From positions 1,178,001 to 1,242,000 of the forward strand of contig NZ_WYEU01000002.1 of the NCBI RefSeq assembly GCF_015143595.1: DNA of 64,000 nucleotides, in the 5' to 3' direction. The translations under genes were made by a program, and so were the position numbers. This DNA comes from Sneathiella sp. P13V-1 (GTDB lineage: Bacteria > Pseudomonadota > Alphaproteobacteria > Sneathiellales > Sneathiellaceae). Shown here piece by piece: positions 1 to 64,000 of this stretch (its first letter is position 1; each line of letters begins with the position of its first letter). The notes beneath the pieces are model-generated. The model did no database searches, had not been told where the DNA came from, and worked only from the letters and a program-made list of their open reading frames with translations.

Positions 1-352
1 GAATAATGTGCATTGAAAGCGCAAAGAGAAATGCCAGCAGGAAATTCATGGCGGGACCGGCGAGTGCCACCCAAACCATATCTCTTCGAGGCTGATGAAG
101 TCTGCCAAAATTGACGGGAACAGGCTTCGCATATCCAAATAAGAATGGGGCCCCAATCAATAGCAGTGCGCCAGGGATAAAAATTGTTCCCATAGGATCG
201 ATGTGCTTAATAGGGTTCAGTGTCACACGTCCTAAAGACTTTGCTGTAGGATCTCCCAGTTTCCATGCCGCGTAAGCATGACCAGCCTCATGCAGTGTGA
301 TACCCAAAAGGGCGGGAATGACCCATGTTGACGCGGTATACAAAATTTCCAT
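1..352 (-). CDS. Site-2 protease family (M50) membrane metalloprotease, C-terminus beyond window
   Basis: This is the N-terminal 117 or so codons of an intramembrane zinc metalloprotease; the reading frame is open to the window edge, so the C-terminus is missing. The ATG lies at 350-352 on the minus strand. The protein starts with a hydrophobic helix that contains the zinc-binding motif HEAGH (about residues 21-25), followed by conserved Asn-Pro and Asp-Pro residues, a Gly-rich hydrophobic stretch and the segment ALAGPAMNFLLA, typical of M50 rhomboid-like site-2 proteases. It starts 8 bases after the nagZ stop codon, so it is probably the next gene in the nagZ operon. The substrate is unknown. 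The family call is firm; the physiological role is not inferable. Confidence 0.85.
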   Translation of the reverse strand, partial: MEILYTASTWVIPALLGITLHEAGHAYAAWKLGDPTAKSLGRVTLNPIKHIDPMGTIFIPGALLLIGAPFLFGYAKPVPVNFGRLHQPRRDMVWVALAGPAMNFLLAFLFALSMHII

Positions 353-360
353 ATTGAGAC

Positions 361-1407
361 CTAATCAAGAAGCTCTAGCAGTGAAGCAAGCTCATCTTTT
401 TTCTGAGAGATGTTATTCAGCACAGGAATACTATCCTCATCAGGAAGTTGAGCAGCACCCTGCTTAACGCGATATATAACTTTTTCGCTCATTTGCGGAA
501 TAGCAGATGCAATGTCCTTCATTTCGTCCATCTTACCTGAGCAATGAAGAAGAATATCAATGCCCGCATCGAAGGCTCTCACCGCCCTCTCCCTCAAACT
601 TCCCTTGAGGGCATTCATATTCAGATCATCTGATAGCAAAAGACCATCAAAACCGATTTCACCGCGAATAATCTCTTCAATTACTTTTTGAGATTGCGTT
701 GCAGGGTTATCAGGATCGATCTGATCAAAGACAATATGTGCCGTCATCCCCCAAGGCGCCGCCGATAGCGACTTAAATGGCTTAAAATCAGATGCTTTTA
801 GTTCTTCGAGCGTTGCGCTGACCGTAGGTAATTCATGATGGCTATCAACGGTTCCCCGCCCATGCCCGGGAATATGTTTAATAACCGGCATGATGCCATT
901 TTCGACATAGTAATCCATGATAGTTGCAGCCAATTTGACAAGAACATCATTGTCCTGATGCAGCGCGCGGTCGCCTATTACATTGGATGTTTCTGCGCGT
1001 GGCAGATCAAGACACGGACTGCAATTCACATTAAATCCGACAGATTTCAGATCATTGATAATCAGTTCAGTTGCTAGAACTGCTGCTCTTTCCGAAATGG
1101 CAGGATCTATATCGTAAAGTGCACCAATTTTCCCGAGAGCAGGTGCCTGAAACCAATGGGGCGGACGCATGCGCTGCACCCTACCCCCTTCCTGATCCAC
1201 AAGAACCGGGGCGTCACTTCGCTCTACGCAACTGCGCAAGTCTGAAATCAACTGTCTAAGTTGATCTGGATTATCAACACTTCGGGCAAACAGAATAAAG
1301 CCGAAAGGCTTCTCTGACTGAAAGAACGATTTCTCCTCCGCCGAGAGTTCTGTCCCCGCAACGGAGAAAATGATCGGCTTTACACCTGAAAGATCAGTTT
1401 CGTGCAA
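361..1407 (-). CDS. nagZ: Beta-N-acetylhexosaminidase NagZ (GH3)
   Basis: NagZ is a cytoplasmic glycoside hydrolase family 3 enzyme that removes N-acetylglucosamine from GlcNAc-anhydro-muropeptides during cell-wall recycling. The 348-residue protein carries the NagZ signatures KHIPGHG and DSHHELP (the mobile loop with the catalytic His/Asp pair) and LLSDDLNM (the nucleophile Asp). Length is normal for the family. The start is a TTG, because no ATG lies near the N-terminus; AGGA stands about 10 bases upstream inside the preceding SPOR gene, which it overlaps by 14 bases. The order ArgS-type protein, SPOR protein, NagZ is characteristic of alphaproteobacteria. The GlcNAc it releases could feed the kinase/NagA genes near 39 kb, but that link is inference. 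Confidence 0.95.
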   Translation of the reverse strand: MHETDLSGVKPIIFSVAGTELSAEEKSFFQSEKPFGFILFARSVDNPDQLRQLISDLRSCVERSDAPVLVDQEGGRVQRMRPPHWFQAPALGKIGALYDIDPAISERAAVLATELIINDLKSVGFNVNCSPCLDLPRAETSNVIGDRALHQDNDVLVKLAATIMDYYVENGIMPVIKHIPGHGRGTVDSHHELPTVSATLEELKASDFKPFKSLSAAPWGMTAHIVFDQIDPDNPATQSQKVIEEIIRGEIGFDGLLLSDDLNMNALKGSLRERAVRAFDAGIDILLHCSGKMDEMKDIASAIPQMSEKVIYRVKQGAAQLPDEDSIPVLNNISQKKDELASLLELLD

Positions 1408-2359
1408 TGAGGCAGTCCTGTTTAACTTTTTTCAGGTTTGTACAAAGCTCATTTGCTCCGCCGCGATCTGCGTATGCACCTGCCTGCAATCTATAGAACA
1501 TGCCCTTGCCGGAGATTTCGATCGACTGAACTTTGTGCGGTAGCCCTTGAAGCAATGCATCATGTTTCTTTTGCAAGTCCAACCATGCTTTTTCTGCGGC
1601 ATCAGTGGATCTGAAAGCCCCAAGCTGAACACGGTATGCAGGGCCCTTAATCGCAGGTTCTTTTGGAACTGCGACAGCTACTTTCTTCGCTTCTTTTTCA
1701 GCCTCGATTACTTTTTCAACTTTTGTCTCAGAGGTCGGGGTAGAAGAAGATGAAGTACCTGTTACAGCTGTGGCAGTGTCTGTCACTTCTTTGACGACAT
1801 CTTCCACCTTCTCCTTGGCAGTGGTCGCGACGCTTTCTGTTGCTTTTGCAACTTCGGTTACTTTTTCTTCAACAGCAGAATTTACTTCTTCTGCTTTCTT
1901 CTCTACCGATTTTGCAACATCAGCGGCTTTTTCCTCAGCCTTCTTCATAAGATTTTCTGCTTTGCCTACCAACGAAGATGCAGGTTTCTCATCTTCCGAA
2001 ATCTCAACAGGTGCAGGATCTTTCACCGGTGTTTCCGGAGCCTTCATCAGTTTTTCAACCTTCTCTTCTTCTTTTTCAGCATTGAGAACGTTAAAAACCT
2101 TTTTATCCTGATGAGGGATTTCCATACCGCCGGGATCTTCAGGCTTTTCCTTTACCGGGCTTGTGTCAGCCTTAATAATGGGCGGGGCAAGCTGTACGCC
2201 TTTTTTGACACCTTGGTCATAAGCATACCAAATCCCGATACCAAACCCGGCAACAATTAAGACCGCCAGTCCCGCGCCAAGCAGTTTCCAGCGATTTACA
2301 GTCGGCACATATTCATCTTCGAAGAAATCGCCATCATCAAATTCCTGATTATCACTCAC
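1394..2359 (-). CDS. SPOR-domain inner-membrane protein
   Basis: This 321-residue protein has a short acidic cytoplasmic N-terminus, one transmembrane helix (about residues 25-48), a long Lys/Glu/Ala-rich low-complexity periplasmic linker (about 60-230) and a C-terminal SPOR domain (about 238-318), which in this family binds denuded septal peptidoglycan glycans. The start is a GTG that shares its G with the TAG stop of the upstream ArgS-like gene (TAGTG); GAGGAG lies 9 bases upstream. Its 3' end overlaps nagZ by 14 bases, so the three genes are probably translationally coupled. A cell-division or envelope-remodelling role is inferred from the SPOR domain and the neighbouring nagZ. The linker is repetitive in composition and probably disordered. 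Confidence 0.9.
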   Translation of the reverse strand: MSDNQEFDDGDFFEDEYVPTVNRWKLLGAGLAVLIVAGFGIGIWYAYDQGVKKGVQLAPPIIKADTSPVKEKPEDPGGMEIPHQDKKVFNVLNAEKEEEKVEKLMKAPETPVKDPAPVEISEDEKPASSLVGKAENLMKKAEEKAADVAKSVEKKAEEVNSAVEEKVTEVAKATESVATTAKEKVEDVVKEVTDTATAVTGTSSSSTPTSETKVEKVIEAEKEAKKVAVAVPKEPAIKGPAYRVQLGAFRSTDAAEKAWLDLQKKHDALLQGLPHKVQSIEISGKGMFYRLQAGAYADRGGANELCTNLKKVKQDCLIARN

Positions 2360-3357
2360 TAAATGAACTCCTCGCCCCTGTCGTAGCCCAAAATCTCCAG
2401 ACCGCCAATTAGCAATGATCTCAAAGATTTAAACAATTGTCTTCGCAACAAACCATGTTCCTCATCTAGGAGATACTCCGAAGATTCCGGTCGTTGGGTT
2501 TTGTATATTTCAAAAAATAGCAGGCTTGCCCGTTGCAGGAAACCCGTCAAATTAACCATGTCTTTCTCAGTGAAGCATTTTTCTGCGGCGATAGGCCAGG
2601 AAACAAGATGCTGGCAAAGCGCCTTCTCTTCCTCAAATAGCAACGCACCACTTGAGGCTTTTTGCACCACGCCGCCCAGATGGAGCACACCTTCCGCTTC
2701 TGCTTTGTTCAATAAGCGCTTAATCGTGGCTTCCGCATAGGGAAGCGAAAAAACCGGATTTTCATAGGACCGGTCCAGCGCTTTTACTGAGCTAAAATGG
2801 ATTGCAAATTCATCATTATTGGAAAGTAAGGCAATTTTGAGGGACTGTTCTCCGCATTTGGATATGGCAGCATCACTTCTAAACCCCTTTAGCTCGCTCG
2901 CCTGATCTGCCACTGCAGTAACTTTGACCCCAAGAATTTTACCAAGCTGTTCGAGGGCTTCCCCATTCCACCGGCTTTTTAAAGACAATAAATCCTCTTT
3001 GGAGCTTGCAACACAAAGAGAAACATTATCTGTTGTTATTAAATCCTGGCCATAATGCAGACCATTTTTTTCGATACTCTCCAATTCCCCACTCCAGAAA
3101 GAGGGTCGAAAATGAATATTGAGATCAAGACTGCTTGACACCTCAATTTTTTGCACTTCTGATATTTCTTCCAGGCGCTTAATCAGATCTTCTGCTTTAG
3201 AGACATTATGTGGAAGAAGTTGCAACACATTGCTGCATACATCTCCCCACTTAAGATCTCGCGGCGTGCGGAGTTTTAATTGGTCCGGATCCCCTCCGTT
3301 TTCTTGCAAAAACTCAGATAATAAATTGCGAAGCCGGTCTGCAGTTTGGGTTTTCAT
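2359..3357 (-). CDS. Truncated, catalytically degenerate arginyl-tRNA synthetase (ArgS)-like protein
   Basis: The 332-residue protein sits where alphaproteobacteria normally carry argS, directly ahead of the SPOR and nagZ genes. Its N-terminus matches the ArgS additional domain (RTPRDLKWGDVCSN, then FRPSFW and LHYGQ). Its C-terminus matches the ArgS DALR anticodon-binding domain (ENPVFSLPYAEATI, equivalent to the usual DNPVFYVQYAHAR, followed by the helical tail). Where a normal enzyme has the NPTGPxHVGH catalytic motif this protein reads SSKEDLLSLKSRWN, and roughly 200 residues of the Rossmann catalytic core, including the KMSK region, are absent (typical ArgS is about 580 residues). It cannot be an active synthetase by any known mechanism. 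The frame is intact, so it may be a functional ArgS-derived protein rather than debris. The ATG at 3357 is preferred to the TTG at 3381. No dgt gene is present beside it. Confidence 0.75.
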   Translation of the reverse strand: MKTQTADRLRNLLSEFLQENGGDPDQLKLRTPRDLKWGDVCSNVLQLLPHNVSKAEDLIKRLEEISEVQKIEVSSSLDLNIHFRPSFWSGELESIEKNGLHYGQDLITTDNVSLCVASSKEDLLSLKSRWNGEALEQLGKILGVKVTAVADQASELKGFRSDAAISKCGEQSLKIALLSNNDEFAIHFSSVKALDRSYENPVFSLPYAEATIKRLLNKAEAEGVLHLGGVVQKASSGALLFEEEKALCQHLVSWPIAAEKCFTEKDMVNLTGFLQRASLLFFEIYKTQRPESSEYLLDEEHGLLRRQLFKSLRSLLIGGLEILGYDRGEEFI

Positions 3358-3461
3358 TCTTGATCTTAAAATCCGCACCAATTGACAAAAGACGTGATGA
3401 TAAATACATCATTACTACATATGGTGTTCCGAAACAGTTTTATTTTGATGGATGGGTTTAA

Positions 3462-3812
3462 ATGACATTGCAGATGACAGAAGAGACACCGGTTAAATTG
3501 ACCGACTCAGCTGCTGATCGGATCAATGCGATCGTCGATGAGCTCAAAAGTGAGAAAAAAATGCTGCGTGTTGCCGTAAACGGTGGTGGCTGCTCTGGTT
3601 TTCAATACAGTTTTGATCTGGAAGACACTCAAAATCCAGATGACCTAGTGGTGGAAAATAAAGGAGCGACTCTGCTGGTTGACAACATCTCCCTTATGTA
3701 TCTCGCTGGATCAGAGGTAGATTATGTGAGCGACCTGATTGGCAGTGCTTTCCAGATTAAGAACCCAAATGCCACGGCATCCTGCTCTTGTGGCTCCTCC
3801 TTCTCCATTTAG
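3462..3812 (+). CDS. erpA: A-type iron-sulfur carrier ErpA
   Basis: ErpA is a small A-type carrier that receives Fe-S clusters from the assembly scaffold and delivers them to target apoproteins. The 116-residue protein has the three conserved cysteines in the usual places: GGCSGFQY in the middle and the C-terminal CSCGSSF. The gene is divergent from the ArgS-like gene, with an 80-104 base promoter region between them depending on that gene's start, which is the usual alphaproteobacterial arrangement except that dgt is missing. A second A-type carrier, SufA, is encoded at 14980. An in-frame ATG four codons downstream is an alternative start. Confidence 0.93.
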   Translation: MTLQMTEETPVKLTDSAADRINAIVDELKSEKKMLRVAVNGGGCSGFQYSFDLEDTQNPDDLVVENKGATLLVDNISLMYLAGSEVDYVSDLIGSAFQIKNPNATASCSCGSSFSI

Positions 3813-3826
3813 GGAACGAAATTCAC

Positions 3827-4594
3827 ATGAAAATTGCAAGCTGGAATGTGAATTCCGTGAAAGCCCGCCTGCCTATCCTGCTGGATTACTTAACGACAAC
3901 TCAAATTGACGTGCTTTGCTTGCAAGAGCTCAAATGTATTGACGAGAATTTCCCTCGCGAAGAGGTAGAAGCCCTTGGGTATAATGTCGAAACCCATGGG
4001 CAAAAAACATATAACGGTGTTGCTATCCTTTCTAAGCACCCCATTGAAGATGTGATGCGCCGTCTTCCGGGGGATGATGCAGATGAACAAGCCCGCTATA
4101 TTGAAGCCACTATTAAAGGCGTCCGTGTTGCATCAATTTACCTTCCAAATGGCAATCCAATTAACACTGAGAAATTCCCCTACAAGTTAGGTTGGATGGA
4201 ACGCCTGTTTGATCGCGCGACCCATCTTCTTTCGCAACAAAAACCTGTGGTTCTGGCGGGAGACTACAATGTTATCCCTCAGGATGAGGATTGCTATGAT
4301 GTAAAGGCATGGGAAGGTGATGCCCTGACCCAGCCTGAAAGCCGTCAAGCGTTTCGAAAAATTCTGAATGCCGGATATGCGGACGCGTATCGAACCTTTA
4401 CGCCCGAAGTAAACTACACTTATTGGGATTACCAGCGTGGTGCCTGGCAAAAAGACAATGGCATTCGCATCGATCACCTATTGCTATCTCCACAAGCGAT
4501 GGACTGCTTGACCGAAGTTGGCATCGACAAGAAGCCACGTGGTATGGAAAAACCTTCTGATCACACCCCAATCTGGGTGAACCTCTCAGATTAA
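3827..4594 (+). CDS. xth: Exodeoxyribonuclease III
   Basis: Exodeoxyribonuclease III cuts DNA 5' of abasic sites and degrades duplex ends 3' to 5' in base excision repair. The 255-residue protein shows the endonuclease/exonuclease/phosphatase motifs: SWNVNSVKAR at the start, CLQELK (metal-binding Glu), GDYNV (Asp and Asn of the active site) and the terminal SDHTPIW (Asp-His pair). The start is the ATG at 3827, preceded by AGGGA about 11 bases upstream; an upstream in-frame ATG at 3788 lies inside erpA and is unlikely to be used. Its position 14 bases after erpA suggests co-transcription with erpA. Confidence 0.95.
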   Translation: MKIASWNVNSVKARLPILLDYLTTTQIDVLCLQELKCIDENFPREEVEALGYNVETHGQKTYNGVAILSKHPIEDVMRRLPGDDADEQARYIEATIKGVRVASIYLPNGNPINTEKFPYKLGWMERLFDRATHLLSQQKPVVLAGDYNVIPQDEDCYDVKAWEGDALTQPESRQAFRKILNAGYADAYRTFTPEVNYTYWDYQRGAWQKDNGIRIDHLLLSPQAMDCLTEVGIDKKPRGMEKPSDHTPIWVNLSD

Positions 4595-4705
4595 ATAATA
4601 ATCACTTTAGTAATTCATTAGCTTTTCCTAGGTATTTTGCGCTGCTAAGCAAAGTACAAGGTGGATGTATGTATCGTCGATTATTGTCTTTGGGATGGGG
4701 GATAA

Positions 4706-6355
4706 GTGATAAACAAGCCGCTAAATATCAACAGCTTAACTGCAAGCTGTTTCGATTATCTTGACCAAGGCATCAGCGTGACTGATGCTGAGTTCAAACT
4801 TGTTTTCTGCAACAAGCAATTCATGGAAATTCTTGAACTACCGGAAGAAATGTTCCTGTCAGGCGATACCACACTTGAAGATGTGTTTCGGTATAACGCA
4901 TTGCGCGGTGAATATGGTGAAGGTAATATCGAAGATCAGGTAAAAGAGCGATTAGACCTTGCGCGATTGCGCAAAGCCCACTCATTTGAACGCATTCGCC
5001 CAGACGGAACCGTCATCAAGGTAGTAGGCAACCCTCTTCCCGATGGTGGATTTGTCACCACTTATACCGACGTAACTGACAACTACAATGATCGCCACGC
5101 CTTGGAGATTGCAAATCGATTGCTGGATGAGCGAGTACGGCAAAGAACTGAAGAGCTTAACAATAGCAAACAAGAGCTTTCAGACAAAGCGATGACTCTA
5201 GAAATGGTAATGGCTAACGTTACTTCGGGATTGGCGTTATTCGACAAGGATCACAAACTATCTGTGTGGAATGATCAGTTCTTTGACATGACTGATTTCC
5301 CTTCCTATTTAAGCATTAAGGGCACCCCAGCGCGAGAGTTTATACAGTTTGATGTAGACAAGTATCAATATGGATTGAACGCGACCATCGATACGACTGA
5401 CAAGATCCTTGAACATTTTGATACAGATATACATCTGCAATTTATGCACCATCGTAAAAACGGGCGCATCTTTGACATTCACTATTTGCCAATCGCCGCA
5501 GGTGTTCTGGTTTCTTTGACAGATATTACAGACCAGAAAAAGGCGGAGGACTTTCTGCGCCGTAACAACGAAATTCTGGAAGAGCACGTTCAGGAAAGAA
5601 CGGCTGCTTTGCAAACTGCAAAAGAGCAGGCAGAAAATGCCAGTGCATCAAAATCTGCATTCCTTGCAAATATGAGCCATGAACTTCGGACACCTCTCAA
5701 CGCCATTATTGGCTTTTCCGAACTGCTAATGATGAATGACTATGAGTTGATCAATAAAGAAAAGCGCCACGAATATTCTGAAGGTATCAATTCCGCAGGT
5801 GTCCATCTTCTGCAGGTGATCAACGACATTCTTGACGTTGCAAAGATTGAGGCCAATCAGGTTAACCTGATGGACCAGGAACTGGAACTTCATTCCCTCC
5901 TTGAAAGCTGTAAGCAATTGGTAAGTGTCGCTGCTGAAAAGAGGAACCTTTCCGTAACCACGATAATGCAGGAAGGTCTGCCCTATATACTGGGTGATCC
6001 GACTCGCTTGAAACAGATCATTGTAAACTTACTATCCAATGCCGTTAAGTTCACTGACCCCGGTGGTGAAGTTAAGATCGATGTGGGCAGGTGTGATCGC
6101 GGCGGTGTCCGAATTAGCGTTATTGATAGCGGTATCGGTATTGCTAAGGAAAATATCGCCCATGTCCTGACACAGTTTGGGCAAATCCATTCTGCATATA
6201 ACCGCGAACATCAAGGAACTGGTTTGGGCCTTAGCCTGGTACGATTATTGACCGAAGCGCATGATGGTTTTTTCAAACTGGAAAGCGAATTAGGCGTTGG
6301 AACGCGCGCGCATGTTCACCTTCCGGCTGAACGGCTATGTATACAACAGGCTTGA
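4706..6355 (+). CDS. Soluble PAS-PAS sensor histidine kinase
   Basis: This 549-residue histidine kinase has no transmembrane segment. It contains two PAS-type sensor domains (about residues 10-125 and 165-285, the second ending in VSLTDITDQKKAE), each followed by a coiled coil (ERVRQRTEELN and EEHVQERTAAL). A HisKA dimerisation domain with the phospho-accepting His in ANMSHELRTPLNAI follows, and then a HATPase domain with N-box NLLSNAVKFT, G1 DSGIGI and G2 GTGLGLSL. The start is a GTG with GGGGGAT upstream. There is no receiver domain and no adjacent response regulator, so its partner is unknown. The PAS_5-type protein 58 bases downstream may be co-expressed. The signal sensed cannot be inferred. 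Confidence 0.9.
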   Translation: MINKPLNINSLTASCFDYLDQGISVTDAEFKLVFCNKQFMEILELPEEMFLSGDTTLEDVFRYNALRGEYGEGNIEDQVKERLDLARLRKAHSFERIRPDGTVIKVVGNPLPDGGFVTTYTDVTDNYNDRHALEIANRLLDERVRQRTEELNNSKQELSDKAMTLEMVMANVTSGLALFDKDHKLSVWNDQFFDMTDFPSYLSIKGTPAREFIQFDVDKYQYGLNATIDTTDKILEHFDTDIHLQFMHHRKNGRIFDIHYLPIAAGVLVSLTDITDQKKAEDFLRRNNEILEEHVQERTAALQTAKEQAENASASKSAFLANMSHELRTPLNAIIGFSELLMMNDYELINKEKRHEYSEGINSAGVHLLQVINDILDVAKIEANQVNLMDQELELHSLLESCKQLVSVAAEKRNLSVTTIMQEGLPYILGDPTRLKQIIVNLLSNAVKFTDPGGEVKIDVGRCDRGGVRISVIDSGIGIAKENIAHVLTQFGQIHSAYNREHQGTGLGLSLVRLLTEAHDGFFKLESELGVGTRAHVHLPAERLCIQQA

Positions 6356-6413
6356 TTTAAACATTAGAAATTTAATATCCTAAGCTTGTGTGTCTGGTGT
6401 AGAGATTTGAGTT

Positions 6414-6926
6414 ATGTTGCATTTCAAAGGGTTCGAAAATTCGTCATCTCTGATTAAGGAGGGATATGCGTATTGGAAGTCTAAATGCACCAATAATCAA
6501 ATCCCAAGCTGGTCAGATATAAATCCTTCGGAAATTAAGGCCCTGCTGCCGAATGTGGTCATTATTCACGTAAGCCATGAACCACTTGATTTTGTGGAGA
6601 GAATTACCGGCGACGCGATCCTTTCCCGTAGCGCTCAAAACAGTATGGGAAAAAGCTGGCGCGAATATGAAGGCCGCGGCCCTGACAGCCAGATCTGGAA
6701 AGTTATGGAAGAGGTAATCAACTTGGAACAACCAAGTTTCCATAGTATTCCGTATGTAGGTCCCCATCAGGAATTTATGAAAGTTGATACTGTCGCCTGC
6801 CCCCTAGGAGGTAAAGATGGTCAAATCACGCGACTTTTGGTCTTTGTAGATTATTTACCAACAGACGATTCTGACGATATTTCCAAATTTTTTGTTCCTG
6901 AATCAACCAAACGTTTTACTATTTAA
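6414..6926 (+). CDS. Stand-alone PAS_5-type domain protein
   Basis: The 170-residue protein resembles the single-domain PAS_5 family found in many copies in Rhodospirillales and related alphaproteobacteria. Visible features are the N-terminal segment YWKSKCTNNQIPSWSDINP, which matches the family's typical opening (a bulky residue, then P..SDIDP), and the central GDAILSRSAQNSMGKSWREY, where such proteins carry a Gly-Arg-type loop. There is no output domain, signal peptide or membrane helix. It follows the PAS histidine kinase at 4706, which suggests but does not prove functional coupling. The ligand and the biochemical role are unknown. Confidence 0.7.
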   Translation: MLHFKGFENSSSLIKEGYAYWKSKCTNNQIPSWSDINPSEIKALLPNVVIIHVSHEPLDFVERITGDAILSRSAQNSMGKSWREYEGRGPDSQIWKVMEEVINLEQPSFHSIPYVGPHQEFMKVDTVACPLGGKDGQITRLLVFVDYLPTDDSDDISKFFVPESTKRFTI

Positions 6927-7051
6927 TTTTCTATTCCACCCCAAATCACGACATTCAGTAGAATTAGTATGATCAGCGGTTGATTTCGCTCCCACGTACA
7001 AGTTTAATCTAGGAACTCAACTCCTCAACAAAAAAGCTCGATTTTCCAGAA

Positions 7052-7414
7052 ATGACACGTGAAGAATTTAACGCTTTTTGCGACCAACTAACCGCAACAA
7101 CAAATGTTGTTCAGTGGGGAAACTCAAGCGTATGGAAGGTGGGCGGAAAAATCTTCGCTATCTGTACCACATGGTCTGATGACCGAAGCGATTGCATATC
7201 GTTCAAATGCAGTGATTTATCTTTTAGTATATTGACTGAACAGGACGGCATTATCCCTGCCCCTTATCTCGCCCGTGCCAAATGGGTTCAGCTAGAAACT
7301 CCTACTGCCCTGAAAGATGAAGATATCAGAGATTATGTTCGTGAAGCCCACCGTATAATTTCTGGAAAACTTACAAAAAAGCAGCAGAAAGAGCTTGGCC
7401 TGTTAAGTGCTTAA
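7052..7414 (+). CDS. MmcQ/YjbR family protein
   Basis: The 120-residue protein has the length and features of the MmcQ/YjbR (CyaY-like fold) family: an N-terminal helix beginning TREEFNAFC, the strand VVQWGNSSVWKVGGKIFAIC, the segment PAPYLARAKWVQLE and a C-terminal helix with SGKLTKKQQKELGL. Members are often annotated as putative DNA-binding proteins, but the biochemical role is not established. The gene stands alone on the plus strand and converges with the gene at 7417 with only two bases between the coding regions, leaving no room for a conventional terminator. Confidence 0.85.
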   Translation: MTREEFNAFCDQLTATTNVVQWGNSSVWKVGGKIFAICTTWSDDRSDCISFKCSDLSFSILTEQDGIIPAPYLARAKWVQLETPTALKDEDIRDYVREAHRIISGKLTKKQQKELGLLSA

Positions 7415-7416
7415 CC

Positions 7417-7830
7417 TCAACGTTTACGCGCCAAATAGTCTATATAATCACCCTCAGGAATAAATGTGGCATCCGACACATCTCTATTGTAAATGTAAAC
7501 CCATGCCTTCCCCTTACCGCCATTAGGAAAATAAACATCCAGAGCTTCGCGGATGTATAGATGTGGTTTGGGAAAATCGTCTGAGCATTCCTCGTAATAA
7601 TCAAACTCAGAGAGAACTTTCCGCTCGTCTTTCAACAGAAACAGCTGTCCAAACACTTTTCCTGTATACTCATCACCCGTTATGACACCGGGATATGTCC
7701 CAAGATCGTACAGACTGCCGTGAATGTAGGCCTCACCAATAAGGTCGCAATACTCGTCGATTATGTGTGCCATTGGTGAGGTCGAGTCTTTTCTCAATGT
7801 CCCATACACAAACATTACATTACTGGGCAA
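7417..7830 (-). CDS. Gamma-glutamylcyclotransferase (GGCT)-like protein
   Basis: The 137-residue protein carries the GGCT-like signature FVYGTLRKD at its N-terminus, the segment GSLYDLGTYPGVI that forms the substrate pocket, and the acidic stretch FDYYEEC where the family's catalytic Glu lies. Members act on gamma-glutamyl peptides or serve as YtfP-like proteins; the substrate here is not inferable. The start is a TTG with AAAGGA 8 bases upstream; an in-frame ATG five codons later is an alternative. It lies 15 bases downstream of the DUF169 gene on the same strand, so the two are probably co-transcribed. Confidence 0.87.
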   Translation of the reverse strand: MPSNVMFVYGTLRKDSTSPMAHIIDEYCDLIGEAYIHGSLYDLGTYPGVITGDEYTGKVFGQLFLLKDERKVLSEFDYYEECSDDFPKPHLYIREALDVYFPNGGKGKAWVYIYNRDVSDATFIPEGDYIDYLARKR

Positions 7831-7845
7831 TTCAGGATCCTTTGT

Positions 7846-8625
7846 TTATTTCTTGCCATAGCTGAAACCTAACCCTGCTCTTGCATCATTCTGAACCCCA
7901 TAAGGTGGGATCGGATAACGCAGGCCATTGGCGCTCAGCTTTGCAAGTCCTTCAATGGTCTTGGGAAGAAATGCTGGCGGAATAGCCATCAGTAACTCAT
8001 CCTCCATAACCCCTCCATAACGTCTTTCAGCGAAACAAGGAAGAGACAAACTAGGCTGACCTGTGGAGAGAGCCCTTCCCCAACTATCGGCACAGGAACT
8101 TTCTCCAACGACGGAGAAATCAAATTTCTTAAATCCAGCCCATTGAAGCCCATTGATAAACAATATCATCTGCGCTGGTGTCATATAGAGCAGGCAAATA
8201 TCAGGCGGATCCAGGCGTCCAGTAGCCAACGGAGAAACAGCCATCGCTTTATATTGCCCATAAGGAACAACTGACATTTCTTCCTGATGCTTTTTTGTAT
8301 CCTCTGGTGTTTCCCACCAGACGCCAACATAACGTTCGCCTTTTTGCCATTCTTCATCTTGAGGATGCAGGCCAAGAACCGCACCACATTGAGAACCGAC
8401 AAAATCTTCTGCGGTTGCGCCAACAGTCCATCCCAAGCGGCACGCCTGCCCCACGATCTGATCCGCCGTATGAATATCTGAGGGCCGTCGAATTTTTGGA
8501 ATGGCTTCCATTTCTTCTACTGTTTCAAACAGTTTCATGCCAATGGGTGTTGCGCGTACCCGCAAATACTTATTCAGTCCATCCAAGATCGCTTCCCAGT
8601 CGTAATGACCTTCCAAAATGCTCAT
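7846..8625 (-). CDS. DUF169 family protein
   Basis: The 259-residue protein belongs to the DUF169 family by overall pattern: an N-terminal segment with LRVRATPIGMKLF, a Cys in VGQACRLGW followed by ATAEDFVGSQCGAVLGL, the segment YGQYKAMAVSPL, and C-terminal GESSCADSWGRALSTGQPSLSLPC with further conserved cysteines. The several conserved cysteines suggest a redox or metal role, but no function is established. There is no signal peptide. It is divergently oriented from the SUF operon, sharing a 233-base intergenic region, and co-oriented with the GGCT-like gene. Confidence 0.75.
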   Translation of the reverse strand: MSILEGHYDWEAILDGLNKYLRVRATPIGMKLFETVEEMEAIPKIRRPSDIHTADQIVGQACRLGWTVGATAEDFVGSQCGAVLGLHPQDEEWQKGERYVGVWWETPEDTKKHQEEMSVVPYGQYKAMAVSPLATGRLDPPDICLLYMTPAQMILFINGLQWAGFKKFDFSVVGESSCADSWGRALSTGQPSLSLPCFAERRYGGVMEDELLMAIPPAFLPKTIEGLAKLSANGLRYPIPPYGVQNDARAGLGFSYGKK

Positions 8626-8782
8626 GCCCCGCTCCCTAGCTTTGTTATTCTCATTGATCAGCGTTTCGCTGCTTGGGTATGTCTCACATTGTACTTTTCT
8701 TTTTAAGAGGCGCCAGTCCTATAAAAAAATACAATCAGATACACCAATTGGCATATTCGCTGTTGCAGCAATTTAGTGGAGT

Positions 8783-8794
8783 TTGTATATACAA
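8783..8794. promoter_or_regulatory. 12-bp perfect palindrome, candidate operator
   Basis: The sequence TTGTATATACAA is a perfect palindrome in the intergenic region shared by the DUF169 gene (minus) and the SUF regulator (plus). Its form resembles operators of dimeric GntR- or LacI-like repressors. No gene of those families is adjacent, so the binding protein and even the biological relevance are unproven. Confidence 0.3.
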
Positions 8795-8819
8795 GACCAA
8801 ATTTGTCTGTTATAAATTC

Positions 8820-8850
8820 TTGAAATCAGACTGAATTAGTACGATATAAA
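8820..8850 (+). promoter_or_regulatory. Candidate SUF operon promoter with IscR type-1-like box
   Basis: TTGAAA at 8820-8825 and TATAAA at 8845-8850 could form a promoter with a long 19-base spacer. Between and over the -10 lies GACTGAATTAGTACGATAT (8829-8847), which fits the IscR type-1 pattern GACT-R-WWW-Y-AGT well in its core and less well in its right flank. The box overlaps the putative promoter, as expected for repression by the Fe-S form of the Rrf2 regulator encoded immediately downstream. If this -10 is used, transcription would start only a few bases before the ATG at 8859. Confidence 0.5.
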
Positions 8851-8858
8851 TTGTCATC

Positions 8859-9326
8859 ATGTTTAAAATCAGCAAAATGACAGATTATGGCGTTGTTATT
8901 ATGAGTGAAATGGCCAGAATACCGGGCCGCACCATGACCGCACCTGATCTGTCCCTACATACCGGCTTGACTGTCCCGACCGCAGCGAAAATCCTGCGCC
9001 TCTTGGCAAAAGGAGATTTGCTGACGTCCATTCGTGGTGCGCACGGCGGTTACCGACTGGAAAGAGACCCGGGTGAGATTGTTATCGCTGAAGTTATTCG
9101 CGTTCTGGAAGGCCCCGTCGCGGTGACCTCCTGCGTAGATGACAGCCATGAAGACTGCTCTGTTGAAACCTGCTGCCCGATGAAGGGTGGATGGGAGAAA
9201 ATCAATCGAGCAATTAATCTGGCACTGGAAGAAGTAACCTTAGCGGATATGCTTCAAAGTGTACCTGCAACCGGAACGCCATCTCCGATTGTTGCTGGTA
9301 ATGAAGAACATATAGTAGCGGAGTAG
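8859..9326 (+). CDS. Rrf2-family SUF operon regulator (IscR-like)
   Basis: This 155-residue Rrf2-type transcription factor opens with FKISKMTDYGVVIM and has a winged helix-turn-helix (about residues 1-80, with TVPTAAKILRLLAKGDLL and the wing RGAHGGYRL). The Cys-rich segment holds three cluster-ligand cysteines (SCVDDSHEDCSVETCCP, about 88-104; a fourth Cys is also present). The family binds a [2Fe-2S] cluster and adjusts SUF expression to cluster demand. It is the first gene of the operon, three bases ahead of sufB, so autoregulation through the box at 8829 is likely. The ATG at 8859 is chosen because the family's N-terminus aligns from there. Confidence 0.93.
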   Translation: MFKISKMTDYGVVIMSEMARIPGRTMTAPDLSLHTGLTVPTAAKILRLLAKGDLLTSIRGAHGGYRLERDPGEIVIAEVIRVLEGPVAVTSCVDDSHEDCSVETCCPMKGGWEKINRAINLALEEVTLADMLQSVPATGTPSPIVAGNEEHIVAE

Positions 9327-9329
9327 AAA

Positions 9330-10799
9330 ATGGCCGTTCAGCAGGAAACCATTAATCAGGTCAATTCCGTTTCGGAAAAATACAAATACGGTTTTGTCAG
9401 TGATATTGAATCTGAAACCGCCCCTATTGGCCTAAGCGAAGATATTGTTCGCTTTATATCCGCCAAGAAGGAAGAGCCTGAATGGCTTTTGGAATGGCGT
9501 CTGAAGGCGTATCGTTATTGGCTTAAAATGGAAGAACCCGATTGGGCCAAAGTGAATTATCCTAAGATCGATTATCAGGATATCTATTACTATTCTGCTC
9601 CAAAGGTGAAGGAAAAACTGAAAAGCCTGGATGAAGTCGACCCTGAAATTTTGGAGGTCTATAACAAGTTAGGCATTCCTTTGAAAGAACAGGAAGTTCT
9701 AGCCGGCGTTGAAGGCGCAGCAAACGTTGCTGTGGACGCCGTTTTTGACAGTGTCTCTGTTGCGACTACATTCCGTGAGCGCCTTGAAAAAGAAGGAGTG
9801 ATTTTTTGTCCGATTTCAGAGGCCGTCAAGAACCACCCTGAATTGGTGAAGAAATATCTAGGGTCTGTAGTCCCTTATACAGATAACTTCTTTGGCGCCC
9901 TCAATAGCGCCGTCTTCACAGATGGCTCATTCGTTTACATTCCAAAGGGTGTTCGTTGCCCAATGGAGCTGAGCACCTATTTCCGCATCAATGCGGCGCA
10001 AACAGGGCAGTTTGAACGCACATTGATCATCGCTGACGATGAAAGTTATGTTAGCTATCTGGAAGGCTGCACGGCACCAATGCGTGATGAGAACCAACTT
10101 CATGCTGCCGTCGTTGAACTTGTCGTTCTGGATAATGCTGAAATCAAATACTCAACCGTTCAAAACTGGTATCCCGGTGATGAAAATGGTGTTGGTGGTA
10201 TTTATAACTTCGTGACAAAACGTGCTGCCTGCCGCGGCATTAATTCGAAGGTTTCATGGACGCAAGTTGAAACAGGGTCTGCGGTAACATGGAAGTATCC
10301 TTCCTGCATTCTGCAGGGTGATAATTCTGTTGGTGAGTTTTATTCCATCGCCATTACCAACAACCTGCAGCAGGCCGATACCGGCACCAAAATGATCCAC
10401 TTGGGCAAAAACACCTCAAGTACGATCATTTCAAAAGGTATTTCCGCCGGTAAAGCGCAAAGCACCTATCGTGGTTTGGTTCGTATGGGACGCAAAGCCG
10501 ATAATGCGCGTAACCATACCGTTTGTGACAGCCTGCTGATTGGTGACAAGTGTGGTGCGCATACAGTTCCGTATATCGAGAACCAAAATCGCAGTGCCAA
10601 AATTGAACATGAGGCAACGACCTCTAAAGTAAGTGAAGAGCAACTGTTCTATTGTCAGCAACGGGGACTTTCCGAAGAAGAAAGCATGGCGCTGATCGTG
10701 AACGGTTTCTGTAAGGAAGTCTTGCAGAAACTCCCAATGGAATTTGCTGTTGAAGCCCAGAAACTGGTAGGGATCAGTTTGGAAGGCAGCGTCGGGTAA
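9330..10799 (+). CDS. sufB: Fe-S cluster assembly scaffold protein SufB
   Basis: SufB is the scaffold subunit of the SufBC2D complex on which Fe-S clusters are built in the cytoplasm. The 489-residue protein is full length and shows the family's [20 protein letters not shown] segment, the SYLEGCTAP motif, the long beta-helix core and the conserved C-terminal Cys/Glu region ([18 protein letters not shown], with a conserved cluster or persulfide Cys). It begins three bases after the regulator and is followed 42 bases later by sufC, within a seven-gene SUF operon. Confidence 0.97.
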
Positions 10800-10841
10800 C
10801 GCTTAAGCAGCTACAGTATTATTTAAGACAAGAGCTAGACA

Positions 10842-11585
10842 ATGTTGGAAATCAAAAACCTTCACGCCACAGTTGGCGGCAAGGAAATTCTAAAAGGGAT
10901 TAACCTGACAATTAACCCAGGTGAAATCCACGCGATTATGGGACCAAACGGTGCCGGTAAAAGCACGCTGTCTTATGTGCTGTCGGGCCGTGATGGATAT
11001 GAAGTGACCGAAGGGTCCGTCACTTATAAAGGCGAAGATCTGCTAGAGATGGATCCGGATGAGCGTGCCAATGACGGGATTTTTCTGGCCTTCCAATATC
11101 CTGTTGAAATTCCAGGTGTTGCGTCAGCGACTTTCCTGAAAACAGCCTTGAATGCAAAACGCAAATATCAGGGTAAAGAAGAACTGGACGCAATGCAGTT
11201 CCTGAAACTGGTTCGCGAAAAAACCAAGGAACTTGGCATTAAAGATGACATGCTGAAACGTGCGGTCAATGTGGGCTTCTCTGGCGGTGAGAAGAAACGG
11301 AATGAAGTCTTGCAGATGTCTCTGCTTGAGCCAGATCTGATGCTTCTGGATGAGACGGATTCCGGTCTTGATATTGATGCCTTGAAGGTCGCTGCGGAAG
11401 GTGTGAACCGCCTTCGCAGCCCAGAGCGATCTGCGTTGGTAATCACGCATTATCAGCGCCTATTAGACTATATCGTTCCTGATTTTGTCCACGTATTGGC
11501 TGATGGTAAGATCGTTAAGTCCGGTGATAAAAATCTGGCACTTGAGCTTGAGGAGAAGGGTTACGCAGAAATCAGTGCAGCATAG
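10842..11585 (+). CDS. sufC: Fe-S cluster assembly ATPase SufC
   Basis: SufC is the ABC-type ATPase that drives conformational change of the SufB-SufD scaffold. The 247-residue protein has Walker A (GPNGAGKST), Q-loop (FLAFQYP), an ABC signature of the SufC type ([10 protein letters not shown]), Walker B ([12 protein letters not shown]) and the switch His (VITHYQRLL). It is a soluble protein without a membrane partner, as expected. The gene lies between sufB and sufD. Confidence 0.97.
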
Positions 11586-11624
11586 CACCGAGCCATTTCT
11601 GCCCCTCTTAATGAAGGAATTAAG

Positions 11625-12899
11625 ATGAATTCTCTCTCTCCCCTCGCCCAGCATTATGTAGAAGGCTTTGAGCAGGCCCTGGAAAACCTTCCGGGTGCGG
11701 ATGACCGCAGCATTTCAACACTGCGCAAAGCCGGTATTGATAAATTCTCAGTATTGGATTTTCCGACCAAACGAATTGAAGAGTGGCGGTTTACAAATCT
11801 TGCCCGCCTCACCAAGGGCGGACCCGAAGAAGATCAACCATCAACACCGAGCCTGCAGCAGGACAGCTTTGATGCAGCTTATGAAATGGTGTTTGTAAAT
11901 GGCCACTTCTCTCTAGAAAAAAGCAATTTGGATAGTCTTCCTGAAGGTGTTCATCTCGCTCCGCTTTCACAAGCGCTTGGAAATGGTGCCGTTTTCTTTC
12001 TGGACGAGGCTGAAAACCGCTCTCTGATGGCGCTGAATACAGCGTATATGCAAGATGGTGCGTGCCTGTATGTTGATGAAAATGTGAGTGTTCCCGGCAT
12101 TCTGAAAATTCGCTATGAAACTGATGGCGATGAAGGGGAAAATATTCACCTTAGAAATCGAATTTCCATGTCTTCAGGTGCTGAGCTTACCATTCTGGAA
12201 GAATTTGAGGGGCACGGCACATATTTCATGAACCCGGTCACTTTGCTGTCTCTCGAAGAGGGAGCAAAGCTGAACCACTATCGTTTTCAAAATGAAAGCC
12301 AGTCAGCCTTCCACGTTTCCCTAACGGATGGTGAGATTGCAAAAGGTGCGGAATATAAAAACTTTACGCTCTCTGTTGGCGCTCGCCTTAGTCGCAATGA
12401 GCTCAAAACAAGCATTCTTGGCGAAGAGGCCTTGAGTAAACTGGACGGCGCCTATCTGATTGATGGACATCAGCATTGCGACACAACAACCCTTACTGAG
12501 CATAAGCATGCCGGTAATGTCAGCGAACAGGTTTACAAGGGTGTTTTGGCAGGCAAATCCCATGGCGTTTTCCAGGGAAAAATCCATATCTTCCCCGATG
12601 CACAGCAAGTAAACGGGGATCAATTGAGTAAAGCATTGCTTTTATCTGATGACGCACAGATTGACTGCAAGCCTGAGCTTGAGATTTATGCAGATGACGT
12701 AAAATGTAGCCATGGCGCCACATCAGGTGAATTGGATGATGACGCCCTCTTTTACATGCAAGCCCGCGGTATTCCAACGGACGAAGCCCGGAAAATGCTC
12801 GTCGGAGCTTTTCTCGGTGACGTGTTGGAAGAAATTGGCAACGACACAATCAAAGAGTATTTCACCAAACTAAGTACAGCCTGGCTGGAGCGGGTATAA
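11625..12899 (+). CDS. sufD: Fe-S cluster assembly protein SufD
   Basis: SufD partners SufB in the SufBC2D scaffold and is needed for iron acquisition during assembly. The 424-residue protein shows the SufD N-terminal helical region (FPTKRIEEWRFTNL), a beta-helix core and the C-terminal conserved segment CSHGATSGELDDDALFYMQARGI, split here as CSHGATSGELDDDAL and FYMQARGIPTDEAR, with the conserved His. AAGGAATTAAG precedes the ATG. It is followed 9 bases later by sufS. Confidence 0.96.
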   Translation: MNSLSPLAQHYVEGFEQALENLPGADDRSISTLRKAGIDKFSVLDFPTKRIEEWRFTNLARLTKGGPEEDQPSTPSLQQDSFDAAYEMVFVNGHFSLEKSNLDSLPEGVHLAPLSQALGNGAVFFLDEAENRSLMALNTAYMQDGACLYVDENVSVPGILKIRYETDGDEGENIHLRNRISMSSGAELTILEEFEGHGTYFMNPVTLLSLEEGAKLNHYRFQNESQSAFHVSLTDGEIAKGAEYKNFTLSVGARLSRNELKTSILGEEALSKLDGAYLIDGHQHCDTTTLTEHKHAGNVSEQVYKGVLAGKSHGVFQGKIHIFPDAQQVNGDQLSKALLLSDDAQIDCKPELEIYADDVKCSHGATSGELDDDALFYMQARGIPTDEARKMLVGAFLGDVLEEIGNDTIKEYFTKLSTAWLERV

Positions 12900-12908
12900 G
12901 GTGCTGGA

Positions 12909-14141
12909 ATGAGCGAGCTGATGACATTCGACGTAGAAAAAATTCGCAGCGATTTTCCTATCTTCAAGGAAAAGATCCATGGCAAGCGCCTGACATTTTT
13001 GGATAGCGGTGCCTCCGCCCAGAAGCCACAGGCCGTTCTGGATGCCGTCCAAAGCGCCTATAGCAAAACCTATGCAAATGTTCACCGCGGCGTTCACTAT
13101 CTCAGCCAAAAGTCGACGGAACTGTATGAAGGAGCCCGTGAGACAGTTCGCGCGCATCTGAATGCTGAAAGCGTGGATGAGATCATCTTCACCAAAAGCA
13201 CAACAGAAGCAATTAATCTGGCAGCTCAGTCATTTGGCCTAATGGCCCTGAAGCCTGGCGATGAGATCTTGCTTTCTTATCTGGAACATCATTCCAACAT
13301 CGTTCCTTGGCAGTTGATTGCTGAACGTACTGGTGCGACTGTGAAAGCGGTTCCCATCAATGAAGCTGGTGAGCTTTTGATGGACGAGTATGACAAGCTC
13401 CTGACAGACAAGACAAAAATTGTTGCGATCACCCACGTCTCTAACGCCATTGGCACCGTTACACCGGTTAAAGAGATTATTTCCAGGGCTCATGATAAAG
13501 GCATCCCAGTTCTGATTGATGGGTCGCAAGCTGTTCCACATATGAAAGTGGACGTGAGAGATCTAGACGCTGATTTCTATGTCTTCACAGGCCACAAAAT
13601 TTTTGCGCCTACAGGTATTGGTGTTCTGTATGGCAAAAATGAATGGCTTGAAAAAATGCCGCCCTATCAAGGTGGCGGAGACATGATCAATCGCGTCACG
13701 TTTGACAAAACCACATACGCCACTGGCCACAGCAAATTTGAAGCGGGCACCCCACCGATTGTTCAGGCCATCGGCCTTGGTGCGGCCATTGACTATGTGA
13801 ACAGTATTGGATTTGATGACATCGGCGCACACGAACAGTCCTTGCTGGCATACGCAACTGAAGAAGTTCGTAAATTGAACAATGTTCGCATCTTGGGTGA
13901 AGCCTCGCATAAGGCAGCGATCGTCTCCTTTACAATGGATGGTATTCATCCGCATGATATTGGAACCATCATTGATCAAGCTGGCGTAGCCGTTCGGGTG
14001 GGGCATCACTGTGCCCAGCCATTGATGGATTTTTACGATGTCCCTTCAACTGTTCGCGCTTCTTTTGCCATGTATAATAACAAAGAAGATGTGGACGCAC
14101 TGGTGGATGCCATTCAAATGGTTCAGAGGTTCTTTGCCTAA
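12909..14141 (+). CDS. sufS: Cysteine desulfurase SufS
   Basis: SufS is a PLP-dependent group II cysteine desulfurase that supplies sulfur as a persulfide. The 410-residue protein has the PLP Lys in FTGHKIFAPTGIG, conserved His/Asp/Gln residues around LEHHSNIVPW and VLIDGSQAVPH, and the active-site Cys in VRVGHHCAQPLMD. Length is normal. Its stop codon overlaps the sufU start (TAATG), indicating translational coupling with its sulfur-accepting partner. Confidence 0.97.
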   Translation: MSELMTFDVEKIRSDFPIFKEKIHGKRLTFLDSGASAQKPQAVLDAVQSAYSKTYANVHRGVHYLSQKSTELYEGARETVRAHLNAESVDEIIFTKSTTEAINLAAQSFGLMALKPGDEILLSYLEHHSNIVPWQLIAERTGATVKAVPINEAGELLMDEYDKLLTDKTKIVAITHVSNAIGTVTPVKEIISRAHDKGIPVLIDGSQAVPHMKVDVRDLDADFYVFTGHKIFAPTGIGVLYGKNEWLEKMPPYQGGGDMINRVTFDKTTYATGHSKFEAGTPPIVQAIGLGAAIDYVNSIGFDDIGAHEQSLLAYATEEVRKLNNVRILGEASHKAAIVSFTMDGIHPHDIGTIIDQAGVAVRVGHHCAQPLMDFYDVPSTVRASFAMYNNKEDVDALVDAIQMVQRFFA

Positions 14142-14596
14142 TGATGGATGATTTGAAGGAACTGTATCAGGAAGTTATCCTGGATCACTCCAAAAGTCCC
14201 CGGAATTTTGGAGTGATAAACCCACATGGCCATGAAGGTCATGGGCACAATCCACTGTGCGGTGATACGGTAACCCTCTACACAAACATCGACGAAAACG
14301 GCATAATCATTGACATTTCTTTTGAAGGAAAAGGATGTGCGATTTCAATAGCTTCCGCCTCACTGCTAACACAACTTGTTAAAGGCAAAACCGTCCAGGA
14401 AGCAGAGAAGCTATTTGAAAAATTTCACACCATGCTGACCGAAGATGGTAAGGAGCCAGCGAGTATTCCAGAAGAATTACGTGTATTGGCCGGCGTTAAA
14501 CAATTTCCCATGCGCGTCAAATGCGCAACGCTTTCCTGGCACGCCTTGAAAGAGGCAATGCCAGCGAAAAAAAATCTTGTAACAGAACAAGAGTAG
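14141..14596 (+). CDS. sufU: SufU-type sulfur transfer/scaffold protein
   Basis: SufU accepts sulfur from SufS and passes it to the SufBCD scaffold. The 151-residue protein has the three conserved cysteines of the family: HNPLCGDTV, GKGCAIS and RVKCATLSW. It also has the extra segment between the second and third Cys that distinguishes SufU from IscU. It directly overlaps sufS by one base. Presence of SufU rather than SufE is usual for alphaproteobacterial and Gram-positive SUF operons of this form. Confidence 0.93.
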   Translation: MMDDLKELYQEVILDHSKSPRNFGVINPHGHEGHGHNPLCGDTVTLYTNIDENGIIIDISFEGKGCAISIASASLLTQLVKGKTVQEAEKLFEKFHTMLTEDGKEPASIPEELRVLAGVKQFPMRVKCATLSWHALKEAMPAKKNLVTEQE

Positions 14597-14601
14597 TCAA
14601 C

Positions 14602-14967
14602 ATGACAGTATCTGAAATTGATCGCCCCGTAGCGACAGGCCCGTATCAGGAAGGCACTTGCACCTCTTCATTTGAAGGGGCTGTGATCGATGCCTTGAGA
14701 ACAGTGTTTGATCCGGAAATTCCGGTTAGCATCTATGACCTTGGACTGATTTATGTAATTGATATCAAGGACAATGGGCATACATATATAGGGATGACCC
14801 TGACAGCACCGGGATGCCCGGTTGCTGGAGAAATTCCAGGATGGGTGCGCGATGCCGTCATTCAGGTTGAAGGGATTGATGAGGTGGAGGTTGAGATCCT
14901 TTGGGATCCGCCTTGGACACCTGAGAATATGTCTGAAGCTGCCAAACTTGACCTAGGTATGTTTTAA
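14602..14967 (+). CDS. SUF-associated MIP18/DUF59 protein (SufT-like)
   Basis: The 121-residue protein is a MIP18 (DUF59) family member commonly encoded in alphaproteobacterial suf operons and implicated in Fe-S protein maturation. Key residues are the DPEIPVSIYDLGLIY segment, the Cys in LTAPGCPVAGEIP and the C-terminal WDPPWTPENMS. The start is the ATG at 14602, since an upstream in-frame ATG at 14521 lies inside sufU. It is sometimes called SufT; I leave the symbol blank because this short form differs from the longer SufT proteins. Confidence 0.9.
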   Translation: MTVSEIDRPVATGPYQEGTCTSSFEGAVIDALRTVFDPEIPVSIYDLGLIYVIDIKDNGHTYIGMTLTAPGCPVAGEIPGWVRDAVIQVEGIDEVEVEILWDPPWTPENMSEAAKLDLGMF

Positions 14968-14979
14968 GGGTGATGGAAA

Positions 14980-15315
14980 ATGAGTGAAAACACGGTTATG
15001 ACATTAACGGACAAAGCCGCCGCGCGCCTTAAGTCCCTCCTTTCAAGTTCCGATAACGCTATTGGGCTTCGCATTGGTATCACCAATACAGGCTGCAACG
15101 GCCTCAGCTACACTATGGATTACGCCAGTGATCAACGGGACGATGACATTATCGTAGAGAAAGACGATGTCAGACTTCTGATAAATGCTGATGCGCTTGA
15201 ATATGTGGAAGGGACCGAGATGGATTGGGAAGAAAAAGGTCTCGAGTCTCGCTTTACTTTCGAAAATCCAAACGAAAAAGGCCGCTGTGGTTGCGGCTCT
15301 TCTTTCCACGTTTAG
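14980..15315 (+). CDS. sufA: A-type iron-sulfur carrier SufA
   Basis: SufA is an A-type carrier that shuttles assembled clusters to apoproteins. The 111-residue protein has the conserved Cys in TGCNGLSYTMDY and the C-terminal pair in GRCGCGSSF. It is the last gene of the SUF operon; AAGGGTGATGGAA precedes its ATG. It converges with the diguanylate cyclase gene with only 5 bases between stop codons. It is a paralogue of ErpA at 3462. Confidence 0.92.
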   Translation: MSENTVMTLTDKAAARLKSLLSSSDNAIGLRIGITNTGCNGLSYTMDYASDQRDDDIIVEKDDVRLLINADALEYVEGTEMDWEEKGLESRFTFENPNEKGRCGCGSSFHV

Positions 15316-15320
15316 AGTAA

Positions 15321-16622
15321 TTAATCGGCGAAAATCACCCGATCTCGCCCCTGCTCTTTCGCTTGATAAAGCGCACGATCAGATGTTGTCAGCATGTGGT
15401 CAATACCTTTGGAAATATTAGATGTCACCCCAATACTGGCGGTGACATTTATTTTTTCGCCATTGAACACAAACTCTTCCTCTGAAATAGCGTTGCGTAA
15501 CTTGTCAAAAAACTGTTCCCTGAATTCTGGGTCCAGATCAACCGCGACGAGACAAAATTCCTCCCCTCCCACGCGCGCTAACAAATCTGATTTTCGAACA
15601 CTGTTAAAGAGTTTATTTGAAATCCTGGTTAGGACTTGATCTCCCGCGTCGTGTCCGTATGTGTCGTTGATCCGTTTAAAGTGATCAATATCCAAGGTTG
15701 CCAAGCTCACAGGAATGGATTGTTTGCTAGCCGTATTTAAAAGAATGGGTCCCTGCTCGTGGAAATAACGACGGTTCCAAAGGCGTGTCAGTGGGTCTGT
15801 TGTTGCACTCACTGAAAGCTCGTTCAGCATATCCATTTTGTCCATGCACATGGAGACACGCGTTGTAAATTCTTCTTCACTTAGGGGTTTATGCAAAAAG
15901 TCATCGGCCCCATATCGCATAAAGTTGACAGCAAGTTTCGCTTCACTATCCGAAGACATCCCAATAATGGTGAGGTCTTTGGGATTACGGATCCCTCGCA
16001 ACTTCTGAACAAGTTCATAACCGTTCATTTTTGGCATATGATAATCCGTAATCACCAATCTAATCTGAGGATCTTCTGCAACCATTTCTATGGCTTGCCC
16101 ACCATGCGTTGCTTCTTCCACGGAAAATAGTTGATGTTCCAGAATTTTGCGCATTTGGAACCTAAAAGAACTGCTATCATCAACGACCAGCGCTTTAACA
16201 CGCCTGTTTTGATCAAGTCTTTTGATAAGTTTGCTCACCAACCCCAAATTGGAAAGACTTTCCTTGATGATATAATCCGTCACTCCAATCGACTTGTATT
16301 CAGTGATTTTCTCTTCGTCCGAAGAACCGGTAAAAACAATTGTTGGAATGTCATTTTCGCGCGCGTACCTGACACCTTTTCCCTCTTCCACATCAGGCAA
16401 AACAAGGTTTGAAAGTGTCAGGAAATATTCCTCTTTATGTTCACCGACGAGACGTTCCAGGTCGGCAAATGTATATGCCAGATCAATTTCACCCTCAAAA
16501 GTCTGGCGAACTTCATTCATAATCAGGCTGGCATAGAACAGAGAGTTTTCAATAATCAGGATCCTATTTTTTTCAGACCAATTTTGATCAGGCTGAAAAT
16601 CTCCGGCCACAGTCTCCAACAT
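15321..16622 (-). CDS. PleD-like REC-REC-GGDEF diguanylate cyclase
   Basis: This 433-residue protein has two tandem receiver domains (about residues 19-135 and 143-258) and a GGDEF domain (about 272-433), the PleD arrangement, and should make c-di-GMP from two GTP. The GGDEF motif is intact as GGEEF (352-356), the metal-binding DIDHFKRIND is present, and an allosteric I-site RKSD (343-346) sits five residues upstream, so product inhibition is expected. The second receiver has a phospho-acceptor Asp (D193 in ITDYHMP). The first has Asn at that place (N72 in SNLVLP) and is a pseudo-receiver. No phosphodiesterase or cognate kinase is adjacent; the chemosensory block begins 3.4 kb away. Confidence 0.93.
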   Translation of the reverse strand: MLETVAGDFQPDQNWSEKNRILIIENSLFYASLIMNEVRQTFEGEIDLAYTFADLERLVGEHKEEYFLTLSNLVLPDVEEGKGVRYARENDIPTIVFTGSSDEEKITEYKSIGVTDYIIKESLSNLGLVSKLIKRLDQNRRVKALVVDDSSSFRFQMRKILEHQLFSVEEATHGGQAIEMVAEDPQIRLVITDYHMPKMNGYELVQKLRGIRNPKDLTIIGMSSDSEAKLAVNFMRYGADDFLHKPLSEEEFTTRVSMCMDKMDMLNELSVSATTDPLTRLWNRRYFHEQGPILLNTASKQSIPVSLATLDIDHFKRINDTYGHDAGDQVLTRISNKLFNSVRKSDLLARVGGEEFCLVAVDLDPEFREQFFDKLRNAISEEEFVFNGEKINVTASIGVTSNISKGIDHMLTTSDRALYQAKEQGRDRVIFAD

Positions 16623-16786
16623 TTATGTCACTCTCCAACAAGAAACGGTTAAGGTACACCACCTTAATATTAGAATATTGTTAATTTTGCATTATTCAAT
16701 TTTGATTTTAATGAGCTTGCTTATTATTTAATCAAAGGATACCGTTGATTGACCCCAACAAAGAACAAAAATCAGGGTGGATTTTA

Positions 16787-17929
16787 ATGAAACGCACCAT
16801 TTTTAATGAAGAGCACGACATCTTTCGCGCCTCTGCTAGAAAATTTGCAGAAACAAGAATTGCTCCTTTTCATGACCAGTGGGAAAAGGATGGGCAAGTC
16901 CCGAGGGAAATCTGGAAGGAAGCCGGCGAAAATGGCTTTCTTTGCTGCACTGTTCCTGAAGAATATGGAGGTCCTGGTGTAGACTTTCTCTTTAGTGCGA
17001 TCTTCTGTGAGGAAATTGCGCGAGTTGGCGCAACCGGCCCTGCTTTCCATCTTCATTCAGAAATTGTCGCGCCCTACCTTATCCACTACGGTACTGAGGA
17101 GCAGAAAACCAAGTGGTTGCCCAAGCTCGTTAGCGGCGATGTCATTTCAGCTGTTGCCATGACGGAGCCCGGTGCAGGTTCAGATTTACAAAGTATCAAA
17201 ACCACAGCCATTTCCGATGGTGATGACTATGTTATCAACGGCCAGAAAGTATTTATCAGTAATGGTCAGTTGGCAGATCTTGTCGTTGTTGCCTGTAAGA
17301 CGGATCCATCCGCCGCTGGTAAGGGCGTCAGCCTTATTCTAGTGGAAGGGGACCGAGAAGGCTTTGATCGAGGACGAAATCTTGAGAAAGTGGGTTACAA
17401 AGCTCAGGACACTTCCGAGTTATTCTTCAATAATGTTCGTGTTCCAAAATCAAACCTCCTAGGTGTGGAAGGGCGCGGATTTAAGCAACTTATGGAACAA
17501 CTTGCGCAGGAGCGTCTGGTAATTGCCCTGCGCTCCGTCGCCGTTATCGAGGCGGCACTTGAATGGACTGTGGAATACACAACGGGCCGCAACGCTTTCG
17601 GCAAAAAGATTTCAGACTTTCAAAACACCCGTTTCAAATTGGCAGAGGTTAAATCCCAAGCCGTCATGCTGCGAGCCTTCGTCGACAGATGTCTTGCGGA
17701 TCATTTGAAAGGCGAATTGGACGCGACCACTGCTGCCATTGCCAAACTCCAAACCACTGATCAGCTCTGTCAAATTCTGGATGAATGCGTTCAGTTGCAT
17801 GGTGGGTATGGTTATATGTGGGAATATCCCATCGGCAGGGCATGGGCAGACAATAGAATGACCCGCATTGCTGGTGGTTCCTCGGAAATCATGAAACAAA
17901 TCATTTCAAATGAATTGTTAGGCCGCTAG
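16787..17929 (+). CDS. Acyl-CoA dehydrogenase
   Basis: The 380-residue protein is an FAD-dependent acyl-CoA dehydrogenase of normal length. It has the FAD/substrate segment AVAMTEPGAGSD, the central beta domain and the C-terminal helical domain with the signature QLHGGYGYM and the closing RIAGGSSEIMK. The conserved Glu that acts as catalytic base in short/medium-chain enzymes falls near the GGYGY region, but substrate chain length cannot be deduced. The ATG at 16787 is chosen because AGGGTGG lies six bases upstream; a TTG at 16745 would add 14 unconserved residues. It is a single gene, not obviously in a fatty-acid operon. Confidence 0.93.
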   Translation: MKRTIFNEEHDIFRASARKFAETRIAPFHDQWEKDGQVPREIWKEAGENGFLCCTVPEEYGGPGVDFLFSAIFCEEIARVGATGPAFHLHSEIVAPYLIHYGTEEQKTKWLPKLVSGDVISAVAMTEPGAGSDLQSIKTTAISDGDDYVINGQKVFISNGQLADLVVVACKTDPSAAGKGVSLILVEGDREGFDRGRNLEKVGYKAQDTSELFFNNVRVPKSNLLGVEGRGFKQLMEQLAQERLVIALRSVAVIEAALEWTVEYTTGRNAFGKKISDFQNTRFKLAEVKSQAVMLRAFVDRCLADHLKGELDATTAAIAKLQTTDQLCQILDECVQLHGGYGYMWEYPIGRAWADNRMTRIAGGSSEIMKQIISNELLGR

Positions 17930-17983
17930 GAGTTCGCAAATTTAATTTCAGTCTGGCACTGCTCATTTTAAGGCACTATAAGG

Positions 17984-18715
17984 GTGACAAATGAGAGTGT
18001 CCGACCTGAAATGAACCCATATAATCCTCCCAAAACGCCAAACCTTGAAATCTTTTACAAAGATCAGGCAATACTGCTTGCCATCAAGCCCTCAGGATTG
18101 CTCACGGTACCAGGACGGGAGGCCCACAAAAAAGATTGCCTGATCAACAGAATTACCCCTCATTTTCCAACGGCCACAATTGTGCACCGCCTGGATCTTG
18201 AAACGTCAGGACTTGTCGTGATTGCATTGAACAAAGTAAGTCAAAGCAGCCTTGGGCGTTCTTTTCAACAGCGCAAAGTCGAAAAACGGTATTTGGCATG
18301 GGTGGATGGAAACCCCATCAACGACGGCGGTACCATAGACATCCCGCTTTTCCCCGATTGGCCCAACCGTCCGTTGCAGAAAATTGATTATGAAAACGGC
18401 AAAGCCGCCCTCACCCATTGGAAAGTTCTTGAGCGGCGCGAAGATCGGGCATTGGTGATGTTAATGCCGGTTACAGGTCGTTCTCATCAGTTACGGGTCC
18501 ATATGAAGGCTCTGGGTCACACTATCCTTGGTGACCCATTATACGCTGATGAACGGGTACGCGGAATGGCAGATCGTTTAATGCTTCATGCCGGTTACTT
18601 GGCATTCCCTCACCCAGATACAGATGAGATGATTTCCTTCAGCCTGCCTCCAGCGACTAAACCGGCAGCAGAAGCAAATGCAAACATCGGCAATTTTTTT
18701 GCTACAGAATGGTAA
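17984..18715 (+). CDS. RluA-family RNA pseudouridine synthase
   Basis: The 243-residue protein converts uridine to pseudouridine in RNA. It has the RluA-family active-site motif HRLDLETSGLVVIA with the catalytic Asp, an upstream KPSGLLTVPGR, and downstream TGRSHQLRVHM and GDPLYAD. There is no S4 RNA-binding domain, which fits the RluA/TruC subgroup; the exact target position is not predictable. The start is taken as a GTG with AAGG about 10 bases upstream; an ATG at 18011 is an alternative. Its 3' end overlaps the convergent GGDEF gene by 14 bases. Confidence 0.9.
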   Translation: MTNESVRPEMNPYNPPKTPNLEIFYKDQAILLAIKPSGLLTVPGREAHKKDCLINRITPHFPTATIVHRLDLETSGLVVIALNKVSQSSLGRSFQQRKVEKRYLAWVDGNPINDGGTIDIPLFPDWPNRPLQKIDYENGKAALTHWKVLERREDRALVMLMPVTGRSHQLRVHMKALGHTILGDPLYADERVRGMADRLMLHAGYLAFPHPDTDEMISFSLPPATKPAAEANANIGNFFATEW

Positions 18716-19601
18716 TCTGATTTGCGCCTTTTTCCCTTGATGTGAAGAGAGCCAATTCAGCTTTGTTCAACATGGCCTCGATATCATCTCCAACATCACG
18801 GGTCCCACCGATTGACGCTTTGATATCAAGCGTTACAAGCCCTGCTTTCAAATCACTTGAAAGAAAAGACAATAATATATCGTCCAGATAGGTCTCCATA
18901 TAGGAGGGACGCATATTTACTGTTACGACCCCAAAAGAACGCCCGCTATATCTGCAGGCGTAATCTGTGGTCCTCAGACGATTGACAATAACCTCTGCCA
19001 ACCTTTTGAGGACCTGATCACCCACCTTCTGACCAAAACGGCGGTTAATCCCGTCAAGACGTTCTACCGAAATCAATGAAAAACTGAGAGAAAGCTGTTG
19101 CCTTATAGCACTGGAATAGGCTGGCATCACACGTTCGATAAAGGACTGGCGGCTGAGAAGAGAGGTGAGCGGATCTTTATCAGACAAAGTAGCGGTTGTT
19201 CGAAACAAGAGTGCGCGGCTATTCAGTGCTTGCAGCCTGCACCGGAGTATTTCGGCACTAAATGGCGGCACCAAAAAATCCGCTTGCCCTGACGCGAAAA
19301 GAAACCGATATGTCTCTAGCTGGGTTTCCTGAACGAGCAGAAGAACTTGCAACCTTTCATTTTCGGCTAACATCCTAATTAGCGTTTCAATTATTTCTTT
19401 TTTTGAATTTGAAAGATCTACAATCAATAGCTGGTTGCCGGAATTTTTTAGATCAAGGCTTTCCAAAGCACTATCAGAAGGTAATGTTGCAGCTACTTTC
19501 ACTGTGTTATTGATTTGATCACATATTTCTTGGGAGCCGGTAAGGTCAAGGCTCGCCAGATAGATTTTGTCAAAAACCAGATTTTCATGCCAGTTAGTCA
19601 T
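18702..19601 (-). CDS. Degenerate GGDEF protein with REC-like N-terminus, probable c-di-GMP effector
   Basis: This 299-residue protein pairs a receiver-like domain (about residues 9-125, with an Asp in LLIVDLSNSKK) with a GGDEF-family domain (about 138-299, starting DPLTSLLSRQSF). The catalytic GGDEF motif is replaced by SGRSF (219-223) and the usual metal-binding D-x-D is lost (SVERLDGIN), so cyclase activity is very unlikely. The RxxD I-site is kept as RTTD (210-213), exactly five residues before the degenerate motif, so it could bind c-di-GMP as an effector in the manner of Caulobacter PopA. It starts opposite the chemosensory operon across a 418-base intergenic region. Confidence 0.85.
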   Translation of the reverse strand: MTNWHENLVFDKIYLASLDLTGSQEICDQINNTVKVAATLPSDSALESLDLKNSGNQLLIVDLSNSKKEIIETLIRMLAENERLQVLLLVQETQLETYRFLFASGQADFLVPPFSAEILRCRLQALNSRALLFRTTATLSDKDPLTSLLSRQSFIERVMPAYSSAIRQQLSLSFSLISVERLDGINRRFGQKVGDQVLKRLAEVIVNRLRTTDYACRYSGRSFGVVTVNMRPSYMETYLDDILLSFLSSDLKAGLVTLDIKASIGGTRDVGDDIEAMLNKAELALFTSREKGANQITIL

Positions 19602-20019
19602 CTTTGAACCAACACCTTTTAGTGAATGAATTTTTGAGTTGAACGGAGCAAATGCCGCTGTAACGTCTCGTTAAATATTTCTCACTTCTCCGTTTTTAAA
19701 CTTTCTCGCTTCTCCTTATGGTAGAAGTGCGTCAGATCATCAATTGCAATAATAATATTTTACTAATCTTGCACTTTACCTATTTGTCATATTAGTAGGG
19801 CGCAAAACTCAAGTCTCACCCTCACAATTACTGAGATTTTTTCTTACGCAAAACAGTTGAACGTGCGGTAATTACATTGTTTATATATAACCTAATCGTG
19901 CATAAGCAAATATGATTAACTCTAAATTAGTATATTTGAACTTATCTTAAAAATAGTTCAAAAAAAAGTTGCTTTCTCCGTTGTTTGATACCTCCTGAAA
20001 ACAGAGAGAAAATGGGTAC
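19602..20019. promoter_or_regulatory. Intergenic region between degenerate GGDEF gene and chemosensory operon
   Basis: This 418-base AT-rich stretch holds no credible gene. It must contain the divergent promoters of the GGDEF-like gene (minus) and of the STAS-cheY-cheA operon (plus). I see an imperfect direct repeat at 19678-19715, a run of A residues at about 19952-19971 and no recognisable sigma-28 or sigma-54 promoter. The operon's first ATG is at 20020 with AGAGAGAA about ten bases upstream. Confidence 0.5.
19678..19715. repeat. Direct repeat of 14 bases, two copies
   Basis: TTTCTCACTTCTCC (19678-19691) recurs as TTTCTCGCTTCTCC (19702-19715) with one difference and a 24-base start-to-start spacing, close to two helical turns. 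Such phased repeats can be binding sites for a regulator of the adjoining GGDEF-like gene or chemosensory operon. A shorter related string, TTTCTCCGTT, occurs again near 19974. Function is unproven. Confidence 0.4.
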
Positions 20020-20319
20020 ATGGGCACAAAAAATACTGATGCGGGTACAAATTTAATTCTGCCAGAAATTCTCAATCTTGGCGTAGCAGAAGAATTAAGA
20101 GAACAATTTGTAGGCACCATCGTCCCTCATGATGATCTTACGATTGATGCGGGCAAGGTGGAAACGATCACAACCCCCTGCCTTCAGGTCCTGATCGCCG
20201 CCGGACTATTTGTTGAAAATGATGGCGGTTCCGTTCGAATTACCAATCCCACCGAACCATTCACTCTCGCCTTTTTAGATTTGGGATTAAACGACATTTT
20301 CGAAAAATGGAGTAGCTAG
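20020..20319 (+). CDS. STAS-domain protein heading the chemosensory operon
   Basis: The 99-residue protein is a single STAS domain (anti-sigma-factor antagonist / MlaB-like fold), with the characteristic DAGKVETITTPCLQVLIAA helix-strand region and a C-terminal amphipathic helix. At the position of the conserved phosphorylatable Ser it has Thr (TTPCLQ), so phosphorylation remains possible. It is the first gene of the operon, two bases before cheY. Small STAS proteins of this type often accompany CheY-CheA in alphaproteobacterial chemosensory clusters. Its partner may be the RsbW-like ATPase at 31714. Confidence 0.85.
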   Translation: MGTKNTDAGTNLILPEILNLGVAEELREQFVGTIVPHDDLTIDAGKVETITTPCLQVLIAAGLFVENDGGSVRITNPTEPFTLAFLDLGLNDIFEKWSS

Positions 20320-20321
20320 AG

Positions 20322-20687
20322 ATGGCTAAAAAAATTCTCGCAGTTGATGATTCCAAGACCATGCGTGACATGGTCAGCTTCACGTTAAAAGGCGCCGGAT
20401 ATGAAGTTGTTGAGGCCGAAGACGGTCTTGTCGCATTGGATACGATTGGCTCAAACAGCGTTGATCTTGTCATTACAGACATAAACATGCCCAACATGGA
20501 TGGTATTGGCCTGGTAAAAGCCTTAAGGCAAAACCCAATCCATAGCTCTACCCCTATTCTTGTTCTCACAACAGAAAGTGATGACAACAAGAAAAATGAA
20601 GGACGTGCAGCCGGTGCTACCGGATGGATAGTGAAACCGTTTGAACCTGAGAAGTTACTGAAAGTTGTGCAGAAAGTGTGCGGATAG
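20322..20687 (+). CDS. cheY: Chemotaxis response regulator CheY
   Basis: CheY is the single-domain receiver phosphorylated by CheA. The 121-residue protein has the acidic pair D9-D10 (VDDSKTMR), the phospho-acceptor D53 (ITDINMPNMDG), the conserved Thr in LTTESD and the Lys in VKPFEP. There is no output domain. It lies between the STAS gene and cheA in the same operon. Whether its target is a flagellar motor or another output is unknown, since no motor genes are in the window. Confidence 0.95.
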   Translation: MAKKILAVDDSKTMRDMVSFTLKGAGYEVVEAEDGLVALDTIGSNSVDLVITDINMPNMDGIGLVKALRQNPIHSSTPILVLTTESDDNKKNEGRAAGATGWIVKPFEPEKLLKVVQKVCG

Positions 20688-20713
20688 TCAGGACATAAAA
20701 AAGGGTTCTTCAA

Positions 20714-22855
20714 ATGGATGATTTTGACCAATTTAAGGTGACCTATTTCGCTGAATGCTCTGAGCTGCTTTCGGATGTGGAAACTCAATTATCTGAACTG
20801 AGTTCAGGTTCGAGCGATCCTGAGGTATTGCACGCAATCTTTCGCGCTGTACATACAATTAAAGCAGGAGCTGGCGCATTTAAGTTCACTCAACTCGCAG
20901 AGTTCTCCCACGAGTTTGAGGCGCTGCTTGACCGCATGAGAACTGGAAAAATTGCAGTTACAGAAGATGGGGTCAGCCTCTTGTTTCGCGCAGCAGACAT
21001 TCTGGCCGCCATGGTTGAGTCGGCAGAAAATGAAGAAACCTTATCTGAAGACTTCGGACGTCAGGTGCTAGATGAAATCCTTAAAATTGTAAAAGGAGGT
21101 GCTGCACCACAGCCATCTACACCAAGTCCCACCGAAACTGCGGATGAGCCCGAAGACAAACCAGAAGGCAAAACCGCTTACAAAATCATTTTCGCCCCAA
21201 AAGCGGAATTGTTTAAACATGCAAATGAACCACTGCTCATCGTCCGTGAACTCAAAACACTAGGGACACTAACATCAACTGCCAGCCTTGAAAAACTCCC
21301 TGCCTTAAAGGCCATGGACGGTGAAGAAGCCTATATTTCCTGGATTTTCCACCTGACAACTGAGGCCTCATTAGATGACGTTGAGGAAGTGTTCGAGTTT
21401 GTTACGGAAGACTGCGACCTATCTATTGAAGCCGTTGAAGCTGATCTTGAGGAACAGACTTCAGTCGAAGATGAAAAACAAACCGATCAGCAACCTGAGA
21501 AAGTATCTTCACAACAAAACACTCCTACAGCAACCGTACCTGCCGCAAGCAAGGGCGCTGCAAAAGTATCTTCCATTCGTGTGGATCTGGATCGCATTGA
21601 TCGCCTTGTAAACATGGTAGGCGAGCTCGTTATCACTCAGTCAATGCTTTCTCAGCAGACCAACGATCTACCTACAGAGAAAATGCCCAACATGATCAGA
21701 GGGCTGGAAGAACTTGCGCTGCATACACGTGAATTGCAGGAAAGCGTAATGGCAATTCGGATGCAGCCAGTGAAATCTGTTTTCTCAAGAATACCAAGGT
21801 TGGTTCGCGATCTTTCAAACAAGTTAAACAAGAAAGTCGTCCTGAATACTGTTGGAGAAAACACGGAAGTCGACAAAACCGTTATCGAAGAGATTAGCGA
21901 CCCCATTACTCATATGATCCGCAATTCTTTGGATCATGGCTTGGAAGGTCCCGAAGAGAGGGTAAAAGCCGGAAAACCCGAAACAGGGGTAATTACCTTA
22001 TCTGCAGAACACCGCGGGGGCCGAATTGTCATAACTATTGCTGACGATGGGCGCGGCATTAACAGAAAAGCCGTGCTCAGCCGCGCTCTCGAACGCGGGC
22101 TCATCTCCGAAGGGGCGCAACTGTCTGATGATGAAATCGACAATATGATATTCGCGCCGGGTTTCTCTACCGCCGAACAGGTAACTGACATTTCTGGTCG
22201 CGGTGTTGGCATGGATGTTGTCAGGCGGAACATTCAAGCCCTTGGCGGTCGTGTCTCCATTCAGTCAACACCTGGTCAAGGCTCTCGGTTCACCATGACA
22301 CTACCCCTTACACTGGCGGTTATGGATGGCATGATTGTTGAAGCTGGCGGTGAAAAATACGTCATCCCTATTCCGAATATAGTAGAAAGTTTGCGTCCAG
22401 AACGCGATGCTCTGAAACGTCTGCCAAATGGCCAAAAGCTGGTGCGCATTAGAGGACATTATATCCCGTTATGCCCCCTATATCAGGTCTTCAATATTCC
22501 CAACGCGCGGAAAGACCCAGCTAAGGCGCTTGTGGTTCTTGTCGAGAGTGAAGAATTTGGCACTGTCGGAATTGTGGTTGATCAACTAATAGGCCAGCAG
22601 CAAGTTGTGATTAAAAGCCTTGAGAACAATTACAGGCCCGTCAACGGTATTTCCGCGGCAACGATCCTTGGGAACGGTAAGGTTGCCCCAATTCTTGATA
22701 TCGAAGCCGTCTATCGTATAGCCCAATCAAGCACCTCTTTCGCTCATGACGAAGAAGAACACGTCTTCTCAGAATTGGATGAGCAACATCATGGCATTGA
22801 GCAAGTTGTACAGGCAACTGACAATGCAACCTTAGAACAACCAACTGCAGGATAA
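20714..22855 (+). CDS. cheA: Chemotaxis histidine kinase CheA
   Basis: The 713-residue protein contains an N-terminal HPt (P1) domain with phospho-accepting H47 in RAVHTIKAG, a linker region with a CheY-binding-like segment (about 155-235), a P3 dimerisation helix pair beginning near SSIRVDLDRIDRLVN, and a P4 HATPase domain (HMIRNSLDHGLE, ADDGRGI, GRGVGMDVV). A C-terminal CheW-like P5 domain follows (about 545-690). It couples array signalling to phosphorylation of CheY and CheB. It lies 26 bases after cheY and five bases before cheW. Confidence 0.96.
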   Translation: MDDFDQFKVTYFAECSELLSDVETQLSELSSGSSDPEVLHAIFRAVHTIKAGAGAFKFTQLAEFSHEFEALLDRMRTGKIAVTEDGVSLLFRAADILAAMVESAENEETLSEDFGRQVLDEILKIVKGGAAPQPSTPSPTETADEPEDKPEGKTAYKIIFAPKAELFKHANEPLLIVRELKTLGTLTSTASLEKLPALKAMDGEEAYISWIFHLTTEASLDDVEEVFEFVTEDCDLSIEAVEADLEEQTSVEDEKQTDQQPEKVSSQQNTPTATVPAASKGAAKVSSIRVDLDRIDRLVNMVGELVITQSMLSQQTNDLPTEKMPNMIRGLEELALHTRELQESVMAIRMQPVKSVFSRIPRLVRDLSNKLNKKVVLNTVGENTEVDKTVIEEISDPITHMIRNSLDHGLEGPEERVKAGKPETGVITLSAEHRGGRIVITIADDGRGINRKAVLSRALERGLISEGAQLSDDEIDNMIFAPGFSTAEQVTDISGRGVGMDVVRRNIQALGGRVSIQSTPGQGSRFTMTLPLTLAVMDGMIVEAGGEKYVIPIPNIVESLRPERDALKRLPNGQKLVRIRGHYIPLCPLYQVFNIPNARKDPAKALVVLVESEEFGTVGIVVDQLIGQQQVVIKSLENNYRPVNGISAATILGNGKVAPILDIEAVYRIAQSSTSFAHDEEEHVFSELDEQHHGIEQVVQATDNATLEQPTAG

Positions 22856-22860
22856 TTAAT

Positions 22861-23430
22861 ATGGAAGTTGAGCAAAACATCTCCCCGGCTTCTTCTGCTC
22901 CAGCAGATGCCCCTCCACAGATTGCAGAGGGCAGCGATACCGCAAGTGAAATTCAGGGTATCCAGCAATTTGTAACCTTTGCCATTGGTAACGAAGAATA
23001 TGCTGTAGACATTATGAAAGTGCGTGAAATTCAGGCATGGAGCGAAGTGACCATTTTGCCGAACCAGCCTAGCTATATGCGTGGGGTTCTAAATCTGAGA
23101 GGAATTATAGTACCGATATTTGATCTTCGCTGCCGGTTTGGGCAAGGCGTTACTGATGCAACATCCATCCATGTTGTTGTGATCGTCGCTGTTAAGGATC
23201 GGATTATTGGTATCCTAGTTGATCGTGTTTCCGACATTCTAACAGTTGAGGGGAGCGAAATTTGTAAAGTTCCGGATCTCGATGACCGTCAGGATGAGGA
23301 GCATATTCTTGGCCTTGTAACAGCAGGGGAAAGAATGGTTGCCTTGCTGGATATTGCCAGCCTTTTCCATTCAGAAATCATTGAAACTTCAATCGATGTG
23401 GCGGACGCCAATGGCGCGCCCCAGAGTTAA
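22861..23430 (+). CDS. cheW: Chemotaxis coupling protein CheW
   Basis: CheW links receptors to CheA in the chemosensory array. The 189-residue protein has a variable N-terminal extension of about 35 residues and a CheW domain with the hallmarks FAIGNEEYAVDIMKVREI, MRGVLNLRGIIVPIFDLR and VDRVSDILTV. The gene sits between cheA and the receptor gene with very short spacers, so it is almost certainly part of the same transcript. Confidence 0.95.
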   Translation: MEVEQNISPASSAPADAPPQIAEGSDTASEIQGIQQFVTFAIGNEEYAVDIMKVREIQAWSEVTILPNQPSYMRGVLNLRGIIVPIFDLRCRFGQGVTDATSIHVVVIVAVKDRIIGILVDRVSDILTVEGSEICKVPDLDDRQDEEHILGLVTAGERMVALLDIASLFHSEIIETSIDVADANGAPQS

Positions 23431-23448
23431 TCCGTGAGGAAAATTAAA

Positions 23449-26232
23449 ATGACAGATACAACATTTCAGTCACCCCCACAGATGGATCAAGGACGCTCGG
23501 CGGGCAAGTTCGCTATACCGGAGCTCACCATCAAGTCTAAACTGTTTGCAGGCTTTGCCGTGATGCTTGCCATCCTGCTTATTGCTGTGGGTGTTGGCGT
23601 AAATGATGCGTCCCTTACCAAATCTCACGTTGAAATAGTGGATCGCGACACTTTTCCAACCACAATGCACCTTTCTGATCTTGAGAAAAATGTATTCGAA
23701 AGCATGGCGCATGTTGGTGCCTATGCGGTGACAGGTGCTTCTAGTGAAAAAGCAGCACAAGCCAAAAACTGGAAAAATATCGATAAACTGGTCGCCAGTG
23801 TTGATAAAGACGCAACTAAATGGAACGAGGCTGAGACAAACAAATGGGGAGATATCAAAGACCTGATTTCTCAATACCAGAATGCTCAAGAAAATGTACT
23901 TGCTCTGGACCCCTCATCTGTTCAATGGAACTCTGATCGTTCTCTTCGACTGGCCGAAGCAACAGACATTAGCAAAGAGTTATTTGCCCTGTTATCCGGA
24001 GCCGACGGCCTGAAAACCTTTACCGTGAATGAAACAAAAAAATCCATGCAAGTTTTGATTAAGGATGCAAATGCTTTAATGCGCGATCTTTGGATCTTGC
24101 TTGCCATTGGATTAATCGCGGGCATTGCACTTGCCGTCCTGATTTCACGTTCAATTACTAAACCAATGGGTGTTCTTGTCTTCACAATTCAGGCCATCGC
24201 GGAAGGCAAAAAAGTCGACGTCGCTGGTACAGAACGCAAAGATGAAATCGGTAATATCTGTCGGGCACTTCTGGAAATCACCAGACAAGCTGCGGTAAAC
24301 CTGCGCACAAAAGCAGCACTTGATAGCTGCCGAACAAATGTAATGGTCGCCGATGAAGACTACAATATCGCCTATGTCAACGAAACGATGCAAGAAATGC
24401 TGGAAGCGAATGAGGCAGATCTCAAAACCGACCTTAAGAACTTTGAGGCCAAGAAAGTGGTTGGAACTAATATTGATACCTTCCACAAAAACCCTGCACA
24501 TCAACGCAACATGCTCGACAATCTAAGAGACACTTTTGAAACCGACCTACTAATTGGCGGGCGCAGCTTCAATCTAGTTGTCTCACCGGTAATGAATGAC
24601 ATTAATGAACGCATAGGTACCGTTGTAGAGTGGGCCGATGTTACAGAAGAAAAAAAACGCCTTGAGCAGGAACGCCGTGTTGCGAATGAAAACTCCCGCA
24701 TCAAATCAGCACTGGATAACTGCACCACAAATATGATGGTGGCAGATGCAAACTACAATATCGTCTATATCAACGATACGATGAAAGCCATGCTGCATCA
24801 AAATGAGAGCAATATGAAGAAAGACCTGCCTCAGTTTGATGCTGCCAATATTATTGGTGTCAACATCGACAGTTTCCACAAAAACCCAGGTCATCAACGT
24901 GGTATGTTGGACCGCCTGACACATGCTTATAATACGAACATTGAGGTCGGTGGCAACTTCTACAATCTGATTGCAAGCCCGGTTCTTTCCGACGATGGCG
25001 AACGCATTGGTACAGTTGTGGAATGGGCAGATGTAACTGCTGAAAAACTGATTGAACAGGAAATCGACGGTGTCGTTTCCGCGGCTGTTGCTGGTGACTT
25101 TAACACCAAACTGCAACTGGAAGGCAAAGAAGGCTTTATGCTCAACCTTTCAGAAGCAATCAACAGCTTATCAGACACGGTTTCAAGTGCGATGCAAGAT
25201 GTTGGGAGTGCCCTTTCATCTCTTGCTGAAGGTGATCTCACCAAGCGAATTGATTCCGAGTATCAGGGACTGTTTGAAGAGCTTAAGAAAAACACCAACG
25301 GCACATCTGATCAACTCACCAGTATCGTGAGTGATATCGCAACCGCCGCTGCAGAAGTTGCCAGCGCTGCCCAGGAAATCAATATGGGTACGATGGATCT
25401 ATCACAGCGGACTGAACAACAAGCTTCCAATTTGGAAGAAACTGCAGCTGCAATGGAACAAATGGCATCCACGGTCAAACAAAATGCTGAAAATGCCCAG
25501 CAAGCAAATCAGCTTTCTGTTTCTGCAAAAGATGTTGCCGAAAAAGGTGGTGAAGTGGTGAGTGAAGTTGTCGATGCGATGTCTCGTATTGAGGACTCCT
25601 CCCAGAAAATCTCCGACATTATCGGTGTCATCGATGAAATTGCCTTCCAGACCAATCTCCTCGCTCTCAATGCAGCAGTTGAAGCTGCAAGGGCCGGGGA
25701 TGCGGGTAAAGGCTTCGCTGTTGTCGCGGCGGAAGTTGGTACTTTGGCTCAACGCTCCTCGCAAGCTGCCAAAGACATCAAGGGGTTGATCAATGACAGT
25801 GGCAACGAAGTTAAAGACGGTGTTCGCCTTGTTGGTAATGCAGGTGAATCCCTGACAGAGATCGTAGATTCCATCAAACGCTTGAGTGATATCGTTTCCG
25901 AAATCGCGGCGGCCAGTGATGAGCAATCAACCAGCATCTCCGAGATTAACCGCTCTGTTTCACAGATGGATGAAATGACACAGCAAAACTCTGCCCTTGT
26001 GGAAGAAAATGCAGCCGCATCCAGAACACTACAAGAGCAATCGGAAAGTGTTCGCGAACGCATCTCATTCTTCAAAGTGGATAGCAACGCTGCATCAAGT
26101 GTAGTTCGTCCGGCGTTGCAAAATGGTTCTGCTAATACCGCAACATCCGAAGCGCCTGCTTCTCAGCCGAGCATGCCTATGGTTGCAGTCTCCAGCGCCT
26201 CGTCTGCCGCAGAAGACTGGAGCGAGTTCTAA
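23449..26232 (+). CDS. Transmembrane methyl-accepting chemotaxis protein with tandem PAS domains
   Basis: The 927-residue receptor has TM1 (about 31-52), a periplasmic four-helix-bundle sensor region (about 53-210), TM2 (about 212-233), a HAMP domain, two consecutive PAS domains (about 290-405 and 410-525), a further HAMP-like segment and an MCP signalling hairpin. The hairpin tip is [20 protein letters not shown]. The two PAS domains are clearly recent duplicates: both contain the block [11 protein letters not shown] / [11 protein letters not shown] and end in [10 protein letters not shown]. The C-terminus is DWSEF, matching the xWxxF docking peptide used by CheR/CheB. The start is the ATG at 23449 (AGGAAAATTAAA upstream), not the GTG at 23434. 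It is probably the primary receptor of this CheA-CheW array; the ligand is unknown. Confidence 0.94.
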
Positions 26233-26251
26233 GTAGTCCTTCTATTTAACT

Positions 26252-26276
26252 CCTGCCAGGGCTCAACCCTGGCAGG
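26252..26276 (+). other. Strong stem-loop between the receptor gene and cheR
   Basis: CCTGCCAGGG (26252-26261) and CCCTGGCAGG (26267-26276) form a perfect 10-bp stem with a five-base loop, located 19 bases after the receptor stop codon. No T-tract follows, so it is not a classic terminator. It could be an mRNA stabiliser or processing site, or a partial attenuator that lets receptor and upstream genes be expressed above cheRDB. Confidence 0.7.
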
Positions 26277-26295
26277 CGTAAACTGAGAAAGATAT

Positions 26296-27165
26296 ATGAC
26301 GCAGCAAAGCACAATTGCCGAAAGAAAGCGTGAGTTTTCATTCACGCACGAAGAGTTCAAAAAACTCACAAGCCTGGTGTATTCACTTACCGGTATTGTT
26401 CTTGGCGATCACAAAAAAGATATGGTTTATGGACGTCTGGCCAGACGGTTACGTGAACTTGGAATGCGTTCTTTCAGTCAGTATTGTGATCTACTGGACT
26501 CCAAACGTTCGGATGATGAAACTGGATTTCTGGTAAATGCGATTACGACGAACCTGACAAAATTCTATAGAGAAAGCCACCACTTCGAAAGTTTGGCGGC
26601 CCACGCCCAGAAGGTCACTCGGGACAGATCCAGATTATCGGACAAAACCTTTCTGGTCTGGTCCGCCGGATGCTCTTCCGGCGAAGAGCCGTATTCAATT
26701 GCAACTTATTTGCTCAGCAAAGTTCCATCTTTATCGAGTTGGAACTTCAAGATACTTGCCACGGACCTTGATACCAACATGCTGAACAAGGGCAAAGCTG
26801 GCGTCTACAAAGCTGACGCCATCCAGTCCATTGATGAACCTTTCAAATCAGTTATCTCGGATCATTGCAACATTCGGGGCGACAGTCTCTATATCAAGGA
26901 AAAAGTAAAAAATCACATCCACTTCAAGCAGTTAAATCTACTTCATCAATGGCCGATGAAGAAGAAGTATGATGTCATTTTTTGCCGCAATGTCCTGATC
27001 TATTTTGATACCCAGACCAAAAACAATCTGGTTTCCAGATACACTGACATGCTGCGGGATGGCGGAATGCTCTGCCTTGGACATTCAGAAAGTTTGCATG
27101 AGAAACCAGAAAATCTACACCTGCATGGCCGCACCACATATTTCAAGGGTGAGGTCAGCTCATGA
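26296..27165 (+). CDS. cheR: Chemotaxis protein methyltransferase CheR
   Basis: CheR methylates glutamates on chemoreceptors with S-adenosylmethionine. The 289-residue protein has the N-terminal helical domain and the SAM-binding methyltransferase domain with WSAGCSSGEEPYS, ILATDLDTNML and FCRNVLIYFD. The beta-subdomain that can bind a receptor C-terminal pentapeptide is present in length, and the neighbouring receptor ends in a suitable DWSEF. Its stop overlaps the cheD start by 4 bases (ATGA). Confidence 0.95.
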   Translation: MTQQSTIAERKREFSFTHEEFKKLTSLVYSLTGIVLGDHKKDMVYGRLARRLRELGMRSFSQYCDLLDSKRSDDETGFLVNAITTNLTKFYRESHHFESLAAHAQKVTRDRSRLSDKTFLVWSAGCSSGEEPYSIATYLLSKVPSLSSWNFKILATDLDTNMLNKGKAGVYKADAIQSIDEPFKSVISDHCNIRGDSLYIKEKVKNHIHFKQLNLLHQWPMKKKYDVIFCRNVLIYFDTQTKNNLVSRYTDMLRDGGMLCLGHSESLHEKPENLHLHGRTTYFKGEVSS

Positions 27166-27812
27166 ACCACACTCAAACTCGTCCGCCAGAAAAACGGTTT
27201 GACCGTAAACTTGACCCATTCCTGACAACGACACGGCGAAAATACTTTGATCCAAAATGGAACCGAACTGTCGTCAGAGTACATCCGGGTGATCATTATA
27301 TCTGTAAAGGTGAAGATGAAATGATCGTCACGATACTTGGCTCATGCGTCTCTGCATGTATTCGGGATCCAAAGATTGGCGTTGGAGGGATGAACCATTT
27401 TATGCTGCCAGAAAGTGATACTGGTAATTGGGGGACAACAAGCGCCAACATGCGCTACGGCAACTATGCCATGGAAACCCTGATCAACGATATTTTGAAG
27501 GCAGGCGGACAGAGAGAGCGACTGGAAGTAAAACTTTTCGGCGGGGGAAATGTGACGCCCGGATCTGTCTTAGTTGGCGATAACAACGGCCGATTTGCGC
27601 TTAATTATCTGAAATATGAGGGCCTGACACCTCTTGCCTGTGACCTGGGTGGTCCGCATCCGCGGCGTATTCACTATGATCCAATCACAGGCAAAGTTGA
27701 TCGTCTTTTGCTACGCAGAAAAGATGATCTGAGTCTTCTGAAAGAAGAAAATGAATATCGCAGAAAGCTTCCGAAACAAGCCTCGGGTTCTGGCGAAATT
27801 GACCTTTTTTAA
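27162..27812 (+). CDS. cheD: Chemoreceptor glutamine deamidase CheD
   Basis: CheD deamidates receptor glutamines. The 216-residue protein has the catalytic Cys in TILGSCVSACIRDP and the His in GGMNHFMLPES, plus the KLFGGGNV segment typical of the family. The first 45 residues form a basic N-terminal extension that is longer than in Bacillus or Thermotoga CheD. The 3' end overlaps cheB by one base (TAATG). Confidence 0.94.
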   Translation: MNHTQTRPPEKRFDRKLDPFLTTTRRKYFDPKWNRTVVRVHPGDHYICKGEDEMIVTILGSCVSACIRDPKIGVGGMNHFMLPESDTGNWGTTSANMRYGNYAMETLINDILKAGGQRERLEVKLFGGGNVTPGSVLVGDNNGRFALNYLKYEGLTPLACDLGGPHPRRIHYDPITGKVDRLLLRRKDDLSLLKEENEYRRKLPKQASGSGEIDLF

Positions 27813-28888
27813 TGGGGAAACTGATGACTGGAAAAATTAAAGTCCTAATAGTTGACGATTCCGCGTTAATTCGCCAGATGCTGACTAAAATGCTGACATC
27901 TGATCCCTCGATCGACGTGGTGGGAACAGCCCCAGATCCACTTACCGCGCGTACAATGATCAAGCAGTTGAACCCCGATGTTCTGACATTGGATATCGAA
28001 ATGCCTCGTATGGATGGGCTAGAGTTCCTTGAGAAAATAATTGCGCTTCGGCCCATGCCTGTGGTCATGATCTCTTCCCTCACCCAAGAAGGTGCGGAAA
28101 TTGCCTTGAAAGCGCTCGAAATTGGTGCAGTGGACTACATTGGCAAACCAACAAGCGATTTGCAGGCAGGTCTCACAGAGAAAGCATCTGAGATCATCAG
28201 TAAAGTCAAAACGGCTTCACGAGCGAAGGTTCATGCCAAAAGACCAAGCTCACCAAAACCGATTGAAAGTAAGACTTTTCAGCATTTCACAACAACCGAA
28301 CAAATCGTTTGTATCGGCGCTTCTACCGGTGGCGTGGAAGCAATTCGCGAAGTTATTACTGCCCTACCCGCCAATTTCCCGGCTGTGATGATCACACAAC
28401 ATATGCCAGGCACTTTTACAACCTCATTTGCAAATCGCCTGGATGGGATGAGCAGAATCTCTGTGTGCGAAGCCAAACAGTCCCAAAGGGTATTGCCGGG
28501 TCATGTCTATATTGCCCCCGGAGAGCAACATCTTGAACTTGCTCGTTCTGGGGCAAACTACATCTGCAAATTGACAAATGATGCCCCTGTCAGCGGCCAT
28601 CGCCCTTCTGTTGATGTATTAATGACGTCTGCAGCAAAAGTAGCAGGAAGCAACGTCATCGGGGTGATCTTGACCGGCATGGGGCGTGATGGAGCCGAAG
28701 GAATGCTGCACCTAAGAAAAGCTGGCGCATTTACCATTGGGCAAGATGAAGCGAGTTCAGTCGTTTACGGTATGCCTAGAGTGGCCTTCGAAACAGGCGG
28801 AATTGAATTGCAAGTTCCCCTTTCTCAAGTTGCCAGCACTCTCATGAAACAACTCGAAAAACGAGACGTAAGGGCCATCAGAATATGA
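27812..28888 (+). CDS. cheB: Chemotaxis methylesterase CheB
   Basis: CheB is a receiver-regulated methylesterase/deamidase of receptors. The 358-residue protein has an N-terminal receiver (VDDSALIRQ, phospho-Asp in [12 protein letters not shown], Lys in YIGKPTSD) and a C-terminal methylesterase domain with the catalytic Ser in [10 protein letters not shown], the His in [10 protein letters not shown] and the Asp in [12 protein letters not shown]. An ATG at 27824 is an alternative start preceded by GGGGAAA. Its stop overlaps the next gene by 4 bases. Confidence 0.95.
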
Positions 28889-30156
28889 CGCTAATTGACG
28901 ATACACCGACAAATATTCCTTTGGATCCCGTTGAAGTCATCGAGGATACAGCGACAGCGCAGATATCTGAAATAGAGATCTCCGCTGAAGTGGAAGAGAA
29001 TTTTGAGCCGGAAGTTTTGGAGGAAATTCAACTCACTCCAGAAGAGTATGCAGATGCTAGTGAGCTTCTCGCTCGTTGGCTTAGCATGTCAGATACACAG
29101 AAAAAAGCCCTTCAGATTGTGGCAAGCGAAATGAATCTTGTGTCCGATTTGATGGAGACCAACATCACAGAAATCTCCACAAAATTCCAAGGCCTGGCAT
29201 CAAACACGCAAAAGCAAGGAGAATACTTAGCCGGATTGTTGGAATCAGCGCAAAATATTGAATATGAAGGCAAAAACTTTGATCTAACTGGCATTATTCA
29301 AACCGTGGATGATCACCTGACTTCAATGATTTCAAAAATTGTAGATACTTCCAAGCACGGTGTTCAGGTTGTTTATGCCTTGGACGACGTTACCGATGAT
29401 GTTCAAAAAGTGGAGAAACTTATCGGTGATATTGAAGGCATCAATAAACAAACCAGTCTGCTCGCTCTTAACGCACGTATTGAAGCAGCCCGAGCCGGAG
29501 AAGCCGGCAAGGGCTTTGCTGTCGTTGCCCATGAGGTTCAGGATCTTGCCAAGGCCGTCAATGCGCTGGCGGATACGATGAGAAGTGAAATCTCCAATGT
29601 GGCGGAAGGCGTTCGTGTCGGACATAAACAAATTCGTGAAGTCGCCAATATTGATCTTTCAGAAAACATCCTGGTAAAAGATACAATCCGAGATTTGATG
29701 GACTGTATTGTGAGGCAGAACTCACAGTTTACTGAAGCTCTACAAGCATCAGAGAATGTTTCCACAGACATTACAAAAGACATCTACGGTGTCATAACCA
29801 AGTTGCAGTTTCAGGACCGTGCCAAACAGCGCATTGAGAACCTCAACGGTACGCTTGCTGTTATGGAACAAAGCCTCAGCGCTTTCGAAGATCAAACGAA
29901 ACTTCAGTATGATGGTGATCTTATGGAAATCCCGTCACAGGAAGATTGGTTCAAATCCATTATTGAAGACCTTACGCTTGGTGAGATGCGGGATCGTTTT
30001 ATGAACGCTGTATTCGGTGAGCAGGAAGTTTCCTCGAAAAGCACTGATATTGCACCCACGACACGGACATCCAATGACACTGATAAAAATGACAATATTT
30101 TCTTCGACGAACTGTCTGAAGAATTTGATGACGATGACGACATCGAGTTGTTTTAG
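28885..30156 (+). CDS. Soluble MCP-like signalling protein with CheZ-like D-xxx-Q motif
   Basis: The 423-residue protein lacks transmembrane helices. It has an acidic N-terminus (1-60), a helical region and an MCP-like signalling hairpin (about 180-240) whose tip reads [18 protein letters not shown], followed by [13 protein letters not shown]. Further on, [14 protein letters not shown] places D311 and Q315 in the D-xxx-Q spacing used by the CheZ phosphatase (QDLTGQ). The C-terminus is very acidic and ends DDDDDIELF, reminiscent of the CheY-binding tail of CheZ. No other CheZ or CheX is seen in the operon, so I suggest, by inference, a receptor-like scaffold with a CheZ-type phosphatase helix. 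It overlaps cheB by four bases. It may instead be a plain cytosolic receptor. Confidence 0.75.
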
Positions 30157-30168
30157 GAGATTAAGTTA

Positions 30169-30474
30169 ATGAAAAGTACAACGAGCACAACCAATGGTGG
30201 ACTGACCATCGCTTTATCCGAGCGTCTCACTTTTGAAGATCACGACGCTTTTAGAGAAATCCTGAATAGCATAAAATCCACCGACCAAAACCAATGCGCA
30301 CTGGATCTATCTCAGCTTAAAGCCGTCGATTCAGCCGGTCTCGGGATGCTTATGATCGCTTTTGAAACAGCCGAGAAGAATAACATAAAGTTCGCTCTCG
30401 TTTCTCCAAATGGTCAAGTGAAGCGACTTCTGGAAATTTCTGAATTCGATAAAGTTATGACTATTAGAAACTGA
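30169..30474 (+). CDS. STAS-domain anti-sigma-factor antagonist
   Basis: The 101-residue protein is an anti-anti-sigma-type STAS domain with the conserved phosphorylatable Ser in AVDSAGLGMLMIAF and strands ALDLSQLK and KFALVSPNG. In partner switching, the unphosphorylated form binds an anti-sigma kinase, and a PP2C phosphatase restores it. The next two genes encode just such a phosphatase and an ATPase. It lies 12 bases after the MCP-like gene, so the partner-switch genes continue the chemosensory operon. Confidence 0.92.
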   Translation: MKSTTSTTNGGLTIALSERLTFEDHDAFREILNSIKSTDQNQCALDLSQLKAVDSAGLGMLMIAFETAEKNNIKFALVSPNGQVKRLLEISEFDKVMTIRN

Positions 30475-30491
30475 TTAGCCGCGACAGGATC

Positions 30492-31733
30492 ATGAAAGCA
30501 GTACAAGATATATCAGGCCAAATACAACGCCACGATCTGGTTAATCAAGACGTTGATTTGTCTAATGCCAAAATAATGGTGGTGGATGATTCCCCTCTTA
30601 TTCGGGAATTGATTGGCGCCTGTCTTATGACAGATAACTATAAAAACATCACCTTTGCGGAAGACGGTCGCAAAGCACTGGATGCCATTAATGAAGAGAA
30701 ACCAGATCTTATCATTCTGGATCTTGAAATGCCTGTTATGGATGGTTTTGAGCTCTGCAAAATCTTAAGGGAGCGACCAGATACTGCGGCCATCCCCATC
30801 CTGATTCAAAGTGGTCGAGATACCGCTGCAGATATTACCCGCGCCTTTGATTATGGCGCGAGTGATATGGTTGTTAAGCCAATTAAGAAGTTTGAAATTC
30901 TCGCAAGGACCAAAGTGCACCTGCAGAAAAATTTCCTGATGGGAAAACTTCTTTCCTATCATGATCGGGTGGCTCAGGAACTAGAGCAGGCAAAGCAGTT
31001 GCAATTGGATATCTGCCCTTCCTCAGAGGAATTAAGGGGTATTGAAAAGCAATTCGGTGTCAAAGTCGGCTGGCACTACGAGCCTTCCTCTGAGCTTGGT
31101 GGTGATATCGGAGGTATTTTCCCAATTAGTGACAGTAAAGTAGCTTTTTTCATGGCCGATTTTTCAGGTCATGGCGTAGCTGCTGCGCTCAATACGTTCC
31201 GGATGCAAACCTGGCTTTCAGGCGAAACTGAACTCTTCACAGAGCCAGATAAGCTACTGAATAAGCTAAATAATTTCTTACACAAGAACCTCCCTCGTGG
31301 CTCCTACGCCACTATGTTGTTCTGCTGCCTTGATCAAAACGATCAGTCAATCACATATGCCTCGGCCGGATGCCAACCCCCTCTCCTAATGGAAGCTGGT
31401 CCTGAGAAAACGTTTGAACTTTGCAATTCAAGAGGAATGCCCCTTGGGTTAAGGGAAAACTGGACCTATTCCAAAAGTAACATTCCTTTCGAACAGGGCG
31501 CAAAGTTTCTCGTGTACAGTGACGCGCTTGTGGAAGTGCATGTAAATGAAGATCAACAGCTTGGGGAAGAAGGGCTGCGTAAAGAAGCAACAGAGTTATG
31601 GAAAACCAACCCAACTCCAGCAAAAGGCCTAAATAAATTAGTTCAAAATTTTAAAGGACGCTTATCGGGGGAAGCACCGGATGACCTAACCATAATCTAT
31701 TTGGAAAACCTCCATGAATTCGCCAGCAATTGA
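30492..31733 (+). CDS. Receiver-PP2C phosphatase (RsbU/SpoIIE-type response regulator)
   Basis: The 413-residue protein has an N-terminal receiver domain (VVDDSPLIREL, phospho-acceptor D77 in IILDLEMPVMDG, Lys in VVKPIKKFE), a short coiled coil (AQELEQAKQLQLDI) and a C-terminal PP2C/SpoIIE phosphatase domain. The metal-binding residues are visible in SELGGDIGGIF, FMADFSGHGVAAAL and the closing GEAPDDLTIIYL. Phosphorylation of the receiver probably switches dephosphorylation of the STAS protein at 30169. Likely phosphodonors are the HPt of the hybrid kinase at 32636 or CheA. It overlaps the next gene by 20 bases. Confidence 0.93.
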   Translation: MKAVQDISGQIQRHDLVNQDVDLSNAKIMVVDDSPLIRELIGACLMTDNYKNITFAEDGRKALDAINEEKPDLIILDLEMPVMDGFELCKILRERPDTAAIPILIQSGRDTAADITRAFDYGASDMVVKPIKKFEILARTKVHLQKNFLMGKLLSYHDRVAQELEQAKQLQLDICPSSEELRGIEKQFGVKVGWHYEPSSELGGDIGGIFPISDSKVAFFMADFSGHGVAAALNTFRMQTWLSGETELFTEPDKLLNKLNNFLHKNLPRGSYATMLFCCLDQNDQSITYASAGCQPPLLMEAGPEKTFELCNSRGMPLGLRENWTYSKSNIPFEQGAKFLVYSDALVEVHVNEDQQLGEEGLRKEATELWKTNPTPAKGLNKLVQNFKGRLSGEAPDDLTIIYLENLHEFASN

Positions 31734-32622
31734 AATTAAAAATATCATATTGCTAAGTAACAGCAGCGATAGGATACAAAGCGTCATTGATATGGGGATG
31801 CCCGTATCGCCTTCCGTTATGCCATGGGAACGCGTAGATGGGGATTTTCCCTCCCCTGCTGAAAACCATAGTCTGGCTATCGTTGATTGCACGTCCATCC
31901 ACGCAGAAAGTGGCCAGGAACTATGTTCAAAAATTGAAGATCTGCAGAACAAGGTGACATCTGTTGTTCTGTTCCATAGTGCCGAAACAAGGAACCGATC
32001 AGATTTAAAAATTCTGGAGAGCCTGGAGCAAGATGCGAATGTCGTTTTTGATGTTGATGAGTTGGCGTGTCTGCTAACGACATTTGACTTGAAAGGGTTC
32101 GGCACTTGGTCCCATTTCCCTTACGTGGAAGAACAGGCACTTTCTGAAAAAACATGCGTCAATTTCATGTTTAAATCACTGGAAGAGGCGCAGGCGCTAT
32201 GCCAGTTAATATCGAGCCAGTGTCCAGAACCTCAACTCACATCAATTGGCCTGCTCGAGCTAATGATCAATGCCGTTGAACATGGCAACCTTGAAATATC
32301 ATATGAAGAGAAAAGTGCCCTTCTTAAAGAAGGAAACTGGCAAAAAGAAGTTCAACGCAGATTGAAAATGCCTCAATACCAGGATCGCATAGCCCTTCTT
32401 AGCTTCGTTAGAAAACCTCACAGAATAGAAATTACGATCACAGATGAGGGTAGCGGCTTTAACTCTGCAAAATATTTAAATCCGGAACAAAATACAGGAT
32501 CCAAAACCGGCGGTGATCAATATCACGGGCGAGGCATCGCAGTGGCAAGTCAGTTGGACTTTGAAAAAATTGAGTATTTTGGCGTTGGCAACAAAGTGAA
32601 AGTCAGCATTCTAACAAGTTGA
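31714..32622 (+). CDS. RsbW-like ATPase/kinase with receiver-like N-terminal domain
   Basis: The 302-residue protein has a C-terminal GHKL ATPase domain of the RsbW/HATPase_c_2 type: N-box LLELMINAVEHGNLE, G1 ITDEGSGFN and a G2-like YHGRGIAVA. Its first 125 residues show alternating strands and helices (IKNIILLSNS, SLAIVDCTSI, VTSVVLFHS, NVVFDVDELA) that resemble a receiver fold; this is inference from pattern only. It probably phosphorylates one of the STAS proteins and is opposed by the PP2C at 30492. The ultimate target (a sigma factor or a different protein) is not encoded nearby. The insertion between N-box and G1 (LKEGNWQKEVQRRLKM) is longer than in RsbW. Confidence 0.85.
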   Translation: MNSPAIEIKNIILLSNSSDRIQSVIDMGMPVSPSVMPWERVDGDFPSPAENHSLAIVDCTSIHAESGQELCSKIEDLQNKVTSVVLFHSAETRNRSDLKILESLEQDANVVFDVDELACLLTTFDLKGFGTWSHFPYVEEQALSEKTCVNFMFKSLEEAQALCQLISSQCPEPQLTSIGLLELMINAVEHGNLEISYEEKSALLKEGNWQKEVQRRLKMPQYQDRIALLSFVRKPHRIEITITDEGSGFNSAKYLNPEQNTGSKTGGDQYHGRGIAVASQLDFEKIEYFGVGNKVKVSILTS

Positions 32623-32635
32623 AATTTATAAAGAA

Positions 32636-35600
32636 ATGCCAGAAATTAAAGAGCAGTACAACAAATTCTCGTCCTTGCTGGAATGGCCCGGCAAGATACT
32701 GGTGTTACTGCCTTATGGGCTCACCTTAACTATTTTGGCAGCTCTGTATCTCTCTTCTGAAACCTCGTCCCAAGACAAAGCTGCTTTTGATAATAGCTTA
32801 TACCTTTCTGCGGCGATCTTTATTTGCACAACTGTTTTTTGCGGCTCTCTTGTTGGATTAAACCGCTACTCAAAATACAGCATCTTCTATACGGTCGGAT
32901 TGTTTTTGACAGGCATAGTGATATTGCAACTGCAATACTTGCTGTTTGCCTACAGTTTTACACAAAATGGCATCACAATCGAAAAAGCCGGGTTACAGTT
33001 ATTTGTGACGCCTCTTTATCTATCATCTTCCGTTATTACCGCAGTTTTTCTGGAAAACCATTTCGGAAAACACAAAAGTCAGGATTTTTGCAAAGCAGCG
33101 CAAATCGCTTTTGGCATTTCAATTTGCTTCTTCGTTTTCCTTCAACATTATATATCGCGGGTCAACATACCGGAAACACTTATTGCAATTGGCTTTACCC
33201 TTGCTCTTACGTCCATTCTTGTCTCTTTTGCAGCTTACCTGATCCTTACCCATTTCAAAGATTTTTCCACTCGGGAAATTAGATACTGGTCGGGTTACGC
33301 CCTTTTCAGCGGTCTTGTATTGTTGGCAACACCTACATTCTTAACAAGTAATCTCACTTTTTTTTCAGCTGTAGAAATTGAGTTCGTGCGATTGACCTCC
33401 TTCACTGTTCTTATGGGCAGTATGTCGCTTCACGCTACACGTGTTATTGCAAGAGACAGCCGCCAAAAGAATTATCTTCAGAATTACAATAAGGCCTGTG
33501 ATATTACATATTTAGGGTCAATGCAGATATATGAGGCCACATCTTTTAAAATGGCTGCAACCCAATGCCTGGAACTCATAGCAGAGAAAGAGATGCAAAA
33601 TCTCGCTCATCTCATATTATTAGATGATGAGGATATTTCGCATTATTGGTATTCAAAAGAAGAAACCAGTTTCCATACATTAAAACTGATATCCCAGCAG
33701 CATGGGATTAGTTTCGGTGAAGGTTTTCTGGGGAAAATTTTGGCTAACAAAAGCTATTCAAGTGTTAGAAATCTGGAAAATGTAAAATCAAGAGAGTTCA
33801 ATCGAAGAAGCATAGCGCTCACAGAAGGCTTAGTTAGCGTTTTTGCTTTTCCTGTTGTTTCCGATAACGAAGTTGTCGCAATTCTAGAGTTTTTCTCTAA
33901 CCGACCCTGTAAAATCGAAGAACAGTCAAAATCCTCCATTCATCTTTTATGCAGGCAATTGGCTCGCGTACACAAAAGAAATCGACTGGACATGGCTCTC
34001 GACTATCAACGCGAATTATATCAAGAGCTTTCCGGCTTGTTTCCAAATCCTTTCGCAATATTTGATGTCGAAAAGAAGCTGGTTTTCCACAATCAGTCAT
34101 TTTCCTCTGCCATGGAGCGACTTGGCGTAAAGAGCACAGAAAATCTGGAGTTATCAGAACTTCTTACGCATATTTCCTATAAAGCCATTTGTTATGAAGA
34201 TCAGATTTCCGCTCCGCACTGGGTTGATGACTTGATCGCTTTTTTTATCGCCCCGATTGGCATAAAGAAAATTAAACTGATAAACGGCGATAGAATGGAG
34301 TTGACGTGTAGTCGACTAAGAGATGGAAGCTATGTGAGCCTCTGGCGTGATGTGTCGGAAACACACCAACAAAAACAAGAGCTTGCAAATTTGGAAGACA
34401 TTCTAAGTTCATCTTTGCAGCTATCCTCCGAAGCCATATTGGTTTTCGACGACAATATGACACTCAGCCATTACAACACTCGCGCAGTGAATTTACTAGG
34501 ATTAGAAGATGAAGCCTTATCTCTCGGACTGACATTTTCAGAATTTCTCAAATCGTTTCAGAACAAGCCGTTACGCTCCCCTGAGTTTGTGCATAAACTC
34601 TCGGACATGCATCTCGCCCTACAGAAGAATCCCAACAGTACTTTCTCGGCAAAAATCGAATACGGCGGACAGGCTTTTGACTTGATTGCAGAGAATGTCG
34701 GCGTGAAAGGTTTTATTATTCATCTGCACCAGATCAACCAGTCCCTTCTTTCGAATACTGAGACCAGCCTGATCTTTAACCAAGAAACCGCTGCGAAAGA
34801 TCGAACAAAGCAACCAAGTTCGAATTTCTTAACTGTCGTTAGCCATGAGCTAATAACCCCCCTCACAGGCATCTATGCCGCAAATGATTTATTAAAGACA
34901 ACGGAATTGTCCGAAGAACAGGCAAAACACTTAAAGATTATAAAAAAGGCAAGTGATGAGCTCTCCAAATTGATGGGTGATCTGCAGGATCTGGCGCGCA
35001 TAGAAAGCTCCAATATTGGTCTTCAGGTCGAGACAGTTAAGTTGAAAGATATTCTTGATAAGATAGAACAGAAATGGGCTTTCGCAGCTCACTCCAAAGG
35101 GTTGGATTTCGCATTCAACCTTCACAAGGATGTTCCTGAAACCCTAAGTTTCGATGCACGACGTTTTGCGCAGATTGTGAACACCCTTCTCGACAATGCT
35201 GTAAAATACACAAATGTAGGCAGTATCAGCGTCCACATTCAAAATAAAACTGATCAGAACGGACAAAAACTTTACCTCGAAATAACAGATACCGGTTCAG
35301 GAATTACCGAGGATAAACAAAAAGATCTGTTTACTAAATTTGGTGATCTAAGTTCATTTGAGGATGCTTCAACCGGGTTGGAAGGGTTGGAGTTGAACCT
35401 TTGCTACAATCTTGTTGAGCTGATGGGAGGTACCATTGGTGTCAACTCTCATCCCGGCAAAGGCTCTACTTTCTGGTTCGATGTGAAATACCAACTCCCC
35501 GATCCAGACCAGCCCTTAGCGGAAAAAGAGACAGCTACCTCCATCGACGACATTTGGGAAGAAAATGCCCCTCACCTTTCAATTCTTGTTGCAGAAGATC

Positions 35601-36370
35601 ATCCTGTAAATCAACTTGTTATCACCGAACTCTTACAAAAATGGGGGCACAAAGTCGATCTGGTTGATAACGGAGAACTTGCTGTTGCCGCTGTCGCCAC
35701 ATGTAAATATGACTTGGTTATTATGGATATTCAAATGCCTGAGATGGACGGCATCGCAGCAACTCGGGAAATCAGGAAATTCCCAGGCCGGATAAACGAA
35801 ATCCCCATTATTGCCCTCACCGCGAATATCGAGGTTGGAGAAAGACGCAGATGTCTGGATGCAGGCATGAACGATTACCTCACGAAACCCATAAAAAAGT
35901 GGGAGCTTAAAGATACTCTGCTGACATATTCCAACCTGAAAAAACGCGGGGAAGATATTTGGAAACTGAAATTGGCGCTTAAAGGCAATCAGACATCATC
36001 TGACGGTGAAGAGGGCGCCCTTACTATTGATGACAGTATATACAGGGATTTCATCAACACATTTGGACATGATGTTGTTAAGTCTCTGATGGACAAAATG
36101 CTGGAACAATATGAAATTAATCATGCAAATATCCTCAATTTTGTAGCCGACGCAGATTGGCAGGGCGTTGGACGGGAAGCCCATATGATCAAAAGCAGTT
36201 TTGGTCAGTTTGGTTTGATGAAAGCGGCCGCCTTCGCCACACAAATTGACGTGGACACAAAAGCTGGAGAAAAACAAAAAGTGTTGGAGAATGCACTTCC
36301 ATTGCTGGAATTATGTGATGAAGCCATCCTTATCCTGAAAGAAAGAATGTCAGAATACACTATTGAATGA
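32636..36370 (+). CDS. Eight-helix membrane hybrid histidine kinase (GAF/PAS-HisKA-HATPase-REC-HPt)
   Basis: The 1244-residue protein starts with about eight transmembrane helices (residues 18-268), then a GAF-like region (about 290-450), two PAS-like regions (about 460-580 and 590-700), and HisKA with H737 in VVSHELITPLTG. The HATPase domain has N-box NTLLDNAVKYT and G1 ITDTGSGI; its G2 loop reads STGLEGLELNL instead of the usual GTGLGLAI. A receiver (EDHPVNQLV, phospho-Asp in IMDIQMPEMDG) and a C-terminal HPt domain (H1183 in EAHMIKSSFG) follow. The HPt makes it a natural phosphodonor for the REC-PP2C protein two genes upstream. It is the last gene of the signalling block, 13 bases after the ATPase gene. 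The membrane module resembles MASE-type sensors of unknown ligand. Confidence 0.9.
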   Translation: MPEIKEQYNKFSSLLEWPGKILVLLPYGLTLTILAALYLSSETSSQDKAAFDNSLYLSAAIFICTTVFCGSLVGLNRYSKYSIFYTVGLFLTGIVILQLQYLLFAYSFTQNGITIEKAGLQLFVTPLYLSSSVITAVFLENHFGKHKSQDFCKAAQIAFGISICFFVFLQHYISRVNIPETLIAIGFTLALTSILVSFAAYLILTHFKDFSTREIRYWSGYALFSGLVLLATPTFLTSNLTFFSAVEIEFVRLTSFTVLMGSMSLHATRVIARDSRQKNYLQNYNKACDITYLGSMQIYEATSFKMAATQCLELIAEKEMQNLAHLILLDDEDISHYWYSKEETSFHTLKLISQQHGISFGEGFLGKILANKSYSSVRNLENVKSREFNRRSIALTEGLVSVFAFPVVSDNEVVAILEFFSNRPCKIEEQSKSSIHLLCRQLARVHKRNRLDMALDYQRELYQELSGLFPNPFAIFDVEKKLVFHNQSFSSAMERLGVKSTENLELSELLTHISYKAICYEDQISAPHWVDDLIAFFIAPIGIKKIKLINGDRMELTCSRLRDGSYVSLWRDVSETHQQKQELANLEDILSSSLQLSSEAILVFDDNMTLSHYNTRAVNLLGLEDEALSLGLTFSEFLKSFQNKPLRSPEFVHKLSDMHLALQKNPNSTFSAKIEYGGQAFDLIAENVGVKGFIIHLHQINQSLLSNTETSLIFNQETAAKDRTKQPSSNFLTVVSHELITPLTGIYAANDLLKTTELSEEQAKHLKIIKKASDELSKLMGDLQDLARIESSNIGLQVETVKLKDILDKIEQKWAFAAHSKGLDFAFNLHKDVPETLSFDARRFAQIVNTLLDNAVKYTNVGSISVHIQNKTDQNGQKLYLEITDTGSGITEDKQKDLFTKFGDLSSFEDASTGLEGLELNLCYNLVELMGGTIGVNSHPGKGSTFWFDVKYQLPDPDQPLAEKETATSIDDIWEENAPHLSILVAEDHPVNQLVITELLQKWGHKVDLVDNGELAVAAVATCKYDLVIMDIQMPEMDGIAATREIRKFPGRINEIPIIALTANIEVGERRRCLDAGMNDYLTKPIKKWELKDTLLTYSNLKKRGEDIWKLKLALKGNQTSSDGEEGALTIDDSIYRDFINTFGHDVVKSLMDKMLEQYEINHANILNFVADADWQGVGREAHMIKSSFGQFGLMKAAAFATQIDVDTKAGEKQKVLENALPLLELCDEAILILKERMSEYTIE

Positions 36371-36441
36371 CACCCTTTCCTTCCGCCACCGTTCAGGGTA
36401 CTAATAACTGACTACAACACTATAAAAAAAGGGACATTATC

Positions 36442-37266
36442 TTGCCCGCCAACGAGCAACAGGGGTTCGCGGATTTAGGCTCTCATCGCCTTTTCTTCAA
36501 GATCAAAGGGCATGGCCCTCGCCTAATGATTATCACCGGGACCAACTCTGATACTCGCCAGACACCATCAATTTATGATGCACCTGGCGCCAGTGAATTT
36601 GAACTTCTTAATTTTGATCACCGTGGAATGGGTCAATCCAGTTCTCCGGATACACCCCCAACAATGGAAAATTATGCAGATGATATCGCAAAACTTCTTG
36701 ATCATCTCGGGTGGGAGGAGACAGCCGTTGTAGCGGTTAGTTTTGGTGGAATGGTGGCCCAACATTTTGCATTAAGGCATCCTGATCGTGTCTCTCGCCT
36801 TACCTTATGCTGTACAAGTTCTGGCGGTGAAGGCGGCTCGTCCTATCCTCTGCATGAGCTCACCGATATGACCGCGGAAGAGTATGCGCGCTTCATAATG
36901 ACCAAAATGAACCTTCAGCACACTCCTGAATGGCAAAAGAGCAACCCGGAGAAAGCTGAGAAGGCTTTTCAATATTATTATCAAGGCGCACGACCAAACT
37001 ACGAAGATCCGGTAAAGCACAAGGCTATGATCAATCAGTTTGCAGCACGCTCAAAGCACGATGTTCACCAACAACTTCATCATTTAACCATGCCAACCCT
37101 CATTGCCTGTGGGAAGGATGATGGTGTTGCCCCGGTTGATAACTCCGAATTTCTGCACAACGCCATCCCGAACTCCGAGCTTAAGATATTTGACGGCGGA
37201 CATCTGTTTATGAAAGAAAACCCCAGGGCATGGCCATATATGTTCTCTTTCCTGAAAGGTAATTGA
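36442..37266 (+). CDS. Alpha/beta-fold hydrolase
   Basis: The 274-residue protein has the alpha/beta-hydrolase nucleophile elbow VSFGGMVAQ (Ser as GxSxG variant V-x-S-F-G-G), an oxyanion segment ITGTNSDTRQ, the acid residue in ACGKDDGVAP and the terminal His in FDGGHLFM. It is related to haloperoxidase- or lactonase-like members, but the substrate is unknown. The start is a TTG with AAGGGA seven bases upstream, as no in-frame ATG precedes the conserved region. It is 10 bases upstream of the sulfatase-family gene and probably its operon partner. Confidence 0.88.
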   Translation: MPANEQQGFADLGSHRLFFKIKGHGPRLMIITGTNSDTRQTPSIYDAPGASEFELLNFDHRGMGQSSSPDTPPTMENYADDIAKLLDHLGWEETAVVAVSFGGMVAQHFALRHPDRVSRLTLCCTSSGGEGGSSYPLHELTDMTAEEYARFIMTKMNLQHTPEWQKSNPEKAEKAFQYYYQGARPNYEDPVKHKAMINQFAARSKHDVHQQLHHLTMPTLIACGKDDGVAPVDNSEFLHNAIPNSELKIFDGGHLFMKENPRAWPYMFSFLKGN

Positions 37267-37276
37267 AGGGAGCAAA

Positions 37277-38851
37277 ATGGCAGACGTCAAAAACATCCTC
37301 TTTATCATGTGTGATCAGCTTAGGGCCGATTACCTTGCCTGCAATGGTCATCCATCGATCAAAACCCCTAACATCGACAAATTGGCTGCTAAAGGTGTGA
37401 ATTTCAAAAACACCTATGTTCAGGCACCTGTATGCGGCTCCTCACGTATGTCGTTCTATACCGGACGTTATATGTTTTCACATGGCGCGACTTATAATGG
37501 TGTACCACTTAATATCGGGCAGCCGACTTTAGGCGACCATATGCGAGAACTCGGTGTTTCAACTGGATTGATCGGCAAAACCCATATGTCGGCTGATCGT
37601 GGCAACATGGAAAGGTTAGGCATCGACCCTCTTTCCAAAAGTGGCGTGCTGGCCAGCCAGTGCGGGTTCGAACCGTGGGAGAGAGATGATGGTCTCCACC
37701 CCGATGAACTCACGTCGCCCAATTTGGCTTATAACGAATATCTACGTGCCCAAGGATATGAGGGTGACAACCCCTGGCACACCGCGGCAAATTCAGGCGT
37801 TGACGAAAACGGCGAACTACAAAGCGGATGGTTCTTAAGAAACGCGCATTTAGCGGCGGCAGTCGATAAAGAACATTCCGAAACCGCCTATATGACAAAC
37901 CGTGCAATGGAGAAAATTGATGAACTTGGTGAAACACCATGGTGCCTTCACCTAAGCTACATTAAACCGCATTGGCCTTACATTGCCCCTGCCCCATATC
38001 ACGATATGTATTCCGCCGATGATGTTATAGCTGCGAACAGGTCCGCTGAAGAAAAGCAAGATCCACATCCTGTCGTATCGGCCTTCATGAACCACGAAGA
38101 AAGCATCAATTTCTCAGACGAAGAAAAGCGGCGACATGTCATTCCAGCCTATATGGGCCTTATCACAGAAATTGATGACCATATCGGTAGACTTATAGCG
38201 TTTCTGGAAGAACGAGACCTGCTTTCCTCAACCATGATCGTATTTACAAGTGATCATGGTGATTATCTCGGGGATCATTGGCTCGGCGAAAAAGAGCTGT
38301 TTCACGAGGAAAGCGTGCGCATTCCTCTAATTGTATACGATCCTTCCAGTGAAGCGGATAACCAGCGGGGCAAGAACTGTGATGATCTGATTGAGGCCAT
38401 CGACCTTGTTCCAACCTTCATAGACGCGTTGGGCGGGAAAGAGAAGTATCACCTGCTGGAAGGGCGCTCGCTCTTGCCTCATCTAAGATCTGAAACCGTT
38501 GAGGAATGGCGAGACGTGGCAGTTAGTGAGGTAGATTATGCCTGGCGCGGCGCCCGCCTTGAATTGGGATTGACGCCAGATAAAACGCGCGCCTATATGC
38601 TCCGGACTAAGGAATGGAAGTATATCTCTTACGACGGGTTTGCGCCTCAACTCTACAATCTTGAAAAAGACCCGCAGGAACTCCATGATCTTGTTCCGGG
38701 AAGAAAGCATGATTTTGAAGTACTGGAGTTTGAAAACCTGCTTCACAAATGGATAAGGTCCAGAAAAACAAGATTTACGACAGATCATGCGACCATCGAG
38801 GCAAAAACCGATAATGCCAAGCAGCGTGGCATTTATTTTGGAGTATGGTAG
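37277..38851 (+). CDS. Sulfatase / phosphonate monoester hydrolase-family enzyme with atypical CGSSR motif
   Basis: The 524-residue protein belongs to the alkaline-phosphatase-superfamily sulfatases. It has N-terminal metal ligands in IMCDQLRADY, metal-binding VFTSDHGDYLGDH, LIGKTHMSA and a C-terminal end (AKQRGIYFGVW) like phosphonate monoester hydrolases. The formylglycine site reads C53-G-S-S-R, whereas the generating enzyme's consensus is C/S-x-P-x-R, so the key Pro is replaced by Ser. There is no signal peptide, indicating a cytoplasmic enzyme. Downstream genes encode a GlcNAc-kinase-like protein and NagA, suggesting a sulfated or phosphonylated amino-sugar substrate (inference). Confidence 0.88.
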   Translation: MADVKNILFIMCDQLRADYLACNGHPSIKTPNIDKLAAKGVNFKNTYVQAPVCGSSRMSFYTGRYMFSHGATYNGVPLNIGQPTLGDHMRELGVSTGLIGKTHMSADRGNMERLGIDPLSKSGVLASQCGFEPWERDDGLHPDELTSPNLAYNEYLRAQGYEGDNPWHTAANSGVDENGELQSGWFLRNAHLAAAVDKEHSETAYMTNRAMEKIDELGETPWCLHLSYIKPHWPYIAPAPYHDMYSADDVIAANRSAEEKQDPHPVVSAFMNHEESINFSDEEKRRHVIPAYMGLITEIDDHIGRLIAFLEERDLLSSTMIVFTSDHGDYLGDHWLGEKELFHEESVRIPLIVYDPSSEADNQRGKNCDDLIEAIDLVPTFIDALGGKEKYHLLEGRSLLPHLRSETVEEWRDVAVSEVDYAWRGARLELGLTPDKTRAYMLRTKEWKYISYDGFAPQLYNLEKDPQELHDLVPGRKHDFEVLEFENLLHKWIRSRKTRFTTDHATIEAKTDNAKQRGIYFGVW

Positions 38852-38853
38852 CC

Positions 38854-39756
38854 ATGCAATGGCAAGCGGAGCCAACCTTCTTTGTGACAGCGGACTGTGG
38901 CGGCAGTAAGTGCCGGGTGCGTATCTATGGTTATCAGGGGAATATCATAAGTGAAGGGATTGCTGGCCCCTCCAACATTTCCCTTGGGGCTGATGCAGTT
39001 ATTGAAGAGATCGTAAAAGCCACGCGATTAGCGATTTCACAATCAGGCATTCCCATTCAGTTGAACCAAACGGTTTTAGGTGCTGGAATTGCCGGATTGG
39101 TGGACGATGCTGCAATCAATGCCCTTCAACAGGTTCGTCATCCGTTTAAAGAAATCAAAGCCACGAATGATGCGCATATCGCATATTTAGGGGCAATCGG
39201 CGCAGGCCGGGACGGTGCAATCATCATTTTCGGCACAGGATCCTGTGTTTACGGAACTGTACAGGGCCAAGCCTTTTCAATGGGAGGATGGGGCCTTCAC
39301 ATATCCGATCAGGCAAGTGGTGCCCGCCTTGGAAAACTGGCCGTCCGCTACACCCTTCAGTCGGCTGAAGGAATAGCCCCATCCAGTGAACTGACCGAAC
39401 TCATATCTGCAAGAATTGGTAATACTGCGAAGGAAATCTATAACTGGAGCAGAACCGCCACGCCTTCCGACTACGCAGATCTGGCTCCATACATACTTAG
39501 ATGTTCTGAAAATAAAGACGAGACGGCGACGGCGATCGTAAACCTCATTGTCAGAGAAGCAGAACAGTTGATTGCGGCAAGTCGGTTCAAAGGTATCTCG
39601 CAAATCGCACTGATAGGAGGGTTGGCGCCGGAAATTCGAAAACGGCTTTCGCCAGAATTTACGACGAATATCGTTGCGGCAAAGGGTGACCCACTTGAAG
39701 GGGCACAAGTGATGCTGTTAAACGATCTCGCCACCGTCACAGTTGGAAAGCCGTAA
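38854..39756 (+). CDS. BadF/BadG-type ATPase, N-acetylglucosamine kinase-like
   Basis: The 300-residue protein is an ASKHA-fold kinase of the BadF/BadG/BcrA/NAGK family: phosphate-1 loop TADCGGSKCRVRIYG, adenosine motif IIIFGTGSCVYG and the NAGK-like GGWGLHISDQASGARLG. The adjacent nagA points to N-acetylglucosamine (or a related N-acetyl hexosamine) as substrate. The ATG at 38854 is preferred because GGAG lies 10 bases upstream; an ATG at 38845 overlapping the sulfatase stop would be too close to that site. It overlaps or abuts both neighbours. Confidence 0.88.
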   Translation: MQWQAEPTFFVTADCGGSKCRVRIYGYQGNIISEGIAGPSNISLGADAVIEEIVKATRLAISQSGIPIQLNQTVLGAGIAGLVDDAAINALQQVRHPFKEIKATNDAHIAYLGAIGAGRDGAIIIFGTGSCVYGTVQGQAFSMGGWGLHISDQASGARLGKLAVRYTLQSAEGIAPSSELTELISARIGNTAKEIYNWSRTATPSDYADLAPYILRCSENKDETATAIVNLIVREAEQLIAASRFKGISQIALIGGLAPEIRKRLSPEFTTNIVAAKGDPLEGAQVMLLNDLATVTVGKP

Positions 39757-39757
39757 C

Positions 39758-40888
39758 ATGAAAGCTGTCACAGCCTCTCAAATTCTCATAGGAGAAAAAT
39801 GGCACTCTGATCTCAGCCTGCTCGTGACTGATGGCAAAATCCTATCTATCAGCAAAACAGATGAGTTACCCGCGAACATTGAGCTGCAACAACTTGAAGA
39901 AGGATATCTGGCACCTGGTTTTTTTGACATTCAAGTCAATGGCGGCGGTGATATTCTGCTCAATGACCTTCCCTCCCCAGAAAACCTGTTAATCGTAGAA
40001 AAAGCGCATCGTCAATTTGGCAGCACTTCCATTTTGCCTACGCTCATCACAGATCTGCCTGACAAAATGAAACTAATGGCGGCAAGTATTGAAGAAGTTC
40101 GCCAAAAAGGTCACGTTGGTATCCGCGGCGTCCATTTTGAAGGACCCTTTATTAATGCAAAACGCAAAGGTGTTCATCACGCCCCTTTTATCAGAAAAGC
40201 TGAAGAGACTTTTCTAGACCTTCTAGATGAATATCAACTTGGAGCATGCCTGGTTACCTTGGCCCCAGAAGAAGTTCCAATTGATTTTATTAACGAGCTG
40301 ATCAAAAGAAATGTTATTGTCGCCATTGGGCATACAGAAGCAGATTACGAAACTTGTCTGACCGCTATTGACAACGGTGTCACTGGATTTACTCATTTAT
40401 TTAATGCCATGCCCGCTTTCCTCTCTCGTGAACCCGGCCCTGTCGGAGCAGCCTTTCAATCACAGAAAACCTTTTCCGGTGTGATCGCTGACGGCCACCA
40501 CATCCATCCAGCAACGTTAAAAAGCGCGATCACATTACTCACACCAAACAGAGCGATGCTGGTCACCGACGCTATGCCACCTGTTGGCGGAAAAAGTAAC
40601 AACTTCAGGCTAGAGGATATGGATATCTCAGTAAAAAACGGGAAATGCGTTACAAAGGATGGAACACTCGCCGGCGCTGCTATTTCAATGGAAGATACTG
40701 TGAATTATGTGACGGATGAATTAGGTTTTTCACTTTCGTCCGCCCTTTTGATGGCCTCACGAACTCCTGCTACCTTTATGAACCTCTCAGACCAAATCGG
40801 TAGTTTCAAAGCAGGTGCCGACGCTGATTGTGTTTTGCTAAACAGCGCCGGTAAAATTCAGAAAGTATATCGAGGGACTGATTTCTAA
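39758..40888 (+). CDS. nagA: N-acetylglucosamine-6-phosphate deacetylase NagA
   Basis: NagA deacetylates GlcNAc-6-phosphate to glucosamine-6-phosphate. The 376-residue protein has the amidohydrolase-fold hallmarks: GFFDIQVNGGGD, HFEGPFINAKRKGVHH (metal-binding Glu), IGHTEADYE (His), GFTHLFNAMPAF (His) and VTDAMPPVGG (catalytic Asp). The start is the ATG at 39758, right after the kinase stop, with GGAAAG upstream. No nagB deaminase is seen here, so the pathway must be completed elsewhere. It ends one base from the convergent VOC gene. Confidence 0.94.
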   Translation: MKAVTASQILIGEKWHSDLSLLVTDGKILSISKTDELPANIELQQLEEGYLAPGFFDIQVNGGGDILLNDLPSPENLLIVEKAHRQFGSTSILPTLITDLPDKMKLMAASIEEVRQKGHVGIRGVHFEGPFINAKRKGVHHAPFIRKAEETFLDLLDEYQLGACLVTLAPEEVPIDFINELIKRNVIVAIGHTEADYETCLTAIDNGVTGFTHLFNAMPAFLSREPGPVGAAFQSQKTFSGVIADGHHIHPATLKSAITLLTPNRAMLVTDAMPPVGGKSNNFRLEDMDISVKNGKCVTKDGTLAGAAISMEDTVNYVTDELGFSLSSALLMASRTPATFMNLSDQIGSFKAGADADCVLLNSAGKIQKVYRGTDF

Positions 40889-40889
40889 A

Positions 40890-41435
40890 TCAGCGCATAT
40901 CCGGCTCAACTGAACCATCATGCATCCAGCGGGCGTGCTGTGGTGCGCGTTTCGTCTTGGACCACTCTTCCAACATCTCCCACTTCACGTCATCCAGTTT
41001 TGAATGCATATCTGGCGTATCCGTATTGGCAGCTAATTCAATGCGATGTCCATTGGGATCAAAGAAGTAAATAGATTGGAACAGTGTATGATTGGTAAGT
41101 CCCACAACATCAATTCCATCGGCTTCCAGTTTAGCTTTTGTCTCTTCCAGATCTTTTACGCTGCCCACCTGCAGTGCCAGATGCTGAACCCATTCGGGTG
41201 TATTCGGGTCTTTCCCCATATCTGGGGAATTGGGAAGTTCAAAAAACGCCAAGATGTTTCCATCCCCTGCATCCAGAAAAACATGCATGTAAGGATCAGG
41301 TGCTTTTGTCGAAGGGACTTCGTTTTCAGCAATCGCCAGAACAAAATCCATATTGAGATATTTTACATACCATTCCACCGTTTCCTTGGCGTCCCGGCAT
41401 CTATAAGCAACATGATGTATTTTCTGGATTTTCAT
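40890..41435 (-). CDS. VOC (glyoxalase/dioxygenase-like) family protein
   Basis: The 181-residue protein is a vicinal-oxygen-chelate family member with a beta-alpha-beta-beta-beta start (IQKIHHVAYRCRDAKETVEWY). Conserved metal-ligand positions include the His in KIHHVAY, the His in QHLALQV and the Glu in GHRIELA. The segment FFDPNGHRIEL is typical of extradiol-dioxygenase-like or glyoxalase-like members. The substrate is not predictable. The ATG at 41435 is chosen because GGGAG lies about nine bases upstream; an ATG at 41465 is possible. Confidence 0.86.
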   Translation of the reverse strand: MKIQKIHHVAYRCRDAKETVEWYVKYLNMDFVLAIAENEVPSTKAPDPYMHVFLDAGDGNILAFFELPNSPDMGKDPNTPEWVQHLALQVGSVKDLEETKAKLEADGIDVVGLTNHTLFQSIYFFDPNGHRIELAANTDTPDMHSKLDDVKWEMLEEWSKTKRAPQHARWMHDGSVEPDMR

Positions 41436-41538
41436 CTCGCGAGCTCCCACGTAATAATTCCTCATCTAAAATAAGTTACATTTGAAACTATTTCAATAAA
41501 AATTCCAAGATACTAAAGAGGGAGCAATTTTCTTACCC

Positions 41539-41569
41539 AAAAAAAGAAGGCCTGCAAATGCAGGCCTTC
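41539..41569 (-). terminator. Rho-independent terminator of the PAS-LuxR gene
   Basis: GAAGGCCTGC (41546-41555) and GCAGGCCTTC (41560-41569) form a perfect 10-bp stem with a four-base loop. On the minus strand the stem is followed by seven T residues (A-run 41539-41545). It lies 37 bases beyond the stop codon of the LuxR-type gene at 41606, so it ends that minus-strand transcript. Confidence 0.88.
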
Positions 41570-41605
41570 TCAAAGGAAATATACCAGCTAAGTATGAATT
41601 CCTAT

Positions 41606-42382
41606 TTATGAAATATACCTCAAAACAAGTGACACCAGTTCAGACTGTCGTGTCACCCCCAACTTACTTTGAGCAGATTTCAATTGGTTGCGTATTGTAA
41701 CAACACTGACACCACGCTGTTCTGCGATATCGGTTGTACTATGCCCCCTGGCGAGTTGACCAACCACAGTGGATTCCGCTCCACTTAGCCCGAAATGAGC
41801 CATCAGCTTTTCAGACTGATCCGGATGGTAACCGTCAGGATCTCTTATCATCAGTGTCACATGACGATCTGCATTGAACTCGTCGCCGCAGTAGGTCATT
41901 GCATCCAACTGATCACAGCCGACCATCGCAACCATTGGCCAGCCGTCTGCTTTTGGAATTAGAAAAGAACTTTCTTGTTCGCCAAACAGAGAGTCGGAGT
42001 TCCGCTTTCCGTCTCCCAAATATTGAAGAAGAAAATTCTGCGCGACATGGTCAACGCAAAATATTTTACCCTTTCTGTCCAAGGATATAACATCCCCCTG
42101 CTCTAGCAATTCTTCAGCTTGACGATTTGCAAAAACAATGCGCCGATTGCTGTCCAGAATAAGAATTGCAGGAGTAAGTGTGTATAGTATACGGAGCGCT
42201 GCAGTGAAGAAGCTGTCTGATCTATCGGAAGGTTTCAGATTAAAATCAGTGGATGGTATAGGTGAGGACGCAACTGATACCCCTATCTCGTCACGACCTT
42301 GCTGGTCCGAGAACTCTTCTCTTACAGAATTCGATCCATCATTTGAACCGAACCACCCATTACCAAATACTGCTTCATCCAC
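41606..42382 (-). CDS. LuxR-family transcription regulator with PAS-like domain
   Basis: The 258-residue protein has a PAS-like region (about residues 60-175, with LTPAILILDSNRRIVFANRQAEELL) and a C-terminal LuxR/GerE helix-turn-helix (about 195-256: LSGAESTVVGQLARGHSTTDIA, given here as two parts LSGAESTVVGQLARG and HSTTDIAEQRGVSVVTIRN). There is no receiver domain, so it probably senses a small molecule or redox state directly. The start is a GTG with GAGGT nine bases upstream. It stands between two unrelated genes in a run of regulators; targets are unknown. Confidence 0.88.
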   Translation of the reverse strand: MDEAVFGNGWFGSNDGSNSVREEFSDQQGRDEIGVSVASSPIPSTDFNLKPSDRSDSFFTAALRILYTLTPAILILDSNRRIVFANRQAEELLEQGDVISLDRKGKIFCVDHVAQNFLLQYLGDGKRNSDSLFGEQESSFLIPKADGWPMVAMVGCDQLDAMTYCGDEFNADRHVTLMIRDPDGYHPDQSEKLMAHFGLSGAESTVVGQLARGHSTTDIAEQRGVSVVTIRNQLKSAQSKLGVTRQSELVSLVLRYIS

Positions 42383-42530
42383 AGCGAAGTACCTCTACCC
42401 CAAAGAGACATACGATCCGGTATTATTTGTGCCACAATGACCGCAATGAACCGTGAATGAGATATAACTATTTGATTTTTATGAAAATTTTATGACGAAT
42501 TGAGAGTAACAAATTCTCATACTTGATTCG

Positions 42531-44489
42531 TTAGTTGTCACTGACACCCGCCAACTTAAGCCCTTCGACGTATCTGTCCGTAAGTTCTTTATCAAGCGGT
42601 GGATATGTTGCCAGATGCCAATCCACAGAAAAATCTGGCTGGATTTTTGAAAACTCCTGAAGCAATGGCTCTGCCTCATCCATTCGCCCGAGATGCCCCA
42701 GACTTGAGATCAAAGGACGGTAGTTGGCATGGAAGTTAGGGTTATTGCGAAGAACCTGCCGTCCGATGCGTACAGCATCTTCATATCGACCAGACAGCAT
42801 ACTTGCGATACACCGGGCGGTATCAAAATAGTATGGATGCGGATCAAAAGGCATGATCTGCCGACATCTTGCCAGCATTGAAAGAGCTTTTTCAGCCTCG
42901 CCAATATAACAATGGGTAATAGCACTAAACCCCCAGGCGTGGGCGCAATTAGGATTAGCGGACTGCGATTTGTCAAAATACTCAAGTGCTGTTCCAAAAT
43001 CATGATGGACAAACGCTTCCAGATGCCCTGCTATGGCTAGCCCGATGTCGCTGTCTGGTCGGATTTCCTGAGACAGTCGGATCAACTCGCCGATTTCTTC
43101 CCGTGCCGCATCAACATCAGATGTATATCCCTGCCCGATGTCGATCGACCTCAAAAATGCAAGCCAAGCATAGGCTTCCGCAAAATTGGGATCAATAGAA
43201 AGAGCGCGCATAATATAACCTTCCGCACGCCTGACGGCATCTTCAGAAAACTTGAACATAATAGAAACGGCGCGGAGCAAGCATTGCTGAGCTGTTAAAA
43301 GGCTCTCTTCCGTGCTCTTCGCTTTGTCGGTTTCTTTTAGTTCAACCAACCGATAAATCTCGATGGCCATAAAAACAGCCTGTTCATCAAGACCGGAGAG
43401 AATATCCGCAAGTTTTGGAGAAATTCGTTTCATCCACAAAATTTCCCCATTTCTATCGTCAAGAAGCTGGAGGAGAATGGATAGAGCATCCCCAGACCCC
43501 AGAACTGTTCCTCGAACGCGGTAAACGTAAGCGGCCGGAGAAATAATATCTGCGCCTAATCCTACAAAACTATCATCTTTAATTGCGAAATGGTCATTCC
43601 GCGAAAGCTGCTCGCAAATATCGGAGCGAAATGATCTGGCAATAAACTCCGTCACACTGTCATTGGAGGGTACCGTAAAATCTTCAACCAAAAGGGTTGG
43701 GCGCGTATCCAGTGTGCTGATGTCATGGGAGGTGTCGAAAACCTGATTTGCAACAAGTACGGGCTTTTCGCCAGCTTTAACAGTCTGTAGTAACTGTGAG
43801 GTCTCAATGGATGGCTCAACGCCGAGCTCACGGAAAAGCGTATTGCGGCAAATTTCAAATTGCCGAAGCGCAGATCCTCTATCGCCTGCTTCTGCGTAGG
43901 CACGGATCAATTCCTGATGAGCTTTTTCATTCGTAGGATCGAAACCAAATATCGCTGATGTGATTTTTTGGATCTCGGAGAGGTTACTTCGTTTCTCCAC
44001 AGCATGTTCGAGATATGTACCAAGACATTGACGCAGTTCTTCTTCTCTGCGACTACGTTCCGACAGAAGCCAGTCATCGAACAGCCCATCATGGATATCA
44101 CAATCGGCAAGTAGCTGACTCGGTTTCGCTTCAACAAGCTGGACGGCCAGATCTGCGGAGAACTGTTTCGCACATTGGCTGGCGACACGAGCATCTACCC
44201 ACAAATCATTGAAATCCAGAGCGATATTGGCACCATCCGTAGAGATGAGCTGAAACCCAATTCTCTCTTGAATTTCTCTTATTTCTTTAATGGCATGGCG
44301 TAAATTACCAAGTGGTTCTTTAGAGGTGTCCCACAACAGGGTGGCAATCTGGTCTCTTCGCACGACACCATTGGCAGACAACGCAACATACGCCACCAAC
44401 GCCTGTGTCTTCTTCCTCATTTGGGGGACAATAGTTCCATCTGGTAATTCCCACCGGAATTGTCCAAACAGAAATAGCCTGAAACTCAT
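42531..44489 (-). CDS. BTAD/SARP-like transcription regulator with TPR region
   Basis: The 652-residue protein begins with an OmpR-type winged-helix DNA-binding domain (about 1-95; FRLFLFGQFRWELPDG and DQIATLLWDTSKEPLGNLR) and a bacterial transcriptional activator (BTAD) helical domain (about 100-245; GLFDDWLLSERSRREEEL and DRGSALRQFEICRNTLFREL). A TolB-N-terminus-like segment (about 270-390) and C-terminal TPR-like helices (about 410-640; ANPNCAHAWGFSAITHCYIG, PNFHANYRPLISSLGHLG) follow. Such proteins act as transcription activators. The ATG at 44489 is preferred over the GTG at 44513. It faces an unrecognised small gene across about 290 bases and may control it (inference). Confidence 0.85.
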   Translation of the reverse strand: MSFRLFLFGQFRWELPDGTIVPQMRKKTQALVAYVALSANGVVRRDQIATLLWDTSKEPLGNLRHAIKEIREIQERIGFQLISTDGANIALDFNDLWVDARVASQCAKQFSADLAVQLVEAKPSQLLADCDIHDGLFDDWLLSERSRREEELRQCLGTYLEHAVEKRSNLSEIQKITSAIFGFDPTNEKAHQELIRAYAEAGDRGSALRQFEICRNTLFRELGVEPSIETSQLLQTVKAGEKPVLVANQVFDTSHDISTLDTRPTLLVEDFTVPSNDSVTEFIARSFRSDICEQLSRNDHFAIKDDSFVGLGADIISPAAYVYRVRGTVLGSGDALSILLQLLDDRNGEILWMKRISPKLADILSGLDEQAVFMAIEIYRLVELKETDKAKSTEESLLTAQQCLLRAVSIMFKFSEDAVRRAEGYIMRALSIDPNFAEAYAWLAFLRSIDIGQGYTSDVDAAREEIGELIRLSQEIRPDSDIGLAIAGHLEAFVHHDFGTALEYFDKSQSANPNCAHAWGFSAITHCYIGEAEKALSMLARCRQIMPFDPHPYYFDTARCIASMLSGRYEDAVRIGRQVLRNNPNFHANYRPLISSLGHLGRMDEAEPLLQEFSKIQPDFSVDWHLATYPPLDKELTDRYVEGLKLAGVSDN

Positions 44490-44777
44490 TTTAAAACCCA
44501 AAAAACGTGCCACACATTACATATATTATCTGATTGTCATTAAGTTTTTCTGAACAATCAGTCCTTTAACTATATCCACCTTTTATCACTATGTGAAATT
44601 TAATTTAGGCATACATAATTCAATCAGAAATACCCATTTAAAAAACCTATATATCTTTCAAAACTCCTCCGCCTTCGCATGGTCTATATTGACCATGACA
44701 ACGACACAACTATTACAATAATATGAGATGGACTTTTGTATCCATTAAACGACTTCTAAACAACAAATTTGTTTCCT

Positions 44778-45245
44778 ATGACAAAATCGCTAGCGCATGA
44801 AATTCAGTTTGATAGCCGGGGAGAAAACATTCGCCTGGATTTGTTGTTTGAATCGCAGACACCCTGTACCTACGAAATAACATCACATGATAGCCGCGGA
44901 ATGTATCAAGGGACAATAATGAAAGGAAATAACCTGAACGGTCCTTCAGATCATTTCCTGATACCAACAAATATAACCGAATTAGATCAGCGGCTTATAG
45001 GATGGAATATAATTTTTGGCGCCTCTATAGATGGCACTGAAAATAAATACTCGGCCACAATGCGTTTTTCACAGGGAAACGGCAATATGCTAGCCGATAA
45101 GATACACGCCTCAGGGCTTCATAATTCAGAAAAAGTAATTATTGGGTTTGCCAGATTTATAGCACAAGCCGAATATACAAAGGGACGCCTTGGGGCAGAA
45201 TCTTCTACTGCAAAGCAGCTTTCAACACCCCACATTCACTCTTAA
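44778..45245 (+). CDS. Hypothetical protein, family not recognised
   Basis: I do not recognise this 155-residue protein. It has no signal peptide, transmembrane segment or Cys cluster. The first 110 residues alternate short hydrophobic and polar stretches, suggesting a beta-rich fold (for example IRLDLLFESQTPCTYEIT and LIGWNIIFGASIDG); the C-terminal 40 residues look helical. The ATG at 44778 is chosen, a TTG at 44769 being less likely. It is flanked by regulators on both sides and its stop codon shares bases with the convergent response-regulator stop (TTAA at 45242-45245). Coding potential is supported by frame length and position only. Confidence 0.55.
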   Translation: MTKSLAHEIQFDSRGENIRLDLLFESQTPCTYEITSHDSRGMYQGTIMKGNNLNGPSDHFLIPTNITELDQRLIGWNIIFGASIDGTENKYSATMRFSQGNGNMLADKIHASGLHNSEKVIIGFARFIAQAEYTKGRLGAESSTAKQLSTPHIHS

Positions 45246-45898
45246 TAATACTGAGATAAAATATTCAGGTTATTTGCAATCGTAACGGCTTGCGTACGGT
45301 TGTTGGCTTGCAAATCTTTCATCAGATTTGAAACATGCACTTTAACAGTTCCTGGAGAGATTCCCAACTCTGCTGCGATAACCTTGTTTGATTTCCCCTC
45401 TGCAACTGCAGTCAAAACTTCAATTTGACGAGGCGTCAGTCTTTTTTCGGCGTTTTTATTCGGACTATTGCCAAGGAATGCCTGATTATTCGTATGTCCA
45501 CTCGTTGCAGCATGCAATTCCGGAGGAAAATAGAGGCCTCCAGCAAGAACCAATTGCAAAGCGGCAATCATAACATCTTTGTTTGTAGAACGGTCGAGAA
45601 AACCACTAATGTTATATTTCGTAAGCTCGTCGGCACCACTCCAATGGAGAGCATCACCAATGATTACGACCGGTATAGAGAGAGCAAAATATTTTAATTT
45701 CTCCAGAGAATGTATATCCGCTGTCACGCCACTGCTTTGTGAGAAAATCACCAGATTTAATCCGTGATTTTCCATACAGTTTATGGCTTCTGAAACGGTA
45801 TTAGCTTCACAAACAACGCTGTCTTTAAAAGCTTCTTCAATTACAAACTTGAAACCACTTCTACAAATCTCAAACCTGTCAATAATCATTACTCGCAT
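45242..45898 (-). CDS. NarL/LuxR-type response regulator lacking the phospho-acceptor Asp
   Basis: The 218-residue protein has a receiver-like N-terminal domain (about 1-120) and a LuxR/GerE helix-turn-helix (about 150-215; LTPRQIEVLTAVAEGKSNKV and AAELGISPGTVKVHVSNLM). At the phospho-acceptor position it has Ser (S53 in LVIFSQSSG) and only one acidic residue in the first acidic pocket (IIDRFE), so it is an atypical or pseudo-receiver regulator. Control must come through another route such as ligand binding or expression level. It starts opposite the MFS transporter gene across 484 bases. Confidence 0.9.
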   Translation of the reverse strand: MRVMIIDRFEICRSGFKFVIEEAFKDSVVCEANTVSEAINCMENHGLNLVIFSQSSGVTADIHSLEKLKYFALSIPVVIIGDALHWSGADELTKYNISGFLDRSTNKDVMIAALQLVLAGGLYFPPELHAATSGHTNNQAFLGNSPNKNAEKRLTPRQIEVLTAVAEGKSNKVIAAELGISPGTVKVHVSNLMKDLQANNRTQAVTIANNLNILSQYY

Positions 45899-46382
45899 GA
45901 CGATTTTCCATTACTGCGTTTAAAGCGACAATCTGCCCATTCACTTCTACAACACGTTATTCAATTAACTGAATTATAACAATAAGTTGCCAAATGTTTC
46001 ATAAAAAACATTCTTCACACCCGAATGGTATACCCCCAAAGTAATACCAAATCAGAAACTCTATAAGTCATTGGGCATGCTTTTGAATGATTTAGATCAA
46101 AATTCAATACGCCTTCATTGAATTAAGTCTTAATCCGCAGACTGTTTCCACGAATCATAAGTGTACTTTAGAACCCCGAATTTCAAGTTTTAAATAACTT
46201 TGTTAAAGAAGTGCGGCCATATGGCGCAGTTAAATTCTGTTAAGGCTATGCCCTCCTCAAAACGAATTATTCCAATTTACTTATTGCCCCATTGCAGGAT
46301 CATCGCCACTATTACCTCCCAAGAACATCCCACCTGGCTCGACCAATATTTGTATGCTCCCTCAGGGAAAGGCCACATTCAT
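45899..46382. other. Intergenic region between pseudo-receiver regulator and MFS gene
   Basis: This 484-base AT-rich stretch contains no credible gene. The transporter frame is open back to a TTG at 46200, but the extra 61 codons do not resemble an MFS N-terminus, so I treat them as leader. At 46087-46100 ATGATTTAGATCAA differs at one base from the FNR/FixK-type pattern TTGAT-N4-ATCAA; it lies far from either start and is only a weak candidate site. Confidence 0.45.
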
Positions 46383-47624
46383 ATGGACACTCCAAAAGAA
46401 GATTATCTGGATAGCCGCTATTCTTGGCTGAGACTTGGGGTATCAATGATAGTCGCCACCATCGGTAGTGTCGGCATGTGGTCCATCATCGTTGTTCTGC
46501 CGGGCCTGGAAAAAGAGTTCCAAGCTGATCGATCTGAGGTTTCCCTCCCCTTTACCACCATTATGATCGGTTTTGGTCTTGGTAACTTATTGATTGGAAA
46601 AGCCGTTGATAGATTCGGTTTATCTATGCCGATGGCGATTTCGTCTTTACTGTTGGTTGGCGGGTTCTATTTCTCCACATTGGTTACGTCTGTTTGGCAA
46701 TTTGCTTTACTACAAGGGGTGATGGTCGGTTTAGGCACTGCAATTTGTTTTGGCCCATTAATGAGCGATATTTCCCATTGGTTCTATCGAAGGTTGGGGA
46801 TTGCAATTGCAGCCGCTGCGAGCGGCAATTACTTTGCCGGAACCCTATGGCCCTTATACTTGAAGAATATCGTTGAAGTGGAAGGATGGCGGACGGCCTA
46901 TATCTCAGTTGCAATCATTATTCTTGTCACCATGCTCCCTCTTTCCTTCTTTTTCAGGAAAAGAATACCCCCTCATCAAATGGAGCAAAACAGCGGCTCT
47001 TCTATACCAGAAGAGATTACCAGAAAGAAAATAAACCTAAAGCCCAACACATTAGTTTTCTTACTCACCATTGCTGGGGTATCATGTTGCGTGGCGATGT
47101 CCATGCCTCAAGTTCACATCGTGGCCTATTGTAGCGATTTGGGTTACGGCATAGCACGAGGTGCCGAGATGCTGTCACTTATGCTTGCCGGAGGTATCGT
47201 AAGCCGCCTGATATCAGGTGTCGTGGCGGACTATATCGGCGGTATTTATACACTCCTTATTGGATCGGTCTTACAATGTATTGCCCTGTTTCTGTATATT
47301 CCTTTTAACGGCCTCACTTCCCTATACGTTGTCTCTCTAATTTTCGGCTTGTCTCAAGGCGGTATTGTCCCAAGCTATGCAATAATTGTACGGGAGTATT
47401 TGCCTGCTAAGGGTTCTGGACAACGGGTTGGATTAGTTGTTCTCTCGACCGTTCTAGGAATGGCATTAGGCGGGTGGCTTTCCGGACTTATTTATGATCT
47501 CACCTTATCTTACCGCGCCGCCTTTATTAACGGGATCGCATGGAACTTTCTGAACATGTTCATCATTATCCTCATCCTGTTCAAAACCAGACAATCAGGT
47601 GGCGCTGTCGCCGCCGCAGCTTAG
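46383..47624 (+). CDS. MFS transporter (monocarboxylate/oxalate-formate-like)
   Basis: The 413-residue protein has about 12 transmembrane helices and the MFS loop motif IGKAVDRFGLSMPM between helices 2 and 3, and LISGVVADYIGGIY at the corresponding place in the second half. The helix-1 region GVSMIVATIGSVGMWSIIVVLPGL is like oxalate/formate and monocarboxylate-type MFS carriers. The ATG at 46383 is chosen because it gives the normal N-terminus and AAAGG lies about 11 bases upstream. The following marR and molybdenum-hydroxylase genes suggest that it imports (or exports) their substrate. Confidence 0.9.
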   Translation: MDTPKEDYLDSRYSWLRLGVSMIVATIGSVGMWSIIVVLPGLEKEFQADRSEVSLPFTTIMIGFGLGNLLIGKAVDRFGLSMPMAISSLLLVGGFYFSTLVTSVWQFALLQGVMVGLGTAICFGPLMSDISHWFYRRLGIAIAAAASGNYFAGTLWPLYLKNIVEVEGWRTAYISVAIIILVTMLPLSFFFRKRIPPHQMEQNSGSSIPEEITRKKINLKPNTLVFLLTIAGVSCCVAMSMPQVHIVAYCSDLGYGIARGAEMLSLMLAGGIVSRLISGVVADYIGGIYTLLIGSVLQCIALFLYIPFNGLTSLYVVSLIFGLSQGGIVPSYAIIVREYLPAKGSGQRVGLVVLSTVLGMALGGWLSGLIYDLTLSYRAAFINGIAWNFLNMFIIILILFKTRQSGGAVAAAA

Positions 47625-47692
47625 GCCTAGTCTTGTGTTGACTGTTGATCAGTGTTATATGATGCACATACACATCACAAAAGGGTTAAAAA

Positions 47693-48124
47693 ATGACGAT
47701 TGACACCCGACAAATCGGTCTAAATTGCATGGCCTTAAAAGCACGCATGGCGGCCCGTACTGTTACACGTGCGTATGATGCTGCGCTCAAACCCTTAAAT
47801 TTGCGAATAACACAATTCACGTTACTGGCCTGTATCGCGTCAGATAATGTTAAATCCATTAGTGCTCTTGCTGACTATCTTGCTGTGGAAAGAACCACCC
47901 TCACAAGAAATCTTCAACTACTTGAGAAAAATGGATTTATTGAATTTTCCACCGAATCTTCTGGACGTGCAAAACCAATCCTCCTCACCCAAAAAGGGGA
48001 AGAGTTACTGCAAAAAGCAATTCCTATATGGGAAGGTGTTCAAGACACTTTACAGGAAAAACTAGGAAACAATGAGTGGCATATGGTTGCCTCCAGCCTA
48101 GGTTTGCTGACCAAATCCGTTTAA
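47693..48124 (+). CDS. MarR-family transcription regulator
   Basis: The 143-residue protein has the MarR winged-helix fold: recognition region SALADYLAVERTTLTRNLQL and the wing ESSGRAKPILLTQKGEEL. Such repressors usually respond to a small aromatic ligand. It lies between the MFS gene and the molybdenum-hydroxylase operon, and a perfect palindrome at 48188 between it and the hydroxylase is a candidate operator, so it likely controls that operon and perhaps itself. Confidence 0.92.
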   Translation: MTIDTRQIGLNCMALKARMAARTVTRAYDAALKPLNLRITQFTLLACIASDNVKSISALADYLAVERTTLTRNLQLLEKNGFIEFSTESSGRAKPILLTQKGEELLQKAIPIWEGVQDTLQEKLGNNEWHMVASSLGLLTKSV

Positions 48125-48187
48125 CAACCAACGCAATTGTGACGATCCAGATGTAACTGTCATCACGTATTTCCATTTATTTTATAT

Positions 48188-48201
48188 AGTGTATTTACAC
48201 T
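48188..48201. promoter_or_regulatory. Palindrome upstream of molybdenum hydroxylase operon, candidate MarR operator
   Basis: AGTGTA-TT-TACACT is a perfect inverted repeat located 63 bases after the marR stop and 54 bases before the small-subunit ATG. Its size and position fit a MarR-family operator overlapping the operon promoter. No binding data can be inferred from sequence alone. Confidence 0.45.
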
Positions 48202-48255
48202 TTATTAAAATCATGACAGACATAAAAGAAACACAGCGTCACTCGAGAGGTGATT

Positions 48256-48738
48256 ATGAAAAAACATACAGTGAAAATTACAGTGAATGGCAAAGAGCAT
48301 CAGTCGGAGATCGATGCACGTACGTTACTGACTCATTTTCTAAGAGATCATTTAAATATCACATCCACCAATATTGGGTGCGACACCAGCCAATGTGGCG
48401 CCTGTACAGTTCTTGTGAACGGTGAAAGTGTCAAATCCTGCACTCAACTGGCAGTGCAAATGGATGGGGCTGAAATCACAACCGCGGCAAATGACCAAAT
48501 CTCAGATATTGAGGTCATCAAAAGGAATTTCCATGAAAGCCACGGGCTTCAATGTGGCTACTGCACACCTGGCATGGTCATGAGCAGTCACGAACTTCTT
48601 AAACAGAATTCTAATCCTTCGGATGACGAAATTCGCGATGCCTTGCACGGCAACATCTGTCGCTGCACCGGCTATCACAATATCATTGAAGCCGTGAAAA
48701 AATCTGCAGCGGAAATCCGTGAAGGAGCTGCCTCATGA
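48256..48738 (+). CDS. Molybdenum hydroxylase [2Fe-2S] small subunit (CoxS-like)
   Basis: The 160-residue protein is the electron-transfer subunit of a xanthine-dehydrogenase-family hydroxylase. It has an N-terminal plant-ferredoxin-type [2Fe-2S] domain (CDTSQCGACTVLVNG, then SC) and a C-terminal helical [2Fe-2S] domain (GLQCGYCTPGMVMS and GNICRCTGYHNI). The ATG at 48256 has GAGAGGTG five bases upstream. It overlaps the large-subunit gene by four bases. Confidence 0.95.
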   Translation: MKKHTVKITVNGKEHQSEIDARTLLTHFLRDHLNITSTNIGCDTSQCGACTVLVNGESVKSCTQLAVQMDGAEITTAANDQISDIEVIKRNFHESHGLQCGYCTPGMVMSSHELLKQNSNPSDDEIRDALHGNICRCTGYHNIIEAVKKSAAEIREGAAS

Positions 48739-51110
48739 ACCAGCAATCTCCGATCTCAAAAACCCAAAACCTCTCTCAAGGGTATATTGGAAAATCCGTT
48801 CCTAGGCGCGAAGACGCTAGGTTGCTTGATGGTGCCGGGCAGTTCATTGACAATATGAAACTGCCAAATATGACATATTCCGCAGTCTTACGCTCTCCTT
48901 ATGCGCATGCTCGCCTACTATCTATCAATACAGAGGAAGCCCTATCTCTAAAAGGTATTGTCGGCATCCTCACAGGTGAAGACCTGAAAGGGAAAGTAGG
49001 ATTGATCCGACCTAACTGGATTGCAGGACAAGACATTCAAATTCCTGATCACCCGGTTCTGGCTTTCGACAAAGTCAATTACACAGGGGACGCGGTTGCC
49101 TTCATTGTTGGTGAAAGTAGAGAGGCCGTGCAAGACGCCCTCGAGATGATTGAGGTCGAGTATGAAGTCCTTGACCCCATCATTGACGAAGAAGAAGCGT
49201 TTCAAGAGGGCGCGGTTCAGATCCACGAAGGCATAAAGAACAATCGCGCAGGCAAGCCTTTGATGGCCTGGGGGGATTACAGAAAAGCCGCAGAAGAAGC
49301 GGATCAAATAGTTTCCTTAAAATTGATCAACAACCGGCTTATCCCGAGTGCTATGGAACCGAGGGTTTTACTCGCGAGCTTCGACAAATACTCAGAGAAG
49401 CTGGAGATGTATATCCCTAGTCAGGTCCCACACCTTCATCGTAGATGGATTTCAGACACTCTTGGATGGCCCGAGCACAAAATTCACTTAAAAGTTCCGG
49501 ATATTGGCGGTGGATTTGGCGCGAAGATGCATCTCTATGTGGAAGAAATTCTCGTCGCCTACGCCGCAAAACATTTTGGATGCCCCATCAAGTGGACAGA
49601 AACCAGATCTGAAAGCCATCTGTCCACACATCACGGGCGAGCCCATACCCAATATATCGACCTTGCCATCAAGAATGATGGAACGGTCCTGGGCCTGAAG
49701 TTAAAGCTATTTGCCAACATGGGTGCCTACCTTTCCAACATGGCAACCGGTGTTCCGTCTGTAAACTGCACCTATTTTGCAAATGGTAATTACAATATTC
49801 CGAACTACTTCGCGCAAACCAACCTGATATTCACCAACACCGTACCGGTAGACGCGTATCGTGGTGCAGGCCGCCCCGAAGCGACTTACCTAATCGAAAG
49901 GTCGATGGATAAGGTGGCGGAAGTATTGGGGATGGATCCCTTAGAAGTTCGCCGGAAAAACGTCATTCAGAAATTCCCTCACAATTTCTATGACAGCGGC
50001 AGCTTCCTTAAATGTATGGAAGAAGCCAAGTCTTCATTCAAATACGAAGAGAAAAGAGAACTTCAGGCTCAGGCCAGAGAAGAAGGGCGTTACCTCGGGA
50101 TAGGCATCATCAATTATACTGAATCTTGCGGCATGGCGCCATCAACTGTCTTGGGCAATTTGGGGTTTGACCGAGGAGGATATGAAAGCGCCGAAATTAA
50201 GGTTCATCCGGATGGAAAGGTAACTCTGTTTACAGGTTCCACTCCTCAAGGGCATGGACACCACACTTCATTTGCACAAATTGTAGCAAGCGAACTGCAA
50301 ATTCCAATGGAGGATGTGGAGGTTATTACAGGAGACACGGAAGCCGTTCCGGTGGGTGTTGGTACATATAATTCACGTTCCATGGCCGTAGGCGGAAGTG
50401 CCGCAAAAATCTGTGCTGGCAAAGTGATCGAAAAGGCCAAAAAATATGCCGCCTTGAAACTTCGCTGCAAGGAAGAGTCCGTCCTTTATCAAGAGGGTCA
50501 TTTCTTTACGGAAGAGAATGAAAAGCGCATACCATTTGCCAAAATCGCCAGAATGGCAGCCGTTCCACACCATAAACCCGAAGACGTGACACCGGGCTTG
50601 GATCAACTCTACACTCATGATCCCATTTCCATGTCATCACCAAATGGCAGCCACGCCGCATTCGTCGAAGTGGATATCGAAACAGGAAAGATCGAGATCC
50701 TCGAATATCTTGCCGTGGATGATGCGGGCAACCTGATCAATCCAATGCTCGCCGAAGGTCAAATTCATGGTGGCATCGCGCAAGGTATTGGGCAGGCTTT
50801 GTATGAAAATACAGTCTATTCTGAAGACGGACAACTCCTCAGCGGCTCCCTTCTGGATTACGCTGTCCCGAAAGCAGATCAACTTCCCTCTTTTAAGACG
50901 GACTTTCTGTATACACCAACGCAAACAAATCCATTAGGGGCGAAAGGTATTGGTGAAGCTGGTACCATCGCGGCGCCCCCTGCCCTCGTCAGTGCCGTTT
51001 GTGATGCCTTAAAACCCTTTGGCATTGATCATATCGACATGCCGCTTACACCACCGAAGATCTGGAAAGCTATCCAATCTGCATCACAAGATAAAGGAGG
51101 GGCCTCATGA
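48735..51110 (+). CDS. Molybdenum hydroxylase large (molybdopterin-binding) subunit, form II CoxL-like
   Basis: The 791-residue protein is the molybdenum-cofactor subunit of a xanthine-dehydrogenase-family enzyme that hydroxylates its substrate with water oxygen. Visible motifs are GGGFGAKMHLYVEE, the active-site loop AYRGAGRPEATY, GSTPQGHGHHT and GAKGIGEAGTIAAPP with the catalytic Glu. The loop AYRGAGR is the form II type; true CO dehydrogenases have AYxCSFR, so the substrate is not CO but probably an aldehyde or N-heteroaromatic. The gene order small-large-medium is that of cox operons. The FAD subunit overlaps its 3' end by four bases. Confidence 0.94.
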   Translation: MNQQSPISKTQNLSQGYIGKSVPRREDARLLDGAGQFIDNMKLPNMTYSAVLRSPYAHARLLSINTEEALSLKGIVGILTGEDLKGKVGLIRPNWIAGQDIQIPDHPVLAFDKVNYTGDAVAFIVGESREAVQDALEMIEVEYEVLDPIIDEEEAFQEGAVQIHEGIKNNRAGKPLMAWGDYRKAAEEADQIVSLKLINNRLIPSAMEPRVLLASFDKYSEKLEMYIPSQVPHLHRRWISDTLGWPEHKIHLKVPDIGGGFGAKMHLYVEEILVAYAAKHFGCPIKWTETRSESHLSTHHGRAHTQYIDLAIKNDGTVLGLKLKLFANMGAYLSNMATGVPSVNCTYFANGNYNIPNYFAQTNLIFTNTVPVDAYRGAGRPEATYLIERSMDKVAEVLGMDPLEVRRKNVIQKFPHNFYDSGSFLKCMEEAKSSFKYEEKRELQAQAREEGRYLGIGIINYTESCGMAPSTVLGNLGFDRGGYESAEIKVHPDGKVTLFTGSTPQGHGHHTSFAQIVASELQIPMEDVEVITGDTEAVPVGVGTYNSRSMAVGGSAAKICAGKVIEKAKKYAALKLRCKEESVLYQEGHFFTEENEKRIPFAKIARMAAVPHHKPEDVTPGLDQLYTHDPISMSSPNGSHAAFVEVDIETGKIEILEYLAVDDAGNLINPMLAEGQIHGGIAQGIGQALYENTVYSEDGQLLSGSLLDYAVPKADQLPSFKTDFLYTPTQTNPLGAKGIGEAGTIAAPPALVSAVCDALKPFGIDHIDMPLTPPKIWKAIQSASQDKGGAS

Positions 51111-51964
51111 TCCCGGCTGAAGTCGATTATGTACAGGTAAACTGCTTGCAAGAAGCTCTTGCGCTCAAATCCAAGCATTTGGATGAAGCTCAAATCCTGG
51201 CGGGTGGGCATAGTTTGATCCCGCTCCTGAAGCTCAGGATGGCGGCCCCTACTCTTCTTGTGGACGTACAACGAGTGGAGGAGCTGAACGGTATCTATTT
51301 TGAAAAAGATGTCATTCGAATTGGTGCCTTAACGCGGCATTCCAATTTGCTCAAACATGATGATCTTCACAAAGAATGGCCAATATTCCGGCAAACGGCA
51401 CAAGTGATTGCTGACCCACAAGTTAGAAATCGCGGCACCATTGGCGGCTCCCTCTGCACGGCAGATCCTTCTGCGGATTGGCCGGCTGTTGTGCAGGCAC
51501 TGGATGCCGAACTGCATCTTTGCTCAGTAGAAGGTGAGAGAATTGTCAAAGCCAGCGATTTCTTTATTGGCATGATGGAAACTGATTTGAAGGACGGCGA
51601 GATCTTAACCGAGATCACCATTCCCAGAAACAAGAGAAATCTGATCATGTCGTATCAAAAATACCGACATCCAGCTTCTGGATATGCTGTTGCGTCTGCA
51701 GCAGTTGTTTTAAGTGTTTCTGGTGAGGTCATCGAAGACTGCTCAATCGCCTTGAGTGGTGTGGCTGACCGTGCATTTATCGCTGAAAAAACCTGTGATC
51801 TTTTACGCGGCAATACACCAACAACGGAGATTCTCCAGAACGCGCTCGATCATTTGGTTGAAGGCCAGGACATACTTACTGACCATTTTGCCGATGATGA
51901 GTATCGCACACAGCTTGCAAAGATAATGGCAAAGCGCGCTTTGGAAGATTGCCTTAAGGCTTAA
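51107..51964 (+). CDS. Molybdenum hydroxylase FAD-binding medium subunit (CoxM-like)
   Basis: The 285-residue protein is the FAD subunit of the same enzyme. It has the two FAD-pyrophosphate motifs ILAGGHSLIPLLKLR and RGTIGGSLCTADPSAD and a C-terminal CO-dehydrogenase-flavoprotein domain. It completes the three-subunit complex with the two genes upstream, passing electrons from the Fe-S subunit to an acceptor. A strong hairpin terminator follows at 52044. Confidence 0.94.
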   Translation: MIPAEVDYVQVNCLQEALALKSKHLDEAQILAGGHSLIPLLKLRMAAPTLLVDVQRVEELNGIYFEKDVIRIGALTRHSNLLKHDDLHKEWPIFRQTAQVIADPQVRNRGTIGGSLCTADPSADWPAVVQALDAELHLCSVEGERIVKASDFFIGMMETDLKDGEILTEITIPRNKRNLIMSYQKYRHPASGYAVASAAVVLSVSGEVIEDCSIALSGVADRAFIAEKTCDLLRGNTPTTEILQNALDHLVEGQDILTDHFADDEYRTQLAKIMAKRALEDCLKA

Positions 51965-52043
51965 CAGAATTGGTTGGGAACTTAGTGGGTGATCCAGAGA
52001 ACCGGATCGCCTTGAGAACGCGCCAATTCCCATCCCAACCAAT

Positions 52044-52073
52044 GCCCCGCTGGCCATGCCAGTGGGGCTTTTT
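52044..52073 (+). terminator. Rho-independent terminator of the molybdenum hydroxylase operon
   Basis: GCCCCGCTGGC (52044-52054) pairs with GCCAGTGGGGC (52058-52068) over 11 positions with one G-U wobble and a three-base loop, followed by five T residues. It lies 80 bases downstream of the FAD-subunit stop and just beyond the end of the convergent oxidoreductase gene. Confidence 0.88.
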
Positions 52074-52074
52074 C

Positions 52075-53172
52075 TTAAAAACGGTTCGGATCCAGCGCCG
52101 CTAATACTGCTTCACTGACTTGCACTTCACGTCCAAGGCACAAGCCTGCGGATAACTGCGATAACGCTGGTGCCGTTTGAATACCGTACCCCCCTTGCCC
52201 GGCAAGCCAGAAGAAACCATCTAAATCGTTCGCAAATCCTGCAACAGGCGTTCTATCCGGAGCAAAACTTCTGAGCCCCGCCCAGCTATGCTCCACTCGT
52301 TGCACAGGAATATTTACAGCCTCTTCAAATCGATGAAGCCCTTCAGCCAACACCATGTCATCAGGCCAGGCATCATGGGGTTCGACAGGATCCTCATCCG
52401 CCGGTGACACCATCAACAAACCCGCTTCCGGCTTGGCGTAGAAAGTTTCCGATGCACTCACAAATAATGGCCATTTATCGAAACCTTCATAATCAGGCTT
52501 TGGCAGCAAAGCAGCAGATCGGCGCATTGGTGTTATCCCTTTGGGTTTCGCCCCAAAGATACTTGCAACCTTATCAGCCCATGCCCCTGCCGCGTTGATG
52601 ACAACTTGACCTTGAATTTCTCCCGCTGCCGTCTGAAGCTGCCAGCAATCGCCAACGCGTTTAGCAGCTTTGACTTCTGCATCCGTAACCACAGTACCGC
52701 CGTTATGACGGAACAGTTTCAAGTATCCCTGCAGCATACGATCCACATCAATATCCTGCGCGGTCGCTTCATATACAGCCTTGACGATTGTATCAGTTTT
52801 GAGGGCAGGAACCAATTCACCAGCCTCTTTGGCAGAGATCACATCCATACCGGTGGACCCTTCAAGATACTGATTTAATGTGTCCAATTCGAAATCCCGA
52901 GCAAACATCAGCTCGCCCCGCGGCGTCAGCAAGCTGCTATCACTCACATTTTCAGGCTCCAAAAAGAAAGGTTCCGAAACTGCGTTCAACGCGCGCAAGG
53001 TCTCGTTCCCATAATTTTTGATATAGATGGCCGCAGATCGACCTGTTGAGTGATACCCAATGGATTTCTCTGTCTCCAGAATAATCACACTCGCGTCTTT
53101 GGAAAGTTCAGCCCCCAGACTGACACCCGCCATTCCGCCACCAATAATGACAAAATCTGCTATTTGAACCAT
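52075..53172 (-). CDS. FAD-dependent oxidoreductase, D-amino-acid (D-arginine) dehydrogenase-like
   Basis: The 365-residue protein has an N-terminal FAD-binding Rossmann motif (FVIIGGGMAGVSLGAELS and a Glu at the end of strand 2), GRSAAIYIKNYG, VVINAAGAWADKVA and a C-terminal DAO-family end RVEHSWAGLRSFAPDRTPV with WLAGQGGYGIQTAPA. The pattern resembles Pseudomonas DauA (D-arginine dehydrogenase) and related amino-acid dehydrogenases, but several other substrates are possible. It lies immediately after the TRAP transporter genes on the same strand, 20 bases away, and may oxidise the imported compound or its amino product. Confidence 0.88.
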   Translation of the reverse strand: MVQIADFVIIGGGMAGVSLGAELSKDASVIILETEKSIGYHSTGRSAAIYIKNYGNETLRALNAVSEPFFLEPENVSDSSLLTPRGELMFARDFELDTLNQYLEGSTGMDVISAKEAGELVPALKTDTIVKAVYEATAQDIDVDRMLQGYLKLFRHNGGTVVTDAEVKAAKRVGDCWQLQTAAGEIQGQVVINAAGAWADKVASIFGAKPKGITPMRRSAALLPKPDYEGFDKWPLFVSASETFYAKPEAGLLMVSPADEDPVEPHDAWPDDMVLAEGLHRFEEAVNIPVQRVEHSWAGLRSFAPDRTPVAGFANDLDGFFWLAGQGGYGIQTAPALSQLSAGLCLGREVQVSEAVLAALDPNRF

Positions 53173-53192
53173 TTTACTATATCTTGGATAAA

Positions 53193-54455
53193 TTACTTGA
53201 TGAGCCAGGTAACCAATAAAGGTTGCCAGCTGATAAGAACCAATGCGACCAGAGTTGTCAAAAGGAAAGGTACCAGCGCCTTAAATAAAGCGCCTGGCTT
53301 CACCCCGGTCATGGCTGTGGTAACAAACAATCCTGCACCTACCGGAGGCGTCAACAATCCCAGAACCAGATTGATACAGATCACCACACCAAAATGATAA
53401 GGGTCGATGCCATAGTTCGTCTGCGCAATCGGAAGAAGGATCGGCACCACCAGAATGAGGGCCGCAATCCCATCCAGGATCATGCCAATAAACAGAAGCG
53501 CGGCATTCACAATCAAAAGGAAGACAAGCGGATCTTTGGTTATCTCTACCAACTGTGACGCCAGATTTTGCGGGACCTGCTCGTAAATTATGATCCAGCC
53601 AAAAAGATTGGCGGTTGCCACAATAAACACAACGATAGAAGTGTTAAGCGCAGTGCGGATCAAGACTTTGGACATCTGCGAAAGTTTCAACTCTTTATAG
53701 AAAAACTTACCCAGAATAAATGCGACCACTGACGCCACAGCCGCAGATTCAGTTGGTGTTGTAAAACCCGCAAGAATACCGCCTACGATCACAATCGGGA
53801 TCAACATTGTCGGAAGCCCCATAAGAAGGGATGTTTTCACTTCTTCACGGGTTTTCTTCTCCCCTACGGGATACTCATACTTTTTTCCAAGAAGGGCAAT
53901 CGCCACTAGGAAACCGAACGCCATCAACAATCCTGGAATGATGCCAGCGATAAACATGTCGCCAATGGCGATCTGCGCCAGAACGCCATAGATCACAAAC
54001 AGCATGGAAGGTGGGATGATCGGCGATAAAAGACCACCGGCCGCTGTCGTCGCAGCTGCAAAGGCGCGATCGTAACCCTTCTGCTCCATCTCCGGCACCA
54101 TAGCACGGGACATAATGGCGATCTGGGCGGCGGCAGACCCGATGATCGACGCCATCATCATATTGACGATCAGATTGATATAGGCAAGGCCGCCCCTTAC
54201 CCGTCCAATAAATACACTGGCAAAATCGATAAGGCGGCGTGTTAGCCCCCCTTCATTCATCAACTCCCCCGCCAACATGAAAAGCGGAACAGCCAAAAGA
54301 CCGTAGCTTTCAACACCGGAAAAAAGCTGTTGCGCATAGGATTGCAGCAAAACAGATTGGCCGGAATAAAGAATGTAGAACAACGCTGACACCGCAAGAA
54401 CCAGCGCGATCGGCAATCCCATCATTAGGAAGAGGAGAAATACAATTGCAACCAT
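53193..54455 (-). CDS. dctM: TRAP transporter large permease (DctM)
   Basis: The 420-residue protein is the large membrane subunit of a tripartite ATP-independent periplasmic (TRAP) transporter, with about 12 hydrophobic helices. Conserved segments include MLAGELMNEGG, ATTAAGGLLSPIIPPSML and LGLLTPPVGAGLFVTTAM. It catalyses Na+-driven uptake with DctQ and the binding protein DctP. It starts two bases after dctQ. Substrate specificity comes from DctP. Confidence 0.93.
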   Translation of the reverse strand: MVAIVFLLFLMMGLPIALVLAVSALFYILYSGQSVLLQSYAQQLFSGVESYGLLAVPLFMLAGELMNEGGLTRRLIDFASVFIGRVRGGLAYINLIVNMMMASIIGSAAAQIAIMSRAMVPEMEQKGYDRAFAAATTAAGGLLSPIIPPSMLFVIYGVLAQIAIGDMFIAGIIPGLLMAFGFLVAIALLGKKYEYPVGEKKTREEVKTSLLMGLPTMLIPIVIVGGILAGFTTPTESAAVASVVAFILGKFFYKELKLSQMSKVLIRTALNTSIVVFIVATANLFGWIIIYEQVPQNLASQLVEITKDPLVFLLIVNAALLFIGMILDGIAALILVVPILLPIAQTNYGIDPYHFGVVICINLVLGLLTPPVGAGLFVTTAMTGVKPGALFKALVPFLLTTLVALVLISWQPLLVTWLIK

Positions 54456-54457
54456 CG

Positions 54458-55015
54458 TTAAATAATCTCCGGCGCAGTTGTTGGCTTGTGGAATAAGCGC
54501 TCAAGAAAATTGACCAGCGCATGTAGAGCCATGGTCAGAGAAATCACCGGAACAATCAACCAGATCCAGAACTTTGGAATGCCCAACGTATTTGTTGGCT
54601 CCTCGTATATAAAATTGAAGCTGTCTGCGGAAAATTCTGCAAGGTCAAAGCCTACGGATACAAGCGTGACTGGATCATACCAAAGGTAACACATCCACAA
54701 AAGCACCAGCGCAAAAGCAAAGACGACAAAATCCACAACCAATGCCATACGGTTTTTCATTTTTTGGCTGAGCATTTCTTCCAAAATGGTGACCGCAATA
54801 CCTTTACGCAGGCGCACGATCATTGAGGCACCGATTAACACCATCCAAATCATGGAATAAATAGCAAGTTCATCCACCCAATAGAGCGCAAAATCAACTG
54901 AACGTGTCACAACATTTAGGAGGATAAGTCCCGTTACCGCGGCTGCAAGGAAGATCAAAACCATCTTCTCAAACTTTAGAATACCGCCAGATATTTTCTG
55001 AAGAAATGCTAACAT
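54458..55015 (-). CDS. dctQ: TRAP transporter small permease (DctQ)
   Basis: The 185-residue protein is the small membrane subunit of the TRAP transporter, with four hydrophobic helices (ILIFLAAAVTGLILLNVVTR type first helix) and the family segment YWVDELAIYSMIWMVLIGAS with the conserved Glu. It is short and hydrophobic as expected. It lies between dctP (94 bases upstream, with a stem-loop between) and dctM. Confidence 0.92.
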   Translation of the reverse strand: MLAFLQKISGGILKFEKMVLIFLAAAVTGLILLNVVTRSVDFALYWVDELAIYSMIWMVLIGASMIVRLRKGIAVTILEEMLSQKMKNRMALVVDFVVFAFALVLLWMCYLWYDPVTLVSVGFDLAEFSADSFNFIYEEPTNTLGIPKFWIWLIVPVISLTMALHALVNFLERLFHKPTTAPEII

Positions 55016-55052
55016 GGGACCATACTAAACCTGCGTTACCGGGCAAAATCAA

Positions 55053-55083
55053 GCCGCCACAAATTCAAAGGATTTGCGGCGGC
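55053..55083 (-). other. Stem-loop between dctP and dctQ
   Basis: GCCGCC-A-CAAAT (55053-55064) and ATTTG-C-GGCGGC (55072-55083) form a 12-position stem with one mismatch and a seven-base loop. On the minus strand it is followed by a T-rich stretch (TTGATTTTG). Located between the abundant binding protein and the membrane subunits, it probably stabilises dctP mRNA or partially attenuates transcription into dctQM. Confidence 0.7.
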
Positions 55084-55109
55084 CAATTAAACTGAACAAC
55101 TATCAGTGA

Positions 55110-56102
<993 letters not shown>

Positions 56103-56121
56103 TTAATGCGGTTTTTAACTT

Positions 56122-56730
56122 TTATAAAGTAACCCATCCTTCCGGTGGCTTACCCTTGCCCGGGTGGATCTCCCCACAATCCGGACATGTTCTGGCTTCC
56201 ATATTCTGATGGAAGTCATCGTAAATTTTTGGCAACTCCGTCACAATTGCGCTTGAATCCATGAGCGAAATTTCTGCCCTGTGCAAGCGTTTATTGCATC
56301 CAAAACAGAACCATTCAAACCCTTCTTTCATATGCGTCATGCGCGGTGCTTCTACAACGATCCCGATTGAGCCTTCCTGAGGGCGTTGCGGAGCATGTAT
56401 TGTATGTGCTGGCATCATAAATACCTCCCCTTCCCGGATCGGGACATCATAGATTTCGCCATCCTCATAGATTTTGAGCATCATGTCACCCTTGACCTGA
56501 TAGAACCATTCCTCCACCGGGTCATCGTGGAAATCCACGCGGGTATTAGGCCCACCCACAACCATCACAATCATACCTGAATCATGATGCAGCAATTTAT
56601 TGCCGACAGGTGGTTTGAGCTGGTCCCTGTTTTCTTCCACCCATTTTGGAAAATTAAACGGGGCAAATCGCGGATGTAATGGCATGAGCTTTCCCATTTT
56701 CTCTTTATTGAAGTTTGAGGTTAAGGTCAT
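56122..56730 (-). CDS. 3-Hydroxyanthranilate 3,4-dioxygenase
   Basis: The 202-residue protein is a cupin-fold iron dioxygenase that opens the ring of 3-hydroxyanthranilate to 2-amino-3-carboxymuconate semialdehyde, which closes spontaneously to quinolinate or is degraded. The iron ligands are visible: His and Glu in FHDDPVEEWFYQ and His in TIHAPQRPQE. The C-terminal rubredoxin-like metal site is present as CFGCNK and CPDCGE. Length is close to bacterial enzymes (about 175-200). It is divergent from a LysR regulator and lies 37 bases from dctP on the same strand. No actinoid pathway enzymes (decarboxylase, dehydrogenase) are adjacent. Confidence 0.93.
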   Translation of the reverse strand: MTLTSNFNKEKMGKLMPLHPRFAPFNFPKWVEENRDQLKPPVGNKLLHHDSGMIVMVVGGPNTRVDFHDDPVEEWFYQVKGDMMLKIYEDGEIYDVPIREGEVFMMPAHTIHAPQRPQEGSIGIVVEAPRMTHMKEGFEWFCFGCNKRLHRAEISLMDSSAIVTELPKIYDDFHQNMEARTCPDCGEIHPGKGKPPEGWVTL

Positions 56731-56736
56731 CCTGAT

Positions 56737-56757
56737 AGTTGTTCAACAGAATTAACT
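56737..56757. promoter_or_regulatory. Candidate LysR-type binding site
   Basis: In the 61-base gap between the divergent dioxygenase and LysR genes, AGTT and AACT stand in inverted orientation 13 bases apart, with a nested GTTG-TT-CAAC palindrome. The location fits a LysR operator controlling both directions; the match is short and not conclusive. Confidence 0.3.
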
Positions 56758-56791
56758 GGAATTAGATATTCGAAAATGAAATAACAAAAAG

Positions 56792-57760
56792 ATGGAAGAT
56801 AGAAACAGGCATATCAAAATTGCGGAGCGGGTTTCGACCCGGTTAAAGCTGAAACAGCTTCGGCTCCTCGTCTCGGTGGCGGAGCATTCCAGCATTCTTC
56901 ATGCCGCCAAAGAGCTAAACATTTCACAGCCCGCAGCCACAAAGCTGATAAAAGATCTGGAAACGGATTTTGGCGTTATCCTGTTTGATCGGACGAACCG
57001 TGGGGTTATCCCAACAACATATGGGGATGCTCTCGTCCGCCATGGAAAATTGATCCTGACCCAGATTTCAAACGCCGCACAGGAGCTAGATAACCTTAAT
57101 GAAGGTTTGGGGGGACGCGTGGTAGTTGGCACCCTGCTCGCGGCTTCTGCCAAGCTGTTACCCCAAACGATCGCACGTGTTCATAAAGCCCGACCAAATG
57201 TCAGCATCGTTATCAAGGAAGGGACGAATGATATCCTGATGCCTGCTCTACAATCCGGTGACGTAGATCTGGTTCTGGGGCGCTTGGCGGAGTATCGACA
57301 TCGAAGCCAAATTATTCAGGAACGCCTTTTCGAAGAAGAAATTTGTATCATCGGGCGCGCAGAACATCCCCTTGCCGCTCTCGGACGATCTGCCACATTT
57401 GAAGAATTAAAATCATATAGCTGGACCCTTCCTCCTCATGACACCACTCTAAGACGCCAGATGGAGAAAGAGTTTTTGGACAATGGTCACAGCTTGCCGG
57501 AAAATGCAGTGGAATCTGTCTCTTTCCTAACCAACAGAGAACTTATCCGTGTCACCGATATGCTTTGCCCCATCCCTTATCATGTGATCAAAGATGAACT
57601 GGAAAACGGATCCTTGGTGGAGATAAATACCCCCATCAAAAAGACACTAAGCGGCGTCGGCGTGTCCTATCGCAAAGAAGGTGGTTTATCGCCAGCGGCA
57701 GAGGTATTCCTGGCAGAGCTTAAAATTACAGCGGAAGAGATCAAGAAGGATCAACGCTAA
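56792..57760 (+). CDS. LysR-family transcription regulator
   Basis: The 322-residue protein has the LysR N-terminal helix-turn-helix (LRLLVSVAEHSSILHAAKEL and ISQPAATKLIKDLE) and a C-terminal periplasmic-binding-like effector domain. It is divergent from the dioxygenase and likely regulates the cluster on both sides (dioxygenase/TRAP genes and perhaps the aspartate dehydrogenase). It ends one base from the convergent aspartate dehydrogenase stop. The co-inducer is unknown. Confidence 0.92.
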   Translation: MEDRNRHIKIAERVSTRLKLKQLRLLVSVAEHSSILHAAKELNISQPAATKLIKDLETDFGVILFDRTNRGVIPTTYGDALVRHGKLILTQISNAAQELDNLNEGLGGRVVVGTLLAASAKLLPQTIARVHKARPNVSIVIKEGTNDILMPALQSGDVDLVLGRLAEYRHRSQIIQERLFEEEICIIGRAEHPLAALGRSATFEELKSYSWTLPPHDTTLRRQMEKEFLDNGHSLPENAVESVSFLTNRELIRVTDMLCPIPYHVIKDELENGSLVEINTPIKKTLSGVGVSYRKEGGLSPAAEVFLAELKITAEEIKKDQR

Positions 57761-57761
57761 A

Positions 57762-58559
57762 CTATGACGTGCGAATAAAACGCAGCTCTCGCTCAATGGC
57801 TTCTGCGACACTCATGGCTGTTAGCGCGGAAGATTTGGGATTTTCTGGAAGAGACTGCCCTTCAATGCGGAATGTGAATTCACCAAACGCACCCTTCGCT
57901 CGCACCTCATGAATGTTACGTATTGCTTCAGGGTCTGCATAAAGTTCAACTTTTGTATCCCGCATGCCGATACCACTCATGGCTATGGTTGCGGCAACAT
58001 TTGCATTTTTAGGGTACAATCTGGCGGCATCTTGCGCATTCCCTTTAAAATGCAATGCGGGCTCCGTTAGGTTCTCCAAATCAAGGGTTTTTTCCGCATG
58101 AGATCCCTTCCATCCAGCAGGTTTTTTGCGGCCGATATATGTGACCTCTTCCAACCCTCCGACACGGGCAGCATTCAGCGCATCCATTGCCCCGACTGCG
58201 CCGGTTACAAACCGCAACCTAGCGCCACTGACCTGACATGCACGTTCAAGATCTTCTGCAACCTTATCGTCTGCCATTACACCTGCTGATACAGAAATAA
58301 GATTTACGCCTGACTTAAGAATTTCAAGCGCATGGGATTTCATTGCTTCATGCCCCCCACATTCAACGACAATGTCAACTTCATTGGCCAAGCCTTCGAA
58401 TGACGTCACAGCACGGCAATTCCCCCCAATTTTGTCAGCGGCGACAACCTCCCTTCCCGCGCGGCAGATAACATGAGAAATTTCCACCCCCGATAGAGAG
58501 GATATTTTTTTAGCTGCATAAGCTGCGATAGCCCCATACCCGATAATCGCAATTTTCAT
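57762..58559 (-). CDS. L-aspartate dehydrogenase family protein
   Basis: The 265-residue protein has an NAD(P)-binding Rossmann start (IAIIGYGAIAAYAAKKIS), the family's VECGGHEAMKSHALEIL and SAGVMADDK segments, and the C-terminal aspartate dehydrogenase domain with the conserved active-site His in NIHEVRAKGAFGEF and the Asn-rich PKNANVAATIA. Such enzymes interconvert aspartate and iminoaspartate; iminoaspartate can enter quinolinate/NAD synthesis. Its neighbourhood (dioxygenase, TRAP, DapA-family enzyme) suggests a catabolic amino-acid role instead. I leave the symbol blank because nadX would imply biosynthesis. Confidence 0.9.
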   Translation of the reverse strand: MKIAIIGYGAIAAYAAKKISSLSGVEISHVICRAGREVVAADKIGGNCRAVTSFEGLANEVDIVVECGGHEAMKSHALEILKSGVNLISVSAGVMADDKVAEDLERACQVSGARLRFVTGAVGAMDALNAARVGGLEEVTYIGRKKPAGWKGSHAEKTLDLENLTEPALHFKGNAQDAARLYPKNANVAATIAMSGIGMRDTKVELYADPEAIRNIHEVRAKGAFGEFTFRIEGQSLPENPKSSALTAMSVAEAIERELRFIRTS

Positions 58560-58755
58560 GATCTTGGCCCAATAGATGTGATGTCGTTGGCTATAAACTA
58601 ATCCAAAAAGAGAGCCGACTTGTTATTCTTTTTTACTATAACAGGATCAAAAATTTCTATTTGTATAAATAACAAAAAAAGGGAACAGTGGCGTCCAACA
58701 CAATTAAATCGCCAGTCTTTTCAATCATTTCCCACGCAAAATTGGAGCGCGTCAA

Positions 58756-60963
58756 TTGAAATTCCTTAATTGGTTTCAAAAGAAAAAAACGGCTAGCACC
58801 GTTGCGACTCCAGTCTCTTACAACATTACAGGTCCCAAAAGGATCGGAGATGCTGTTCTAAGAGATGAAGATCTGAAACTGATTACTGGTCGTGGTCAGT
58901 ATGTGGATGACATTGATATCGGTCCGCATTTAATCCTGACATTTGTCCGAAGTTCCATCGCTAATGGCCTTATCAAAGAACTCGATGTATCAGAAGCGAG
59001 AGTCACTGAAGGGGTGTTTCATATCTTTACCGCCGACGACACCGCATCGCTCGGCAAGCTAGCGGTAAATCCAGTGCTCGAAACCATGCAGGATTGTCCC
59101 TACCCAATTCTGGCAAAGGATATGGTCCATACTGTAGGTGAGCCAGTTGCAGCTATTCTATCCACTTCTTCGGCGGCGGGCTTGGATGCTTCTGAACTTG
59201 TTCATCTAGAGATCACCCCTCTTGAAGGTACCAAATCACAATTAGCTATGGCCTCATTGGAAGAGAGCGTCATAAGCCAGACATGGAATGTGGGAAATTA
59301 CTCAGATGAGAGGCTTGAAGAGGCAAACTACACCGTTTCAACCAAAGTTGAACACCCAAGGCTCGCCCCCTCACCTATGGAAAACCGGGCCATTGCTGTT
59401 AAATTTCATGAAGAAAATGAAAGTGTTACGGTCTACCTTTCAACACAAACCCCGCACCGGGCAAAATCAGAGCTCGCGCGTATCATAAATATCCCAGCTG
59501 ACAAGATATCAGTCATCACCCATGATGTTGGCGGGGCGTTTGGCATGAAAGCCTCTCTCTACCCGGAAGAGGTTATGGCTGTATGGGCAGCTTTTCAGAC
59601 AAAACAATCTGTGAAGTGGATTTCCACACGTAATGAAGATTTACTGTCCGCCACACATGGACGAGGCCTGCAAACAGAGGGGACTCTGACTTTCGATGCC
59701 ACCGGTAAATTCATTGCACTAAAAGCAAAAGTCACCGCACCTTTGGGCCATTGGCTTCCAAACAGCGCGGCTATTCCCGCGTGGAATGCGGCGAGGATGC
59801 TGCCTGGACCCTATGATATTCCAGATTTGCATATCGAAACCCGAGGGGTATCCCTGAACACCGCACCCGTTGGCATCTATCGTGGTGCCGGGCGCCCAGA
59901 AGCCATTACCCTAATGGAAAAGTTGGTAGACCTCGCCGCCCGTAAAATAGACATGGATCCTGTCGAGATACGACGCTTGAATTTAATTTCCGAAGCGGCG
60001 CTTCCCAAAAAAAGTGAAACCGGGGCTAACCTGGATTCAGGAAATTATGTCGCCCTTCTGGACAATCTCATCGAAAAGACAGATTACGTAAACCTGAAAT
60101 CCCGTATTGAAAATGAAACCGATCCAAATTCGCTAAAGGGAATTGGTGTTTCATTTTACGTAGAGCCTTGCGGCAAAGGATGGGAAAGTGCAAGGGTCAC
60201 CTTACACCCGAATGGCAGCATCAGCGCAAAATCCGGCAGTAGTAGTCAAGGGCACGGTAGGAGTACCGCCTTTCGTCAGATTTTGTCCGACTTATTCGAA
60301 GCCGACATTTCGAAAATCTCGCTTGAGTTTGGCAACACAGAGACTTGCCCTGAAGGTATCGGAGCCCTAGCCAGTCGAAGCACATCTATAGGCGGCAGTG
60401 CCCTTCTGAAAGCCGGTCAGGAAGTACTCAAAAAAGCCAAAGAAAAGCCAAACCACACTGAAGATATCACTGTCGATCTCGTATATGAGAATGACGGAGA
60501 AGCCTGGGGGTACGGCGCTTATCTGACTGAGGTATCAATTGACCGACTGACAGGGCAATTGTCCGTGGATCAAATCACTTGCATTGATGATGCTGGAAAG
60601 ATCATTAATCCAATGATGGTTGAGGGTCAGATTATGGGTGGCATTGCCCAAGGAGTTGGCGAGGCCTTGATGGAACAGGTTCTCTATTCTGATGACGGAC
60701 AACTCATAACAGGCTCACTCATGGATTATGCACTGCCACGTGCAAGCGATATGCCTGCACTTTCCATTTCGAAAACGGAAACCCCATCCCCCAATAACCT
60801 TCTGGGAGCTAAGGGAGTTGGCGAAGCAGGAACCATTGCTGCACCTGTTTCTATCTTAAATGCGACCTATCACGCACTTCGTGACTTTGATGTGCAGAAC
60901 CTTCAAATGCCGCTTACCAGTGAAAAAATCTGGCGCGCGATGCAGAGAAAAACAAAGGACTGA
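58756..60963 (+). CDS. Orphan molybdenum hydroxylase large subunit, xanthine dehydrogenase family
   Basis: The 735-residue protein is a second molybdopterin-binding large subunit. It has GGAFGMKASLYPEEV, the loop IYRGAGRPEAITL, GSSSQGHGRST and GAKGVGEAGTIAAP with the catalytic Glu, so the active site is complete. Unlike the operon at 48256 there is no Fe-S or FAD subunit beside it. The protein is shorter (735 versus 791 residues), mostly from a reduced region after GQEVLKKAKEKP (about residues 560-590). The start is a TTG with GGAG eight bases upstream. It may borrow electron-transfer subunits from the 48 kb operon, or the missing ones are elsewhere. It is followed by a DapA-family gene 4 bases later. 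Confidence 0.9.
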   Translation: MKFLNWFQKKKTASTVATPVSYNITGPKRIGDAVLRDEDLKLITGRGQYVDDIDIGPHLILTFVRSSIANGLIKELDVSEARVTEGVFHIFTADDTASLGKLAVNPVLETMQDCPYPILAKDMVHTVGEPVAAILSTSSAAGLDASELVHLEITPLEGTKSQLAMASLEESVISQTWNVGNYSDERLEEANYTVSTKVEHPRLAPSPMENRAIAVKFHEENESVTVYLSTQTPHRAKSELARIINIPADKISVITHDVGGAFGMKASLYPEEVMAVWAAFQTKQSVKWISTRNEDLLSATHGRGLQTEGTLTFDATGKFIALKAKVTAPLGHWLPNSAAIPAWNAARMLPGPYDIPDLHIETRGVSLNTAPVGIYRGAGRPEAITLMEKLVDLAARKIDMDPVEIRRLNLISEAALPKKSETGANLDSGNYVALLDNLIEKTDYVNLKSRIENETDPNSLKGIGVSFYVEPCGKGWESARVTLHPNGSISAKSGSSSQGHGRSTAFRQILSDLFEADISKISLEFGNTETCPEGIGALASRSTSIGGSALLKAGQEVLKKAKEKPNHTEDITVDLVYENDGEAWGYGAYLTEVSIDRLTGQLSVDQITCIDDAGKIINPMMVEGQIMGGIAQGVGEALMEQVLYSDDGQLITGSLMDYALPRASDMPALSISKTETPSPNNLLGAKGVGEAGTIAAPVSILNATYHALRDFDVQNLQMPLTSEKIWRAMQRKTKD

Positions 60964-60967
60964 CGGA

Positions 60968-61921
60968 ATGAAATACAGCAAACTTGACGCCAAAGATTAC
61001 GCGCGCGAACACATGAAAGGGATCTGGGCCGCCGCCCTTAACCCCTTTAATGAAGACTTTTCATTGAACGAGCAAGGCTTGAGACAGAACATCAGGCATT
61101 GGATTGATGACCTTGAAATTGAAGGATTATTTATCGCAGGTAAACAAGGTGAGTTTTTCTCAATGAGCCTTGAGGAGCGAAAAAAGAACTTTGAAATCGC
61201 CGTTGATGAAGTTGGTGACACAGGTCAAACCATTATGTCCTGCTCTGATCAGAACTTTGATACAGTGATCGAGCTTGCAAAATATGCCGAAGCCATTGGC
61301 GCTGATTATATTGTTGTCCACGCACCTATCCTGCATTTCGTAACCGACCAAGATGAAACCGTTTATCAGTATTACAAAGCCGTTTCCGAAGCGGTGAATA
61401 TTGGCATCGCCATGTGGAGTCACCCAGATAGTGGCTATTTGATGAGCCCTGAACTTTGTGCCCGTATTGCAGAACTGCCCAACATCGTTGCCATCAAGTA
61501 CAGTGTTGATCGTGACATGTATAAGAAACTGACGAAACTTGCCGGAGACAAAATACTGGTGAGTACCGCGTCTGAGGGTGAATGGTTCGACAATATCGTC
61601 GAACTGGGATGGCAGCTATATCTTTGCTCCTCCCCTCCTTATCTCATCCAAACAAAAAACGACAAGCGTATGCTCGAATATACAAAGCTGGCGATGGCAG
61701 GAAAAGTGGAAGAAGCAAGAATAATTCGCGATAGTTTGGATCCTGTTAGAAAAGCGCTCATGGGAACACGTCCGGGCGGCAAACCACAAGCTCACCAGAA
61801 ATATTGGCAGGAACTACTTGGGCAGGTTGGTGGCCCCGTTCGTGCGCCGCTTCTTCAACTTACTGAAGAAGAAAAAGAAATTACGAAAGCCGCCTTTGAA
61901 AACTGTGGGTTAAAGCTTTAA
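60968..61921 (+). CDS. Dihydrodipicolinate synthase (DapA)/N-acetylneuraminate lyase family protein
   Basis: The 317-residue protein is a class I aldolase-like TIM-barrel enzyme of the DapA family. The Schiff-base Lys is in NIVAIKYSVDRD, an active-site Tyr falls in ADYIVVHAPILHF (aligned with the YYxxP/YNxP region), and the N-terminal GIWAAALNPFNEDFSLNE is the substrate loop. It is probably a lyase, hydratase-aldolase or deaminase on a keto acid from the same pathway, not lysine biosynthesis, since it follows the molybdenum hydroxylase gene by four bases. The ATG at 60968 is chosen because the longer frame from 60860 runs inside the upstream gene. Confidence 0.87.
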   Translation: MKYSKLDAKDYAREHMKGIWAAALNPFNEDFSLNEQGLRQNIRHWIDDLEIEGLFIAGKQGEFFSMSLEERKKNFEIAVDEVGDTGQTIMSCSDQNFDTVIELAKYAEAIGADYIVVHAPILHFVTDQDETVYQYYKAVSEAVNIGIAMWSHPDSGYLMSPELCARIAELPNIVAIKYSVDRDMYKKLTKLAGDKILVSTASEGEWFDNIVELGWQLYLCSSPPYLIQTKNDKRMLEYTKLAMAGKVEEARIIRDSLDPVRKALMGTRPGGKPQAHQKYWQELLGQVGGPVRAPLLQLTEEEKEITKAAFENCGLKL

Positions 61922-62085
61922 CAACTCACCGCCTCAAACGACGCCGGAGAGCTCCCTATTTGTGGACTCTTCGGCCTCATTAATATTTCTCATATAAATG
62001 TGATTTTTGATTTGGCTCATTAAGCAATATTCAAGATTCAGTAATATAGTAATATGTAGTGTTTTAGTAACTGGAAGTACCCGCT

Positions 62086-63621
62086 TTGTCCGATACCCCG
62101 AAACTGGCCCATTTTAAGGGACCTGAGGCATTGGCAGCTTTTAATCACTTACACACAGTGATTTGGGCGTTCAATATAGATGACCACAAGTTTTGGTGGG
62201 CAAATGACGCAGCGCTAAAATTCTGGGAAAAACGGTCTCTTGAAGAATTTCTTTCTGTAGATCTCAGTTCTGACTCCCCAATCGTTCGCCGTCGGCTTCT
62301 AGATGTTTTTGAAAGCGCTTCCAGCGGACGTACCATTGAAGAAAACTGGACTTTGTATCCAGGAGGCATCCCCAAAATGGTGGTGGTGACATTTACCGCC
62401 ATTTGGATTGAAGATCATAAAAAAGCGGTCCTTATTGAAGCCTCTCCTCAATTAAAGGAAGAGCTGGATCCTCGCGCAAAACGTATGCTTGAAGCGGCGC
62501 GACACACACCGCTGCTTATCAGCAGCTTTGACATGCACGGTAAATTGCTGGCCCAAAACCCTGCTGCGGCCTCTCTCTATGGCGCAACGACAGATGATGA
62601 AGTCTCTTTGGAAAGTCGATATGGGCAAACAAATATCGTGCCACATATGCTTCAGCAGACTTCAGAGAAGCAATCTTTTCATGCTGATGTTAAAATTGAT
62701 ACCAGTAAAGGCGAAAGATGGCACACGATCACCGCTGAGCCTGGTCGAGATCCTGTAACCGGACATCAAGTGTTTGTGGTCACAGAAGAAGACGTAACAG
62801 ACAAGATATTGGCTCAGCAAGAACTCAAGCAGCTGAACTTGACGCTGGAGCAACGTGTAGCCGAAAGAACAGAAAAACTCTCCCAAGCCATCCAGGAAGC
62901 CGTTAATGCCAACAAGGCAAAAACAGATTTTTTGGCCATGATGAGCCATGAATTGCGGACACCACTCAACGCAATCATCGGTTTTTCAGAAATGATGTCA
63001 TATCAAGTTTATGGCCCAATTACGGAAAAACAGGAAATAACATTGCGGGATATCAACAAGAGTGGGCGGCACTTGTTGGAGCAAATCAATGATTTGTTGG
63101 ATGCTTCTACAATTGACAGAGGGGAGCTCAATCTATTCGAAAGCGACTTCCTTCTGAAACCAGCTTTGGAATACTGCGTCAAAGCATTTGAACTTGAAGC
63201 AGATAAGAAACAACAAACGCTTGAACTGCAAGTCCCAGAATTTCCGATCACTCTCAACGCAGATGAACATAGAATTACACAAATTCTAATGAACCTGATC
63301 AGCAATGCGATCAAGTACACCCCGGAAGAGGGAAATATTACTGTAAGTTCTGGGCTTAATGATAAGGGTGAGCTCTACTTATCTGTCACCGATAACGGTA
63401 TTGGTATTTCAGCGGATCGGCTTCAGTTTGTCACCCAAGCCTTTGTTCAAATTGATATTTCATCCTCTTTCACTTCAGGAAAAGGTGTCGGGCTTGGACT
63501 TTACATCACCTCCCAGCTCCTCGCTGCACATGGTGGACGCTTGGAAATTGAAAGCAAGGAAGGTGTTGGTACGACAATGTGTGCTATTCTTCCTAAAGAA
63601 CGCACCAAACTAGGTTGTTAG
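62086..63621 (+). CDS. Soluble PAS sensor histidine kinase
   Basis: The 511-residue protein has two PAS-type regions (about residues 10-125 and 130-250), a coiled coil (LEQRVAERTEKL), HisKA with the phospho-accepting His in AMMSHELRTPLNAII and a HATPase domain (NLISNAIKYT, VTDNGIGI, GKGVGLGLYI). The segment SYQVYGPITEKQE after the H-box is typical of alphaproteobacterial PAS kinases. It has no transmembrane helix, receiver domain or adjacent response regulator. The start is a TTG with GGAAG nine bases upstream. Its 3' end overlaps the convergent glycosyltransferase gene by 12 bases. Confidence 0.9.
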   Translation: MSDTPKLAHFKGPEALAAFNHLHTVIWAFNIDDHKFWWANDAALKFWEKRSLEEFLSVDLSSDSPIVRRRLLDVFESASSGRTIEENWTLYPGGIPKMVVVTFTAIWIEDHKKAVLIEASPQLKEELDPRAKRMLEAARHTPLLISSFDMHGKLLAQNPAAASLYGATTDDEVSLESRYGQTNIVPHMLQQTSEKQSFHADVKIDTSKGERWHTITAEPGRDPVTGHQVFVVTEEDVTDKILAQQELKQLNLTLEQRVAERTEKLSQAIQEAVNANKAKTDFLAMMSHELRTPLNAIIGFSEMMSYQVYGPITEKQEITLRDINKSGRHLLEQINDLLDASTIDRGELNLFESDFLLKPALEYCVKAFELEADKKQQTLELQVPEFPITLNADEHRITQILMNLISNAIKYTPEEGNITVSSGLNDKGELYLSVTDNGIGISADRLQFVTQAFVQIDISSSFTSGKGVGLGLYITSQLLAAHGGRLEIESKEGVGTTMCAILPKERTKLGC

Positions 63622-64000
63622 CTTCTTGTAGAACTCTGTGACTTCCCCAAGAACATAATCGAGAGGTAATGTCTCGGAAACTTCCCGAGTACCATCATCA
63701 TTAACGGTTTCTGTTCGGGTGACGGGCTCCCCTTTGGGCTCTCCGATTAAACAAAGCGATTTTTCTCCATAAGGCTTGTAAACCGCCGGTTTTCCTATTC
63801 CAAACAAACCAACAGTCGGAATATCGACAGCGACTGCTGTGTGCATAAGACCGGAATCGTTACCTACAAACAAATCAGCCTGATAAAGTAATTGCGCGGC
63901 TTCATATGGATCTGTTTTTCCAACAAAATCTACCACCTGATCGCTTGGCAAGCCATCCACGACAGGGCGCGCCTGAGCGTCTTCACCCGGTGCACCTAAA
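63610..64000 (-). CDS. GT9 family (heptosyltransferase-like) glycosyltransferase, N-terminus beyond window
   Basis: About 129 C-terminal codons of a glycosyltransferase family 9 protein are present; the frame is open at the window edge. The motif ADLFVGNDSGLMHTAVA is the nucleotide-sugar binding signature of ADP-heptose:LPS heptosyltransferases, followed by IPTVGLFG. It probably adds heptose or a related sugar to the lipopolysaccharide core. Sugar specificity cannot be told from this part. Confidence 0.9.
   Translation of the reverse strand, partial: LGAPGEDAQARPVVDGLPSDQVVDFVGKTDPYEAAQLLYQADLFVGNDSGLMHTAVAVDIPTVGLFGIGKPAVYKPYGEKSLCLIGEPKGEPVTRTETVNDDGTREVSETLPLDYVLGEVTEFYKKLTT

Follow-up and report, generated by a model that had tools for sequence, protein, structure and literature searches.

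An arginyl-tRNA synthetase derivative without its catalytic core, retained in the argS slot of Sneathiellaceae

The window analysed here, a 64,000-nucleotide stretch of the Sneathiella sp. P13V-1 genome (G000:C2:1178001-1242000), encodes a protein, ArgSL, that derives from arginyl-tRNA synthetase (ArgS), has lost the catalytic core of that enzyme and lies where argS lies in related genomes. ArgSL shares descent with a gene of the one other sampled genus of its family, is under purifying selection and coexists with an ArgS of another type (type B) encoded elsewhere. It may be a displaced ArgS which, reduced to the parts that bind the tRNA body, is kept as a non-charging adaptor or chaperone for tRNA-Arg, a proposal that we hold to be evenly balanced; we are much surer of its evolutionary part than of its biochemical part. 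The gene and its parts are as follows.

2359..3357, minus strand: ArgSL, ArgS-derived protein without catalytic core, 332 aa (open reading frame, profiles, alignments)
3058..3357, minus strand: N-terminal ArgS domain, residues 1-100, the D-loop-binding part in ArgRS (alignment)
2914..3021, minus strand: HIGH-region remnant, a degenerate first Rossmann strand and helix, residues 113-148, with SSKEDLLSLKSRWN (alignment)
2362..2877, minus strand: stem-contact-like segment and DALR anticodon-binding domain, residues 161-332, with NPVFSLPYA (alignment, Pfam, PDB profile)

ArgSL is read as a single frame, open from an ATG for 332 aa, or for 340 aa from an upstream TTG. Alignment to ArgS covers its first 100 and last 170 residues, with a short stretch between them. 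On the 340-aa form, the Pfam model DALR_1 matches residues 215-333 (E 5.6e-4, 20.4 bits against a cut-off of 22.3) and Arg_tRNA_synt_N matches residues 16-82 (E 0.12, 13.4 bits against a cut-off of 21.5); in a genome scan of the locus DALR_1 reaches 22.0 bits, or 22.5 with frame neighbours, around the same cut-off of 22.3. The ArgS ancestry shows more clearly from the profile of the ArgSL family than from the single protein. All 19 orthologues are matched by the argS model TIGR00456 (best E 1.1e-17), the window protein scoring 32.3 bits (E 3.5e-8) and so staying below the model cut-off of 261.65 bits, and ArgRS accounts for 8 of the 15 listed matches of PDB sequences to the ArgSL profile, each in two stretches (best E 4.5e-15). 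The single open frame and the N-terminal and DALR parts of ArgS that the preliminary description had recognised are thus borne out. Two further matches among these 15 are to streptokinase (E about 0.7) and are due to chance.

The core is missing from the orthologues as a set. HxGH and KMSK occur in none of the 19, the HIGH position reading SSKEDLLSLKSRWN in the window protein against NPTGPMHVGHCRGAV in aligned ArgS, and downstream of the HIGH remnant the rest of the catalytic domain, KMSK included, is absent. ArgSL therefore lacks the HIGH and KMSK signatures and the class I catalytic domain of ArgS. All 16 alignment rows of type-A ArgS, the parent type (see below), have MSK, and 13 of the 16 fit a strict [HT]xGH pattern; KMSK alone would be an unfair test of ArgS identity, as type-B ArgS lacks MSK too (0 of 32 rows). 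The HIGH region had been described as degenerate, as it proves to be, and about 200 catalytic residues as lost. The loss is real and its size somewhat larger, since type-A rows have 227-276 residues (median 253) in columns that are empty across all 19 ArgSL orthologues. A normal 580-residue ArgS hidden by faulty annotation, an error in the frame or a gap in the assembly is ruled out: orthologues from other species (327-348 aa, 19 rows) lack the same core.

The genes around ArgSL identify its position.

3827..4594, plus strand: xthA-like exonuclease III gene (name by eye), ancestral neighbour
3462..3812, plus strand: erpA-like gene (name by eye), divergent ancestral neighbour
1394..2359, minus strand: SPOR-domain (FtsN-like) gene with a GTG start (open reading frame, Pfam)
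361..1407, minus strand: nagZ (beta-N-acetylhexosaminidase), ancestral neighbour (open reading frame, slot comparison)

The window order, xthA-erpA, ArgSL, SPOR-nagZ, matches that of type-A loci, so that ArgSL occupies the argS slot, from which dgt is gone. Among the 16 type-A genomes read, the SPOR gene lies directly 3' of argS in 14, the exceptions being G351, where it was not found, and G026, where the contig ends, and in G033 dgt-argS adjoins xthA-erpA. A core-less gene between erpA/xthA and SPOR-nagZ, with dgt absent, agrees with the remodelled locus proposed earlier. The accompanying claim that dgt is missing stands for the locus and fails for the genome: loss is ruled out, the gene lying at G000:C1:1340693-1341943, and dgt is present in 14 of 15 genus genomes searched (the miss, G006, is 66% complete). 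At the gathering threshold, no RNA families are found in positions 1-8000 of the window.

ArgSL is conserved across Sneathiella, a genus of the family Sneathiellaceae in the order Sneathiellales; genus and family are here the kinship assignments of the sampled genome set. Orthologues occur in 20 of the 23 congeners of the Sneathiella genome, the misses G006, G010 and G016 being 66, 65 and 56% complete. Counting that of the window, the genus has 21 such loci, of which 19 have intact frames; these 19 make up our alignment, A1. The other two are G002, whose copy is cut by a contig end, and G009, whose copy shifts frame close to its beginning; the type-B ArgS of G009, the only ArgS found there, is likewise broken, into two pieces with a stop, so that a sequencing error is likely. 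The family's one other sampled genus, represented by the single genome G024, has in the same slot a more eroded reading frame with the same core missing, which keeps GDLSS, GYLNL and NPAFLVPYADAR and matches the A1 profile in two pieces (E 1e-5 and 1.3e-4). This profile matched 321 of 385 genomes of the class; matches listed from outside the genus lie in open frames of about 570-980 aa, bar three (386, 398 and 449), the lengths to be expected of ordinary ArgS. As far as our searches reach, ArgSL is confined to a single family, and most of the old loci read in others have lost the gene cleanly.

A tree built on 326 columns, with 68 rows (32 type B, 19 ArgSL, the G024 remnant and 16 type A, among which one genome stands twice, without NrtL or actinobacterial ArgS), places the 19 ArgSL proteins and the G024 remnant in one clade on the type-A side (UFBoot 98). 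The two genes thus share descent from that side. The type-B ArgS proteins of Sneathiella and G024 also form a clade (UFBoot 98). Branches in the tree are long, and its deeper type-A nodes are poorly supported.

The preliminary description supposed a true ArgS elsewhere, and a search of the whole genome finds one. The sole PF00750 match is a full-length type-B ArgS of 589 aa (C1:293412-295178), flanked by groES/groEL (names by eye). Of the 24 genus genomes (G000-G023), 22 have type B, the misses being G002 (91% complete, in 220 contigs) and G016 (56%), and it matches 58 of the 385 sampled class genomes at E <= 1e-60, five of them Sneathiella. This patchy spread suggests that type B was acquired by horizontal transfer.

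Type-B genomes outside the family serve as natural controls, and we searched 29 of the 53 found outside the genus further, together with G024. Of these 29, 24 gave an ErpA match (G070, G112, G113, G289 and G330 did not), and the 24 old loci so located, which are non-independent events as several come from one family or order, comprise 21 clean ones, one with an ArgS-like reading frame (G202) and two that are unreadable (G027, contig end; G201, a different gene beside erpA). In 16 of the 24, dgt is followed by the SPOR gene with fewer than 200 bases between the frames (the dgt match in G039 is only E 4e-17), and in five the SPOR gene adjoins erpA (G269, G373, G081, G296 and G305). At the old slots of the genomes so searched the A1 profile found a remnant only in G024, its other matches being type-B ArgS itself. 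The result is a natural experiment: many alphaproteobacterial families use type B, and of the 24 old loci located outside the Sneathiellaceae 21 no longer carry the gene, whereas in this family it has been trimmed and kept.

ArgRS contacts the D-loop, stem and anticodon arm of tRNA-Arg and, through its catalytic core, the acceptor end. ArgSL keeps the parts that make the first three contacts, which, with the precedent of DALRD3 described below, favours a role as adaptor or chaperone. We propose that an ancestor of the Sneathiellaceae adopted a type-B ArgS encoded elsewhere on the chromosome, that the native type-A argS, relieved of tRNA charging, would then have lost its catalytic core in place, and that selection would have preserved the trimmed protein. 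The retained parts would contact the tRNA-Arg body, the N-domain at the D-loop, the stem-contact segment at the stem and the DALR domain at the anticodon arm. In shape, ArgSL should be able to grip charged or uncharged tRNA-Arg with the acceptor end free, and it may bind the tRNA in this way, acceptor end untouched, either to guide a modification enzyme (compare DALRD3 and METTL2) or to hold uncharged tRNA-Arg. We give such an adaptor or chaperone function about an even chance.

Residues at the D-loop end offer partial agreement with this proposal. E. coli ArgRS recognises arginine identity chiefly through A20 (PMC9976931); it holds this base of tRNA-Arg with F36, Q40, A78 and N84, and F82 is stacked on it (PMC8975779). 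Window ArgSL residues G38-D39 and N80 align to E. coli G37-D38 and N84 at this pocket, and among the orthologues the equivalents of N84 and D38 are kept in 19 of 19 and that of G37 in 18 of 19. At the F82 position 16 of 19 have an aromatic residue, in every case Tyr, and the F36 position is aromatic in 16 of 19; the F82 position is occupied by Asp in L003, L005 and the window protein (D78). The A78 position is E, S or A, and the Q40 position C, S or A, type A also being without Q40 (16 of 16 rows). Mean column identity is highest in the stem-contact-like segment (0.48) and the DALR domain (0.43-0.46), with lower values for the N-domain (0.36), the first helix (0.32) and the HIGH remnant (0.31). 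Conservation is therefore higher at the anticodon end than at the D-loop end, and the N-domain, taken whole, scores little above the HIGH remnant. This low N-domain conservation weakens the adaptor reading, and, taken with the Asp at the stacking site, it leaves tRNA-Arg binding by the window member as a prediction from its sequence.

The vertebrate protein DALRD3, a guide of METTL2 for m3C formation in tRNA-Arg, has an ArgRS-type DALR domain without a catalytic core and binds tRNA-Arg (PMC7237682). ArgSL resembles it in this respect, with a borderline DALR score. The authors of that study give origin from a duplicated ArgRS as one possibility. The N-terminal part of DALRD3 lacks a recognisable motif, whereas ArgSL retains the ArgRS N-domain. 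ArgSL also differs in being a displaced enzyme in its own slot, with no METTL2-like partner known. SLIMP keeps tRNA binding without aminoacylation (PMC9437257) and possibly arose by duplication of mitochondrial SerRS; ArgSL is instead a displaced orthologue trimmed in place. With its parent family, type-A ArgS, ArgSL has in common the slot, the N-domain, the stretch from NPVFYVQYAHAR to NPVFxxPYA and the DALR domain; it differs in the absence of HIGH and KMSK (0 of 19) and of 227-276 core residues, so that charging is not to be expected. Non-charging synthetase derivatives are thus already known. As far as our searches reach, what is new is the history of displacement in situ, the restriction to one family and the fact that D-loop and DALR parts have been retained together. 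Among the matches listed from the open-licence PMC literature, nothing was found on ArgSL, NrtL or ArgRS replacement in Alphaproteobacteria. If ArgSL does bind tRNA-Arg, it would offer an in-situ view of an essential synthetase turning into a tRNA adaptor, to be compared with the ancestral slot and with the lineages that lost the gene. Bacteria would then have a counterpart of DALRD3, and a gene scored poorly by automated models would become testable.

ArgSL might instead function away from tRNA, as a leftover scaffold taken over for contacts with other proteins, one candidate being the SPOR/FtsN-like protein, whose translation follows directly on its own. The two genes are closely joined: in the window the ArgSL stop TAG and the SPOR start GTG have one G in common, which agrees with the coupling between them claimed earlier, and such a TAGTG overlap recurs in 10 of 19 rows, the GTG abutting the stop in 8 of 19 and a GTGA overlap being possible in L011. 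A scaffold would also fit the fast evolution of ArgSL, the loss of the A20-stacking residue in 3 of 19 members including that of the window, the low identity of the N-domain and a hydrophobic LLFF that is well kept and belongs to no known contact set. Against it, the ArgS-derived equivalents of N84, G37 and D38 and the NPVF stretch are kept, the 21 clean loci of other families have the SPOR gene without ArgSL, and the adjacency of argS and the SPOR gene is ancestral. We regard a scaffold role as unlikely, though deserving of notice.

Retention as a tRNA-Arg adaptor or chaperone presupposes selection on the protein, which the preliminary description had supposed and which is evident, if loose. 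The 12 ArgSL pairs that differ least at synonymous sites have a dN/dS of 0.23-0.50, not near 1; bootstrapping of 8 pairs gives 0.23-0.36 for seven, with an upper 95% bound of at most 0.52, the eighth (L004-L006) being saturated. Low-synonymous pairs of the neighbours give 0.03-0.12 (xthA), 0.07-0.26 (SPOR) and 0.06-0.18 (nagZ), so that selection on ArgSL is purifying and looser than on the genes around it. Mean nonsynonymous difference is 0.44 for ArgSL, 0.11 for xthA (18 rows), 0.30 for SPOR and 0.26 for nagZ, and over all ArgSL pairs codon positions 1, 2 and 3 differ by 0.49, 0.40 and 0.62.

The looser constraint, the more eroded form in G024 and the frame change in G009 are what would be expected of a slowly dying pseudogene with its frame still open. 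However, dN/dS is below 1, which already disfavours such decay, the only frames found not intact are the contig break in G002 and the probable sequencing error in G009, and 28 of the 358 A1 columns are invariant, although M1 and Glu330 among these say little. We consider a pseudogene improbable.

Glu330 coincides with a signal for the next gene.

2368..2373, minus strand: GAGGAG in the last ArgSL codons, presumed Shine-Dalgarno sequence of the SPOR gene

AAGGAG or GAGGAG lies in the last ArgSL codons about 8-9 bases 5' of the SPOR GTG (AGGAG in 18 of 19 rows, GGAG in 19 of 19), and we therefore read the invariance of Glu330 as a constraint on DNA and reject it as protein-level evidence. The embedded signal and the overlapping or abutting stop and start would suit a cis-acting translated leader that brings ribosomes to SPOR-nagZ and whose amino acids matter little. 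Yet amino-acid constraint runs the whole length of ArgSL, beyond the 3' end, which a leader role alone does not explain, and in the 21 clean loci the SPOR gene manages within 200 bases of dgt or beside erpA, although in 16 of these dgt may itself be the leader. A leader role seems to us quite improbable.

A similarly low probability attaches to the idea that ArgSL is an accessory subunit acting in trans on type-B ArgS, to which it would lend a second grip on the D-loop and anticodon. The two co-occur in the family, but ArgSL is absent from 21 of the 24 located type-B loci outside it, and type-B ArgS spans the argS model from end to end with a DALR match of its own (103.9 bits).

A broader version of the adaptor proposal would have ArgS, once freed of charging, repeatedly reduced to a non-charging reader of the tRNA-Arg body, in Sneathiellaceae and perhaps independently in G202, with NrtL and DALRD3 as parallels, the bacterial forms guiding a modification or quality-control enzyme specific to tRNA-Arg. 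We think this generalisation doubtful. G202 has a 328-aa reading frame between dgt and the SPOR gene whose DALR part matches TIGR00456 (E 6.4e-7); it matches the type-B profile (2.1e-6) better than the type-A profile (0.0013), with 200 shuffles far weaker, and this preference for type B weakens the case for repeated reduction. The frame gives no match to the ArgSL profile, its N-domain is unrecognisable, and no relatives were found in 5 other genomes of its order.

NrtL is actinobacterial, and its architecture, named by NCBI (NCBIfam NF045898), is similar to that of ArgSL: about 330 aa, with the N-part and DALR domain of ArgS joined and the catalytic middle missing. The NF045898 model matches 18 of 19 ArgSL members at E <= 0.01 (best 4.1e-20), and ArgSL aligns to it in one collinear stretch (residues 24-275 to positions 28-273 of 327), whereas full ArgS aligns in two (4 of 4 tested); for the window protein the match is slightly better than that to argS (E 1.5e-8 against 3.5e-8). 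Nevertheless, that ArgSL is an NrtL acquired from elsewhere, and not the leftover of the native argS, is scarcely credible: the window protein scores 34.0-34.5 bits against a cut-off of 340, which none of 14 control genomes reaches either, ArgSL sits exactly in the argS slot, and full-length alphaproteobacterial ArgS scores about 145-150 bits on the same model, which shows the NrtL match to be unspecific.

The relative of the window protein in the other genus sampled in the family (genome G024) lies at the same locus as the ArgS-like gene and is eroded further than the window protein.
L094:1489-2481, minus strand, relative of the window protein in G024

A glutamate is invariant at the end of the ArgS-like gene because the Shine-Dalgarno sequence of the SPOR gene occupies those codons.
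Window 2368-2373, SPOR gene Shine-Dalgarno, within the final codons of the ArgS-like gene

At five loci (L014, L016, L018, L019 and L021) there is no stop upstream of the ArgS-like ATG, and the translation is conserved (RYRDY...NDVLIL..FVNRRS). This conserved stretch is perhaps regulatory DNA of the erpA side, not protein.

In the assembly of the congener G009, both the ArgS-like gene (L007) and the sole type-B argS (G009:C12:832409-833487) are frame-broken, suggesting sequencing errors.

The Sneathiella dgt may also be displaced, as it lies away from the ancestral dgt–argS locus and has a match 1251 bases long, whereas four genomes with type-A ArgS (G025, G026, G031 and G033) give matches of 1077 bases.
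G000:C1:1340693-1341943 (L194), Sneathiella dgt

In G202, a genome with a type-B ArgS from a family other than that of the window, an ORF of 328 amino acids occupies the argS slot, with dgt on one side and SPOR on the other.
L182:1308-2294, plus strand, 328-amino-acid ORF in G202
Its C-terminal part matches TIGR00456 (E = 6.4e-7) and, among the profiles built here, type B at 2.1e-6 versus type A at 0.0013. This ORF is possibly a second trimmed ArgS of independent origin.
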